In this document: positions 1 to 39,145 of the stretch, in pieces
Layout: each line of letters opens with the position of its first letter
Position numbering within the stretch: position 1 is the stretch's first letter
DNA from: Verrucomicrobiales bacterium
Lineage (GTDB): Bacteria > Verrucomicrobiota > Verrucomicrobiia > Verrucomicrobiales > DEV007
DNA: 39,145 nucleotides
Direction of reading: 5' to 3'
Assembly (NCBI GenBank): GCA_030730365.1
Contig: JANQVJ010000014.1
Coordinates: 4,520 to 43,664, forward strand
Translations under genes and position numbers: made by a program
Notes under the pieces: model-generated
The model's database searches: none
What the model was told of the DNA's origin: nothing
The model's input: the letters and a program-made list of their open reading frames with translations, nothing else

Positions 1-402
1 GGTTGAGAGTGACAAGGTGCCGCTGCCGTGAGGCGAGAGGCGAGAGGCGAGAGGCCCCGTCGGGCCGAGTCCGGCTGCGCGGAGTGAACAAGGAGGGGCG
101 ACATTGCCGAGCTGCGCTTGCCCTTCGGGCAGCCTTCGGCCGGCTATCTTCGCTTCGCTTCGGTTCTTGTCGCCCGGCAAGCAGTGTGGCAGGAATGTCC
201 CACGCAGCCCGCTGCGCTTTGCCGTCACTATCTTTCCTCCCTCCGGGCTACCGTTCAGGCAGGCTATGTCGCAAGCTCCATTCTCCTTCACCCCTTGCCA
301 CGGAAAATTTTGACTCGATCTTTTCGGCAACTCTTTTTGGCAAAAGGTCTTGCATGCCGCCTGGACCGGGCCCGGCTGCCCGGCGAAAAGCCCTGCACGA
401 GT
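1..402. other. Non-coding region with nested inverted and direct repeats
   Basis: I see no credible gene here. Open frames cross it on the plus strand but have no domain, signal or codon pattern. Visible structure: a 7-bp tandem repeat (AGGCGAG, three copies plus a partial) at about 31-55; an inverted pair GGGCGACA (96-103) and TGTCGCCC (168-175); a small hairpin TGCCC-TTC-GGGCA at 119-131; and two related segments starting GCTGCGCTT at 111 and at 211, exactly 100 bases apart, each running to a CTATCTT-type end. This lies downstream of the minus-strand gene that ends at 403. It looks like a dispersed, REP-like intergenic element. Calling it multicopy is inference. Confidence 0.45.
31..55. repeat. 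Short 7-bp tandem repeat, unit AGGCGAG
   Basis: Three full head-to-tail copies of AGGCGAG plus a four-base partial copy are read directly at 31-55. The unit length equals that of the arrays at 33111 and 39091, but the sequence differs. No gene is visible on either side within 300 bases. Confidence 0.7.
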
Positions 403-1410
403 TCACTGTTCGGGCTGGACTGGTGCTTCGGTCTTTCCCGACCCATTTTGATCAAGCGAGATCATGAGTCGATCGCGCAGCTCGCGGACTTTGATAATGC
501 TCTCCGGGGCATAACCGGTGCCGTTTTCGGTGAGGCTGAGGTTGGCAAAGGGATTGTTCGAACCATGCTGACGCCAGGGGCCGTCGGGCACTTCGTCAAT
601 GTCGACGAAGCGCCAGTCGACCGTGTCATAGCCGCCCGGGAATTCGAGGAAGTCGCGCACGGCGGGAGAGACATCGAGGCCGGCGCCGCGGTTGCCGGTG
701 GTCTTGGGCCGCTTTTCGCCGAAAACATACTCCCAGTCGTCGGTCTCGAAGGGGCCGACATCCTCCCACTGAGCATAGCAGATGAGGTCGCCCTTGCGGA
801 TCGCGATCCAGCGCCCCTTCAGGACAGTGCGCCCGCTGCGGTAAAAATTCTTTTCGAACCAGGGGATCACGGCGCGGGCCGAGGCCTTTGTTCCGGTCCG
901 GCTGATGTCGTTGTAAGGCAGGGCAAAATAAAACGGATTCTGTCCGGGGGTGAAGTCCCTGGGGAGGTAACCGTCGCGGCCCGAAGGCTTCGGATTGTCA
1001 TAGCCGCCGTAGTTCGAAGTCCAGCGTAAGTCCCATGCGCTCTTGGTGTTCGGTGTCGGGTTGTTCGCGGTCGGCAACTCACCGATCCAGAAGACGGTCG
1101 TGACGATGTTGCGCTTCCAGGGGAAACGGGTGTAGACATTGCGCGGCTGAGTCGGGGCAAAGACCCTCGGCAAGGAGTCTTTGGCGAGGGGCAGGGGAAA
1201 GGCACCGGGAACCAACAGTTCGGATTCTGAGGAAACGAGCGGGCGCAGACCTTCTTCGCTGGAGATTGAAAGTGGCTCGAGGGCGAGAGAAGAGATCACC
1301 CGACTACCGGCCACAGTGGTGGCCTGAAGCGCCTGCGAGAAAACCGGCTCGATCGAAATCGCGAGAGTGAGGACGAGTAAAAGAGCAAAAATGGAAGAGG
1401 GCCGTTTCAC
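403..1410 (-). CDS. Secreted hypothetical protein, possible RlpA-like double-psi beta-barrel C-terminal half
   Basis: 335 residues, starting at a GTG. Residues 1-25 form a convincing Sec signal peptide (basic start, long Leu/Ile core, cleavage near FSQA). I do not recognise a named family. Residues 100-170 are rich in aromatic and Gly/Pro motifs (TTVFWIGE, NPFYFALPYND). Residues 210-270 carry WEDVGPF, then GLDVSPAVRDFL, then VDWRFV. That spacing resembles the double-psi beta-barrel of RlpA-like and 3D-domain proteins, where a D-x-GPF strand is followed by an (I/L)D-(V/L)S helix. This suggests a periplasmic or surface role, perhaps at the cell wall. It is the last gene of a minus-strand run, separated from nadB by an AT-rich gap. 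The function is an inference; that it is a real secreted protein is fairly sure. Confidence 0.75.
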   Translation of the reverse strand: MKRPSSIFALLLVLTLAISIEPVFSQALQATTVAGSRVISSLALEPLSISSEEGLRPLVSSESELLVPGAFPLPLAKDSLPRVFAPTQPRNVYTRFPWKRNIVTTVFWIGELPTANNPTPNTKSAWDLRWTSNYGGYDNPKPSGRDGYLPRDFTPGQNPFYFALPYNDISRTGTKASARAVIPWFEKNFYRSGRTVLKGRWIAIRKGDLICYAQWEDVGPFETDDWEYVFGEKRPKTTGNRGAGLDVSPAVRDFLEFPGGYDTVDWRFVDIDEVPDGPWRQHGSNNPFANLSLTENGTGYAPESIIKVRELRDRLMISLDQNGSGKTEAPVQPEQ

Positions 1411-1489
1411 TGGTATCTCAACGTTCGGGCTTGGAGGCTGTTGGAAGATTCAACCGGATCTTCCGCACAAAACCCTTCGCAGTTGAACA

Positions 1490-1550
1490 TAAATTTTGGA
1501 AAGTTCCATTAATTTCTTTTAAATATGTAAATTATATATTTGTCTTAAGC
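1490..1550 (-). promoter_or_regulatory. AT-rich island upstream of the secreted protein gene (promoter candidate)
   Basis: This stretch is strikingly AT-rich (runs such as TTTAAATATGTAAATTATATATT) inside a GC-rich neighbourhood. It lies between the end of nadB (1583) and the start of the minus-strand gene at 1410. Position and composition fit a promoter for that gene. No -35/-10 pair is clear enough to name. Confidence 0.35.
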
Positions 1551-1582
1551 GTGCTACTCCCGTGAAAAACGAGGCCGGAGAT

Positions 1583-3199
1583 TCACGAATTCGCGTTTTC
1601 CCCGCGCTTAAGCACGGTATCGATCTGCCAGTGCACGTCATCCCGTTCGGGATGGTCGAGGGTGTAGTGGAGACCCCTGCTTTCCTTGCGGTACTCCGCG
1701 GACTTGACGATAAGGGTGGCGGTCTCGACGAGGTTGCGCAGCTCGAGCAGCTCTGAGGTGACGCGGAAATTCCAGTAAAACTCCTCTACCTCCCGACGCA
1801 GATTTTGCAGACGGGTCGCAGCGCGGTGGAGGCGTTTGGCGGTCCGTACGATGGAGACATAGTCCCACATCAGTCGGCGGATCTCGTCCCAGTTGTGATA
1901 GATCACGACCAGCTCGTCTACGTCGGTCACTTCGCCCGATTCCCACTCGGGGAGGGTGAGTTCCTCGCGAGCCCGGGAGATGGGGACTTTCTCAAGGCAG
2001 TCCTGGAGGGCGAGTTTTGAGACGACGACTCCCTCGAGGAGCGAGTTGCTCGCGAGGCGGTTGGCTCCGTGTAGCCCGGTGCAGGCGACTTCGCCGACAG
2101 CCCAGAGACCGGGGAGAGAAGTGGCCCCATGGACGTCGGTTTTGACCCCGCCGCATTGGTAGTGAGCGGCGGGAACGACGGGGATGGGGTGTGTGGTGAT
2201 GTCGATATCGACGCTGAGACAGGTGTCGTAGATATTGGGGAAGCGCGAGCGGATGAAGTCGGCGGGCTTGTGGGTGATATCGAGAAATACACAGGGGCCG
2301 CCGGTTTTCTTGATCTCCCGGTCGATCGCGCGTGCGACGATGTCCCGGGGGGCGAGAGACCCGCGCGGGTCATACTCGTGCATGAAGCGGCGGCCGTGCT
2401 TGTCAATCAGCTCAGCCCCTTCGCCACGCATTGCCTCGGTGATAAGGAAGGACTTCAGCTCGTGATGGTAGAGGCAGGTCGGGTGGAACTGGATGAACTC
2501 CATGTTCGCGACCTCGCATCCGGCCCGCCAGGCCATCGCAACCCCGTCGCCGGTTGCGACGTCCGGGTTGGTCGTGTAGAGATAGACGCGTCCGCTCCCG
2601 CCGGTGCAGAGAAGAACTCGGTCTGATCGCAGGGTGATGACGGATCCGCTCTCTTCGTTCAGCACGTAGATTCCGACGCAGCGTTGCGGGGCGTCGAGGG
2701 CGAGTTTCGAGGTGGTGATGAGATCGATCGCGAAATGGTGCTCGAAGAGGTCGATCGCAGGAGAGGCTCTTATCGCGGTGAGGAGCTTGGTCTCGATCTC
2801 GCGTCCGGTCGTGTCCTTGTGATGGAGAATGCGCCGGCGCGTGTGGCCGCCCTCGCGACCGAGTTCGATCACTTCCTCCCCCGTGTCCGAGATCGTGCCG
2901 TCGAAGTGAACCCCCCAGTCGATGAGTTCCTCGATGGCGCGCGGGCCGTCGCTGACGATTTTACGAACGACCGGTTCGGGGCAGAGCCCGGCCCCGGCGT
3001 CGAGGGTGTCGGCGACGTGCCGGTCGAATGAGTCGTCCTCACTTTGCACACAGGCGATCCCGCCCTGTGCCCAGGCCGTGTTCGTGCTTGCCGCGTCGCG
3101 TTTGGTCACGATCGCGACCGTTCCATGTGCCGCTGCCCGGAGGGCGAAGCTCAGCCCGGAGATTCCGCTCCCGACTACGATAAAGTCGTAGGTTTTCAC
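1583..3199 (-). CDS. nadB: L-aspartate oxidase
   Basis: 538 residues, the usual length of NadB. The enzyme oxidises L-aspartate to iminoaspartate with FAD, the first step of de novo NAD synthesis. The N-terminus has the Rossmann FAD motif VGSGISGLSFAL (about 9-20), followed by the family's TNTAWAQGGIACV block. HPTCLYHH and the C-terminal helical region (LHRAATRLQNL, then ELLELRNLVETA) are typical of NadB and the succinate dehydrogenase flavoprotein family. The DDSFDRHVADTLDAGAGLC segment favours NadB over SdhA/FrdA. The start is GTG. It sits 39 bases downstream of panC in the same direction and probably shares that transcript. Both products feed cofactor synthesis from aspartate-derived precursors. 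nadA and nadC are not in the window. Confidence 0.95.
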   Translation of the reverse strand: MKTYDFIVVGSGISGLSFALRAAAHGTVAIVTKRDAASTNTAWAQGGIACVQSEDDSFDRHVADTLDAGAGLCPEPVVRKIVSDGPRAIEELIDWGVHFDGTISDTGEEVIELGREGGHTRRRILHHKDTTGREIETKLLTAIRASPAIDLFEHHFAIDLITTSKLALDAPQRCVGIYVLNEESGSVITLRSDRVLLCTGGSGRVYLYTTNPDVATGDGVAMAWRAGCEVANMEFIQFHPTCLYHHELKSFLITEAMRGEGAELIDKHGRRFMHEYDPRGSLAPRDIVARAIDREIKKTGGPCVFLDITHKPADFIRSRFPNIYDTCLSVDIDITTHPIPVVPAAHYQCGGVKTDVHGATSLPGLWAVGEVACTGLHGANRLASNSLLEGVVVSKLALQDCLEKVPISRAREELTLPEWESGEVTDVDELVVIYHNWDEIRRLMWDYVSIVRTAKRLHRAATRLQNLRREVEEFYWNFRVTSELLELRNLVETATLIVKSAEYRKESRGLHYTLDHPERDDVHWQIDTVLKRGENANS

Positions 3200-3238
3200 T
3201 GGCTTTCTTTACGCTGATCGGGGGGAATAAGTAAACCG

Positions 3239-4096
3239 TTAATCGTGGGGCAGTCCGACATTGTCAATGAGCCTCGTTTTGCCGAAAAAGGCGGCGGCGA
3301 TGAGTCGAGGGACGCGGCCGGAGAAACTCCCTAGGGGTTCGAGGGTTCCAGCATCGACGATTTCGAAGTAGTCGAGACGGGCGAGGGAGGCGGCGGCAAA
3401 GCGATCAAGAAACTCCTGCCGCGCCTCGGAGGGGCTCCCTACCGCTCCCGAGGCGATCCCGGCGGCGACTTCGCGGAGGGAGCGGGCGAGGATGGGGGCT
3501 TCGGCGCGCTGCCCGGGGCTGAGGTAGGTGTTGCGCGAGCTCAGGGCGAGACCATCGTCATCCCGCACCGTCGGTCCGGCGAGGATGCGCACGGGGAAAT
3601 CGAGGTCGCGCACGAGCCGACGGATCAGGGCGAGCTGCTGGTAGTCTTTTTCGCCGAAAATCGCCACGTCAGGCCGGGTGAGATTAAAAAGTTTCGCCAC
3701 CACGGTGCAGACGCCGTCAAAATGACCGGGGCGACTCGCGCCGCAGAGCGCAGTGGAGAGTCGGCTCTCGCTTACCATGATGGATCTGTCCGCGGCGTAG
3801 ACTTCACTGACATCCGGGGCAAAGACGGCGCTGACGCCGCGGGCTTCGCACTTTTCGAGATCGGCCTCGAGCGGGCGTGGGTAGGCGTCGAAGTCCTCGT
3901 GCGGAGCGAACTGGACCGGGTTCACAAAGATCGTTGCGATGACGTCGCCGTCTTTTCCCGCCTCGTTGCGGGCCTGATCGAAGAGGCTCGTATGGCCGCG
4001 ATGGAGCGCGCCCATGGTCGGGACGAGGACGCGGGGGATGCCGGCACGGGCGGACTGCCAGTCGGATAAATCCGCCCTCGTTCGGAGTAATTTCAT
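3239..4096 (-). CDS. panC: Pantothenate synthetase
   Basis: 285 residues, the normal length. PanC joins pantoate and beta-alanine with ATP to give pantothenate, a coenzyme A precursor. The sequence shows the HIGH-type nucleotide-binding motif VPTMGALHRGH (about residues 26-36), IFVNPVQFAPHEDFDAYPR, the pantoate-binding stretch FGEKDYQQLALIRR, and the KMSKS-like SSRNTYLSP. The C-terminus DYFEIVDAGTL is also characteristic. Its ATG lies 5 bases after the stop of the upstream beta-propeller gene, with AGGA of that gene's last codons available as a ribosome site, so the two are very likely co-transcribed. nadB follows. Confidence 0.96.
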   Translation of the reverse strand: MKLLRTRADLSDWQSARAGIPRVLVPTMGALHRGHTSLFDQARNEAGKDGDVIATIFVNPVQFAPHEDFDAYPRPLEADLEKCEARGVSAVFAPDVSEVYAADRSIMVSESRLSTALCGASRPGHFDGVCTVVAKLFNLTRPDVAIFGEKDYQQLALIRRLVRDLDFPVRILAGPTVRDDDGLALSSRNTYLSPGQRAEAPILARSLREVAAGIASGAVGSPSEARQEFLDRFAAASLARLDYFEIVDAGTLEPLGSFSGRVPRLIAAAFFGKTRLIDNVGLPHD

Positions 4097-4101
4097 TAAT
4101 G

Positions 4102-5358
4102 TCAGGATCCTGCAATGCAGATGAGCGCCTTCTCGGTGCGCAGGTAGAGTCGGCCGTTCGCGACCGCCGGGGAGGAACTCGAACCACTCCCGAGCTGGCT
4201 GCGACCGAGGACTTTGAAGGAATCGCCCGCCTCGATAATGACGAGTTCACCCTCACGGCTGAGATTGAGAATCTTGCCGTCCACAGCAATGGGCGAAGCG
4301 AAGAAGTTGCCACCGATACGCTCTTTGTAGATCCCTTTCCCGGTCTCGGCGTCGAGGCAGGCGAGAACGCCGCCATCGCCCCAGAGATAGAGGCGGCCTT
4401 CGTAATACAGGGGCGTCGGCACATAGCCCAGCCCGTCACTCAGCCCGAGGGTGTAGACGACTTCCGGTTCGCCACTCGCCTTTGGTCTCAGGGCCGTGGC
4501 CTGGCGCCCTTGTCCGCCCGATCCGAAGGTCGCAAAGACGCTGCCACGTCCCGGGGCGATCGAGCCGACGCTGCGCTGGGTGTATTCTCCGTCGTAGCCC
4601 CAGAGGACTTTGCCGGTTTTCGGATCCATGCCTTTCCAGCCGTCGTTGGTCTGTACGACGACGACGATTTCCTTTCCGTCCACGTTCATGGAGACAGGGG
4701 TGCTGTAGGCGGTGAGGTGTTTTTCCTCAGTCCCGGGTGTGGTCCGCTCGAGTTCCCAGAGCGACTCGCCGGTGGCGGGATTCAGCCCCATGACGAGACT
4801 CTTGCGCAGCTCGACCGAGTCGGTGTGGATGATGAGAACGCCGTCGGAAAGGATGGGCGAGGTGCCGAAGCCGTGGTCCGAGGTGAACTCGGGCCACTCG
4901 CGTTTCCAGACGAGCTTGCCCGCGTGATCGAGCGCGATCGCCTCGGTGCGTTTGCCCGAGCCCCATACGGCGTAGACGCGATCGCCATCGGCGACGGGGG
5001 TCGAGGAAGCGAAGTTGTTAAAATTGTGGAGGTTGTGTGCCTCGACGGGGGCTTCCCAGCTCCATTTGCGGGACCCTGTGGCGGCGTCGAAGCACTCCAA
5101 CCGTCGATTGCTCCCATCGGCGGCGGCTAGGGTGAGAAAGAGATTTTCCCCCCAGAGCACCGGCGAGGAATGCCCCACGCCCTCGAGAGGGGTCGCCCAG
5201 GCGTAGTCGCTCTCTTTGAGCTCGTTGCGCAGCCCCGTCATCTTCCCGACACCGGCCCCGTCTTTCCCGCGAAAGCGCGACCATTCCTGAGCTTGTGTCT
5301 GCGGAAGCAGAAGAAAAGCGGAGGCGAAGAATAAGGGAAAGAAAGCACGAGGGTTCAT
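4102..5358 (-). CDS. Secreted PQQ-like beta-propeller (BamB-like) protein
   Basis: 418 residues with a clear Sec signal peptide (about 1-23, ending TQAQE). The mature N-terminus WSRFRGKDGAGV is the W-x-x-FRG motif that opens secreted planctomycete/verrucomicrobial PQQ-like propellers. Repeated blades show the tryptophan-docking pattern, for example GSRKWSWEAPV, GKLVWKREWPE, GESLWELERT and GKVLWGYDGEY. I see no enzyme active site. Such proteins are usually periplasmic or outer-membrane scaffolds, and the exact role here is unknown. It heads a minus-strand operon with panC and nadB, an unusual pairing of a structural exported protein with cofactor enzymes. A divergent promoter region of about 120 bases separates it from the exporter operon beginning at 5483. 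Confidence 0.85.
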   Translation of the reverse strand: MNPRAFFPLFFASAFLLLPQTQAQEWSRFRGKDGAGVGKMTGLRNELKESDYAWATPLEGVGHSSPVLWGENLFLTLAAADGSNRRLECFDAATGSRKWSWEAPVEAHNLHNFNNFASSTPVADGDRVYAVWGSGKRTEAIALDHAGKLVWKREWPEFTSDHGFGTSPILSDGVLIIHTDSVELRKSLVMGLNPATGESLWELERTTPGTEEKHLTAYSTPVSMNVDGKEIVVVVQTNDGWKGMDPKTGKVLWGYDGEYTQRSVGSIAPGRGSVFATFGSGGQGRQATALRPKASGEPEVVYTLGLSDGLGYVPTPLYYEGRLYLWGDGGVLACLDAETGKGIYKERIGGNFFASPIAVDGKILNLSREGELVIIEAGDSFKVLGRSQLGSGSSSSPAVANGRLYLRTEKALICIAGS

Positions 5359-5482
5359 CAGTGGTGCAAACTGCCGGAAAGTCGGAACAGACGCAACTGC
5401 AATCCTCTGGCGGGAATGAGCGGGGAGGGAGTATGGTAGAAGGGGGATTGCAAAAGGCGACGCGGGGGCCTAGGGTATAAAG

Positions 5483-5887
5483 GTGAATCGGAATCTGTTC
5501 ATCATCCTTCTGAGTGCGGCCTACCTGGGCCTTGCCCTCGAAGGAGCAGCTCCGGTGGTTTATTGCACCGCCGAGTGGGAGGCTTGTCCCGGCGAAACGG
5601 ATGAATCGTGCCACTCCGGCAGCGGCAAGGCATGCTGCTCTCACGAAGAGGGGGGGGAATCCCGCCCCGGCTGTTGCGTCGCGATCGCTGAAACCGGTGG
5701 GGGTTGGGTGTTGCCGGTGAGCGTCAAGGCTCCCGATTTTTCTCCGTTCGAGTGTTACACCCTCCCGGCTCTCGTCCTTGAAATTCCGGCCCTCTTTGAG
5801 GAGCGGGTGACTTGGGCGAATTCTCCCGATCCACCCGGACCGGCAGGTCGAGCGCTCCTCGTTCGAGTGAGCCGACAGTTGGTTTGA
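5483..5887 (+). CDS. Small Cys-rich secreted protein, putative metal-binding
   Basis: 134 residues from a GTG codon; no other Met occurs in the frame, so the start is fairly fixed. Residues 1-22 are a signal peptide. The next 40 residues contain Cys at 28, 35, 43, 51, 52, 64 and 65 and His at 44 and 54, including CC pairs, with Gly/Glu-rich spacers. One further Cys lies near residue 98. The rest is low-complexity and Pro-rich. I do not recognise the family. The Cys/His spacing suggests binding of a soft metal or structural disulfides in the periplasm (inference). It is the first gene of the exporter operon (adaptor begins at 5964), so it may be a substrate-binding or accessory factor. Confidence 0.7.
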   Translation: MNRNLFIILLSAAYLGLALEGAAPVVYCTAEWEACPGETDESCHSGSGKACCSHEEGGESRPGCCVAIAETGGGWVLPVSVKAPDFSPFECYTLPALVLEIPALFEERVTWANSPDPPGPAGRALLVRVSRQLV

Positions 5888-5963
5888 TCTTTTTCGGCAA
5901 GTGGTGTCGCACCTTCGCGGCACGAACCCGCCCTGCTGTCGCGGTGCGGGTGAACTCTCCGAA

Positions 5964-7451
5964 ATGTCAAACCCGCATCAACTCTTGGACTCATCCCATC
6001 TAAAATCACTTTTCAAACCGCACCACGCTGATGCCGCAGCGGAGTCGCCCGCGCCATTCTCCGCAAGGATGGCATTGGCTGTCCCGTGGCTGCTCCTCGC
6101 CGGATTCGGTCTCGTCCTTTTTCTCCTCTTTGGTGACCGGCTCGGCTCGGGCGTAGCGGTGAAAGTCGAATCCGTCGTGACGGCAAGAGCGACCCCGCAT
6201 TTTTCCGGGGCGGGGGCGCTCGCAGCCCCGGCCGACCTCGAGCCGGTCGATCCGCAGACGGGGGCAGTGGCCTTCCAGGCCTCGGGCTGGATTGAACCGG
6301 GTCCTTACCCGATCAAAGTCAGTGCGCTTGTCGATGGATTCATCGATGAGGTTCTCGTCCTCGAGGGGGAGTCGGTGAAAAAGGGGCAGGTTCTGGCCCG
6401 TCTCATTCGCGAAGATTTCGAGCTGGATCTCGCGACAGCGGAGGGCGAACTGGGATCCCTCCTCGCCGAAGCCGAGGCAAATGAAAAAGAGATCCTCGCC
6501 GTCGTCGCCCGAACCGCCACGCTCGCCAAGGAAGTCGATGCGGGGAAGCTGAGGTTGCTCGAACTTGAAGACCGTCGCGAAAGGCTCGGGGGAGTCTCGG
6601 GGGGGGCGGTCTCTGCGGAAGAAATCCGTCAATCGGTGCTGCGCTTGCAGACCTTTCAGGGGGAACTTGAGGCGCTCGAAAGCTCCCGCATCGAACTCGA
6701 GAGTGAGCGTGCCCGGTTCGTCGCGATGGGGAGTGCCTTTCAGGCAAAAATCGCTCAGGGGAAGACGGAAGTGGCGAGACGTCGGCTCGCTCTCGAGCGA
6801 ACTGAGGTCCGTGCCCCGGTGGATGGCGTCGTTCTGCGCCTCTTTGCCGTTCCCGGTCGCAAGAGCATGGCGGCGATGGACGACATGGACTCATCGACGA
6901 TCGCGACGCTCTACCGTCCCGGGACCTTGCAGGCCCGCATCGATGTGCCCCTCGCGGAAGCCGCTGGCGTCTTCCCCGGTCAGGCGGTGCGCGTGCGGTC
7001 CGACTTTCTCCCGGATCAGTCGATCCGGGGAACCGTTTCCCATGTCACGGGAGAGGCCGACCTGCAGCGAAATACCCTGCAGGTGAAGGTCCTCCTCGAG
7101 GAGCCGGATTCCCGCCTGCGGCCCGAGATGCTCTGCCGTGCGGAATTCCTGCAAGTAGTCGGGGCGCGCGAAGCTGCCGGGGAAGACGAGACCGGTCGGG
7201 TCATGATCTATGTCTCTGTCAGGGCAATTCTCGGAAGTGGCGGGTCAGATTCCCTGACCCGAGTGATGGCTCTCGACGGGGAGCTCGTCCGATCCCGTGA
7301 AGTAAAGCTCGGAAAGGAGGAGCGCGATGGCTATCGCCTGGTCCTCTCGGGGTTGCTCCCGGGAGATCGCGTCGTCCTCGATCCTGCTGCGGACCTCGCC
7401 GACGGCGACCGTGTGAAGCCGGTCGTCGAATCCGAAAACCCATTAGAATGA
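5964..7451 (+). CDS. HlyD/MacA-family periplasmic adaptor subunit
   Basis: 495 residues from the ATG at 5964; an upstream in-frame ATG at 5901 adds 21 residues of unlikely sequence. A membrane anchor is at about residues 35-55 (WLLLAGFGLVLFLLFG). A lipoyl-like half-motif follows (VLVLEGESVKKGQVLARL), then a long alpha-helical hairpin rich in Glu/Leu/Arg (about 150-270), then the second lipoyl half (VARRRLALERTEVRAPVDGVVL) and beta-barrel domains. This is the order in MacA/HlyD adaptors that bridge an inner-membrane pump to an outer-membrane channel. No TolC-like gene is present here. Its stop overlaps the start of the ATPase gene (ATGA), so translation is coupled. The substrate is unknown. 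Confidence 0.88.
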   Translation: MSNPHQLLDSSHLKSLFKPHHADAAAESPAPFSARMALAVPWLLLAGFGLVLFLLFGDRLGSGVAVKVESVVTARATPHFSGAGALAAPADLEPVDPQTGAVAFQASGWIEPGPYPIKVSALVDGFIDEVLVLEGESVKKGQVLARLIREDFELDLATAEGELGSLLAEAEANEKEILAVVARTATLAKEVDAGKLRLLELEDRRERLGGVSGGAVSAEEIRQSVLRLQTFQGELEALESSRIELESERARFVAMGSAFQAKIAQGKTEVARRRLALERTEVRAPVDGVVLRLFAVPGRKSMAAMDDMDSSTIATLYRPGTLQARIDVPLAEAAGVFPGQAVRVRSDFLPDQSIRGTVSHVTGEADLQRNTLQVKVLLEEPDSRLRPEMLCRAEFLQVVGAREAAGEDETGRVMIYVSVRAILGSGGSDSLTRVMALDGELVRSREVKLGKEERDGYRLVLSGLLPGDRVVLDPAADLADGDRVKPVVESENPLE

Positions 7452-8161
7452 ATGCCATGAATGATGCCGCCTTTATCCGCTGCCGCGGGCTCACCCGGAC
7501 CTATCGTAAGGGCCGCATCGAGGTGACGCCTCTGGAGGATCTCGACCTCGATGTCCCGGCGGGCGAGTTCCTCGCTCTCATGGGTCCGTCCGGTTCGGGG
7601 AAGACCACTCTGCTGAACCTGATCTCGGGCATTGACCGGCCTACGGCGGGTCGACTCTTCGTCGGTGACGATGATCTCGCCGCGATGTCGCGTGGTCAGC
7701 TCACGAAGTGGCGTTCGACCTCGTGCGGCTACATTTTTCAGCTCTATCACCTCGTCCCCATTCTCAGTGCCTTCGAGAATGTCGAACTACCACTGCTTTT
7801 AAAAAAGGGGCTCTCGCGCAGCGACCGGCGCCGACGCGTCGCGGCCACTCTGGATCTCGTCGGGCTCTCGGACCGCGCCACGCACCGGCCCGCGGAACTC
7901 TCGGGCGGTCAGGAGCAGCGCGTCGCCATCGCCCGGGCGCTCGTTGGCGATCCTCCTCTGCTCGTCGCGGATGAGCCCACCGGTGATCTCGACCGGGAGA
8001 ATGCGGACCAAATCCTCGACCTGCTTCGGTCACTCTCGCAGGATCACGGCAAGACCATCGTGATGGTCACCCACGATGCAAAAGCGGCGGCGGCCGCTTC
8101 CCGAACGCTTTATCTCGAAAAAGGCCGACTCATTGAGCACGGGGCACTTTCATTAGCATAA
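7448..8161 (+). CDS. ABC transporter ATP-binding protein (LolD/MacB type)
   Basis: 237 residues. Walker A is GPSGSGKTTLL, the Q-loop is FQLYHLVP, the signature is LSGGQEQRVAIARAL, Walker B is LLVADEPTGDLD, and the H-loop is VTHD. The EPTGDLD block and the Q-loop followed by LVPILSAFENVELPLLL are those of the LolD/MacB/FtsE group, which drives mechanotransmission-type exporters instead of ordinary importers. It overlaps the adaptor gene by four bases, and the first permease begins one base after its stop. The ATPase would energise the two FtsX-type permeases next to it. Confidence 0.95.
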   Translation: MNAMNDAAFIRCRGLTRTYRKGRIEVTPLEDLDLDVPAGEFLALMGPSGSGKTTLLNLISGIDRPTAGRLFVGDDDLAAMSRGQLTKWRSTSCGYIFQLYHLVPILSAFENVELPLLLKKGLSRSDRRRRVAATLDLVGLSDRATHRPAELSGGQEQRVAIARALVGDPPLLVADEPTGDLDRENADQILDLLRSLSQDHGKTIVMVTHDAKAAAAASRTLYLEKGRLIEHGALSLA

Positions 8162-8162
8162 A

Positions 8163-9314
8163 ATGAAGCTGGTTTTCCACTACGCGATGCTCTCGCTGAA
8201 ACAGGTGATCCGCCATCGCGTGCGCAGTCTCCTCACGATCGCCGGGGTGGCAGCGGGGATGTTTCTCTTCACGGCAGTGACAACCCTGCAGGAGTCGCTC
8301 GAGGTGGTCACGAAAGAGGGCGCGGGCGAATCGACTCTGATCGTCTACCGCGAGAATCGATTCTGTCCCGCGACTTCGCGACTGCCCGAGCATTACCTGG
8401 CCGGGATACGTCGCATCCCCGGGGTGCAAGAGGCTATCCCGGTGCAGATCGTGGTGAACAATTGCGGTGCGAGTCTCGATGTTATCACTTTTCGGGGGGT
8501 TCCGCCGGAGCAGTTAATGACTTTCAATTCCGACCTCGAAGTGATCGCTGGTTCTCTTGACGACTGGGTCGGCAGGAGTGACGGTGCTCTCCTCGGAGAA
8601 CATTTTGCGGCTCGTCGCGGGCTCAAACCGGGGGATCATTTCGAAGCGGTCGGGGTGCGGGTGAAAGTCTCGGGGATTATCCGTTCGCCCTCGGCTCAGG
8701 ATCAAAGTGTCGCCTACGTGCCGCTGGCATTCCTGCAGCAGTCCTCGCGGCTCGGACTCGGGGTAGTCACGCAGTTCAGCGTGAAGGTAACCGGATCGGC
8801 CGACCCTGAAGAGGTCGCCGCCGCGATTGATGCGCTCTTTCAAAATGACACAGCGCCAACCGACACCAAACCAGAGCAGGCTTTTTTTGCCCAGACGGCA
8901 AAGGACCTTATCGAGATGGTAGGGTTCACCCGATGGCTCGGATACGCTGCAGTGCTCGCCGTCGTAGCGCTCGTCGCGAATGCCCTGCTCCTCGTCGTCC
9001 GAGGGCGGGTTCAGGAGAATGCGGTGCTGCAGACGATAGGGTTTTCGAGAGCTTCGATCGCCGTGATGATGTTGTGCGAGGGCGCCCTCCTCGGTCTGCT
9101 CGGCGGTCTCTTTGGCAGCGGCGCGGCCTGGGGCTTTTTTGAAATGAAGCGTTTCACGCTTGGAAACGAGGGGCTCACCCTCGCGCTCCAACCCGGATCC
9201 GCGACGATCTTCGGCGGATTCGGCATCGCTATCCTCCTTGGTCTCGTTGCCGCTCTCTGGCCCGCCGTGGTCGCGACGAGACTGCCCATCGTTGCTTCGT
9301 TGCGCTCGTCCTAG
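8163..9314 (+). CDS. FtsX/MacB-type ABC permease 1
   Basis: 383 residues. One N-terminal membrane helix (about 18-38, after the basic stretch RHRVRSL) is followed by a periplasmic MacB-like core domain of about 220 residues. Three further helices lie near the C-terminus (about 260-283, 300-330, 350-372). Typical motifs are LTIAGVAAGMFLFTAV at the start and ENAVLQTIGFSRASI before TM3. This is the MacB/LolC/FtsX topology. Two near-equal permeases (this and the next) imply a heterodimer. The periplasmic domain holds one pair of Cys residues (around FCPATS and NNCGAS). Start is 1 base after the ATPase stop. Confidence 0.92.
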   Translation: MKLVFHYAMLSLKQVIRHRVRSLLTIAGVAAGMFLFTAVTTLQESLEVVTKEGAGESTLIVYRENRFCPATSRLPEHYLAGIRRIPGVQEAIPVQIVVNNCGASLDVITFRGVPPEQLMTFNSDLEVIAGSLDDWVGRSDGALLGEHFAARRGLKPGDHFEAVGVRVKVSGIIRSPSAQDQSVAYVPLAFLQQSSRLGLGVVTQFSVKVTGSADPEEVAAAIDALFQNDTAPTDTKPEQAFFAQTAKDLIEMVGFTRWLGYAAVLAVVALVANALLLVVRGRVQENAVLQTIGFSRASIAVMMLCEGALLGLLGGLFGSGAAWGFFEMKRFTLGNEGLTLALQPGSATIFGGFGIAILLGLVAALWPAVVATRLPIVASLRSS

Positions 9315-9329
9315 ATCTTCTCCCTTCCC

Positions 9330-10481
9330 ATGCTTCCTTTCACCTACGCGATTCGTCATCTCTTCCGGGATCCGGCGCGCCTTCTGCAAAAGGTCGGCGG
9401 GGCTGCCCTTGTTGTTTTCCTCCTTCTCGCGGCGGGTTCGTTCAATCATGGGATGGAGGGACTCCTCCGCGGGAGCGGGTCACCGTTGAACGTAATCTTT
9501 CTCGGTGCCGGATCTGAGGAGAGCGTGGAGCGCAGCGAGGTAAGGCCCGACGCCGAATCGCAGATCTCCGCCGGCGTGCGCGGAATCTCGATGCGGGCGG
9601 GGGTGGCGGCGGTCTCGGGCGAGGTGCACTACATGGGCCTCTTCGATGTCGCCGGGAAAACCGGAGCCCGCGCTCTTGCCCGGGGGGTAAGCCCGGCCGC
9701 CTTCGAAGTGCACCGCGAGGTCAGGCTCCTCGAGGGGCGATATCCGCGTTCCGGAGAAGTCATCGTTGGGCGCCTCGCCGCCCATGCTCTCGGGATAGGA
9801 GAGGGGGAGTTGAAAACGGGCGCGATACTCCACTTTGAAGGCGTCGATCTCAGCGTTGCAGGGATCTTCGAAGCGCCGGGGACGGTGATGGAGTCCGAGA
9901 TCTGGATGGATCGCACCGATTTGATGACGCTCGTTCTCCGGGATACTCTTTCATGCGTCGTCGTGAGACTGGAGGAGGCGATCGCTTTCCCCGAGGCGGA
10001 TCTTTTCGCCAAACAGAGGCTCGATCTGGAGCTCGTCGCGATACGGGAGGAGGCCTACTACGCGAAGCTCGCCGAGTTCTACGGACCTATTCGCATGATG
10101 ACCTGGCTGACGGCGGCACTGGTCGCGGCGGGGGCTGTCTTTGGGGGTATTAATGTGCTCTACGCCGCGTTTGCCTCGCGCATCCGGGAGCTCGCGACCC
10201 TGCAGGCGGTCGGCTTCTCGCGGCCGGCGATTCTTTTTTCCCTGGTGCAGGAGAGCCTCGTCTCGACTCTGTTGGGAACTTTGCTGGCCTCTTTCCTCGC
10301 TCTGGGAGTTCTCGAAGGTGTGATGATTCCCTTTGCCATGGGCACCTTCCGCCTCACGCTCTCGGCCGCGGTCCTTGCCCTCGGACTCGGCGCGGCGCTC
10401 CTCCTCGGGACGCTCGGTGCCCTGCCGCCCGCGTGGCGGTGTCTCATGGCACCGATACCGCTTGCGCTGCGTTCGCGGTGA
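9330..10481 (+). CDS. FtsX/MacB-type ABC permease 2
   Basis: 383 residues, the same length as permease 1. An N-terminal helix (about 25-42, LVVFLLLAAGS), a periplasmic domain with repeated beta-strands, and three C-terminal helices are visible. The conserved coupling segment is RIRELATLQAVGFSRPAI, equivalent to the QTIGFSRASI block of the neighbour. It probably arose by duplication and forms a heterodimer with permease 1 over a homodimer of the ATPase. The gap to permease 1 is 15 bases. The downstream lipoprotein gene starts 49 bases after its stop and is probably in the same transcript. Confidence 0.92.
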   Translation: MLPFTYAIRHLFRDPARLLQKVGGAALVVFLLLAAGSFNHGMEGLLRGSGSPLNVIFLGAGSEESVERSEVRPDAESQISAGVRGISMRAGVAAVSGEVHYMGLFDVAGKTGARALARGVSPAAFEVHREVRLLEGRYPRSGEVIVGRLAAHALGIGEGELKTGAILHFEGVDLSVAGIFEAPGTVMESEIWMDRTDLMTLVLRDTLSCVVVRLEEAIAFPEADLFAKQRLDLELVAIREEAYYAKLAEFYGPIRMMTWLTAALVAAGAVFGGINVLYAAFASRIRELATLQAVGFSRPAILFSLVQESLVSTLLGTLLASFLALGVLEGVMIPFAMGTFRLTLSAAVLALGLGAALLLGTLGALPPAWRCLMAPIPLALRSR

Positions 10482-10530
10482 CTTTCACATTCCACCCAAA
10501 AATCCAAACCAAACCAAACCTAAGTCTACC

Positions 10531-11079
10531 ATGAAAATTGATCCTCCTATAAGCATGACCATCCTCGCCGCTGCGTTTCTTCTTGCCGCTTGCGGTGATT
10601 CGGAAAAGTCGTCGGTGGGTGTGACGTCTGCCGTTACTCCACTTCCGGAGATCGCTGCGGTTCTTGCCGAAACGGCTCCCTCCGGTGCTGTCTCTGTCGT
10701 CGAGGCGCGCAGGAATGCCGAACCCGGTGCAAAAGTCACCGTCGAGGGCATTGTCGCCGGAACGAGGTCTCCCTTCACCGAAGGTTTTGCCTCTATCATC
10801 CTCGGCGATCTTGCGATGGAGACCTGTGATAAGATCCCGGGCGACGAGTGCCCGACTCCCTGGGACGCCTGCTGTGCCGATCCCGATGTGCTCAAAGGGC
10901 AGCGACTCACGCTCCAGATCTCCGACGCCGAAGGCCGGCCTGTCGCGCAAAGTCTCAAGGGAATCGAGGGGCTTGCGGAAATGGATCAAATCACCGCCGA
11001 GGGGACCGTCGCGCCCTCCTCGACCCCGGAGAACCTCGTCATCAATGTCTCACGTCTGCACCGGACGCCTCCGAAGTAA
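10531..11079 (+). CDS. Putative lipoprotein with OB-like fold and Cys cluster
   Basis: 182 residues. A lipoprotein signal peptide ends in LLAAC, with Cys21 as the lipidated residue. The mature part has alternating strands (GAKVTVEGIVAGTRS, FASIILGD, GQRLTLQISD, AEGTVAPS) suggesting a small OB-type barrel, interrupted by a cluster with Cys99, Cys107, Cys114 and Cys115 next to acidic residues. This could bind a metal or be disulfide-bonded (inference). I chose the ATG at 10531, since the lipobox fits that start. No Shine-Dalgarno is visible; the leader has three AAACC repeats instead. It ends the exporter operon, which therefore begins and ends with Cys-rich exported proteins. Confidence 0.78.
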   Translation: MKIDPPISMTILAAAFLLAACGDSEKSSVGVTSAVTPLPEIAAVLAETAPSGAVSVVEARRNAEPGAKVTVEGIVAGTRSPFTEGFASIILGDLAMETCDKIPGDECPTPWDACCADPDVLKGQRLTLQISDAEGRPVAQSLKGIEGLAEMDQITAEGTVAPSSTPENLVINVSRLHRTPPK

Positions 11080-11107
11080 ATTTGTGAGGACGCAGTCAGG
11101 CTATTCC

Positions 11108-11147
11108 CCCGCCCGATAAAAATTCGTAAAATATCTACGTGGGCGGG
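11108..11147 (+). promoter_or_regulatory. Inverted repeat around an AT-rich core upstream of the sigma factor gene
   Basis: CCCGCCC at 11108-11114 and GGGCGGG at 11141-11147 are perfect arms around a 26-base AT-rich core (GATAAAAATTCGTAAAATAT and more). It lies 20 bases before the GTG start at 11168. It could be an operator or promoter flanked by operator arms, or in RNA a hairpin next to the ribosome site. Which of these is not decidable from sequence. Confidence 0.45.
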
Positions 11148-11167
11148 AGTGAAGGGGTGACAAAGCC

Positions 11168-11704
11168 GTGGACGAGACAATAACAGATCCGAAAAACTAT
11201 GAATGCTTCGTGCAACTCCTGACGAGGCATGAGAGGTCGATTCGTGCCTACATTCGCGCCGGACTGCCGTCGGGGCAGGATGTCGCCGAGGTCATGCAGG
11301 AAGTCTCGCTGATCGCCTGGCGTAAGTTTTCCAACCTGGAAAATCCTGAGACCGATTTTGCCCGCTGGGCCACCGTTATCGCCCGCTACGAGATCATGAA
11401 GTATCGCCGCACGAAGGCGCGCGACCGTCTCGTCCTCGGGGAAAACATCGTCGAAATGATCAATGCGGAAGGGCTCGAGGAAGCCCCCGGCCGCGAGTTG
11501 CAGCTCTCGGCTCTCGAGGCTTGCCTGAAAAAGCTGCCCGAAGAGCGGCGCGAGCTCGTTCTCGATGCCCATGTCTCGGGCACTTCTATCACCGAGATGG
11601 CGGAGCGCATCGGGAAGTCGCGCAATGCTCTGTATCAGTTGCTCTGGCGTATCCGGCAGGAACTCGCCGAGTGCGTCGAACGTGAGGAGGCGCGCACCGC
11701 ATGA
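11168..11704 (+). CDS. ECF-type RNA polymerase sigma factor, Rhodopirellula/Verrucomicrobium type
   Basis: 178 residues from a GTG with GAAGGGGTGA upstream as ribosome site. Region 2 is at about 10-80 (YECFVQLLTRHERSIRAYIR, AEVMQEVSLIAWRKF, FARWATVIARYEIMKYRR). Region 4 is at about 118-170 (LEACLKKLPEERRELV, then the helix-turn-helix TSITEMAERIGKSRNALYQL). The wording QLLTRHERSIRAYIRAGLP and ARWATVIARYE matches the ECF group expanded in Planctomycetes and Verrucomicrobia. Its last codons overlap the next gene's ATG (ATGA), coupling it to a FecR/LamG protein that is probably its anti-sigma factor. It should direct transcription of this cassette and perhaps other genes. Confidence 0.93.
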   Translation: MDETITDPKNYECFVQLLTRHERSIRAYIRAGLPSGQDVAEVMQEVSLIAWRKFSNLENPETDFARWATVIARYEIMKYRRTKARDRLVLGENIVEMINAEGLEEAPGRELQLSALEACLKKLPEERRELVLDAHVSGTSITEMAERIGKSRNALYQLLWRIRQELAECVEREEARTA

Positions 11705-13242
11705 CTGCCAGCGATCACCAACTGCTCGCCGCGTATCTCGACGGAGCACTCACCGCGCCCGACCTTGCGAGACTGGAGGAACTCCTCGGGAGGAGCGCCG
11801 AGGCGAGGAAGCGGCTCCGTCTTCTTGCCACGATCGATGAAGGTCTCTGCGACCTCGCCCCGGCGCGACCGGTGAGCATCCCGATCCGGCATCGGGTGAC
11901 ACTCGTCCCTTTTTCCCGCGCGCTTCCCTGGGGCATCGCGGCGGCGGCGTGTCTGACCCTGCTATGGCAATCGCAGAAGAGTTTGCCGAAGGCGGGTCCG
12001 GTGCCTGCAGACCGAGCATGGGTCGCACTGCTCGTCGATGAAGCGTCCGCTGTTTTCGAGGAAGGGCGCAGCCCGGAGGATGACATCCGCTTCGGGGCAG
12101 GGGACTACCACCTCGTCGACGGGGCTCTCCACATGCGCTTTTCCAACGGTGCTGATCTCGTGATGCGGGCTCCTGTGGAGTTCACGGTAAAAGACGCCTT
12201 CAACGTTGAAGTTGCCCACGGGAATGTCCGCGCGATCGTGCCACCGCCGGCGCAGGGCTTTACGATCGGCTCTCCTGGGATTGATTACGAGGATCTCGGG
12301 ACCGAGTTCGGAGTGATGGTCGATAGCCGCAGCGGCGTTAGTGAGCTCCACGTCTTCGATGGTGAAGTGAACGTGAGAGATGCGGAGACGGCCGAACTAC
12401 TCCATCCGGCCGAGGTGGGAGACTCGTTCCGCTTTGACGGCAGCAATCTCACCCGCGCCGAGGGGGCGGAGGAAGATGCCTTCCTCACGCCCGGGGCGAT
12501 CGGGTATCTGCGATGGGATCGCTGGCGCGAAGGATTCGCCGAATCACCGGGACTGATCGGATTCTATTCTTTTAAAGACAGCGGTGAGCAGCTCGTCAAT
12601 TCGGCGAAAAACCGCGCCATGTCCGATGGTACGATCAGCGGGGCTCGTTGGGTCGCGGGGCGCTGGCCCGAAAAGCAGGCCCTGCTCTTTGATCGCGACA
12701 CCGACTATGTCGAGTTCGATCTCCCGGGTGAGTTTTCCGAGCTCTCGATGGCAGTCTGGATGAAGGTGGACCGATACGACCACGAACTCAGCGCGATCTT
12801 CGACTCCAACGAGTGGGAGACCGGCGACCTGCACTGGCAGATCAGCCGGGTGGGGGTTCCATGGTTCGGAGTGAATGACACGGCGGTGGGACGAAAATTT
12901 TCGGGTAGTCTGATCACTCCCGGGGAGTGGGTCCATGTCGTGATGGTTTTGTCAGGGAAGGAGAGTCGTGCCGAGGTCTATGTGAATGGAGTCGCAGTCA
13001 ATCGCGGTGATTTCCCCGATTCCGTCCTCGTGACTCCGGGGCGGTGCCGACTCGGTAACTGGCTGCAGGACCCCGAATGGGCGCATGCCCCGGTGCGGGC
13101 GCTGCGGGGGCGCATCGATGAATTGGCGGTCTGGAACAGGCCATTGTCCGAAAAGGAAATCAAAGCGATAATGAAGATCGGTCAGCCTGCTCCGCTTTGG
13201 TCCGTCTCGCCCGCACTTTCCCTTAACCACAATCTGAAATGA
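11701..13242 (+). CDS. FecR-domain anti-sigma-like membrane protein with LamG domain
   Basis: 513 residues. The cytoplasmic N-terminus (about 1-50, LLAAYLDGALTAPDLARLEELL) resembles zinc-less anti-sigma helices. A single membrane helix is at about 74-90. A FecR-type periplasmic domain is at about 135-225 (FSNGADLVMRAPVEFTVKDA, EVAHGNVRAIVP, DLGTEFGVMVD). A LamG/concanavalin-like jelly-roll is at about 285-500 (GFYSFKD, AVWMKVDRYD, VYVNGVAV, RGRIDELAVWNRPLSEKEI). The jelly-roll could sense a polysaccharide outside the membrane and release the sigma factor (inference from architecture). It overlaps both the sigma gene and the PSD1 gene by four bases, giving a tightly coupled operon. Confidence 0.9.
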   Translation: MTASDHQLLAAYLDGALTAPDLARLEELLGRSAEARKRLRLLATIDEGLCDLAPARPVSIPIRHRVTLVPFSRALPWGIAAAACLTLLWQSQKSLPKAGPVPADRAWVALLVDEASAVFEEGRSPEDDIRFGAGDYHLVDGALHMRFSNGADLVMRAPVEFTVKDAFNVEVAHGNVRAIVPPPAQGFTIGSPGIDYEDLGTEFGVMVDSRSGVSELHVFDGEVNVRDAETAELLHPAEVGDSFRFDGSNLTRAEGAEEDAFLTPGAIGYLRWDRWREGFAESPGLIGFYSFKDSGEQLVNSAKNRAMSDGTISGARWVAGRWPEKQALLFDRDTDYVEFDLPGEFSELSMAVWMKVDRYDHELSAIFDSNEWETGDLHWQISRVGVPWFGVNDTAVGRKFSGSLITPGEWVHVVMVLSGKESRAEVYVNGVAVNRGDFPDSVLVTPGRCRLGNWLQDPEWAHAPVRALRGRIDELAVWNRPLSEKEIKAIMKIGQPAPLWSVSPALSLNHNLK

Positions 13243-16200
13243 TGAAAACCCCTTTTTATGCAACGGCTCTGGGATCATTCCTCGCCGTCCTCTGCGGAGC
13301 TGCCCGGGCTGAGGAAAAGATCGACTTTAATCGTGATATTCGCCCTCTTCTCTCGAACCGTTGTTTTGCCTGTCATGGGCCCGACGAAGAGGAGCGCAAG
13401 GCCGATCTGCGTCTCGACACTCGCGAGGGTGCTCTTATGGATCTCGGCGGCTACGCTGCGCTCGTGCCGGGCAAGGCGGAAGAGAGCGAGCTATTTCACC
13501 GTATCACTCTCGATGCCGATGACGAGGAACTCATGCCCCCAGCGGGGAAGGGAACAAGGTTCAACGAGGCCGAGGTGGCGCTTATTAAAAAATGGATTGC
13601 TCAGGAGGCCCACTACGCCAATCACTGGTCTTATGACCAACCGGTCCGGCCGGCGGTGCCGAAAGGAAAACGCTCGGACTGGCCGGTGAACGAGATCGAT
13701 CATTTTGTCCTCGCCCGCCTCGAGAGTGAAGGGCTCGAGCCTTCGCCTGAAGCGGATCGTTATTCCCTCGCCCGCCGTGCCTCACTCGACCTCACCGGCC
13801 TGCCGCCGACGTGGGAAGAAGTCATCGCCTTTGTCAATGATCCCGCCCCGAACGCCTACGAGGCCTACCTTGACAGGCTCCTCGCCAAGCCCGCCTATGG
13901 AGAGCGCTGGACCCGTGTCTGGCTCGACCTTGCGCGCTACGCGGACTCGGCCGGGTATGCCGATGATCCGCCGCGCACGATCTGGGCCTATCGTGACTAC
14001 GTGCTGCGCGCCTTCAATCAGAACATGCCGTTTGACCAGTTCACGATTGAGCAGATCGCCGGAGATCTCCTCGAAAAGCCGACGCGGGATCAGCTCATCG
14101 CGACCGCCTTTCACCGCAACACGATGACGAACAGTGAGGGCGGCACGAACGACGAAGAGTTCCGCAACGAAGCGGTCGTCGATCGTGTCAACACGACCTT
14201 TGCCACCTGGATGGGCACGACGATGGCCTGTGCCCAGTGCCACACCCACAAGTTCGACCCACTCACCCACGCCGAGTACTTCCAGATTTTCGCCTTTTTC
14301 AACCAGAGCGAGGACGCTGATCTCAAGGACGAACGTCCCGTCCTTGAGCTGTGGTCGGATCAGCAGGAGAAAGACAAACTCGACTGGAGTGAAAAAATCA
14401 CGAGTCTGAAGAAGACTCTCGCTACCCCGACCGACGCGCTCGTCGCCGAGCAGGGGGAGTGGGTGAAACATCTGCGGCTGGAGCCCGCCTGGACAGCGAT
14501 CAAGCCGACTGCGGCCAAGGGCGGCGCGACCTCGCTCGCGGTGGCCGAAGACGGTCTTATCACTGCTGCGGCAGGTGCAAAAGCCGCGAAGGATACCTAC
14601 CGCCTCGAGTTCACCGTGCCGGCCGAGGCCCCCGACCTCACCGCCCTGCGTCTCGAGGTCCCGGCGGAGCAGGCCTCGAATTTTGTTCTTTCGCGATTCA
14701 GCACAACCTGGCAGCCGGATGACAAATCCCCCCGGAGTGGTCGGTTTGTCAGGGTATCGATCCCAGGGAAAGACAAGATCCTCCACCTCGCCGAGGTCGA
14801 AGTCTTTTCGGGCGGGGTCAACGTCGCGACGAAGGGAACTGCCACGCAGAGTTCGCTAGGATCGAGCGGGGACGCAAAGCGCGCCATCGACGGCAAGACG
14901 GACGGGGATTATCAGAAAAACTCCGTCTCCCACACCGGGACCGAGGCGAATCCGTGGTTCGAAGTGGATCTCGGGTCGGATCTGCCGATTGAAAAAATCG
15001 TGGTCTGGAATCGCACGGACGGCGGCACCTCGCAGCGCCTCGAGGGCTACGAAGTGTCTATCCTCAGCGCGCCCCGCGAAGTCGTCTGGAAAGAATCACC
15101 TGCAGGTGTGCCCGCCCCGAGCACCGCCCTCGCTCCGGGAGGTCCTGCGGCGGTGGCGTTCGAGGTCGCCGTCGCGACGCACGAGCAATCTGGCTTTCCG
15201 GCAAAAGCGGTTCTCGCGCCGAAGGCTGATCCGAAGACGGGCTGGGCTATCGCCGGTGGGACCGGGAAGCGGCAGGAGCTCACCCTCATCCGCAAGACGC
15301 CGATGAAAATCGCGGGTGGCAAACTGATCTTCACACTCGAGCAGACCTCGGACTTCAAAGAGCATCTCATCACCCACGCAGCACTCTCCTACACGAGCGA
15401 GGCGGGAGTGCTCGAGTGGGCGCGCATGCCGATGGAGATCCGCCAGCTCGTGCGGAAGACGCCGGGCACGCTCGCTCCCGATGAGGAAAAGAGTCTTACC
15501 GCCTTTTACCAGACCGTGGCTCCCTCACTCAACGACGAGCGCGCCGAACTCGCGAAACTCGAGAAACAGCTCGCCGAGGCCAAGCCCGAGACGACCGTGC
15601 CCATCATGCGCGATCGCCCCGCCGATCAGCGTCGCAAGACATTTGTGCAACTGCGAGGGAACTACAAGAGCCTCGGGCCCGAGGTCAGCGAGGGTGTGCC
15701 GGCAGTGTTTCATCCGCTCGAAAAGGGAGTCACTCCGAACCGTCTCTCCCTCGCCAAATGGCTCATTTCCCCCGACAATCCCCTCACTGCCCGCGTCGTC
15801 GCAAACCGTCACTGGGAAGAGCTCTTCGGCATCGGCATCGTCGAGACGAGTGAGGAGTTCGGTTCGCAGGGAGAGCTGCCGTCGGATCAGGATCTGCTCG
15901 ACTGGCTCGCGCTGGATTTTCAGGAAAACGGATGGGACATCAAACGACTTCTCAAGCAAGTCGCGATGTCGGCCACCTACCGTCAGTCGTCGAAGACGAA
16001 GCCCGAGTTCGAGGAGCGTGATCCCTACAACCGTCTCCTCAATCGCGGGCCGAGATTCCGCCTCTCCGCCGAACAGATTCGGGACAACGCACTCGCTGTG
16101 AGTGGACTGCTCAGCGGGAAGATGCACGGACCACCGGTCAATCCGCCCCAGCCCGAAATGGGACTCACGGCCGCTTTCGGAAGCAAGACCGATTGGGTCA

Positions 16201-16679
16201 ACAGTGCGGGTGAAGATCGCTACCGTCGTGCCCTCTACACCTCGTGGCGGCGCAGCAATCCATACCCCTCCATGGCGACCTTCGACGCTCCCAATGGCGA
16301 GGTTTGCACGGTTCGTCGTGGGCGCACGAACACGCCCCTGCAATCGCTCGTGACCCTGAATGATCCCGTCTACGTCGAGGCCGCTCAGGCGCTCGGTCGT
16401 AAGATCGTGGCAAAGGGCGGGGCCGACCTGCCGCAGCGCCTCGCCTTCGCGATCCGCGAGAGCCTTGCCCGTGAGCCGAGACCGTCGGAAGTGGAGCGGC
16501 TTGCCGCCCTCTACGAGAGCACTCTTGACGACTACACGGCAACTCCCGAGATGGCGGCAAAGATGGCGCAGGAACCCCTCGGACCGCTCCCTGCCGGGAG
16601 CAACCTTCCCGAGCACGCCGCCTGGACCGTGGTCTCGAACGTGATCCTGAACCTCGACGAAGTTTTCATGAAACGCTGA
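13239..16679 (+). CDS. Secreted PSD1 cytochrome-type protein (DUF1549/DUF1553) with discoidin-like insert
   Basis: 1146 residues. Signal peptide is at 1-24. A planctomycete-type cytochrome C1 domain follows, with heme-binding CFACH at 42-46 and the MPPAGKG motif near 99. DUF1549 covers about 150-360 and contains a second CxxCH, CAQCH at 331-335. An F5/8 type C (discoidin-like) insert lies at about 500-610 (LAEVEVFSGG, NPWFEVDLGSD, IEKIVVWNRTD). DUF1553 covers about 820 to the end (NRLSLAKWLISPDNPLTARV, FRLSAEQIRDNALA, NGEVCTVRRGRTNTPLQSL). The enzymatic activity of this family has not been established to my knowledge. Heme motifs plus a carbohydrate-binding-like insert suggest extracellular redox processing of polymers (inference). 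Start ATG is coupled to the anti-sigma stop; ATG at 13242 is an alternative. Confidence 0.93.
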   Translation: MMKTPFYATALGSFLAVLCGAARAEEKIDFNRDIRPLLSNRCFACHGPDEEERKADLRLDTREGALMDLGGYAALVPGKAEESELFHRITLDADDEELMPPAGKGTRFNEAEVALIKKWIAQEAHYANHWSYDQPVRPAVPKGKRSDWPVNEIDHFVLARLESEGLEPSPEADRYSLARRASLDLTGLPPTWEEVIAFVNDPAPNAYEAYLDRLLAKPAYGERWTRVWLDLARYADSAGYADDPPRTIWAYRDYVLRAFNQNMPFDQFTIEQIAGDLLEKPTRDQLIATAFHRNTMTNSEGGTNDEEFRNEAVVDRVNTTFATWMGTTMACAQCHTHKFDPLTHAEYFQIFAFFNQSEDADLKDERPVLELWSDQQEKDKLDWSEKITSLKKTLATPTDALVAEQGEWVKHLRLEPAWTAIKPTAAKGGATSLAVAEDGLITAAAGAKAAKDTYRLEFTVPAEAPDLTALRLEVPAEQASNFVLSRFSTTWQPDDKSPRSGRFVRVSIPGKDKILHLAEVEVFSGGVNVATKGTATQSSLGSSGDAKRAIDGKTDGDYQKNSVSHTGTEANPWFEVDLGSDLPIEKIVVWNRTDGGTSQRLEGYEVSILSAPREVVWKESPAGVPAPSTALAPGGPAAVAFEVAVATHEQSGFPAKAVLAPKADPKTGWAIAGGTGKRQELTLIRKTPMKIAGGKLIFTLEQTSDFKEHLITHAALSYTSEAGVLEWARMPMEIRQLVRKTPGTLAPDEEKSLTAFYQTVAPSLNDERAELAKLEKQLAEAKPETTVPIMRDRPADQRRKTFVQLRGNYKSLGPEVSEGVPAVFHPLEKGVTPNRLSLAKWLISPDNPLTARVVANRHWEELFGIGIVETSEEFGSQGELPSDQDLLDWLALDFQENGWDIKRLLKQVAMSATYRQSSKTKPEFEERDPYNRLLNRGPRFRLSAEQIRDNALAVSGLLSGKMHGPPVNPPQPEMGLTAAFGSKTDWVNSAGEDRYRRALYTSWRRSNPYPSMATFDAPNGEVCTVRRGRTNTPLQSLVTLNDPVYVEAAQALGRKIVAKGGADLPQRLAFAIRESLAREPRPSEVERLAALYESTLDDYTATPEMAAKMAQEPLGPLPAGSNLPEHAAWTVVSNVILNLDEVFMKR

Positions 16680-16714
16680 TCGCTCCCTGACAGTAAACTA
16701 AAAATTGCGCTACG

Positions 16715-18172
16715 ATGAACCCCGCCCTCGAACAACTTCAGTTTCACACTCGCCGCCACTTCCTGCGTCACTCCACCGCCGGGATAGGCGGGATCGCGCT
16801 CAATGCCCTGATGGCGAACGACTTCGCCCGCGGCGTGTCGCCCGCGAGCCTGAGTGATCCGCTCGCGTTAAAAAAACCGCATTTTGCGGGCAAGGCAAAA
16901 CGTGTCATCTACCTGCACATGACCGGTTCTCCGCCGAACCTCGATATGTTCGATTACAAGCCCGAGTTGGTGAAATACAACGGCAAGGACTGTCCCGACG
17001 ATTTCCTCGCGGGGAAAACCTTCGCCTTCACCACCGGCGTGCCCAAGATGATGGGATCTCCGCGCGAGTGGTCGCAACACGGCAAAGCGGGGATGTGGCT
17101 CTCGGACGCGATCCCGAACTTTCACCGTGTTGCCGACGAGATGTGTGTCGTCCACTCGATGCACACCGACCAGTTCAACCACGCGCCCGCCGAGCTGCTC
17201 GTCTACACCGGCTCTCCGCGGGCGGGTCGTCCCTCAATGGGATCATGGGCCACCTACGGGCTCGGGTCCGAGAACGAGAATCTCCCCGGCTTCGTCGTCC
17301 TGATTTCCAGCGGGGTGCAGCCCAATGGAGGCAAGGCTTCCTTCGGCTCGGGCTTTCTTCCCTCGGTCTACCAGGGGGTGCAGTGCCGGTCAAAAGGGGA
17401 CCCGGTTCTTTACTCGTCCGATCCCGCCGGAATGGATCGCTCGATGCGTCGCAAGACGCTCGACGCGCTCGCCGATCTCAACAGTCTCCAGGCCGAGGAA
17501 ATGGGGCATCCCGAGACGCTCACGCGTATTTCCCAATACGAGCTTGCCTTCCGCATGCAGACGAGCGTGCCCGAGGTCATGGACATTTCAAAAGAATCCC
17601 CGAAGACTCTCGAAGCCTACGGGGCCAAACCGGGCGAGGCCAGCCTGGCGAACAACTGCCTCCTCGCGCGCCGCCTTGTCGAGTCGGGAGTGCGTTTTGT
17701 GCAGCTCTTCGACTGGGGATGGGACTTTCACGGCACCGGCGAGGCCCTCGGGATCAAGTCGGGGCTCACGAACAAGTGCGCCACGATGGACAAGCCCATC
17801 GCCGCACTGATCGAAGACCTGAGAGACCGCGGGCTCCTGGACGAGACGCTCATCGTCTGGGGCGGTGAGTTTGGACGCACTCCCTTCCAGGAAGGCCGCA
17901 CCGCCGCCTCCGGCGTGCTTGGTCGTGATCACTTCCCTGACGCCTTTACCATGTGGATGGCCGGCGGTGGCGTGAAGGGCGGATTCGAATACGGAAAATC
18001 GGACGAGCTCGGCTTCGCTGTTTCCGAGAATCCCGTCCACGTTCATGATCTCCAGGCCACGATCATGCATCAGTTAGGGTTTGACCACGAGCAGCTCACC
18101 TACCGGTTCCAGGGAAGGGACTTCCGGCTCACCGACGTGCACGGCAAGGTCGTGAAGGATATCTTGGTGTAG
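16715..18172 (+). CDS. Tat-exported DUF1501 protein
   Basis: 485 residues. The N-terminus TRRHFLRHSTAGIGGIALNALM is a twin-arginine signal. The body has the alkaline-phosphatase/sulfatase-like metal fold typical of DUF1501: HMTGSPPNLDMFDYKPEL, HSMHTDQFNHAPAELLVYTG, GSWATYGLGSENENLPGFVV, WGGEFGRTPF and GRDHFPDAF. It lacks the C/S-x-P-x-R sulfatase signature, so it is not a classical sulfatase. DUF1501 genes almost always follow PSD1 genes, as here with a 35-base gap, and the pair is thought to act together outside the cytoplasm. The reaction is unknown. It ends the sigma/anti-sigma cassette. Confidence 0.93.
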   Translation: MNPALEQLQFHTRRHFLRHSTAGIGGIALNALMANDFARGVSPASLSDPLALKKPHFAGKAKRVIYLHMTGSPPNLDMFDYKPELVKYNGKDCPDDFLAGKTFAFTTGVPKMMGSPREWSQHGKAGMWLSDAIPNFHRVADEMCVVHSMHTDQFNHAPAELLVYTGSPRAGRPSMGSWATYGLGSENENLPGFVVLISSGVQPNGGKASFGSGFLPSVYQGVQCRSKGDPVLYSSDPAGMDRSMRRKTLDALADLNSLQAEEMGHPETLTRISQYELAFRMQTSVPEVMDISKESPKTLEAYGAKPGEASLANNCLLARRLVESGVRFVQLFDWGWDFHGTGEALGIKSGLTNKCATMDKPIAALIEDLRDRGLLDETLIVWGGEFGRTPFQEGRTAASGVLGRDHFPDAFTMWMAGGGVKGGFEYGKSDELGFAVSENPVHVHDLQATIMHQLGFDHEQLTYRFQGRDFRLTDVHGKVVKDILV

Positions 18173-18213
18173 CGAAACAGGCCAATGTTCCCCATTGCGT
18201 GACCAAGAAACGG

Positions 18214-18252
18214 GAGCTCTTGCGAGCTCTTCTGCGGGCGAAAAAACCGCAG
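18214..18252. other. Two consecutive hairpins downstream of the DUF1501 gene
   Basis: GAGCTC-TTGC-GAGCTC (18214-18229) and CTGCGG-N9-CCGCAG (18232-18252) are two perfect six-base stems placed 40-80 bases after the stop at 18172. No T-tract follows, so a classical Rho-independent terminator is not supported. They may protect the mRNA 3' end or mark the operon boundary. Confidence 0.35.
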
Positions 18253-18333
18253 CGGGATTTGCCCTGATACCGCCCGGTCGGTGAGCGACTTTACAGTGGA
18301 TAAGGTCGGAGACCTCAATAGACTGTCGGACTC

Positions 18334-19635
18334 ATGATGAATCGCCGCCATTTCCTTTCTTCCGCCTCCGCGCTCACGACCGGTCTCGTCCTGCCCGCAC
18401 GGAGTTTCGCCCAGGATTCTCTCGACCTTTCCAAATTCAGCGAGGCCTTTGTTCCGGCGCGGGCGATCACGACGGGCCCGACCTTTCACTGGTTCGGCTA
18501 CTACGACAAACTTCAGTTCGATCCGTCGAATCGCTTCGTTCTGAGCAATCAGGTTACTTTCGAGCATCGCACGCCGACAGCGGACGATCAGATTAAAGTC
18601 GGGATGATTGATCTCGAAGACGGAGATCGCTGGACCGAACTTGGCAAAAGTGACGCCTGGGGCTGGCAGCAGGGCTGCATGCTGCAATGGCGGCCCGGTT
18701 CGAAAAACGAAGTAGTCTGGAATGATCGAGAAAAGGACCAGCTCGTCTGCCGCATCAAGAACATCGAGAGTGGCGAGGTCAATACGATTCCGCGGGCAAT
18801 CTATGCGCTCAGCCCCGATGGCAAGTGGGGTGTCACGGCCGACTTTGCCCGTATTCAGGCGCTGCGTCCCGGCTACGGATATCAGGGCATCGCCGATCCT
18901 TATCGCGCTGAAAAGGCGCCCGAAAAATCGGGGATTTGGCGTGTCAACATGGAAACGGGCGAAAGCGAGCTCATCTTCAGCCTTGCTCAGGCGGTGGAAA
19001 TTCCGTTCCATGGAGGATCCCTCGCGGATCAGTGGAACTGGTATAATCACCTCCTCATCGCGCCTGATTCGAAGCGTTTCACCTTCCTCCATCGCTGGCG
19101 TTCGAAAGGGCCCGATGACGTGGGTTTTGCGGTGAATAACGGCTTCGTCACCCGTATGTTCACGATGAATCTCGACGGTAGTGATCCGTATATTATTGAT
19201 CCGTCAGGCTACACCTCGCATTTCATCTGGCGCGACGCGGGGCACATCACCGCCTGGACGCGTCCGGAGGGGAAGCCCGATGCCTTTTACCTGCTCAAAG
19301 ACAAAACACAGGAGGCCACCGTCGTGGGAGAGGGGGTTATGCCGAAGAACGGGCACAACACCTATCTCAACGTCGGCAGCGGCAGCGAGTGGATCCTCAA
19401 CGACACCTACCCCACTGGCGTGCGTCGCTATCAGACCCCGTATCTGTATCACGAGCCGACGAATCAGCGTCACGACCTCGCCAACTTCCATCTTCCGAAA
19501 GAGTATCTCGGGGAGTGGCGTTGCGACACGCATCCGCGCTCAAGTAACGATGGCAAACTCGTTACGGTCGATTCCCCGCACGGAGGGGCGGGGCGGCAGG
19601 TCTGGCTCCTCGACGTCTCGAAGATCGTCGGATGA
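18334..19635 (+). CDS. Tat-exported beta-propeller-like hypothetical protein
   Basis: 433 residues. The twin-arginine signal NRRHFLSSASALTTGLVLPA is followed by a probable cleavage near SFAQ. The body is built of repeated strands ending in W/Y and D motifs (FGYYDKLQFDPSNRFVLSN, GCMLQWRPGSKNEVVWNDRE, AIYALSPDGKWGVTADF, TAWTRPEGKPDAFYLL, LVTVDSPHGG), as in TolB/WD40-like propellers. The DKLQFDP and HYLNVG-like segments recall the oligogalacturonate-lyase propeller family, but I cannot confirm catalytic His residues. It could bind or degrade an extracellular polymer. It stands alone with its own 160-base upstream gap. ATG at 18337 is an equally good start. Confidence 0.75.
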   Translation: MMNRRHFLSSASALTTGLVLPARSFAQDSLDLSKFSEAFVPARAITTGPTFHWFGYYDKLQFDPSNRFVLSNQVTFEHRTPTADDQIKVGMIDLEDGDRWTELGKSDAWGWQQGCMLQWRPGSKNEVVWNDREKDQLVCRIKNIESGEVNTIPRAIYALSPDGKWGVTADFARIQALRPGYGYQGIADPYRAEKAPEKSGIWRVNMETGESELIFSLAQAVEIPFHGGSLADQWNWYNHLLIAPDSKRFTFLHRWRSKGPDDVGFAVNNGFVTRMFTMNLDGSDPYIIDPSGYTSHFIWRDAGHITAWTRPEGKPDAFYLLKDKTQEATVVGEGVMPKNGHNTYLNVGSGSEWILNDTYPTGVRRYQTPYLYHEPTNQRHDLANFHLPKEYLGEWRCDTHPRSSNDGKLVTVDSPHGGAGRQVWLLDVSKIVG

Positions 19636-19730
19636 AAGAAGGAGGGTGGATATTCCGTTCCACTTCTCTCTCTGCCGAGGTAGCCTCCCGAAATCACTGG
19701 TCTCCCTCCGGATCGAGCGTAGAGATAGCG

Positions 19731-20987
19731 ATGCCTTTTTCCTCCTTCGGTCTTTCGGCTCCGCTTCTCGGTGCAGTTGCTCAGCATCCGGCTCCAACGC
19801 CGGTGCAGAGGGCCGCGATACCTGTCGTGCTCGGCGGGGGAGATCTCCTCGTCACAGCGGAAACCGGCTCAGGGAAAACGACGGCCTACCTCCTGCCACT
19901 CCTCGAGCGCTGGCTCACCGCTCCCCGGGAAATACCGCGGCGGCTTCACGCTCTCATTCTCGTGCCCACCCGTGAACTCGCCGCGCAGGTGCGCGAGACG
20001 GTCCAGACGCTCTCCTCCGGTTTGCCGCAGCGGATCAAAGTCGTCAGTGCGGTCGGCGGAATCTCGATCAATCCCCAAATGATGGCGTTGCGAGGCGGGG
20101 CGGATATTCTCGTGGCCACTCCCGGTCGACTCCTCGATCTCGTCGATCATAATGCCGTGCGTCTCTCCGCCGTGAAAACTCTCGTGCTCGATGAAGCGGA
20201 TCGCATGCTCGACGCCGGATTCGCCGACGAGATGGGGCGTATCCTGACATTGTTGCCGAAACGACGTCAGACCCTGCTTTTTTCAGCCACTTGCCCGGCC
20301 TCGCTCGAGCATTTGGCCGGGGAGATTCTCCACGAACCGGCGCGCCTCCATCTCGAACCGGCGTTCACCGAGTCCCCTGTCATTACCGAGCGGGCCATCT
20401 GCGTCGATCCGGAAAAGCGGGCCCCGTTGTTGCGCCATCTTCTCGCCGACGAAGAATGGAAGCGTGTCCTCGTTTTTGTCGCGACGCAATACACCGCCGA
20501 CCATGTCGCCGATAAGCTGCGCCGGAATGGCGTCAGTGCACTCGCCTTTCACGGCGATCTGAGCCAGGGCGCACGGGAGAACGTGCTCCTCGATTTCAAA
20601 AATTCACTCATTCGCGTCCTCGTCGCGACCGATCTCGCCGCGCGCGGGCTCGACATCGTGAAGCTACCGGTCGTGCTCAACTACGATTTGCCGCGCTCCG
20701 CCGTGGACTACACCCACCGCATCGGACGCACCGGGCGGGCGGGGAAGAGCGGGCTCGCCATCAGCTTCGTCACCCCTGCAGCGGAATCGCATTTTGCTGT
20801 CATTGAAAAGCGCACCGGCACGAGAGTCGCGCGCGAGATCATTTCCGGCTTCGAGCCAACCCCACTCCGGCCCGGTACTGCTCTTCGGGAAGGCGGCGCG
20901 AAGGGTCACCGCAAAAGCAAAAAGGATAAGCTGCGGGAGGCGGCGGCGCGTGAGTCTCGGAAGAAAGAAGGCGAAATCTGCCCCTAA
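19731..20987 (+). CDS. DEAD-box ATP-dependent RNA helicase
   Basis: 418 residues from ATG 19731; an in-frame ATG at 19632 overlapping the previous gene would add 33 unlikely residues. Motifs in order: Q-motif (FGLSAPLLGAV, PTPVQRAAIP), I AETGSGKT (43-50), Ia PTRELAAQV, Ib TPGRLLD, II DEAD, III SAT, IV VLVFVATQ, V ATDLAARGLDI, VI HRIGRTGRAG. The C-terminus is short and basic (KGHRKSKKDKLREAAARES), a likely RNA-binding tail. It is of the RhlE/SrmB/DeaD kind that remodels ribosomal or mRNA structure; which one is not decidable. It is monocistronic. Confidence 0.95.
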   Translation: MPFSSFGLSAPLLGAVAQHPAPTPVQRAAIPVVLGGGDLLVTAETGSGKTTAYLLPLLERWLTAPREIPRRLHALILVPTRELAAQVRETVQTLSSGLPQRIKVVSAVGGISINPQMMALRGGADILVATPGRLLDLVDHNAVRLSAVKTLVLDEADRMLDAGFADEMGRILTLLPKRRQTLLFSATCPASLEHLAGEILHEPARLHLEPAFTESPVITERAICVDPEKRAPLLRHLLADEEWKRVLVFVATQYTADHVADKLRRNGVSALAFHGDLSQGARENVLLDFKNSLIRVLVATDLAARGLDIVKLPVVLNYDLPRSAVDYTHRIGRTGRAGKSGLAISFVTPAAESHFAVIEKRTGTRVAREIISGFEPTPLRPGTALREGGAKGHRKSKKDKLREAAARESRKKEGEICP

Positions 20988-21588
20988 AGTGGCAGTCTCT
21001 TTTTTGCTCACGAACTCCTTTCTTAACCGCTCTGCATAGCCGCCCTCCCGCGATCTGACATAGGAGCTGTTGCATACGGAGGGGAGGGGTGGAGGAGGGC
21101 GAGTGCGAACGTAGAGTTCGCAACCGGTGGATTGCCTGTGGGGAGGATACGTTCCCATTTGCTCCATTCCGGGTTCCGCACGGGAACTGGAAAATTCAAG
21201 AGTTTGGGTATGAAAACCAGTGCGCGCCGCAGTGGTCCCATTCTCCCGCACGAAGTGCTTGTTCGTTGGGGAGCAAATACAGGCTACCGAATGAGGAGGG
21301 TGGGCCCCGAACCTTCCCGTTCCGACTCCGTTTTCGCCCCTTCCCGCAGAGTGAGTAAAAGCCCGCCTGCCGATCACACACCCTTCTGCAAATCGCGCAT
21401 CACCTACAGCTAGCCCGGAGGTTCACTTTTCGCCAAAACGTCTTCGCCGTTCTTGCTCCCGCTCGAGGGCTCCCTTGACAAATTCCGCCGTTTCCGGAAC
21501 CGTTCCATCGCAAAAAACAGCGCACTCTGTGATCCAGGACCGTCTGCGCCGGGACCCTCGTGTTACCCTGGTCAAAGACCCGGACACG
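20988..21588. other. Intergenic stretch with stem-loops; no convincing gene
   Basis: About 600 bases without a clear gene. Visible hairpins: TGCGAAC-GTAGA-GTTCGCA (21104-21122) and GTTCC-GCACG-GGAAC (21173-21187), with GGGA/TCCC pairing between them. A 67-codon frame follows at 21208-21413 (listed separately). The region could carry a small structured RNA in front of that frame, but no known RNA family is recognised. The 3' side of the helicase gene has no T-rich terminator. Confidence 0.4.
21208..21413 (+). CDS. Possible small basic hypothetical protein
   Basis: 67 codons from ATG 21208, rich in Arg and Ser (MKTSARRSGPILPHEVLVRW at the start, KSRITYS at the end). Third-position GC is only moderate compared with neighbouring genes, there is no obvious ribosome site, and no family is recognised. 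It follows a hairpin-rich leader. It may be spurious and is listed as a candidate only. Confidence 0.2.
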
Positions 21589-21619
21589 AAAAATGTCCCG
21601 GGGAAATCGGGACGTTTTT
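21589..21619 (-). terminator. Rho-independent, bidirectional-looking terminator
   Basis: A 12-bp stem (AAAAATGTCCCG with CGGGACGTTTTT, one G-T pair) closes a 7-base loop. It is flanked by A5 and T5, so it would work on either strand. It sits 39 bases beyond the minus-strand stop at 21658 and most likely terminated the gene whose 3' stump is described at 21658-21804. Confidence 0.8.
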
Positions 21620-21657
21620 GTAAAGATCGAGGGATGCCCTCGTCATCGGGAGACGGA

Positions 21658-21804
21658 TCAGGCTTTCGCCTTGCCGACTTTGCACTGGCCATCGAGGGAG
21701 GCGCCCTCTTCCATCTGGAGACTGACAGTATTCACCGAGCCCAGGATGATGGAGGTGGGGGAGAGGCGGCACGAGTTAAAGGTATCGTTGCCAACCGGAC
21801 TCAA
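21658..21804 (-). pseudogene. 3' remnant of a bactofilin-like gene
   Basis: Reading the minus strand to the TGA at 21658-21660, about 46 codons have very high third-position GC, as in the real genes here. They translate to a beta-helix-like end: SPTSIILGSVNTVSLQMEEG followed by ASLDGQCKVGKAKA. This matches the C-terminal turn pattern of bactofilins (...GDI-T-x-x-L-x-IEEGA-x-x-x-G-x-C...). Upstream of about 21795 the coding character stops abruptly and a stop codon lies in frame near 21858. The only nearby start would be the TTG at 21804. The gene therefore looks 5'-truncated, while its terminator (21589-21619) is intact. A functional 48-residue peptide is possible but less likely. Confidence 0.55.
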
Positions 21805-21831
21805 GAAATCATAATGTGAAAATGTCAGGAA

Positions 21832-21857
21832 GGTGAGATTTTTTTGAAAATTTCACC
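21832..21857. promoter_or_regulatory. AT-rich 11-bp hairpin/inverted repeat
   Basis: GGTGAGATTTT-TTTG-AAAATTTCACC forms an 11-bp stem with one G-T pair and a 4-base loop. It lies about 160 bases upstream of the TPR protein start and just upstream of the bactofilin stump. It could be an operator for the plus-strand unit, or a second terminator-like element. No T-tract follows on the plus strand. Confidence 0.35.
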
Positions 21858-22015
21858 CGGGTTCCCGACGGGATGACAAAGGAAAGCGCTCGGGCCGGGG
21901 CCCGAAAGAGAGGCTGGTTTCAGGCCGAAATGCGGTTGGCGACTTGGGAAAAGTAAAGGATACTGCCCCCTTCAACAGGAATAGATCGGGTCTCAGTAAT
22001 GGGCTTGGTAGTGTA

Positions 22016-23353
22016 ATGACAGAAAATTGTTCATCTGAACGGCCTAATTATGGCCGGACCTTCAGAATCGCGATGGGCGTGATAGGGGGGATCGCGTCGC
22101 TTCAGATCCTCGCGCTCGGTTTCGGTGTTCTGCGTCGCACCCCGTCCGCGAGTGATACGGCTCCGCCTGCCAATGCACCGGCCCCACCCTTGCAAATAAT
22201 GATGCCGGCCGACGCGGCCTCGCCCATCCCGGAGGCGGGCGAAAAGACGGGCAGTGTCGGGTTCGTGACACCACATCCGGCCGCCGAGATAAGCGTCGTC
22301 GGGCCGGTCCCGGCCGCTTCGGGAGAGGTGGCGGACGCCATGACAGGAAATCAGGTCGTTCCCGGTTTTTCGTCGGGAGAAGACCCGGTCGGGACGCGAG
22401 CTCCTCTTGGGGCGAATCTCGGCGGTGCCCTGCGTTCGGTCGGCCCCTCAGCACCTGCAGGCAAGGTTTCTGCGCTCCCTTCACCTCCCTTCGGTGCGCC
22501 CCCCGCGGCTTCCGCCCCCGGTAGCGGTGAGGATAGTCCTTCGCTATCGGCGGCGCTGGCGGTGGCGGCGCGGAAAAATGAATTGAGCGGCGAACCCATC
22601 CTCGAACGTCTCATGTCAACAGGGGCCGAGTTGCGGGCGAGTGGTAACATGCAGGGCGCTTTGCAGGCCTTTCGCCAAGTTGAGTCGGCCCTGCCGGATC
22701 ATCCTCGCATTCTCGCCGAGTTGGGCGCGACGCTGAGCCAGATGGGCCTGACGGAAAAGGCCAACGGTTACTGGGAGCGGGTCGAGGGCGTCGGACCGGT
22801 CGTGGCAGGTGCGTATTTTCCTCTAGCCGGGCAGCAACTCAGGGGTGAGGCACTCCCGGCGGCGGACTCGAGTGTCAAGGTGATGAAGATCGGGGAGGTC
22901 AAGGTTGAGGAAGCGGCTCCGACGAGTGAAGGCCAGAAGGTAACGCTGCGGGTTGTCGTCGATGCCGACCCTAACGCCCGCCCTATCGGAGAGGATCTCA
23001 CCCTGCTGGTGTATTTCTACGACCGGGTCACGGACGGTGAGGTGAAGGCCTCGACAGCCGATACTTCCTACGATTATCCCAGTGCGCCCTACGACTGGCA
23101 AAGCGACGGCACCGAGGAGATCATCGTGAAATACAACCAGCCGGTCTTCACCGATGAGCAAAAGCTCGAACTGGGTGAAAGAAGTTTCTATGGATATGCG
23201 ATTGAACTTTATTATCGTAACCAGATTCAGGATAAAGTGGTGATGCCCGAAGACATCGCGCGGCTGAGGCTGGAAAGTCCCGCCGATACTGCGCCCGCCG
23301 GAGGGTTCCTCGGCCCCGAAAACGCGTTATTCCCCGATCCTGTTTTTCCCTAG
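22016..23353 (+). CDS. Membrane-anchored TPR protein with Pro/Ala-rich linker
   Basis: 445 residues from ATG 22016; an upstream TTG at 21944 would add 24 unlikely residues. One membrane helix at about 16-38 (RIAMGVIGGIASLQILALGF) puts the rest outside the cytoplasm. A long Pro/Ala/Ser-rich linker covers about 41-190. About two TPR-like helical pairs lie at 195-265 (LMSTGAELRASGNMQGALQA, HPRILAELGATLSQMGLTEK). A beta-rich C-terminal domain (about 285-430) includes VTLRVVVDADPNARP and LTLLVYFYDRV. Family not recognised. Its stop is 8 bases before the start of the receiver/pseudokinase/FGE gene, so the two form an operon and probably one envelope complex. Confidence 0.8.
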   Translation: MTENCSSERPNYGRTFRIAMGVIGGIASLQILALGFGVLRRTPSASDTAPPANAPAPPLQIMMPADAASPIPEAGEKTGSVGFVTPHPAAEISVVGPVPAASGEVADAMTGNQVVPGFSSGEDPVGTRAPLGANLGGALRSVGPSAPAGKVSALPSPPFGAPPAASAPGSGEDSPSLSAALAVAARKNELSGEPILERLMSTGAELRASGNMQGALQAFRQVESALPDHPRILAELGATLSQMGLTEKANGYWERVEGVGPVVAGAYFPLAGQQLRGEALPAADSSVKVMKIGEVKVEEAAPTSEGQKVTLRVVVDADPNARPIGEDLTLLVYFYDRVTDGEVKASTADTSYDYPSAPYDWQSDGTEEIIVKYNQPVFTDEQKLELGERSFYGYAIELYYRNQIQDKVVMPEDIARLRLESPADTAPAGGFLGPENALFPDPVFP

Positions 23354-23361
23354 CTTGTTGC

Positions 23362-25608
23362 ATGCAAAAAGACGTCGTCCTGTTAATCATCGATCAGTCC
23401 GAAGCCGATCGCGCCAAGGTGCGATCCATCCTCGGAGACAAAGTGGACCGCATCCTCGAGGCGTCAGATGCCGCGAGCGCCTGGGAAGCGTTAAGAGGGG
23501 TCGATCATCTTTCCATCATGGTGGCCAACATCGATGCCGCGTCGGGTCCCGATATCTTTGACTTGCGAGACCATCTCCACGGCGAGATCGGCTTTTTCCC
23601 CAGTGTCTTCTGCAGCCATGAAGACATGACGCCCTTTTACCCTCGGGTCGTGGACCGGGAGCGGCTCTTTTTCAAACCGGTGAATCGCGGCGTGCTGGTG
23701 GAGTGGTTCGAGGCTGTCATCAATCTCGAGCCTACCCCGGTCGACGATCTCCTCGCGGGTGCGGGGACCGCTAACGCGGCGACTCCCGCTTCCTCGAGCG
23801 AGCCGGTGAACTCGACTCCACCCGAGATCGCCACCGAGCCTAGCCCCGACAAGTTGGCGGAACCGCGTCCACTTCTGGAATCGGCCCCAATCAAGCTGCC
23901 GGAAGAGGCTCTCCCTGTGGGGACCCGGCTCGGCGATTACAAACTGCTACGCGAGATCCAGCGGGACGCCGATTTTGCCCTCTACGAGGCCGAGCAAACG
24001 TCGATCGGACGCCATGTCGCGCTCAAGACGCTCTATCGCAAGCACCGCAAAGACATCAGGTGGGTGCAGGGATTCGTGAACGAGGCGAGTGCCCGCGCCT
24101 CGGTCAATCACCCGGCGATTTCGCTCGTGTATGAGTGCGATCAGGAGCTGGGGGTGAACTTCTACACTCTCGAACTGGTCGACGCACCCAGCCTCAGTGA
24201 TCTCGCCCTCCGCCGCAGCGAGCTGGACGATACGGTCCTCTGGAAAGTTCTCGCGGCGGCCTCTAGCGCGCTCATCTATCTGCGCGACAACGGCATGTCC
24301 CATCGCCTTTTCACGGCGCAAAGCATTCTCATTGTTAAGGGAGCCGAGCCCCGCATTGCCAACCCCGTGCGCGGGCGCGGCAATCCTCTCTCGGTCGAAG
24401 AAGAGCGCAAACAAATGGAGCTGCTCGCCGACGCGATCTCCTCTTTCCTGAAAAAGTCGGTTACCGATCCGGCTTTGTTTTCCCTGATCGACCGCATGGG
24501 CACGGACCGCATCGATGCGATCAACTCGATCGAAGGACTGCGCAAGGCACTCAATCCGCCCGATCCTAAGGAGGGACTCTCCACCGCCGAACTGGCGAAG
24601 ATCACGGAGAAGGAAACGAACCGCACTGCTTTGATCTCGGGCTCGCTCATCGGATTCCTCATTGTCGCGGGGGCGATTATCTCCTTCCTCGTGATGGGGG
24701 CCAAGCCCGAGGTGCGCGAACTCGATTTCTACACGAAAATACCCGCCGGTATTTTCCCTTTTCAGAATGATGAGGAAATTGAACTGGGCGAATTCTGGAT
24801 CGGACGCCACGAGGTCACGATAGCCGATTACGCCAAATTCCTTGGAGACCTTGCCGCCAATCCGGAAAAGCAATTGCAAGTTCGTCATCCCGATCAGCCT
24901 GCCGAGAAGACCTCTTACGAGCCTGAAAAATGGCATCAATACCATCGCGCCGCGATCAAGGGCGGGAAATTCTTCGGCGGCGAGATTGATTTGAACTGCC
25001 CCGTCGTTGGGGTCGACTGGTGGGACGCTCAGGCATACGCGACCTGGCGTGGCGGTCGTCTCCCCACCGAGCAAGAGTGGGAAAAAGCGGCCCGGGGTCG
25101 CTCCGGCAGTGTTTACCCCTGGGGTGATACTCTCGAGCAGGGCCGCTTCAACAGCGGGCTTGATCACGAGGCCGCAGAGGGTGTCGCGGAGGGGAGTATC
25201 GATGGCTATAAGTTCTGGAGCCCTGTCGATGCGCTCACCGCCGACGAGAGTCGCTATGGCGTCATCGGTCTTGCTGGAAATGTGAGTGAGTGGACGGCGA
25301 CCTGGGACGCCCATCCGGACTTCCCGGACCGCAAGGTGCCGCTGAAGCGCGGGGCCTCTTTCGCGACCACTGCTGGATTCGAACTCACCGCTCGCCGGGC
25401 CGCCGAATCGCCGGGGGAGAGGAATTTCCTGACAGGTTTCCGCATTGTCTCGGATAAGGAGGTTCCCGTCTCGATGGCAGTGAAGAGCGATGGGCCTATT
25501 CTTCCTTCCCCCGCGGTAGGGGAGAGCCCCGCGGGGGCAACCCCGGCCGGAAGCAATGCAAACGCGGACGAATCGCAAGCCCCCGCTCCGGCGGAGTCGC
25601 CGCGGTAA
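23362..25608 (+). CDS. Receiver-like / pseudokinase / TM / FGE-sulfatase-like fusion protein
   Basis: 748 residues. About 5-120 is receiver-like (VVLLIIDQSEADRAKV, possible phospho-acceptor Asp58, Ser85, Lys105 in FFKP). A Pro-rich linker follows. About 190-370 is a Ser/Thr-kinase fold: VALK lysine 222 and helix-C Glu241 are present, but HRD-K-N is degraded to HRLFTAQSIL and DFG to IAN, so it should be a pseudokinase. A membrane helix lies at about 424-446 (SLIGFLIVAGAIISFLVMG). About 459-697 is an FGE-sulfatase/SUMF1-type domain (GEFWIGRHEVTIADYAKFL, VVGVDWWDAQAYATW, LPTEQEWEKAARG, GLAGNVSEWTATW, FLTGFRIV). The two catalytic Cys of true FGE are missing, so it is probably a binding domain. 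The C-terminal tail is Pro/Ala-rich. Cytoplasmic signalling domains are thus linked to an external ligand domain. Confidence 0.9.
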   Translation: MQKDVVLLIIDQSEADRAKVRSILGDKVDRILEASDAASAWEALRGVDHLSIMVANIDAASGPDIFDLRDHLHGEIGFFPSVFCSHEDMTPFYPRVVDRERLFFKPVNRGVLVEWFEAVINLEPTPVDDLLAGAGTANAATPASSSEPVNSTPPEIATEPSPDKLAEPRPLLESAPIKLPEEALPVGTRLGDYKLLREIQRDADFALYEAEQTSIGRHVALKTLYRKHRKDIRWVQGFVNEASARASVNHPAISLVYECDQELGVNFYTLELVDAPSLSDLALRRSELDDTVLWKVLAAASSALIYLRDNGMSHRLFTAQSILIVKGAEPRIANPVRGRGNPLSVEEERKQMELLADAISSFLKKSVTDPALFSLIDRMGTDRIDAINSIEGLRKALNPPDPKEGLSTAELAKITEKETNRTALISGSLIGFLIVAGAIISFLVMGAKPEVRELDFYTKIPAGIFPFQNDEEIELGEFWIGRHEVTIADYAKFLGDLAANPEKQLQVRHPDQPAEKTSYEPEKWHQYHRAAIKGGKFFGGEIDLNCPVVGVDWWDAQAYATWRGGRLPTEQEWEKAARGRSGSVYPWGDTLEQGRFNSGLDHEAAEGVAEGSIDGYKFWSPVDALTADESRYGVIGLAGNVSEWTATWDAHPDFPDRKVPLKRGASFATTAGFELTARRAAESPGERNFLTGFRIVSDKEVPVSMAVKSDGPILPSPAVGESPAGATPAGSNANADESQAPAPAESPR

Positions 25609-25610
25609 CC

Positions 25611-25634
25611 GGGGCGCTTGGGGCGCTTGGGGCG
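25611..25634. repeat. Short 9-bp tandem repeat, unit GGGGCGCTT
   Basis: Two full copies and a partial third of GGGGCGCTT begin two bases after the stop of the fusion gene, in the gap between two convergent genes. No terminator hairpin with a T-tract is visible there. Confidence 0.6.
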
Positions 25635-25676
25635 GGCCGCTTTAAGGCCGGCGACGGAAACTGGCCTGTCGCGGGC

Positions 25677-25859
25677 TCAGTCGTGGATCCCGCGAGCGTA
25701 GGCGCAGACCTCGTCGTCGTCGACCTCGTAGACGACGATCATGGGGCGGCAGCAGACTTCGCAGTCATAGTCCACCTCGGCCGGGGTTTCACTGGACGGC
25801 GGCAGGGGAACTTCGAACTCCTCAAAACAGGTCGGGCAGGTGACAGGGTAAGTGGACAT
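25677..25859 (-). CDS. CPXCG motif-containing cysteine-rich protein
   Basis: 60 residues from ATG 25859; an in-frame ATG at 25883 would add eight residues. The CPTC motif near the N-terminus and the CEVCCRPM motif in the middle give two Cys pairs that likely hold one zinc, as in the Cys_rich_CPXG family. The variation CPTC for CPYC is minor. The C-terminus is acidic (EVDDDEV). Function is unknown in the family; it is a small cytoplasmic protein. It lies downstream of the EF-G gene on the same strand but beyond that gene's terminator, so it is probably transcribed separately or by read-through. Confidence 0.85.
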   Translation of the reverse strand: MSTYPVTCPTCFEEFEVPLPPSSETPAEVDYDCEVCCRPMIVVYEVDDDEVCAYARGIHD

Positions 25860-25901
25860 GGGAGATTCTACCTTGAAATGCATAGTCTACGACGAGCGCA
25901 T

Positions 25902-25936
25902 AAAAAAGGCCGGACGAATAACGCCCGGCCTTTCTT
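25902..25936 (-). terminator. Rho-independent terminator of the EF-G gene
   Basis: On the minus strand, AAAGGCCGG and CCGGCCTTT form a 9-bp stem with an 11-base loop, followed by a T-tract (the A6 run at 25902-25907 on the plus strand). It lies about 30 bases past the stop of the EF-G gene at 25965. Confidence 0.85.
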
Positions 25937-25964
25937 GAAACCCGTCGGTCGACTCGGGGGATGA

Positions 25965-28061
25965 TTACCTCGCTTTGTCAGCCGCCAGCTTTTCAGCCGC
26001 TGCTTTGGCGATGATCGCCTCGGAGATGTTGCGGGGGCAGGGTGAGTAGTGGGAGAACTCCATCGAGAACTGACCGCGACCCGAGGTCATCGTGCGAAGG
26101 TCGCCGATGTAGCCGAACATCTCGCTGAGCGGGGCGTCCGCCTTGACGCGCACGCCAGTGGGGGTGCTGTCCTGCGATTTGATCATGCCGCGGCGTCGGT
26201 TAAGGTCACCGATGACGTCACCGACGTGATCGTCCGGGGTGAAGACGTCGATCTTCATGATGGGCTCGAGGAGCTGCGGCGCCGCTTTGGGGATAGTCTG
26301 GCGATAGCCTGACTTGGCCGCCACTTCGAAGGCGATGGCCGATGAGTCAACCGCGTGGAAGCCACCGTCGAGCAGGGTCACCTTGAAGTCGAGGAGGGGG
26401 AAACCGGCGAGAACGCCCTTGTCCTTGGAGAGCTTGAAACCCTTCTCGATCGCGGGCCAGTATTCTTTTGGTACGTTGCCGCCGACGACTTTTGACTCGA
26501 AGACAAAACCGGTGCCGGGTTCACCGGGCTCGATGATGTAGTCGATCTTGCCGTATTGACCGGAACCGCCGGACTGCTTTTTGTGAGTGTAGGAGTCTTC
26601 GACCCGCTGCGTGATCGTCTCACGGTAGGCGACCTGAGGAGCGCCTACTTCCACTTCGACCTTGTGGGTCCGCTTGAGGATGTCCACCTTGATGTCGAGG
26701 TGAAGTTCGCCCATCCCTTTGAGAATGGTCTCACCGCTGTCAGGATCGGTCTCCACGTGGAAAGAGGGATCCTCTCGGACCATCTTCGCGATCGCTTCAC
26801 CGAGTTTCTCGGAAGCGGCTTTGTCCTTGGGGGCAACGGCGATAGAGATAACGGGCTCGGGGAAGACCATCGGCTCGAGCGTGGCGACGTCTTTCGGATC
26901 ACTGAGAGTGTGACCGGTCTGGACGTTTTTCAGGCCGACAAGTGCGACGATGTCACCGGCGACAGCACCATCGAGATCGATCCGCGAGTTCGCGTGCATC
27001 TCGACGAGACGACCGATGCGCTCGGTCTTGCCGGTGAAGGTGTTGAGGATAGTGTCGCCTTTACTGATCTTGCCGGAGTAGATCCGGGTGAAGGTGAGGG
27101 CGCCATATTGATCGTCCATGATTTTGAACGCCAACGCACGGAGCGGGCCGTTCTCATTAACGATGGCGAACTTGCCGGTCTCGTTGCCTTCGAGGTCGAC
27201 CTCGGGTTGGGGGTTGACGTCGGTGGGGCAGGGGAGGTAATCGACGACGCCGTTGAGAACGTTCTGCACAGCCTTGTTTTTGAACGCCGATCCGCAGAAG
27301 GTGGGGAAGAAGTCGAGAGCGATGGTGCCTTTGCGGATACAGCGCTTGATCGTGTCAATGTCGGGCTCGACACCTTCGAGGTAGGCTTCCATGACGTCGT
27401 CGTCCTGCTCTACAGCAGTCTCGATGAGCATGGCGCGGTATTCCTCGACCTTGTCAGTCATGTCTGCGGGGACTTCGCCGATGGTATAATTTTCGGGCAG
27501 ACCGGAGTCATCCCAGATCCAGGACTTGCGGGTGAGGAGATCGACAACGCCGCAGAATTGATCTTCAATCCCGATGGGCAGGACCATCACGAGAGGCTTG
27601 GCTGCGAGGATGTTTTTGATCTGATCGATGACGCGGTAGTAGTCGGCGCCGATACGATCGAGCTTGTTGACCCAAATGACCCGGGCCACTTTGGATTCGT
27701 TGGCGTAACGCCAGTTGGTCTCGGACTGGGGCTCCACGCCGCCGGATCCGCAGAAAACGCCGATCCCGCCATCGAGAACTTTCAGTGAACGATACACTTC
27801 GATGGTGAAATCAACGTGACCGGGAGTATCGATGATGTTGAAGCGGTGGCCGTCCCAGAAACAGGTCGTCGCAGCGGACTGAATCGTAATGCCGCGCTCC
27901 TGCTCCTGCTCCATGAAGTCGGTTGTGGCCGCGCCGTCGTGGACCTCGCCGAGCTTGTGAATCTTACCAGTGAGCTTGAGAATACGCTCAGTGGTGGTCG
28001 TTTTGCCGGCATCGACGTGCGCAAAGATGCCGATATTTCTGTATTTGGAGAGGTCTGTCAT
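25965..28061 (-). CDS. fusA: Elongation factor G, EF-G2-like paralogue
   Basis: 698 residues, the full length of EF-G, the GTPase that moves tRNA and mRNA through the ribosome. G1 is [16 protein letters not shown]2 includes [15 protein letters not shown]3 is [10 protein letters not shown]4 is NKLD, and G5 lies near CGSAF. Domain IV ([19 protein letters not shown]) and domain V ([39 protein letters not shown]) are complete. The segment [20 protein letters not shown] replaces the usual [16 protein letters not shown] of the main EF-G. As I recall it, this wording matches the second EF-G of Vibrio-type gamma-proteobacteria. The gene is outside any str operon (no rpsL, rpsG or tuf nearby). A ribosome site CAGGTAG precedes the ATG. 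Confidence 0.93.
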
Positions 28062-28247
28062 CTACCTGGGTGTTTTGGATTGAACCGTTTTTTCGAGCCT
28101 ATAGTTGATCAAAGCCGCCCGATGGCAACCGAGAATTCCGCTTTCAGGGGATTTATTCTCGACAAGTGGCCCGAAAAAGGCTAGCCCCGCGACCGGTTCG
28201 AAGGTCACAGAGCGGGAAGCGACTGTAAGGCATAATCGGGATATTTC
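28062..28247. other. Upstream region of the EF-G gene
   Basis: No gene is seen. This holds the leader and presumably the promoter of the EF-G gene. An imperfect inverted repeat GAGAAT (about 28130) and ATTCTC (about 28153) is visible, and no clear -35/-10 pair. Confidence 0.35.
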
Positions 28248-28560
28248 TTACTTTTTACCGTTAAAATAGCTCCGTCTGTCCCGGCCTCCTGCAGCGAAAG
28301 GCGGCGGTAGAGAGCCTGTCGTGAGGGATATTCCTCTCTCGCTCATCGAAGCCGGAGCCGCTTTTCGAGACCCGGATGAGTTGGCCGATCCACGTGGCGT
28401 GGCCGGCGGCGCGCCCGTCGGCGTAGCATTCCTGCAAAAGGAGTCCGGCGGGATCCCTACGCGTCGTCTCACGGATGCGGGGGGATCGGCGGCCCCGGCG
28501 CTTATGAGGTAGAGGCTCAGCACCAGTCCTGTCAGGCAGGTGAAAGACATAGACTGCCAT
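28248..28560 (-). pseudogene. Small secreted protein gene, apparently frameshifted
   Basis: Two overlapping minus-strand frames share this stretch. The frame from ATG 28550 begins with a good signal peptide (MSFTCLTGLVLSLYLISAGA) but loses coding character after about 28 codons. The frame from ATG 28560, which has a strong ribosome site (GAGGAG, 6 bases away), has poor codon use at first. From about codon 40 its third-position GC becomes very high (LLLQECYADGRAAGHATWIG, then QLIRVSKSGSGFDERER), ending at 28261. A one-base change in the run of six C on the minus strand (28479-28484) would join the signal peptide to the second frame. It is therefore either a broken gene or a sequencing error. 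Function is not recognised. Confidence 0.45.
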
Positions 28561-28583
28561 GCAATTCTCCTCGTGCGTGAAAG

Positions 28584-31500
28584 TCAATCTTCCTCGCTGT
28601 CTGTATTCGCGGGGCGGAGACGGGACTTGATCGTGGCGAGGAGGTCTGTGGCGGAGTGGCTTCCCTTTTTGAGGACGGTGCTGACTCTCTCGCGCAGGAA
28701 GGCCTGCTCGTCCCGGGTGGGATCTTTCCCGCTCATGACAATGACGGGGATGGATTTTAGATGGAGATCTTCGCGGAGATGCTGGAGAAACTCGAACCCG
28801 TCCATCCCGGGCATGATGAGATCGAGAATGATCGCGGCGGGACGGGTGCGGGCGAGGACGGCTAGAGCCTCGGCCCCGTCGTGGGCGAGAATGGTGCGCC
28901 AGCCGGCGGCCTCGAGGATACGGATCATCGATTCGAGCGACGCGGTATCGTCATCGACGAGGAGGAGGTTGCGCTGCGGAGAGTTCTGCGTCACACGGGA
29001 AATAACGCGACTGAGCCTTTCGACGTCGATGGGTTTGACGAGGTAGTCTTCGACTTCTAGGGCGAGGGCGTTCTCCTGCTCGGCCATGACCGAGACCATG
29101 ATGACAGGGATGGACTGTGTTACGGCGGATTCTTTGAGCGCCCGGAGGACGTCCCACCCGTCTTTGCCGCCGGGCATGACGACGTCGAGGGTAATGGCAT
29201 CGGGGCGGTGCTCAGCGGCAAGGCGCAGGCCCGAGTTCCCATCTTCTGCGGTGATGACACGGTGCCCGTCTCTTGTGAGGATGCGCTCGAGGAGGTCCCG
29301 CACTTTTACATCGTCGTCGATGACGAGGATGGTGCTGCCTTGCGGGATGACCTGACCGGGCCCGCTCGTTTGCGATACCGAATCGATGAGGACGTCAAAG
29401 TCTTCGGTTCTGCGGCGCTCGTAGTGCTCCGAGGTCGGTAGGCGCGGGAGGAAGACAGTGAAATGAGTGCCTTTGCCAAGTTCACTCACAAACCCGATTT
29501 TACCGCCCATCTGGGCGACGAGTTCGCGACAGATGGAGAGACCGAGACCACTACCGCCGGCGTTGTCTTTTTTGTTGGAAACGAAGGGCACGAAGGCCTT
29601 GGCCTGCTCGGCTGGGCTCATCCCTCGACCGGTATCGGTGACGGTAAACTCGACCCAGTCGCTGCCGTTGATTTCCTGTGGACGGGCAGCGAGGGTGACG
29701 GCCCCTTCAAAGGTGAACTTGCAGGCATTGCTGAGCAGGTTGCCGAGGATCTGCCGCAGTCGTCGCTCGTCGGTGACGAGTTCGCCGATATCCTCAGGGC
29801 TCTCGGTCGCGAGGGTGACGGGGCGGGCAACGACGGAGGGGCGATACGTCGAGGCGAGATCTTCGAGGAGCGCGGCGACTGCCACACTGTCCTTGTTGAG
29901 GGTCTCGGCGCCCATGATGATCTTCTGATACTCGAGGATATCGTTGACGAGATTCAGCTCGCGTGCAGCGTGGTCGCGGATGCGTTGCACGTCTTTCTTC
30001 TGCACTTCGTCCAGTTGCGAGAGCTTCAGCGCCTCGACCTGGAGGAAAATGGCGTTGAGCGGCTGACGCAGGTCGTGGCTGACTTTAGCGACGAAAGCGT
30101 CTTTCTCGTGGCTGAGGCTCTTGAGCTTGTCGTTCGCTTTTTCGAGCTCGATGTTCGTGCGTCGCAGCTCGCGGGTGCGGTCGTTGACGCGTTCTTCAAG
30201 ATCCTCCTGAAAGGTGATGAGTTCTTCAAAGAGGCGTTTCGAGGCCCTGGCGATATCGCCGACTTCGTCACGGCTTTTGATGTCGAGCCGCTTTGCGAGA
30301 GCAGCGACATGGACCATGAGATCCTCGCGCGGGCTGTCAGTGATCTTCTGCGCGGTCACGGTCATCTGCTTGAGCGGGCGGATGAAGTGCATCGCAAAAA
30401 AGAAGCCCACGATTCCGAAGCCGCCTGCGACGAGGAGGGCGATGTATTGCACCGAGAGCATCTCATACTCGATCGATGAGGCGAGTTCGTCGTCGAAGAC
30501 GGCGTAATGGATAAGGTAATCGCCGGTTCCCTCTCCCTCGCCGATGAGGAGACGCACGGTCCAGATGTGGATCTCGTCGCACTCGATCTCGTTTCGCCAG
30601 GAAAGTTTGTTGTCGCCCCCGGGGAAGTGAGTCTCGAGCTCTGACTGGACCAGCTCGCGGATCGCCTTCAACTTTTCCCGATCATGCGCGAGGAGACGCA
30701 ATTGCCGGACACCCGATTGCAGGCCACCGACGCGACCGAGCGCACCCGCCTTTTCCTGAAGGGACTGGATGAATTTTTCGTTCTCCTCTTCTCCGAGATT
30801 TTCGACAGCGGCGGCGAGGGATTTGCCGGGGATACCTTCCTGAAAAAAGTAAGGGCTCGCCAGCGGGATATGCTCGTGCCGGACGAGGCGATCGACTTTT
30901 GCCTCTTCCAGCGTCCGCGCGGGATCCGCCTGCCTTGCCCGCCGCGTGACAAGCGTTTCGACGAGTTCGGGGCCACGCCCGAGAGTGAGGAAAATGTCGT
31001 CATTGTCACGATCACTCGACTCGGTCTCGTCGTGCCGGACGAGTTGCCCCCCCGCGCCACTCACCATTGCGAAGAGATGTCGCGGCGAGTCGGTCGCATG
31101 GAGGGTCATCATGATGCGGATGTATCGCGACTGAGAAGATCCCGACTCGTAACTGCGGTCGAGTGGGGCGAGCGCCCAGATGACGGGTTCCCATCGGGTT
31201 ACGGGTTCGGTATCGGGTTCTATGCGGGTGAGATGAATTCTCTCTATGGGAGAGTAGTGGAGTCTCGACCCGGCCAGAGTGTCGGGACCTGGAAACCAGA
31301 CATCGGCTTCGGCAAGCTCGGCCTTTTCATGTATCGTTGTTGAGGTCAGGCCCGAAGGATCGAGCGTGACGATGTCGATGCGCAGATGATTTGTCCAATT
31401 GCGCCGGCAGAGAGTGCGGGCCAGGGCTTTCAGTTGTTCCGGTGATTCGCCGAGGGCGACGCTGTCGCGGAACCCGGTATTGAAGGCGATGTTAATGAGG

Positions 31501-31694
31501 TCGTCGCGCAGCGCATCGACCTGATCGATGATGGTCCAGCCACGCAGGGACGCCTCGTCACCCAGGTCGATGAGTTCGTGTTCGCGAAGAACTTCGGCGG
31601 CACGACCGGTGAGAACCTTGGCCACGAGCAAGGCCGAGGCGGCTGTCGCGAGGATGACCAGCAATGCGACTTTTCCCTGAATTCCAAAAGACAT
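28584..31694 (-). CDS. Hybrid sensor histidine kinase with two receiver domains
   Basis: 1036 residues from ATG 31694, chosen because MSFGIQGKVALLVILATA is the usual histidine-kinase start; ATG 31733 would add 13 residues. TM1 is at about 5-28, then an external sensor of about 390 residues without a recognised family, and TM2 at about 415-437. HAMP is at about 437-490, a coiled coil at 495-530, and HisKA with VSHDLRQPLNA (phospho-acceptor His near 540). HATPase has the N box NLLSNACKF, G1 DTGRGM and G2 GGSGLGLSI. Receiver 1 (ILVIDDD, LDVVMPGG, DYLVKP) and receiver 2 (LLLVDDD, LDLIMPGMDGF, VLKKGS) are in tandem. Both receivers keep the acceptor Asp. No partner regulator with an output domain is adjacent, so phosphotransfer must go elsewhere. 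Confidence 0.93.
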   Translation of the reverse strand: MSFGIQGKVALLVILATAASALLVAKVLTGRAAEVLREHELIDLGDEASLRGWTIIDQVDALRDDLINIAFNTGFRDSVALGESPEQLKALARTLCRRNWTNHLRIDIVTLDPSGLTSTTIHEKAELAEADVWFPGPDTLAGSRLHYSPIERIHLTRIEPDTEPVTRWEPVIWALAPLDRSYESGSSQSRYIRIMMTLHATDSPRHLFAMVSGAGGQLVRHDETESSDRDNDDIFLTLGRGPELVETLVTRRARQADPARTLEEAKVDRLVRHEHIPLASPYFFQEGIPGKSLAAAVENLGEEENEKFIQSLQEKAGALGRVGGLQSGVRQLRLLAHDREKLKAIRELVQSELETHFPGGDNKLSWRNEIECDEIHIWTVRLLIGEGEGTGDYLIHYAVFDDELASSIEYEMLSVQYIALLVAGGFGIVGFFFAMHFIRPLKQMTVTAQKITDSPREDLMVHVAALAKRLDIKSRDEVGDIARASKRLFEELITFQEDLEERVNDRTRELRRTNIELEKANDKLKSLSHEKDAFVAKVSHDLRQPLNAIFLQVEALKLSQLDEVQKKDVQRIRDHAARELNLVNDILEYQKIIMGAETLNKDSVAVAALLEDLASTYRPSVVARPVTLATESPEDIGELVTDERRLRQILGNLLSNACKFTFEGAVTLAARPQEINGSDWVEFTVTDTGRGMSPAEQAKAFVPFVSNKKDNAGGSGLGLSICRELVAQMGGKIGFVSELGKGTHFTVFLPRLPTSEHYERRRTEDFDVLIDSVSQTSGPGQVIPQGSTILVIDDDVKVRDLLERILTRDGHRVITAEDGNSGLRLAAEHRPDAITLDVVMPGGKDGWDVLRALKESAVTQSIPVIMVSVMAEQENALALEVEDYLVKPIDVERLSRVISRVTQNSPQRNLLLVDDDTASLESMIRILEAAGWRTILAHDGAEALAVLARTRPAAIILDLIMPGMDGFEFLQHLREDLHLKSIPVIVMSGKDPTRDEQAFLRERVSTVLKKGSHSATDLLATIKSRLRPANTDSEED

Positions 31695-31957
31695 GTTCAG
31701 TCGTTGATATGACGTTTTAACCTTTCCATGCATTCAGAAAAGGGAAACGACTTATCATTGCCCCGATGGGCACAGGACGTTTTCACGGATCAATACCTGA
31801 TCGACGCTGGCTCGAAAATCAGCGGACGCAACGGGGTCTGTTTGCCTCTCCGCGAGAGCGAACGCGTCCGATTGGACTAATTTGGAGGTAAACGTGAGGC
31901 GTCGTGGATTCTCAGCAAGCCGAATCCCTCATACCATGACGCGGTTCAACGGATCTT

Positions 31958-32446
31958 CTATGGCAACTTCGCTGTCTTCGCTGTCTTCTGCAGTTGCTTG
32001 ATGCCGAAAAAATCCCGGAAGACGCGGATAAAGACGGGACGCTTGAAGCGGGGGACCCAGGCGAGATCAAAGTCCTTCGGATCGATCCAGAGAAAGCGGG
32101 AGAACTCCTGCACATGGGCCTTCAGATTGATGTCCTCGTCCCTACCGAGGAAGTCGCAGAGGAAGTAAGTCTGGGTCTGACCGCAGTATTTGCCCTTCTT
32201 CAATTTACCGTTGGGGAACTTGTAGCGGTAGTCGGTGCGGCACGCGACGAGCGCGTAGAGGCTCCTCGGCACACCGGTCTCCTCCTCCACCTCGCGGTAG
32301 AGAGCCGAGAGGAGGTCCTCCCCGCGATCAACCCCGCCCTGGGGGAATTGCCAGCTGCCCTTGTGATCGATGCGCTCGCCAATAAAGATTTTTCCAGTGC
32401 CGGGATCCCGCAGAATCGCGGCGACGTTGGGGCGATAAGTAGCCAT
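31958..32446 (-). CDS. rppH: RNA pyrophosphohydrolase (Nudix family)
   Basis: 162 residues from ATG 32446; an upstream ATG at 32515 would overlap the divergent gene and adds poor sequence. N-terminus MATYRPNVAAIL and the WQFPQGGVDRGED block are typical of RppH. The Nudix box runs from about 37 to 59 with REVEEETG holding the metal-binding Glu residues. RppH removes pyrophosphate from the 5' end of mRNA and starts decay. The closely related Ap4A hydrolases share this architecture. The FSRFLWIDPKDFDLAWVPRF segment supports RppH. It is divergent from the gene at 32497 with a 50-base shared upstream region. Confidence 0.88.
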   Translation of the reverse strand: MATYRPNVAAILRDPGTGKIFIGERIDHKGSWQFPQGGVDRGEDLLSALYREVEEETGVPRSLYALVACRTDYRYKFPNGKLKKGKYCGQTQTYFLCDFLGRDEDINLKAHVQEFSRFLWIDPKDFDLAWVPRFKRPVFIRVFRDFFGIKQLQKTAKTAKLP

Positions 32447-32496
32447 GGTCGGGATCGGAAAGGGGGTGGATGTGCGAAAATCGGCGGGGGGTGAAA

Positions 32497-33108
32497 ATGT
32501 CTTTACAAGCCGCACCGGCAGAAGGGAAGATAGGCGAAGTGAGAATTTCGCAACGCTTATTTGTTAACGAGAGGGATCGCCGCGGAAATACTCGTTGGAT
32601 CATCATCGCCGCGATCTCGAGTCTGCTCCTCGTCGTGGTGCTCGTCGCCTTCCAAATGCGTCCCTCGGCCCAGATTTCGAAGAGACAGGCCTCTCTGATT
32701 GAAGGCATCGAGCGGCGCAGTCCGCCCCGCATCCAGCGCCTACTGGCTAAAGACTACGGGGACCGCTGGGGATTCACGAGCGAGCAGATCGTCGAGAGCA
32801 TGGTCGATGCCGGGAGCCAGTTCATGGCTCTCGTCGTCACGCCCGTGAATCAGAGTGTCGTTTTCGGCGAAGGAGGCGAGGCGACCGTCTCCGCGCGGGT
32901 CATTCTCAGCGGCAAGCCGGTCGGTCCGGTCGGCAACGAAGTCACCCGTCAGATCAATCAGCTCAAAGAACCCTTCGTCTTTGTCTGGAAAAAGCAAAGC
33001 TTCCTCCCCTCGAGCTGGCGGCTCGTCCGGGTCGATAACGCCGCCCTGCCCGACGATCTCTACGGCTACGAGCCGGGTGACATACGGCGGGCGATGCAGG
33101 GGGAGTGA
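32497..33108 (+). CDS. Single-TM hypothetical protein with NTF2-like domain
   Basis: 203 residues from ATG 32497, preceded by GGGGGGTGAAA as ribosome site; an upstream ATG at 32470 is less likely. The cytoplasmic N-terminus is charged, then one membrane helix lies at about 36-56 (IIIAAISSLLLVVVLVAF). The outer part (about 65-195) has a helix-rich start followed by long curved strands (ALVVTPVNQSVVFGEGGEAT, PFVFVWKKQSF, SWRLVRVDNAALP). The W-R-L-V-R-V-x-N ending is seen in NTF2-like/SnoaL-type folds (inference). Function unknown. It shares a short divergent promoter region with rppH. A heptamer repeat begins two bases after its stop. Confidence 0.75.
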   Translation: MSLQAAPAEGKIGEVRISQRLFVNERDRRGNTRWIIIAAISSLLLVVVLVAFQMRPSAQISKRQASLIEGIERRSPPRIQRLLAKDYGDRWGFTSEQIVESMVDAGSQFMALVVTPVNQSVVFGEGGEATVSARVILSGKPVGPVGNEVTRQINQLKEPFVFVWKKQSFLPSSWRLVRVDNAALPDDLYGYEPGDIRRAMQGE

Positions 33109-33110
33109 GG

Positions 33111-33131
33111 TCATGGGTCATGGGTCATGGG
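33111..33131. repeat. Heptanucleotide tandem repeat, unit TCATGGG
   Basis: Three perfect copies of TCATGGG at 33111-33131, starting two bases after a stop codon. Same unit length as the array at 39091-39145 but unrelated sequence. Confidence 0.8.
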
Positions 33132-33307
33132 TGTGAATCGCTGCACCGCAGGTGCCGTCAGCATGGAGAAAATCGAGACGGGTCTTCGAAGAGCAAGCGA
33201 AGAGGCCGAAGTGAAACGAAGTCAATTAGGAGGCATGGGGAAAATCGTATTGGAGTTTGTGCGGCAGAGGCGTAGACGCGGGCGCCGTTTTTTGTCATCG
33301 TTGGCTC

Positions 33308-34243
33308 ATGATTAAATTAGCCCCGGTTGCTGTCGCCATCTTTATCACCTCTCTCACCGCCCATGCTGATGAGCCCGTGCCCTTTGGTGAGCAGCGCAGT
33401 GCCACGGGGATTAAGCATTCCTTCCTCCTCTGCGGTCCTCTCACGGGGATCGTAGACGAAGAGAGCCGCCTCGGGTGGGAGTCAAAAGGCGCCTCGCGGG
33501 ACGGATACGTTCTTCCTGACGGAAACATCCTCATCTCGCAAAATAATCGCGCGCGAGAGTTGACGCGTGAGGGGAATGAAGTCTGGACCTACGTCCTGAG
33601 CCCGGAAAATAAAGAACTCGGCACCGTCGTGCGCCTTGAGAATGGGAACACCCTCGTCGTCGAACGAGGCGTGAAACCTCAACTCCTTGAAGTAGCGCCT
33701 GACGGAACGGTCGCCTTGCGGGTCCCGCTCCAGCCCGAGACCGACAACGCACACATGCAGACCCGCATGGCGAGGAAGCTTGCGAACGGCAACTACCTCG
33801 TGCCGCATCTCCTCGCCTTCGCAGTGAAAGAGTATGGCCCCGATGGCACCGTCGTTAGCACGATCCGAACCGATCTGCCCGAGCTAGGCGGACGCGAAGC
33901 GAAAGTGTGGCCTTTTACCGCGATCCGTCTCGAGGATGGGAACACGCTCGTCACGCTCACGAACGGCAATCGCGTCGTCGAATTCGATGCCGCCGGCAAA
34001 GTCGTCTGGAAACTCACCAACGAAGATGTCGGCGGTCGCTTCGCCGATCCCTGCGGTGCCCAGCGATTGCAAAACGGGAATACCATCGTCTGCTGCTACG
34101 GTCAAAAAGACCCTACCAAACCCAAACTCCTCGAAGTGACTCGTGCCGGGGAAGTCGTCTGGGAATATTTTCACCCTGAAGCGAGAGCCCACGAGGTCCA
34201 TGTGCTGACGAGCAACGGCGTGCCCGAGGGGGTGATGAAGTGA
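33308..34243 (+). CDS. Secreted beta-propeller protein (PQQ/arylsulfotransferase-like repeats)
   Basis: 311 residues from ATG 33308. The signal peptide is about 1-20 (LAPVAVAIFITSLTAHA). At least five repeats follow the pattern x-L-x-N/D-GN-T/I-L(V/I) then a strand ending in VVW or EVW: DGNILISQNNRARELTREG, NGNTLVVERGVKPQLLEVAP, ANGNYLVPHLLAFAVKEYGP, DGNTLVTLTNGNRVVEFDAA, NGNTIVCCYGQKD. This is a propeller related to secreted arylsulfotransferase/PQQ-like proteins. I see no catalytic residues, so the role is unknown. It is convergent with the DUF1552 gene downstream, and may belong functionally to the polymer-processing sets. Confidence 0.8.
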   Translation: MIKLAPVAVAIFITSLTAHADEPVPFGEQRSATGIKHSFLLCGPLTGIVDEESRLGWESKGASRDGYVLPDGNILISQNNRARELTREGNEVWTYVLSPENKELGTVVRLENGNTLVVERGVKPQLLEVAPDGTVALRVPLQPETDNAHMQTRMARKLANGNYLVPHLLAFAVKEYGPDGTVVSTIRTDLPELGGREAKVWPFTAIRLEDGNTLVTLTNGNRVVEFDAAGKVVWKLTNEDVGGRFADPCGAQRLQNGNTIVCCYGQKDPTKPKLLEVTRAGEVVWEYFHPEARAHEVHVLTSNGVPEGVMK

Positions 34244-34355
34244 CTTCGCTCAAGCGGGGTGAATCTCGAGGTGATCGCTGAGATAGTCGGGGCGGGGACG
34301 AAGTCATCACCGTCGCCAGGCGCGGTGACCGTGAGGGAGGAAAGGGCCGTGGCGT

Positions 34356-35654
34356 TCATGCCTCTTCGAGCCCCTTTATCCCCGTGCCGCTGCTGCTGCC
34401 GAAAGTGTCTATCTTGACACCCATGCGTTGAGCAAGGGGAACGAAAAGATTGGCGAAGGGTGTATTGTCTTTTTCGTCATGGGCCAGGTATCCCTGATGC
34501 TTGAATCCTCCTCCCGCGAGGATGACGGGCAGGTTGCGCCAGTCGTGACTGCTGGCGTTGCCGAGGTTGGACCCGAAGAGCACGGCGGTTTGGTCGAGCA
34601 GAGTTTTTCCGTTTTCCTCGATGGCCTTGAGCTTCCCGAGGAATTCGGCGAAGACATCGAATTCGGCATCTTCGATGATCTTGAGTTCATCGATTTTGGA
34701 GGGATCTTTGCCGTGGTGAGAAAGATTGTGCCAGTCGGTTTTGACTCCGGGAATTTTCGGCACGGCATTCATTCCGGCGAGTTGGAAAGTGACCGTGCGG
34801 GTCGAGTCACTGCTGAGGGCGAGCACAATCATGTCATTCATGAGCCGTTGCCGCGCAATGGCGTCATTTTTGTCTTCGATATCTTTCGGAGGTTCGACTC
34901 CGATTTGGGGTTTTGGCTTCTGGATCCAGCCTTCGGACTCACGCAAACGCAGCTCGAGATCGCGAACGGAGCTAAGGTATTCGTCGAGTTTGCCGCGGTC
35001 GCGTTCGCCGAGTTCTTTGCCGAGAGACTTTGCCTCGCCGAGGACTGTATCGAGGATGCTGCGACCGCGCTGGAAGCTCTTCATCTCCGCCGCCATTTCC
35101 TTCTCTGTTCCCTGGATGAAAAGCGTTTTGAACAGCTTCGCCGGAGAGGTCTCGCCGGGGATTTCGACGCCGTTCGCGGTCCACGACATGGAGCGTCCGC
35201 TTGTCGAGAGGGCGAGGAACGGGTAGCGGGTGCGATTGCCGATCTCGGTGGCGATGAGTTGGTCGAGGGAGATCGTGTTTTTGAACCCGGCGAGTCCGGG
35301 ACGGCGTGCCGAGGTCAGCCAGCTCATCTCGGAGGCGTGTCCGTTGTTGCCCTGCTGGTCCGGGTGAGACAATCCTGACATCAGTGTAAAATCATCGCGG
35401 TAGGCGCTCAGTCTTTCGAGGTATGGCGTCATCTCGTAGTCCTTCCCCGGCGATGTCGGAAAGAGGTGCGGGCCGTGGAATCCGAGGGTCGCGCACATCG
35501 CGACGAAGCGTTTGGGCGAATTCGCCGGGGTGCCGCGCGAAAAGGCAGGGCGCATCGCTTCGAGGAGTGGCAGGCCCAATATGGCACCGCCGGTGCCGCG
35601 CAAAAAGTGGCGCCGACTGAGGGCGGGGCGGGTCGCGAGGTGTGGCATCTGCAT
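34356..35654 (-). CDS. Tat-exported DUF1552 protein
   Basis: 432 residues. The N-terminus LSRRHFLRGTGGAILGLPLL is a twin-arginine signal. The family body is evident: NSPKRFVAMCATLGFHGPHL, FTLMSGLSHPDQQGNNGHAS, SLDQLIATEIG, GRSILDTVLGEAKSLGKEL, LVLALSSDSTRTVTF, WHNLSHHGKDPSKIDELKII, LFGSNLGNASSHDWRNLPV and GGGFKHQGYLAHD. DUF1552 proteins are related to the DUF1501/alkaline-phosphatase group and usually partner DUF1592 proteins, as here (the upstream gene stops 12 bases before this start). The catalytic role is not known. Confidence 0.93.
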   Translation of the reverse strand: MQMPHLATRPALSRRHFLRGTGGAILGLPLLEAMRPAFSRGTPANSPKRFVAMCATLGFHGPHLFPTSPGKDYEMTPYLERLSAYRDDFTLMSGLSHPDQQGNNGHASEMSWLTSARRPGLAGFKNTISLDQLIATEIGNRTRYPFLALSTSGRSMSWTANGVEIPGETSPAKLFKTLFIQGTEKEMAAEMKSFQRGRSILDTVLGEAKSLGKELGERDRGKLDEYLSSVRDLELRLRESEGWIQKPKPQIGVEPPKDIEDKNDAIARQRLMNDMIVLALSSDSTRTVTFQLAGMNAVPKIPGVKTDWHNLSHHGKDPSKIDELKIIEDAEFDVFAEFLGKLKAIEENGKTLLDQTAVLFGSNLGNASSHDWRNLPVILAGGGFKHQGYLAHDEKDNTPFANLFVPLAQRMGVKIDTFGSSSGTGIKGLEEA

Positions 35655-35666
35655 AGTGGGGTAGGG

Positions 35667-38117
35667 TTATTTGCGGCGGAAGATCTCACTCGTGACAGCG
35701 AGGAGGAGGAGATCGCGAATCCGGTATCCCGAGGTGGATGATTTCTGCACCATTGTATTGATTTCGGGCCGGTCGGAAAAGCCCATTTCGCGCCCGGTCG
35801 AAAAGGTGAGGAGCTTGGTGAGAAAGGCCCGCGCGAGGAGTTCTTTTTCCCCGGCAATGAGGTCGCGGAATTCGAGGAAATCGGTAAAGGCGCGACCATC
35901 CTGAAGTTGGCCGCTGTCATCGACGGGTGGACCGATTTTGTAGTAGACGCGTTTAGCGCCGGCCCACTTTTCGGGCGGGATCGCGCCTTCCCCCAGGCTT
36001 CGGAAGTTGTCGCGCCAGCCGCCGATGGGGTCAAAGCGCTCGAGGGCAAAACCAGGTGGATCGATCATCTCGTGACATGACTGGCAGCTCTCGGAATCGC
36101 GATGTTTCGCGAGCAGCTCCCGCAGTGTCGTCGCTCCCCGGACGTCGGGCTCGACCCCGGGAATGCCAGGCGGGGGAGGAGCGGGATGTTTGCCGAGGAG
36201 CCGTTCGTTAATCCAGACGCCCCGCAGCACGGGCGAGGTATTTGTGCCGTTGGCGGAGACTTTGAGAATGCTGGCGTGAGAGAGTAGTCCCCCGCGCGGG
36301 CTGCCAGGGGGAAGGCTCACTTTTTCGACCCGGGGGCCGACGACCATGTTGATCCCGTAGTGCTTCGCGAGCCGCCAGTTCAGCATCCCGAAGTCGGACT
36401 TCACGAGATGGGAAATGTCGAGATTCTCCGCGAGGAGCGTTCGCAGATAGGCTCGCGTTTCCTCAAGCATGGAGTCCTGCAGGTAACGGTCGAACTCGGG
36501 GAAGAGGGCCTCGTCCGGATTGGTGAAATCGATGCTGCGGAGGTCGAGCCATGAGTCGGTGAAATCATCGAGGAATCGTGCAAAGTGATCTGACTCCATG
36601 AGCCGCGCGGCGTGTCCTGTCAGAGCGGCGGGATCGGCGGCGAGCCCCCCCGCCGAGGCAGCACCGAGGAGGATTTCGTCGGGCAGAGTGCGGGTAAGGA
36701 AGTAGGAAAGCCGTGCGGCGAGGGCGTGGTCGCCGAGGGCGCCGCCCTTTTCGCGGAGATAAAGAAAATCAGGTGAACAAAGCACCGCGGTAAGGGTGGT
36801 GCGGAGGGCCTCCTCAAAAGTGGCCCCGCCCGTCATTTCCCCCTGAAAGAGGATGAGGTAGGGCGCGACGTCCTCGTCGGTGGCGGGACGGCGAAAAGCT
36901 CTCGAGGCGAATCGTTTCAACACGGGGATGACGTCAGCGGCGGGGTCGGACGAGACGATCTCGAAACGCGGGACGTAGTAGCTTCTTTCCTTATCTTTCG
37001 GATTGCCGGGCTCGATTTCGCGGCGGTCGAGTCCGGTGAAGATGAGCTCGTGCCCGATTGTGGGAAAACGTTCGACGAGCGGGCCCTCGATCTCGACGGA
37101 GGAGATCGCGAGTCCGGGGCCCTTGTAGGCGGAGAGGCCGTGTTGGCGGATGAGATTTTCCGGATCATAGAGCCCCTGCGGAGTGATCTCGACCATGAAG
37201 CGTTCGTCCATCCAAACGGTTAGCTCGACCGTGGTCGGCTTTCCGGGCGGAAAAGAGAAGTAACCGTAGGTAGGTCTTACCCCGGCCCGGGCAAAGGAAG
37301 TCCCGCCGACGGAAAAGAGGACCGGCTCGTCGCTCTCGTGGGCGTAGCCGGTGATGCGGATGCGGTGGAGTCCGCTGCGTTTCGCTTCGGCCTCGCGGAG
37401 CATGCCGGTGGGGTAGCCGAGCTCGCGAAAAAAGACGATGGCGCCGTCGGGAGCTTTGTGCCACGACTCGCCCACGAACTTGTCGGCCCCGCGGGTCTCC
37501 GCATAAGTCGCGGTGATCTTGACTGGTTCTAGGGCTGCGGTGCGTTTTGCGATCGCGGTATCGATCGCGAGAGTGGCGGACTCGAGGTAGCTGCGCATCT
37601 GGCTCGGGGAAATCCCGAGGGCTTCCCCGACGGTGTCAAACTCGCCGGACCGTCCGTCTTCGGGCAGGGTCGCGGCGAGGTCGAGATGAATCCCAAGGAG
37701 GTCGTTGATGGTGTTTTCGTATTCGCGCCGGTTGAGACGGCGCAGCACGGTGCCCTTCTGCTTTTTGTGCGCGGCGGTTAGGGCCGGGCCGAGATCCTCA
37801 CTGAAGAGGCGTTTTTCACCACCCGAGGGTGCGACGTTCCCGCCGGGCGGCATTTCGCCATCGGCGACGCGGTCGTAAAGTCGCACCCATTTCTCCATGA
37901 CCGCCTCGTCGTCGAGATCGCGCGAGAGGTCATCGAGATCGAGCCCGCCTTCGGCCGAACTGGCGTCGTGGCATTCATAGCAGTGCTTGTTGAAGAAGGG
38001 GGTGAGCTTGTCAGTGAAGTCCGCGCTGAACGCCACCGGAGTGAGCGCCAACCATACCAGACCGGGGGCGTTTCGGCAGAGAGCGAAGTAGGAACGTTTC
38101 AGGCAGGGAGCAAGCAT
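35667..38117 (-). CDS. Secreted PSD-cytochrome-type DUF1592 protein
   Basis: 816 residues from ATG 38117, chosen because a signal peptide starts there (SYFALCRNAPGLVWLALTPV). Frames back to 38345 would overlap the divergent SDR gene and read as noise; ATG 38153 is a possible alternative. CYECH at 46-50 is the first heme motif, with MPPGG after it. DUF1587 (LRRLNRREYENTINDLLGI), DUF1595, DUF1592 (AARLSYFLTRTLPDEILL), DUF1588 (RGVWINERLLGKHPAPPPPG and the second heme motif CQSCH) and DUF1585 (FLTKLLTFSTGREMGFSDRP) follow in the usual order. It is the large partner of the DUF1552 protein. Probably an extracellular redox enzyme; substrate unknown. Confidence 0.93.
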   Translation of the reverse strand: MLAPCLKRSYFALCRNAPGLVWLALTPVAFSADFTDKLTPFFNKHCYECHDASSAEGGLDLDDLSRDLDDEAVMEKWVRLYDRVADGEMPPGGNVAPSGGEKRLFSEDLGPALTAAHKKQKGTVLRRLNRREYENTINDLLGIHLDLAATLPEDGRSGEFDTVGEALGISPSQMRSYLESATLAIDTAIAKRTAALEPVKITATYAETRGADKFVGESWHKAPDGAIVFFRELGYPTGMLREAEAKRSGLHRIRITGYAHESDEPVLFSVGGTSFARAGVRPTYGYFSFPPGKPTTVELTVWMDERFMVEITPQGLYDPENLIRQHGLSAYKGPGLAISSVEIEGPLVERFPTIGHELIFTGLDRREIEPGNPKDKERSYYVPRFEIVSSDPAADVIPVLKRFASRAFRRPATDEDVAPYLILFQGEMTGGATFEEALRTTLTAVLCSPDFLYLREKGGALGDHALAARLSYFLTRTLPDEILLGAASAGGLAADPAALTGHAARLMESDHFARFLDDFTDSWLDLRSIDFTNPDEALFPEFDRYLQDSMLEETRAYLRTLLAENLDISHLVKSDFGMLNWRLAKHYGINMVVGPRVEKVSLPPGSPRGGLLSHASILKVSANGTNTSPVLRGVWINERLLGKHPAPPPPGIPGVEPDVRGATTLRELLAKHRDSESCQSCHEMIDPPGFALERFDPIGGWRDNFRSLGEGAIPPEKWAGAKRVYYKIGPPVDDSGQLQDGRAFTDFLEFRDLIAGEKELLARAFLTKLLTFSTGREMGFSDRPEINTMVQKSSTSGYRIRDLLLLAVTSEIFRRK

Positions 38118-38326
38118 GGGACCAACGAAAGATAATAAGGCCGGACGGGCCATGGCCACAAAAATCGCGGGTTTTTGAAAAGTCCGGCGGCGCTGACTGC
38201 CGATCAGCCGGGTTCGGCCCGCTGTGCTTCCAGGCGAGCTTGCACATCCGGCCCGCCTCGCGACCTTCCGCATCGGAGCGGACAAGATTTTTTGACTCAG
38301 CGCATAAATGAAGTCCATTGCATACA

Positions 38327-39085
38327 ATGAGTTCAAGAATTGCATTGATTACCGGAGCGAGCAAAGGGGTGGGGCGCGGCATTGCTTACGGCATGGCGGA
38401 CGCGGGATGGGACATCGTCATCAATTACCACAGTGACGCGGCGGGGGCGGATGAGACCCGCAGGGTTATCGAGGGAAAAGGCCGTCGTTGTTTCACAATC
38501 TCGGGCGATGTCGGAAAAAAGGGCGACGTCGAGGACATGTTCGCCGCCATCGTGGCTGAGTTTGGAGGGCTTGATTGCCTCGTCAACAACGCCGGACGCC
38601 AGACCTGGGCATCTCTTCTCGACCTCTCGGAAGAGGATTGGGACAAGACGATCCGAACCAATCTTAAGGGTGGCTTTCTCTGTACTCAGGCGGCGGCTCG
38701 AGTCATGAAAGACCAGGGGCGCGGCGGATCCATTATCAATATCGGATCAGGCGCGAACAAACAGCCTTTTATCAATCTCGTCGATTATTGCGCCTCCAAG
38801 GGCGGACTCGACCAGCTCACCCGCGTCAGCGCCTGTGAGCTCGGACAGTATGGCATTCGCGTGAACTGTGTCGCCCCGGGCGCGATTGAGATTGAGCGTA
38901 CTCGCGAAGAGTCCGACGATTATTCAGGCACCTGGTCCCCCCTGACTCCGATGGGCCGGATCGGTCTCCCGGAAGACATTTCTCGCATGGTCGTCCACCT
39001 CGCCGACGACGCCGCCAATTTCATCACCGGTCAGACGATCTACGTGGATGGTGGACTGTGGACCAAGACCCACTGGCCGTATTGA
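38327..39085 (+). CDS. SDR-family oxidoreductase
   Basis: 252 residues from ATG 38327; the TTG at 38318 is a weaker start. The classical short-chain dehydrogenase pattern is complete: TGASKGVG (9-16) for NAD(P) binding, NNAG (87-90), catalytic Ser141, Tyr154 and Lys158 (YCASK), and the C-terminal INIG and GQTIYVDGGLW blocks. It resembles 3-oxoacyl-ACP reductase (FabG-like) and glucose-dehydrogenase-type SDRs; the substrate cannot be read from the sequence. It is divergent from the DUF1592 gene (about 210 bases between the starts). A heptamer array begins 5 bases after its stop. Confidence 0.92.
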   Translation: MSSRIALITGASKGVGRGIAYGMADAGWDIVINYHSDAAGADETRRVIEGKGRRCFTISGDVGKKGDVEDMFAAIVAEFGGLDCLVNNAGRQTWASLLDLSEEDWDKTIRTNLKGGFLCTQAAARVMKDQGRGGSIINIGSGANKQPFINLVDYCASKGGLDQLTRVSACELGQYGIRVNCVAPGAIEIERTREESDDYSGTWSPLTPMGRIGLPEDISRMVVHLADDAANFITGQTIYVDGGLWTKTHWPY

Positions 39086-39090
39086 GCTTT

Positions 39091-39145
39091 TTAGCGGTTA
39101 GCGGTTAGCGGTTAGCGGTTAGCGGTTAGCGGTTAGCGGTTAGCG
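39091..39145. repeat. Heptanucleotide tandem array, unit TTAGCGG
   Basis: Seven perfect copies plus six bases of an eighth TTAGCGG run from 39091 to the end of the window, so the true array is longer. It begins five bases after the SDR stop. It resembles the short tandemly repeated heptamers (STRR) known from cyanobacteria in form only. Confidence 0.95.

Follow-up and report, generated by a model that had tools for sequence, protein, structure and literature searches.

MviN is a multi-pass peptidoglycan-synthesis protein of the MurJ type, of which a pseudokinase forms part. The mycobacterial MviN pseudokinase (ActPs3) is described in PMC12599244 as a membrane protein which recruits a partner and regulates cell-wall metabolism. 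The same article describes EssB/YukC, of type VII secretion, as a transmembrane scaffold whose cytoplasmic pseudokinase is degraded in all three motifs. Both proteins show that transmembrane pseudokinases can serve as scaffolds (PMC12599244). The main text of that review does not contain the terms FGE, formylglycine, sulfatase, receiver, tetratricopeptide or Verrucomicrob-. No published account of the gene pair reported here was recognised among the matches listed in a literature search whose scope leaves bioRxiv preprints outside and holds subscription papers sparsely.

The pair lies within the window, the whole stretch of 39,145 nucleotides from a Verrucomicrobiales genome that was analysed. 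It is kept across the order, often beside cell-wall or cell-shape genes, and so probably serves the envelope as a scaffold, structural or regulatory, and not as a group of enzymes. Its features are as follows.

22016..23353, plus strand: gene 1, a TPR membrane protein of 445 aa with a C-terminal beta domain (ORF and model)
22067..22123, plus strand: gene 1 transmembrane helix, residues 18-36 (hydropathy; model helix 10-39)
22145..22537, plus strand: gene 1 disordered linker, Pro/Ala-rich, residues 44-174 (pLDDT mostly <50)
22544..22843, plus strand: gene 1 TPR helices, residues 177-276 (10-residue mean pLDDT about 84-96)
22883..23266, plus strand: gene 1 beta domain, residues 290-417 (model; no Pfam match)
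23362..25608, plus strand: gene 2, a receiver-like/pseudokinase/TM/FGE-like protein of 748 aa (ORF and profiles)
23362..23721, plus strand: gene 2 pseudo-receiver, residues 1-120, acceptor column at Asn56 (fold and alignment)
23917..24591, plus strand: gene 2 pseudokinase, residues 186-410, limits approximate (profile and alignment)
24646..24702, plus strand: gene 2 transmembrane helix, residues 429-447 (hydropathy)
24775..25449, plus strand: gene 2 FGE-like domain, residues 472-696, lacking the catalytic Cys pair (profile and alignment)

Gene 1 runs from an ATG at 22016 to a TAG at 23353 and gene 2 from an ATG at 23362 to a TAA at 25608, leaving a gap of 8 bases. Profiles, fold and hydropathy bear out the domain order that a sequence-only reading had given for the 748-residue protein (receiver-like, kinase, TM, FGE), and the ORFs and model agree with its description of the neighbour 8 bases upstream as a TPR protein anchored in the membrane, with a novel beta-rich end. 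AlphaFold was run on the 748-residue protein with a 20-sequence alignment (the window and 19 of 20 loci; L078, with a broken frame, was omitted). Only the receiver part of the model was usable; the kinase and FGE parts had pLDDT mostly <50 and were set aside. Because the model is poor there, the kinase and FGE-like assignments are made from sequence profiles only.

The Pkinase profile matches gene 2 with an E of 4e-7 over profile positions 16-139 of 263 only, at 30.1 bits against a cut-off of 31.7 (32.3 bits in the genome search); PK_Tyr_Ser-Thr scores 26.7 bits, above its cut-off. Lys222, Glu241 and HR-Leu316 align with the K, E and HRD of PknA. Of the residues of an active Ser/Thr protein kinase (PF00069), the window protein has the Lys and Glu and lacks both the HRD Asp and the DFG Asp: Leu316 stands in place of the former and Asn334 in place of the latter, Ser321 replaces the catalytic-loop Asn, and the kinase part contains no Gly-rich loop. 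These losses were followed in 47 sequences, comprising the window, 24 of the 32 other genus genomes, the genus record UBA6138 and 21 of 23 others. Ten genomes are omitted from this set: G002, G003, G018 and G028 (fragment or none), G013, G014 and G016 (gene cut by contig ends), G029 (frame broken), G043 (broken) and G035 (missed by BLAST); G005 and G009 are included as partial sequences. The HRD catalytic Asp is gone in 47 of 47 (26 genus, 21 others), where Leu, Met, Ile, Val or Pro is found instead, and the DFG-Asp column is Asn in all 47. The claim that both motifs are lost therefore stands for every aligned sequence, and the intact catalytic loop that would have told against it was found in none. 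As a control on the motif search, four of seven kinase-profile matches in the window genome show HRDxxxxN with DFG or DLG. One of these four, a frame of 964 codons (G000:C29), also carries an FGE domain and so joins gene 2's two domains in one frame; unlike gene 2 it has HRDVKPSN and DLG by pattern search, and VAIK was not found in it.

The VAIK Lys and helix-C Glu are another matter. The sequence-only reading had both as kept, which holds for the window and for 26 of 26 genus sequences and fails outside the genus (0 of 21); as read from the alignment, their retention marks the genus rather than the family. At the VAIK position EssB/YukC reads LDMR according to PMC12599244, whereas the window genus keeps its Lys. 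The kinase part also has the lowest dN of the three gene 2 domains in six of six genus relatives compared (of 20 in all), with approximate domain limits; only dN was compared between domains because dS was saturated in many comparisons. Among 26 order sequences 33 columns are invariant, of which the FGE-like part holds 27 and the kinase part 6, and the strong constraint on the kinase part is therefore a feature of the genus. Pseudokinases with other chemistry exist (PMC12599244), and the genus-wide Lys222/Glu241 together with the low dN could mean that the genus fold keeps these residues for nucleotide binding or another reaction in the style of SelO or SidJ. We regard this as improbable, given that the Gly-rich loop is absent, the HRD Asp is replaced, DFG reads NPV, the profile match is partial and the relatives outside the genus have neither Lys nor Glu.

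The N-terminal part of gene 2 had no Pfam match at E<=1, and Response_reg was matched in 3 of 26 gene 2 relatives (Pfam, E<=0.01). Its assignment as a receiver comes from the model, in which residues 1-120 follow the (beta-alpha)5 order with a 10-residue mean pLDDT of 78-91 up to residue 80 and 46-70 beyond. Apart from entries for fusions or full-length proteins, the best 50 Foldseek matches are all receivers, CheY among them, with TM-scores (by target length, no query range given) of 0.45-0.78, mostly about 0.7. Gene 2 thus shares the CheY-type fold, including Lys105, kept in 26 of 26 genus sequences, and differs at the acceptor Asp, which is replaced in 25 of 26. When three intact receivers encoded in this genome are aligned with the window protein, its acceptor column falls on Asn56, so the proposal of Asp58 as phospho-acceptor was mistaken. 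Across the 26 genus sequences this column holds Gly (13), Asn (10), Ala (2) or Asp (1). Asp occurs in two relatives, G009 in the genus and G173 outside the order. Six genomes, all of family f4, have Glu, which might imitate phosphorylation.

The C-terminal domain is matched by the Pfam FGE-sulfatase profile with an E of 4.3e-38 over residues 472-696, and PF03781 is matched in 26 of 26 gene 2 sequences. It shares its fold family with FGE/SUMF1, EgtB and SenA, as judged by profiles, and differs from them in having no catalytic Cys pair. The stretch RGASFATTAGFELTARR, which we take to be the place of that pair, is Cys-free in the window protein, as the sequence-only reading had it. Between residues 640 and 700 no Cys is present in 40 of 47 sequences (one of which, G005, ends before the region), one in 4 and two in 3, in other columns.

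GldK is an FGE-like protein with a structural role. Its profile matches the FGE-like part of gene 2 (E 2.8e-14, residues 545-647) and PorK is among the PDB profile matches, which would fit a structural ring or anchor of a surface machine, as GldK/PorK form in the type IX secretion system. SenA and EgtB profiles score better on this domain, though, and GldK reaches 53 bits against a cut-off of 350; a role of this kind seems to us quite remote, more so than residual kinase chemistry. That every enzyme-derived domain has turned into a binding module, as was originally suggested, agrees with the loss of catalytic residues, with the exception of the acceptor Asp of G009 and G173. Where no catalytic centre is left, binding is the likely mode of action.

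In gene 1, TPR_19 was matched in 21 of 28 sequences (Pfam, E<=0.01). Most of the beta domain is uncovered by any PDB profile match among the best 60 of 114. Foldseek returned mixed matches for gene 1, with query TM-scores of 0.12-0.17 among the best 50, from which the fold of the beta domain could not be named. LpoP, one of these matches, was dropped as evidence; it extends over about 100 columns and was read as a match to the TPR helices.

Conservation was assessed in 56 genomes. The genus supplies 33 of them, the window's among these; 2 more belong to the same family but to different genera, and the remaining 21 to different families within the order. The two genes are adjacent and co-directional in 51 of 56, the window's included, counting G035 (found by profile), G014 (gene 2 across two contigs) and G043 (gene 2 broken). 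The five genomes without an adjacent pair (G002, G003, G016, G018, G028) are 52-79% complete. A pair confined to this one genome would have undone the original proposal, and such confinement is contradicted by these counts. Gene 1 itself is matched in 52 of 56 genomes, again including the window's. In a phylum survey of 240 genomes the gene 1 profile was found in 71, some through the TPR part alone, and 30 of these 71 belong to the order; none of the 20 genomes listed from the 169 non-matching ones is of the same order. The pair also occurs in G225, G259 and G280 of the same order and in G173 outside it, and in G214, outside the order, a receiver-DUF4388 protein occupies the place of gene 2. 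Some gaps between genes in the locus data are negative, a matter of start-codon choice. The identities of gene 1 and gene 2 correlate across 26 sequences (Spearman 0.46), which is compatible with shared descent and is no proof of interaction.

The pair is under purifying selection, with dN much lower than dS in every comparison that allowed an estimate of dS. Decay into pseudogenes might be read from the catalytic residues lost throughout and from the broken appearance of the copies in G009, G029 and G043 (draft assemblies), but the frames are long and open in the great majority of copies, and it is the kinase part that has the lowest dN; we give this explanation almost no credence. Hardly more credible is a system for conflict or antigen sensing whose FGE domain is variable and of the C-type-lectin type. 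FGE domains are ligand-binding parts of such systems (PMC10907252), but these would be expected to be patchy and variable, whereas this pair is order-wide and in one conserved place, and its FGE part changes slowly.

In genomes outside the genus, gene 2 is usually followed by the gene for a third protein, some 260-380 residues long. Its N-terminus resembles, by eye, a signal peptide; a PDB profile search gave four weak matches (best E 0.003) and the two copies scanned had no Pfam match. It is encoded immediately 3' of the pair in 22 of 26 loci from the rest of the order, 3 of 17 further out and 0 of 22 in the genus. The protein is present in 48 of 52 genomes. The copy of the window genome is at G000:C34:24223-25089, and in all 26 genus genomes where both were seen, it and the pair are on separate contigs.

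Nine genomes, drawn from four families of which one lies outside the order, have an Amidase_3 gene, sought by six-frame translation, directly after that of the third protein: G036, G043 and G049 (f3), G039, G041 and G045 (f6), G280 (f2), and G067 and G214 (f10). By locus, this arrangement is seen in 7 of 26 from the rest of the order, in 2 of 17 from beyond it and in none of the 22 genus loci; Amidase_3 matches lie elsewhere in the window genome. The zinc ligands are intact in all seven that were aligned of these nine amidases. The gene 1 beta domain is also fused to Amidase_3, in paralogues of five f3 genomes, and in five of five the fused amidase lacks both His ligands and one Glu.

A second neighbour is found on the other side of the pair. 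In 18 of 21 genus loci and 0 of 23 outside, a bactofilin gene lies divergently upstream of gene 1. The window retains a remnant of it.

21661..21795, minus strand: divergent bactofilin remnant, last 45 residues (80% identity to the L068 gene)

Other bactofilin-family matches of the window genome are at G000:C74. From these recurring neighbours, peptidoglycan remodelling and cell shape are indicated. The main rival is a general transmembrane signalling scaffold, such as a sensor of envelope stress or nutrients, with no tie to peptidoglycan and with incidental neighbours. It draws on the restriction of the amidase and bactofilin neighbours each to part of the family, but would leave to chance both the repeated appearance of the amidase next to the third protein (in four families, including one from beyond the order) and the fusion of the gene 1 beta domain to an amidase-derived domain; we consider it rather unlikely, while ranking it above the other alternatives.

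We favour a non-catalytic scaffold that spans the membrane and serves the envelope or peptidoglycan, a function read from the gene neighbours, and hold its chances to be about even. In this balance stand, on one side, (i) the linkage of the pair, (ii) the dead motifs, (iii) the lowest dN in the kinase part, (iv) the third protein, the amidase and bactofilin neighbours and the fusion of the gene 1 beta domain to Amidase_3 and (v) the precedents of EssB/YukC and MviN; on the other, the amidase is a partial neighbour, the bactofilin is confined to the genus with a remnant in the window, the third protein is encoded apart from the pair in the genus, the model is poor for the kinase and FGE parts, and the neighbouring genes are partly identified. 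The transmembrane signalling or scaffold system that the sequence-only reading had envisaged is supported, and the neighbours narrow its role to the cell envelope.

In the peptidoglycan scaffold that we propose, the pseudo-receiver and pseudokinase would be cytoplasmic and would bind or sense partner proteins. The membrane helix of gene 2 would relay the state of these domains outward through the inner membrane; the FGE-like domain that receives it may bind a protein or glycan ligand. The TPR/beta partner would be anchored alongside gene 2, its long disordered linker extending its reach outward, and the FGE-like, TPR and beta domains would hold periplasmic partners. The third protein, apparently secreted and predicted to be beta-rich (encoded elsewhere in this genome), may be a further component. 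Such an assembly would position or gate peptidoglycan hydrolysis, possibly via an AmiC-type amidase, and coordinate it with a cytoplasmic element, for instance a bactofilin filament. More tentatively, and with odds that we would put below even, the pair may belong to a core envelope machine of the Verrucomicrobiales built from pseudoenzymes (receiver, kinase and FGE, joined in one family by a pseudo-amidase carrying the partner's beta domain), coupling a cytoplasmic scaffold to the control of a peptidoglycan amidase by binding alone and without phosphotransfer.

Wall biology in the Verrucomicrobiales has been little studied. If the envelope reading is true, the pair would be a control point for the cell wall in this group. 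As a two-gene unit conserved across the order, it offers a testable case of a dead kinase under strong selection.

Compared with the known systems, gene 2 has the order found in EssB/YukC, a pseudokinase followed by one TM helix. To our knowledge EssB/YukC has no receiver or FGE-like part, unlike gene 2, and it comes from Firmicutes whereas gene 2 comes from the Verrucomicrobiales. MviN also differs from gene 2 in having neither a receiver nor an FGE-like part, and MviN/ActPs3 is a multi-pass transporter, whereas gene 2 has one TM helix and an FGE-like C-terminus. The pair resembles EssB/YukC and MviN in principle and is a member of neither.

The acceptor column, the receiver position of the phospho-acceptor Asp, was placed with the two receivers of a hybrid histidine kinase in the window as a reference. 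At locus L160, the position of gene 2 (pseudo-receiver/pseudokinase/FGE-like) is taken by a different protein, whose acceptor column holds Gln.

Window 28584-31733, minus strand: hybrid histidine kinase with two receivers at the C-terminus, read by eye
L160:8866-9543: receiver-like and DUF4388 protein in the gene 2 position
Window 21661-21795, minus strand: bactofilin gene remnant, C-terminal part

The window genome also encodes, on contig G000:C29 (loci L005 and L208), a frame fusing a kinase to FGE, with HRDVKPSN and DLG motifs.

Beside gene 1, which encodes the membrane-anchored TPR protein, a bactofilin gene is present at the position of the remnant in 18 of the 21 genus loci. The beta domain of gene 1 is found fused to Amidase_3 lacking the zinc ligands at L123-L127 (genomes G049, G052, G055, G036 and G043). 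Within the genus, a response regulator gene lies immediately 3' of the gene for the beta-rich third protein in 8/10 loci, identified from its sequence at L190 (9267-9791) and solely by BLAST cluster membership at the other seven.
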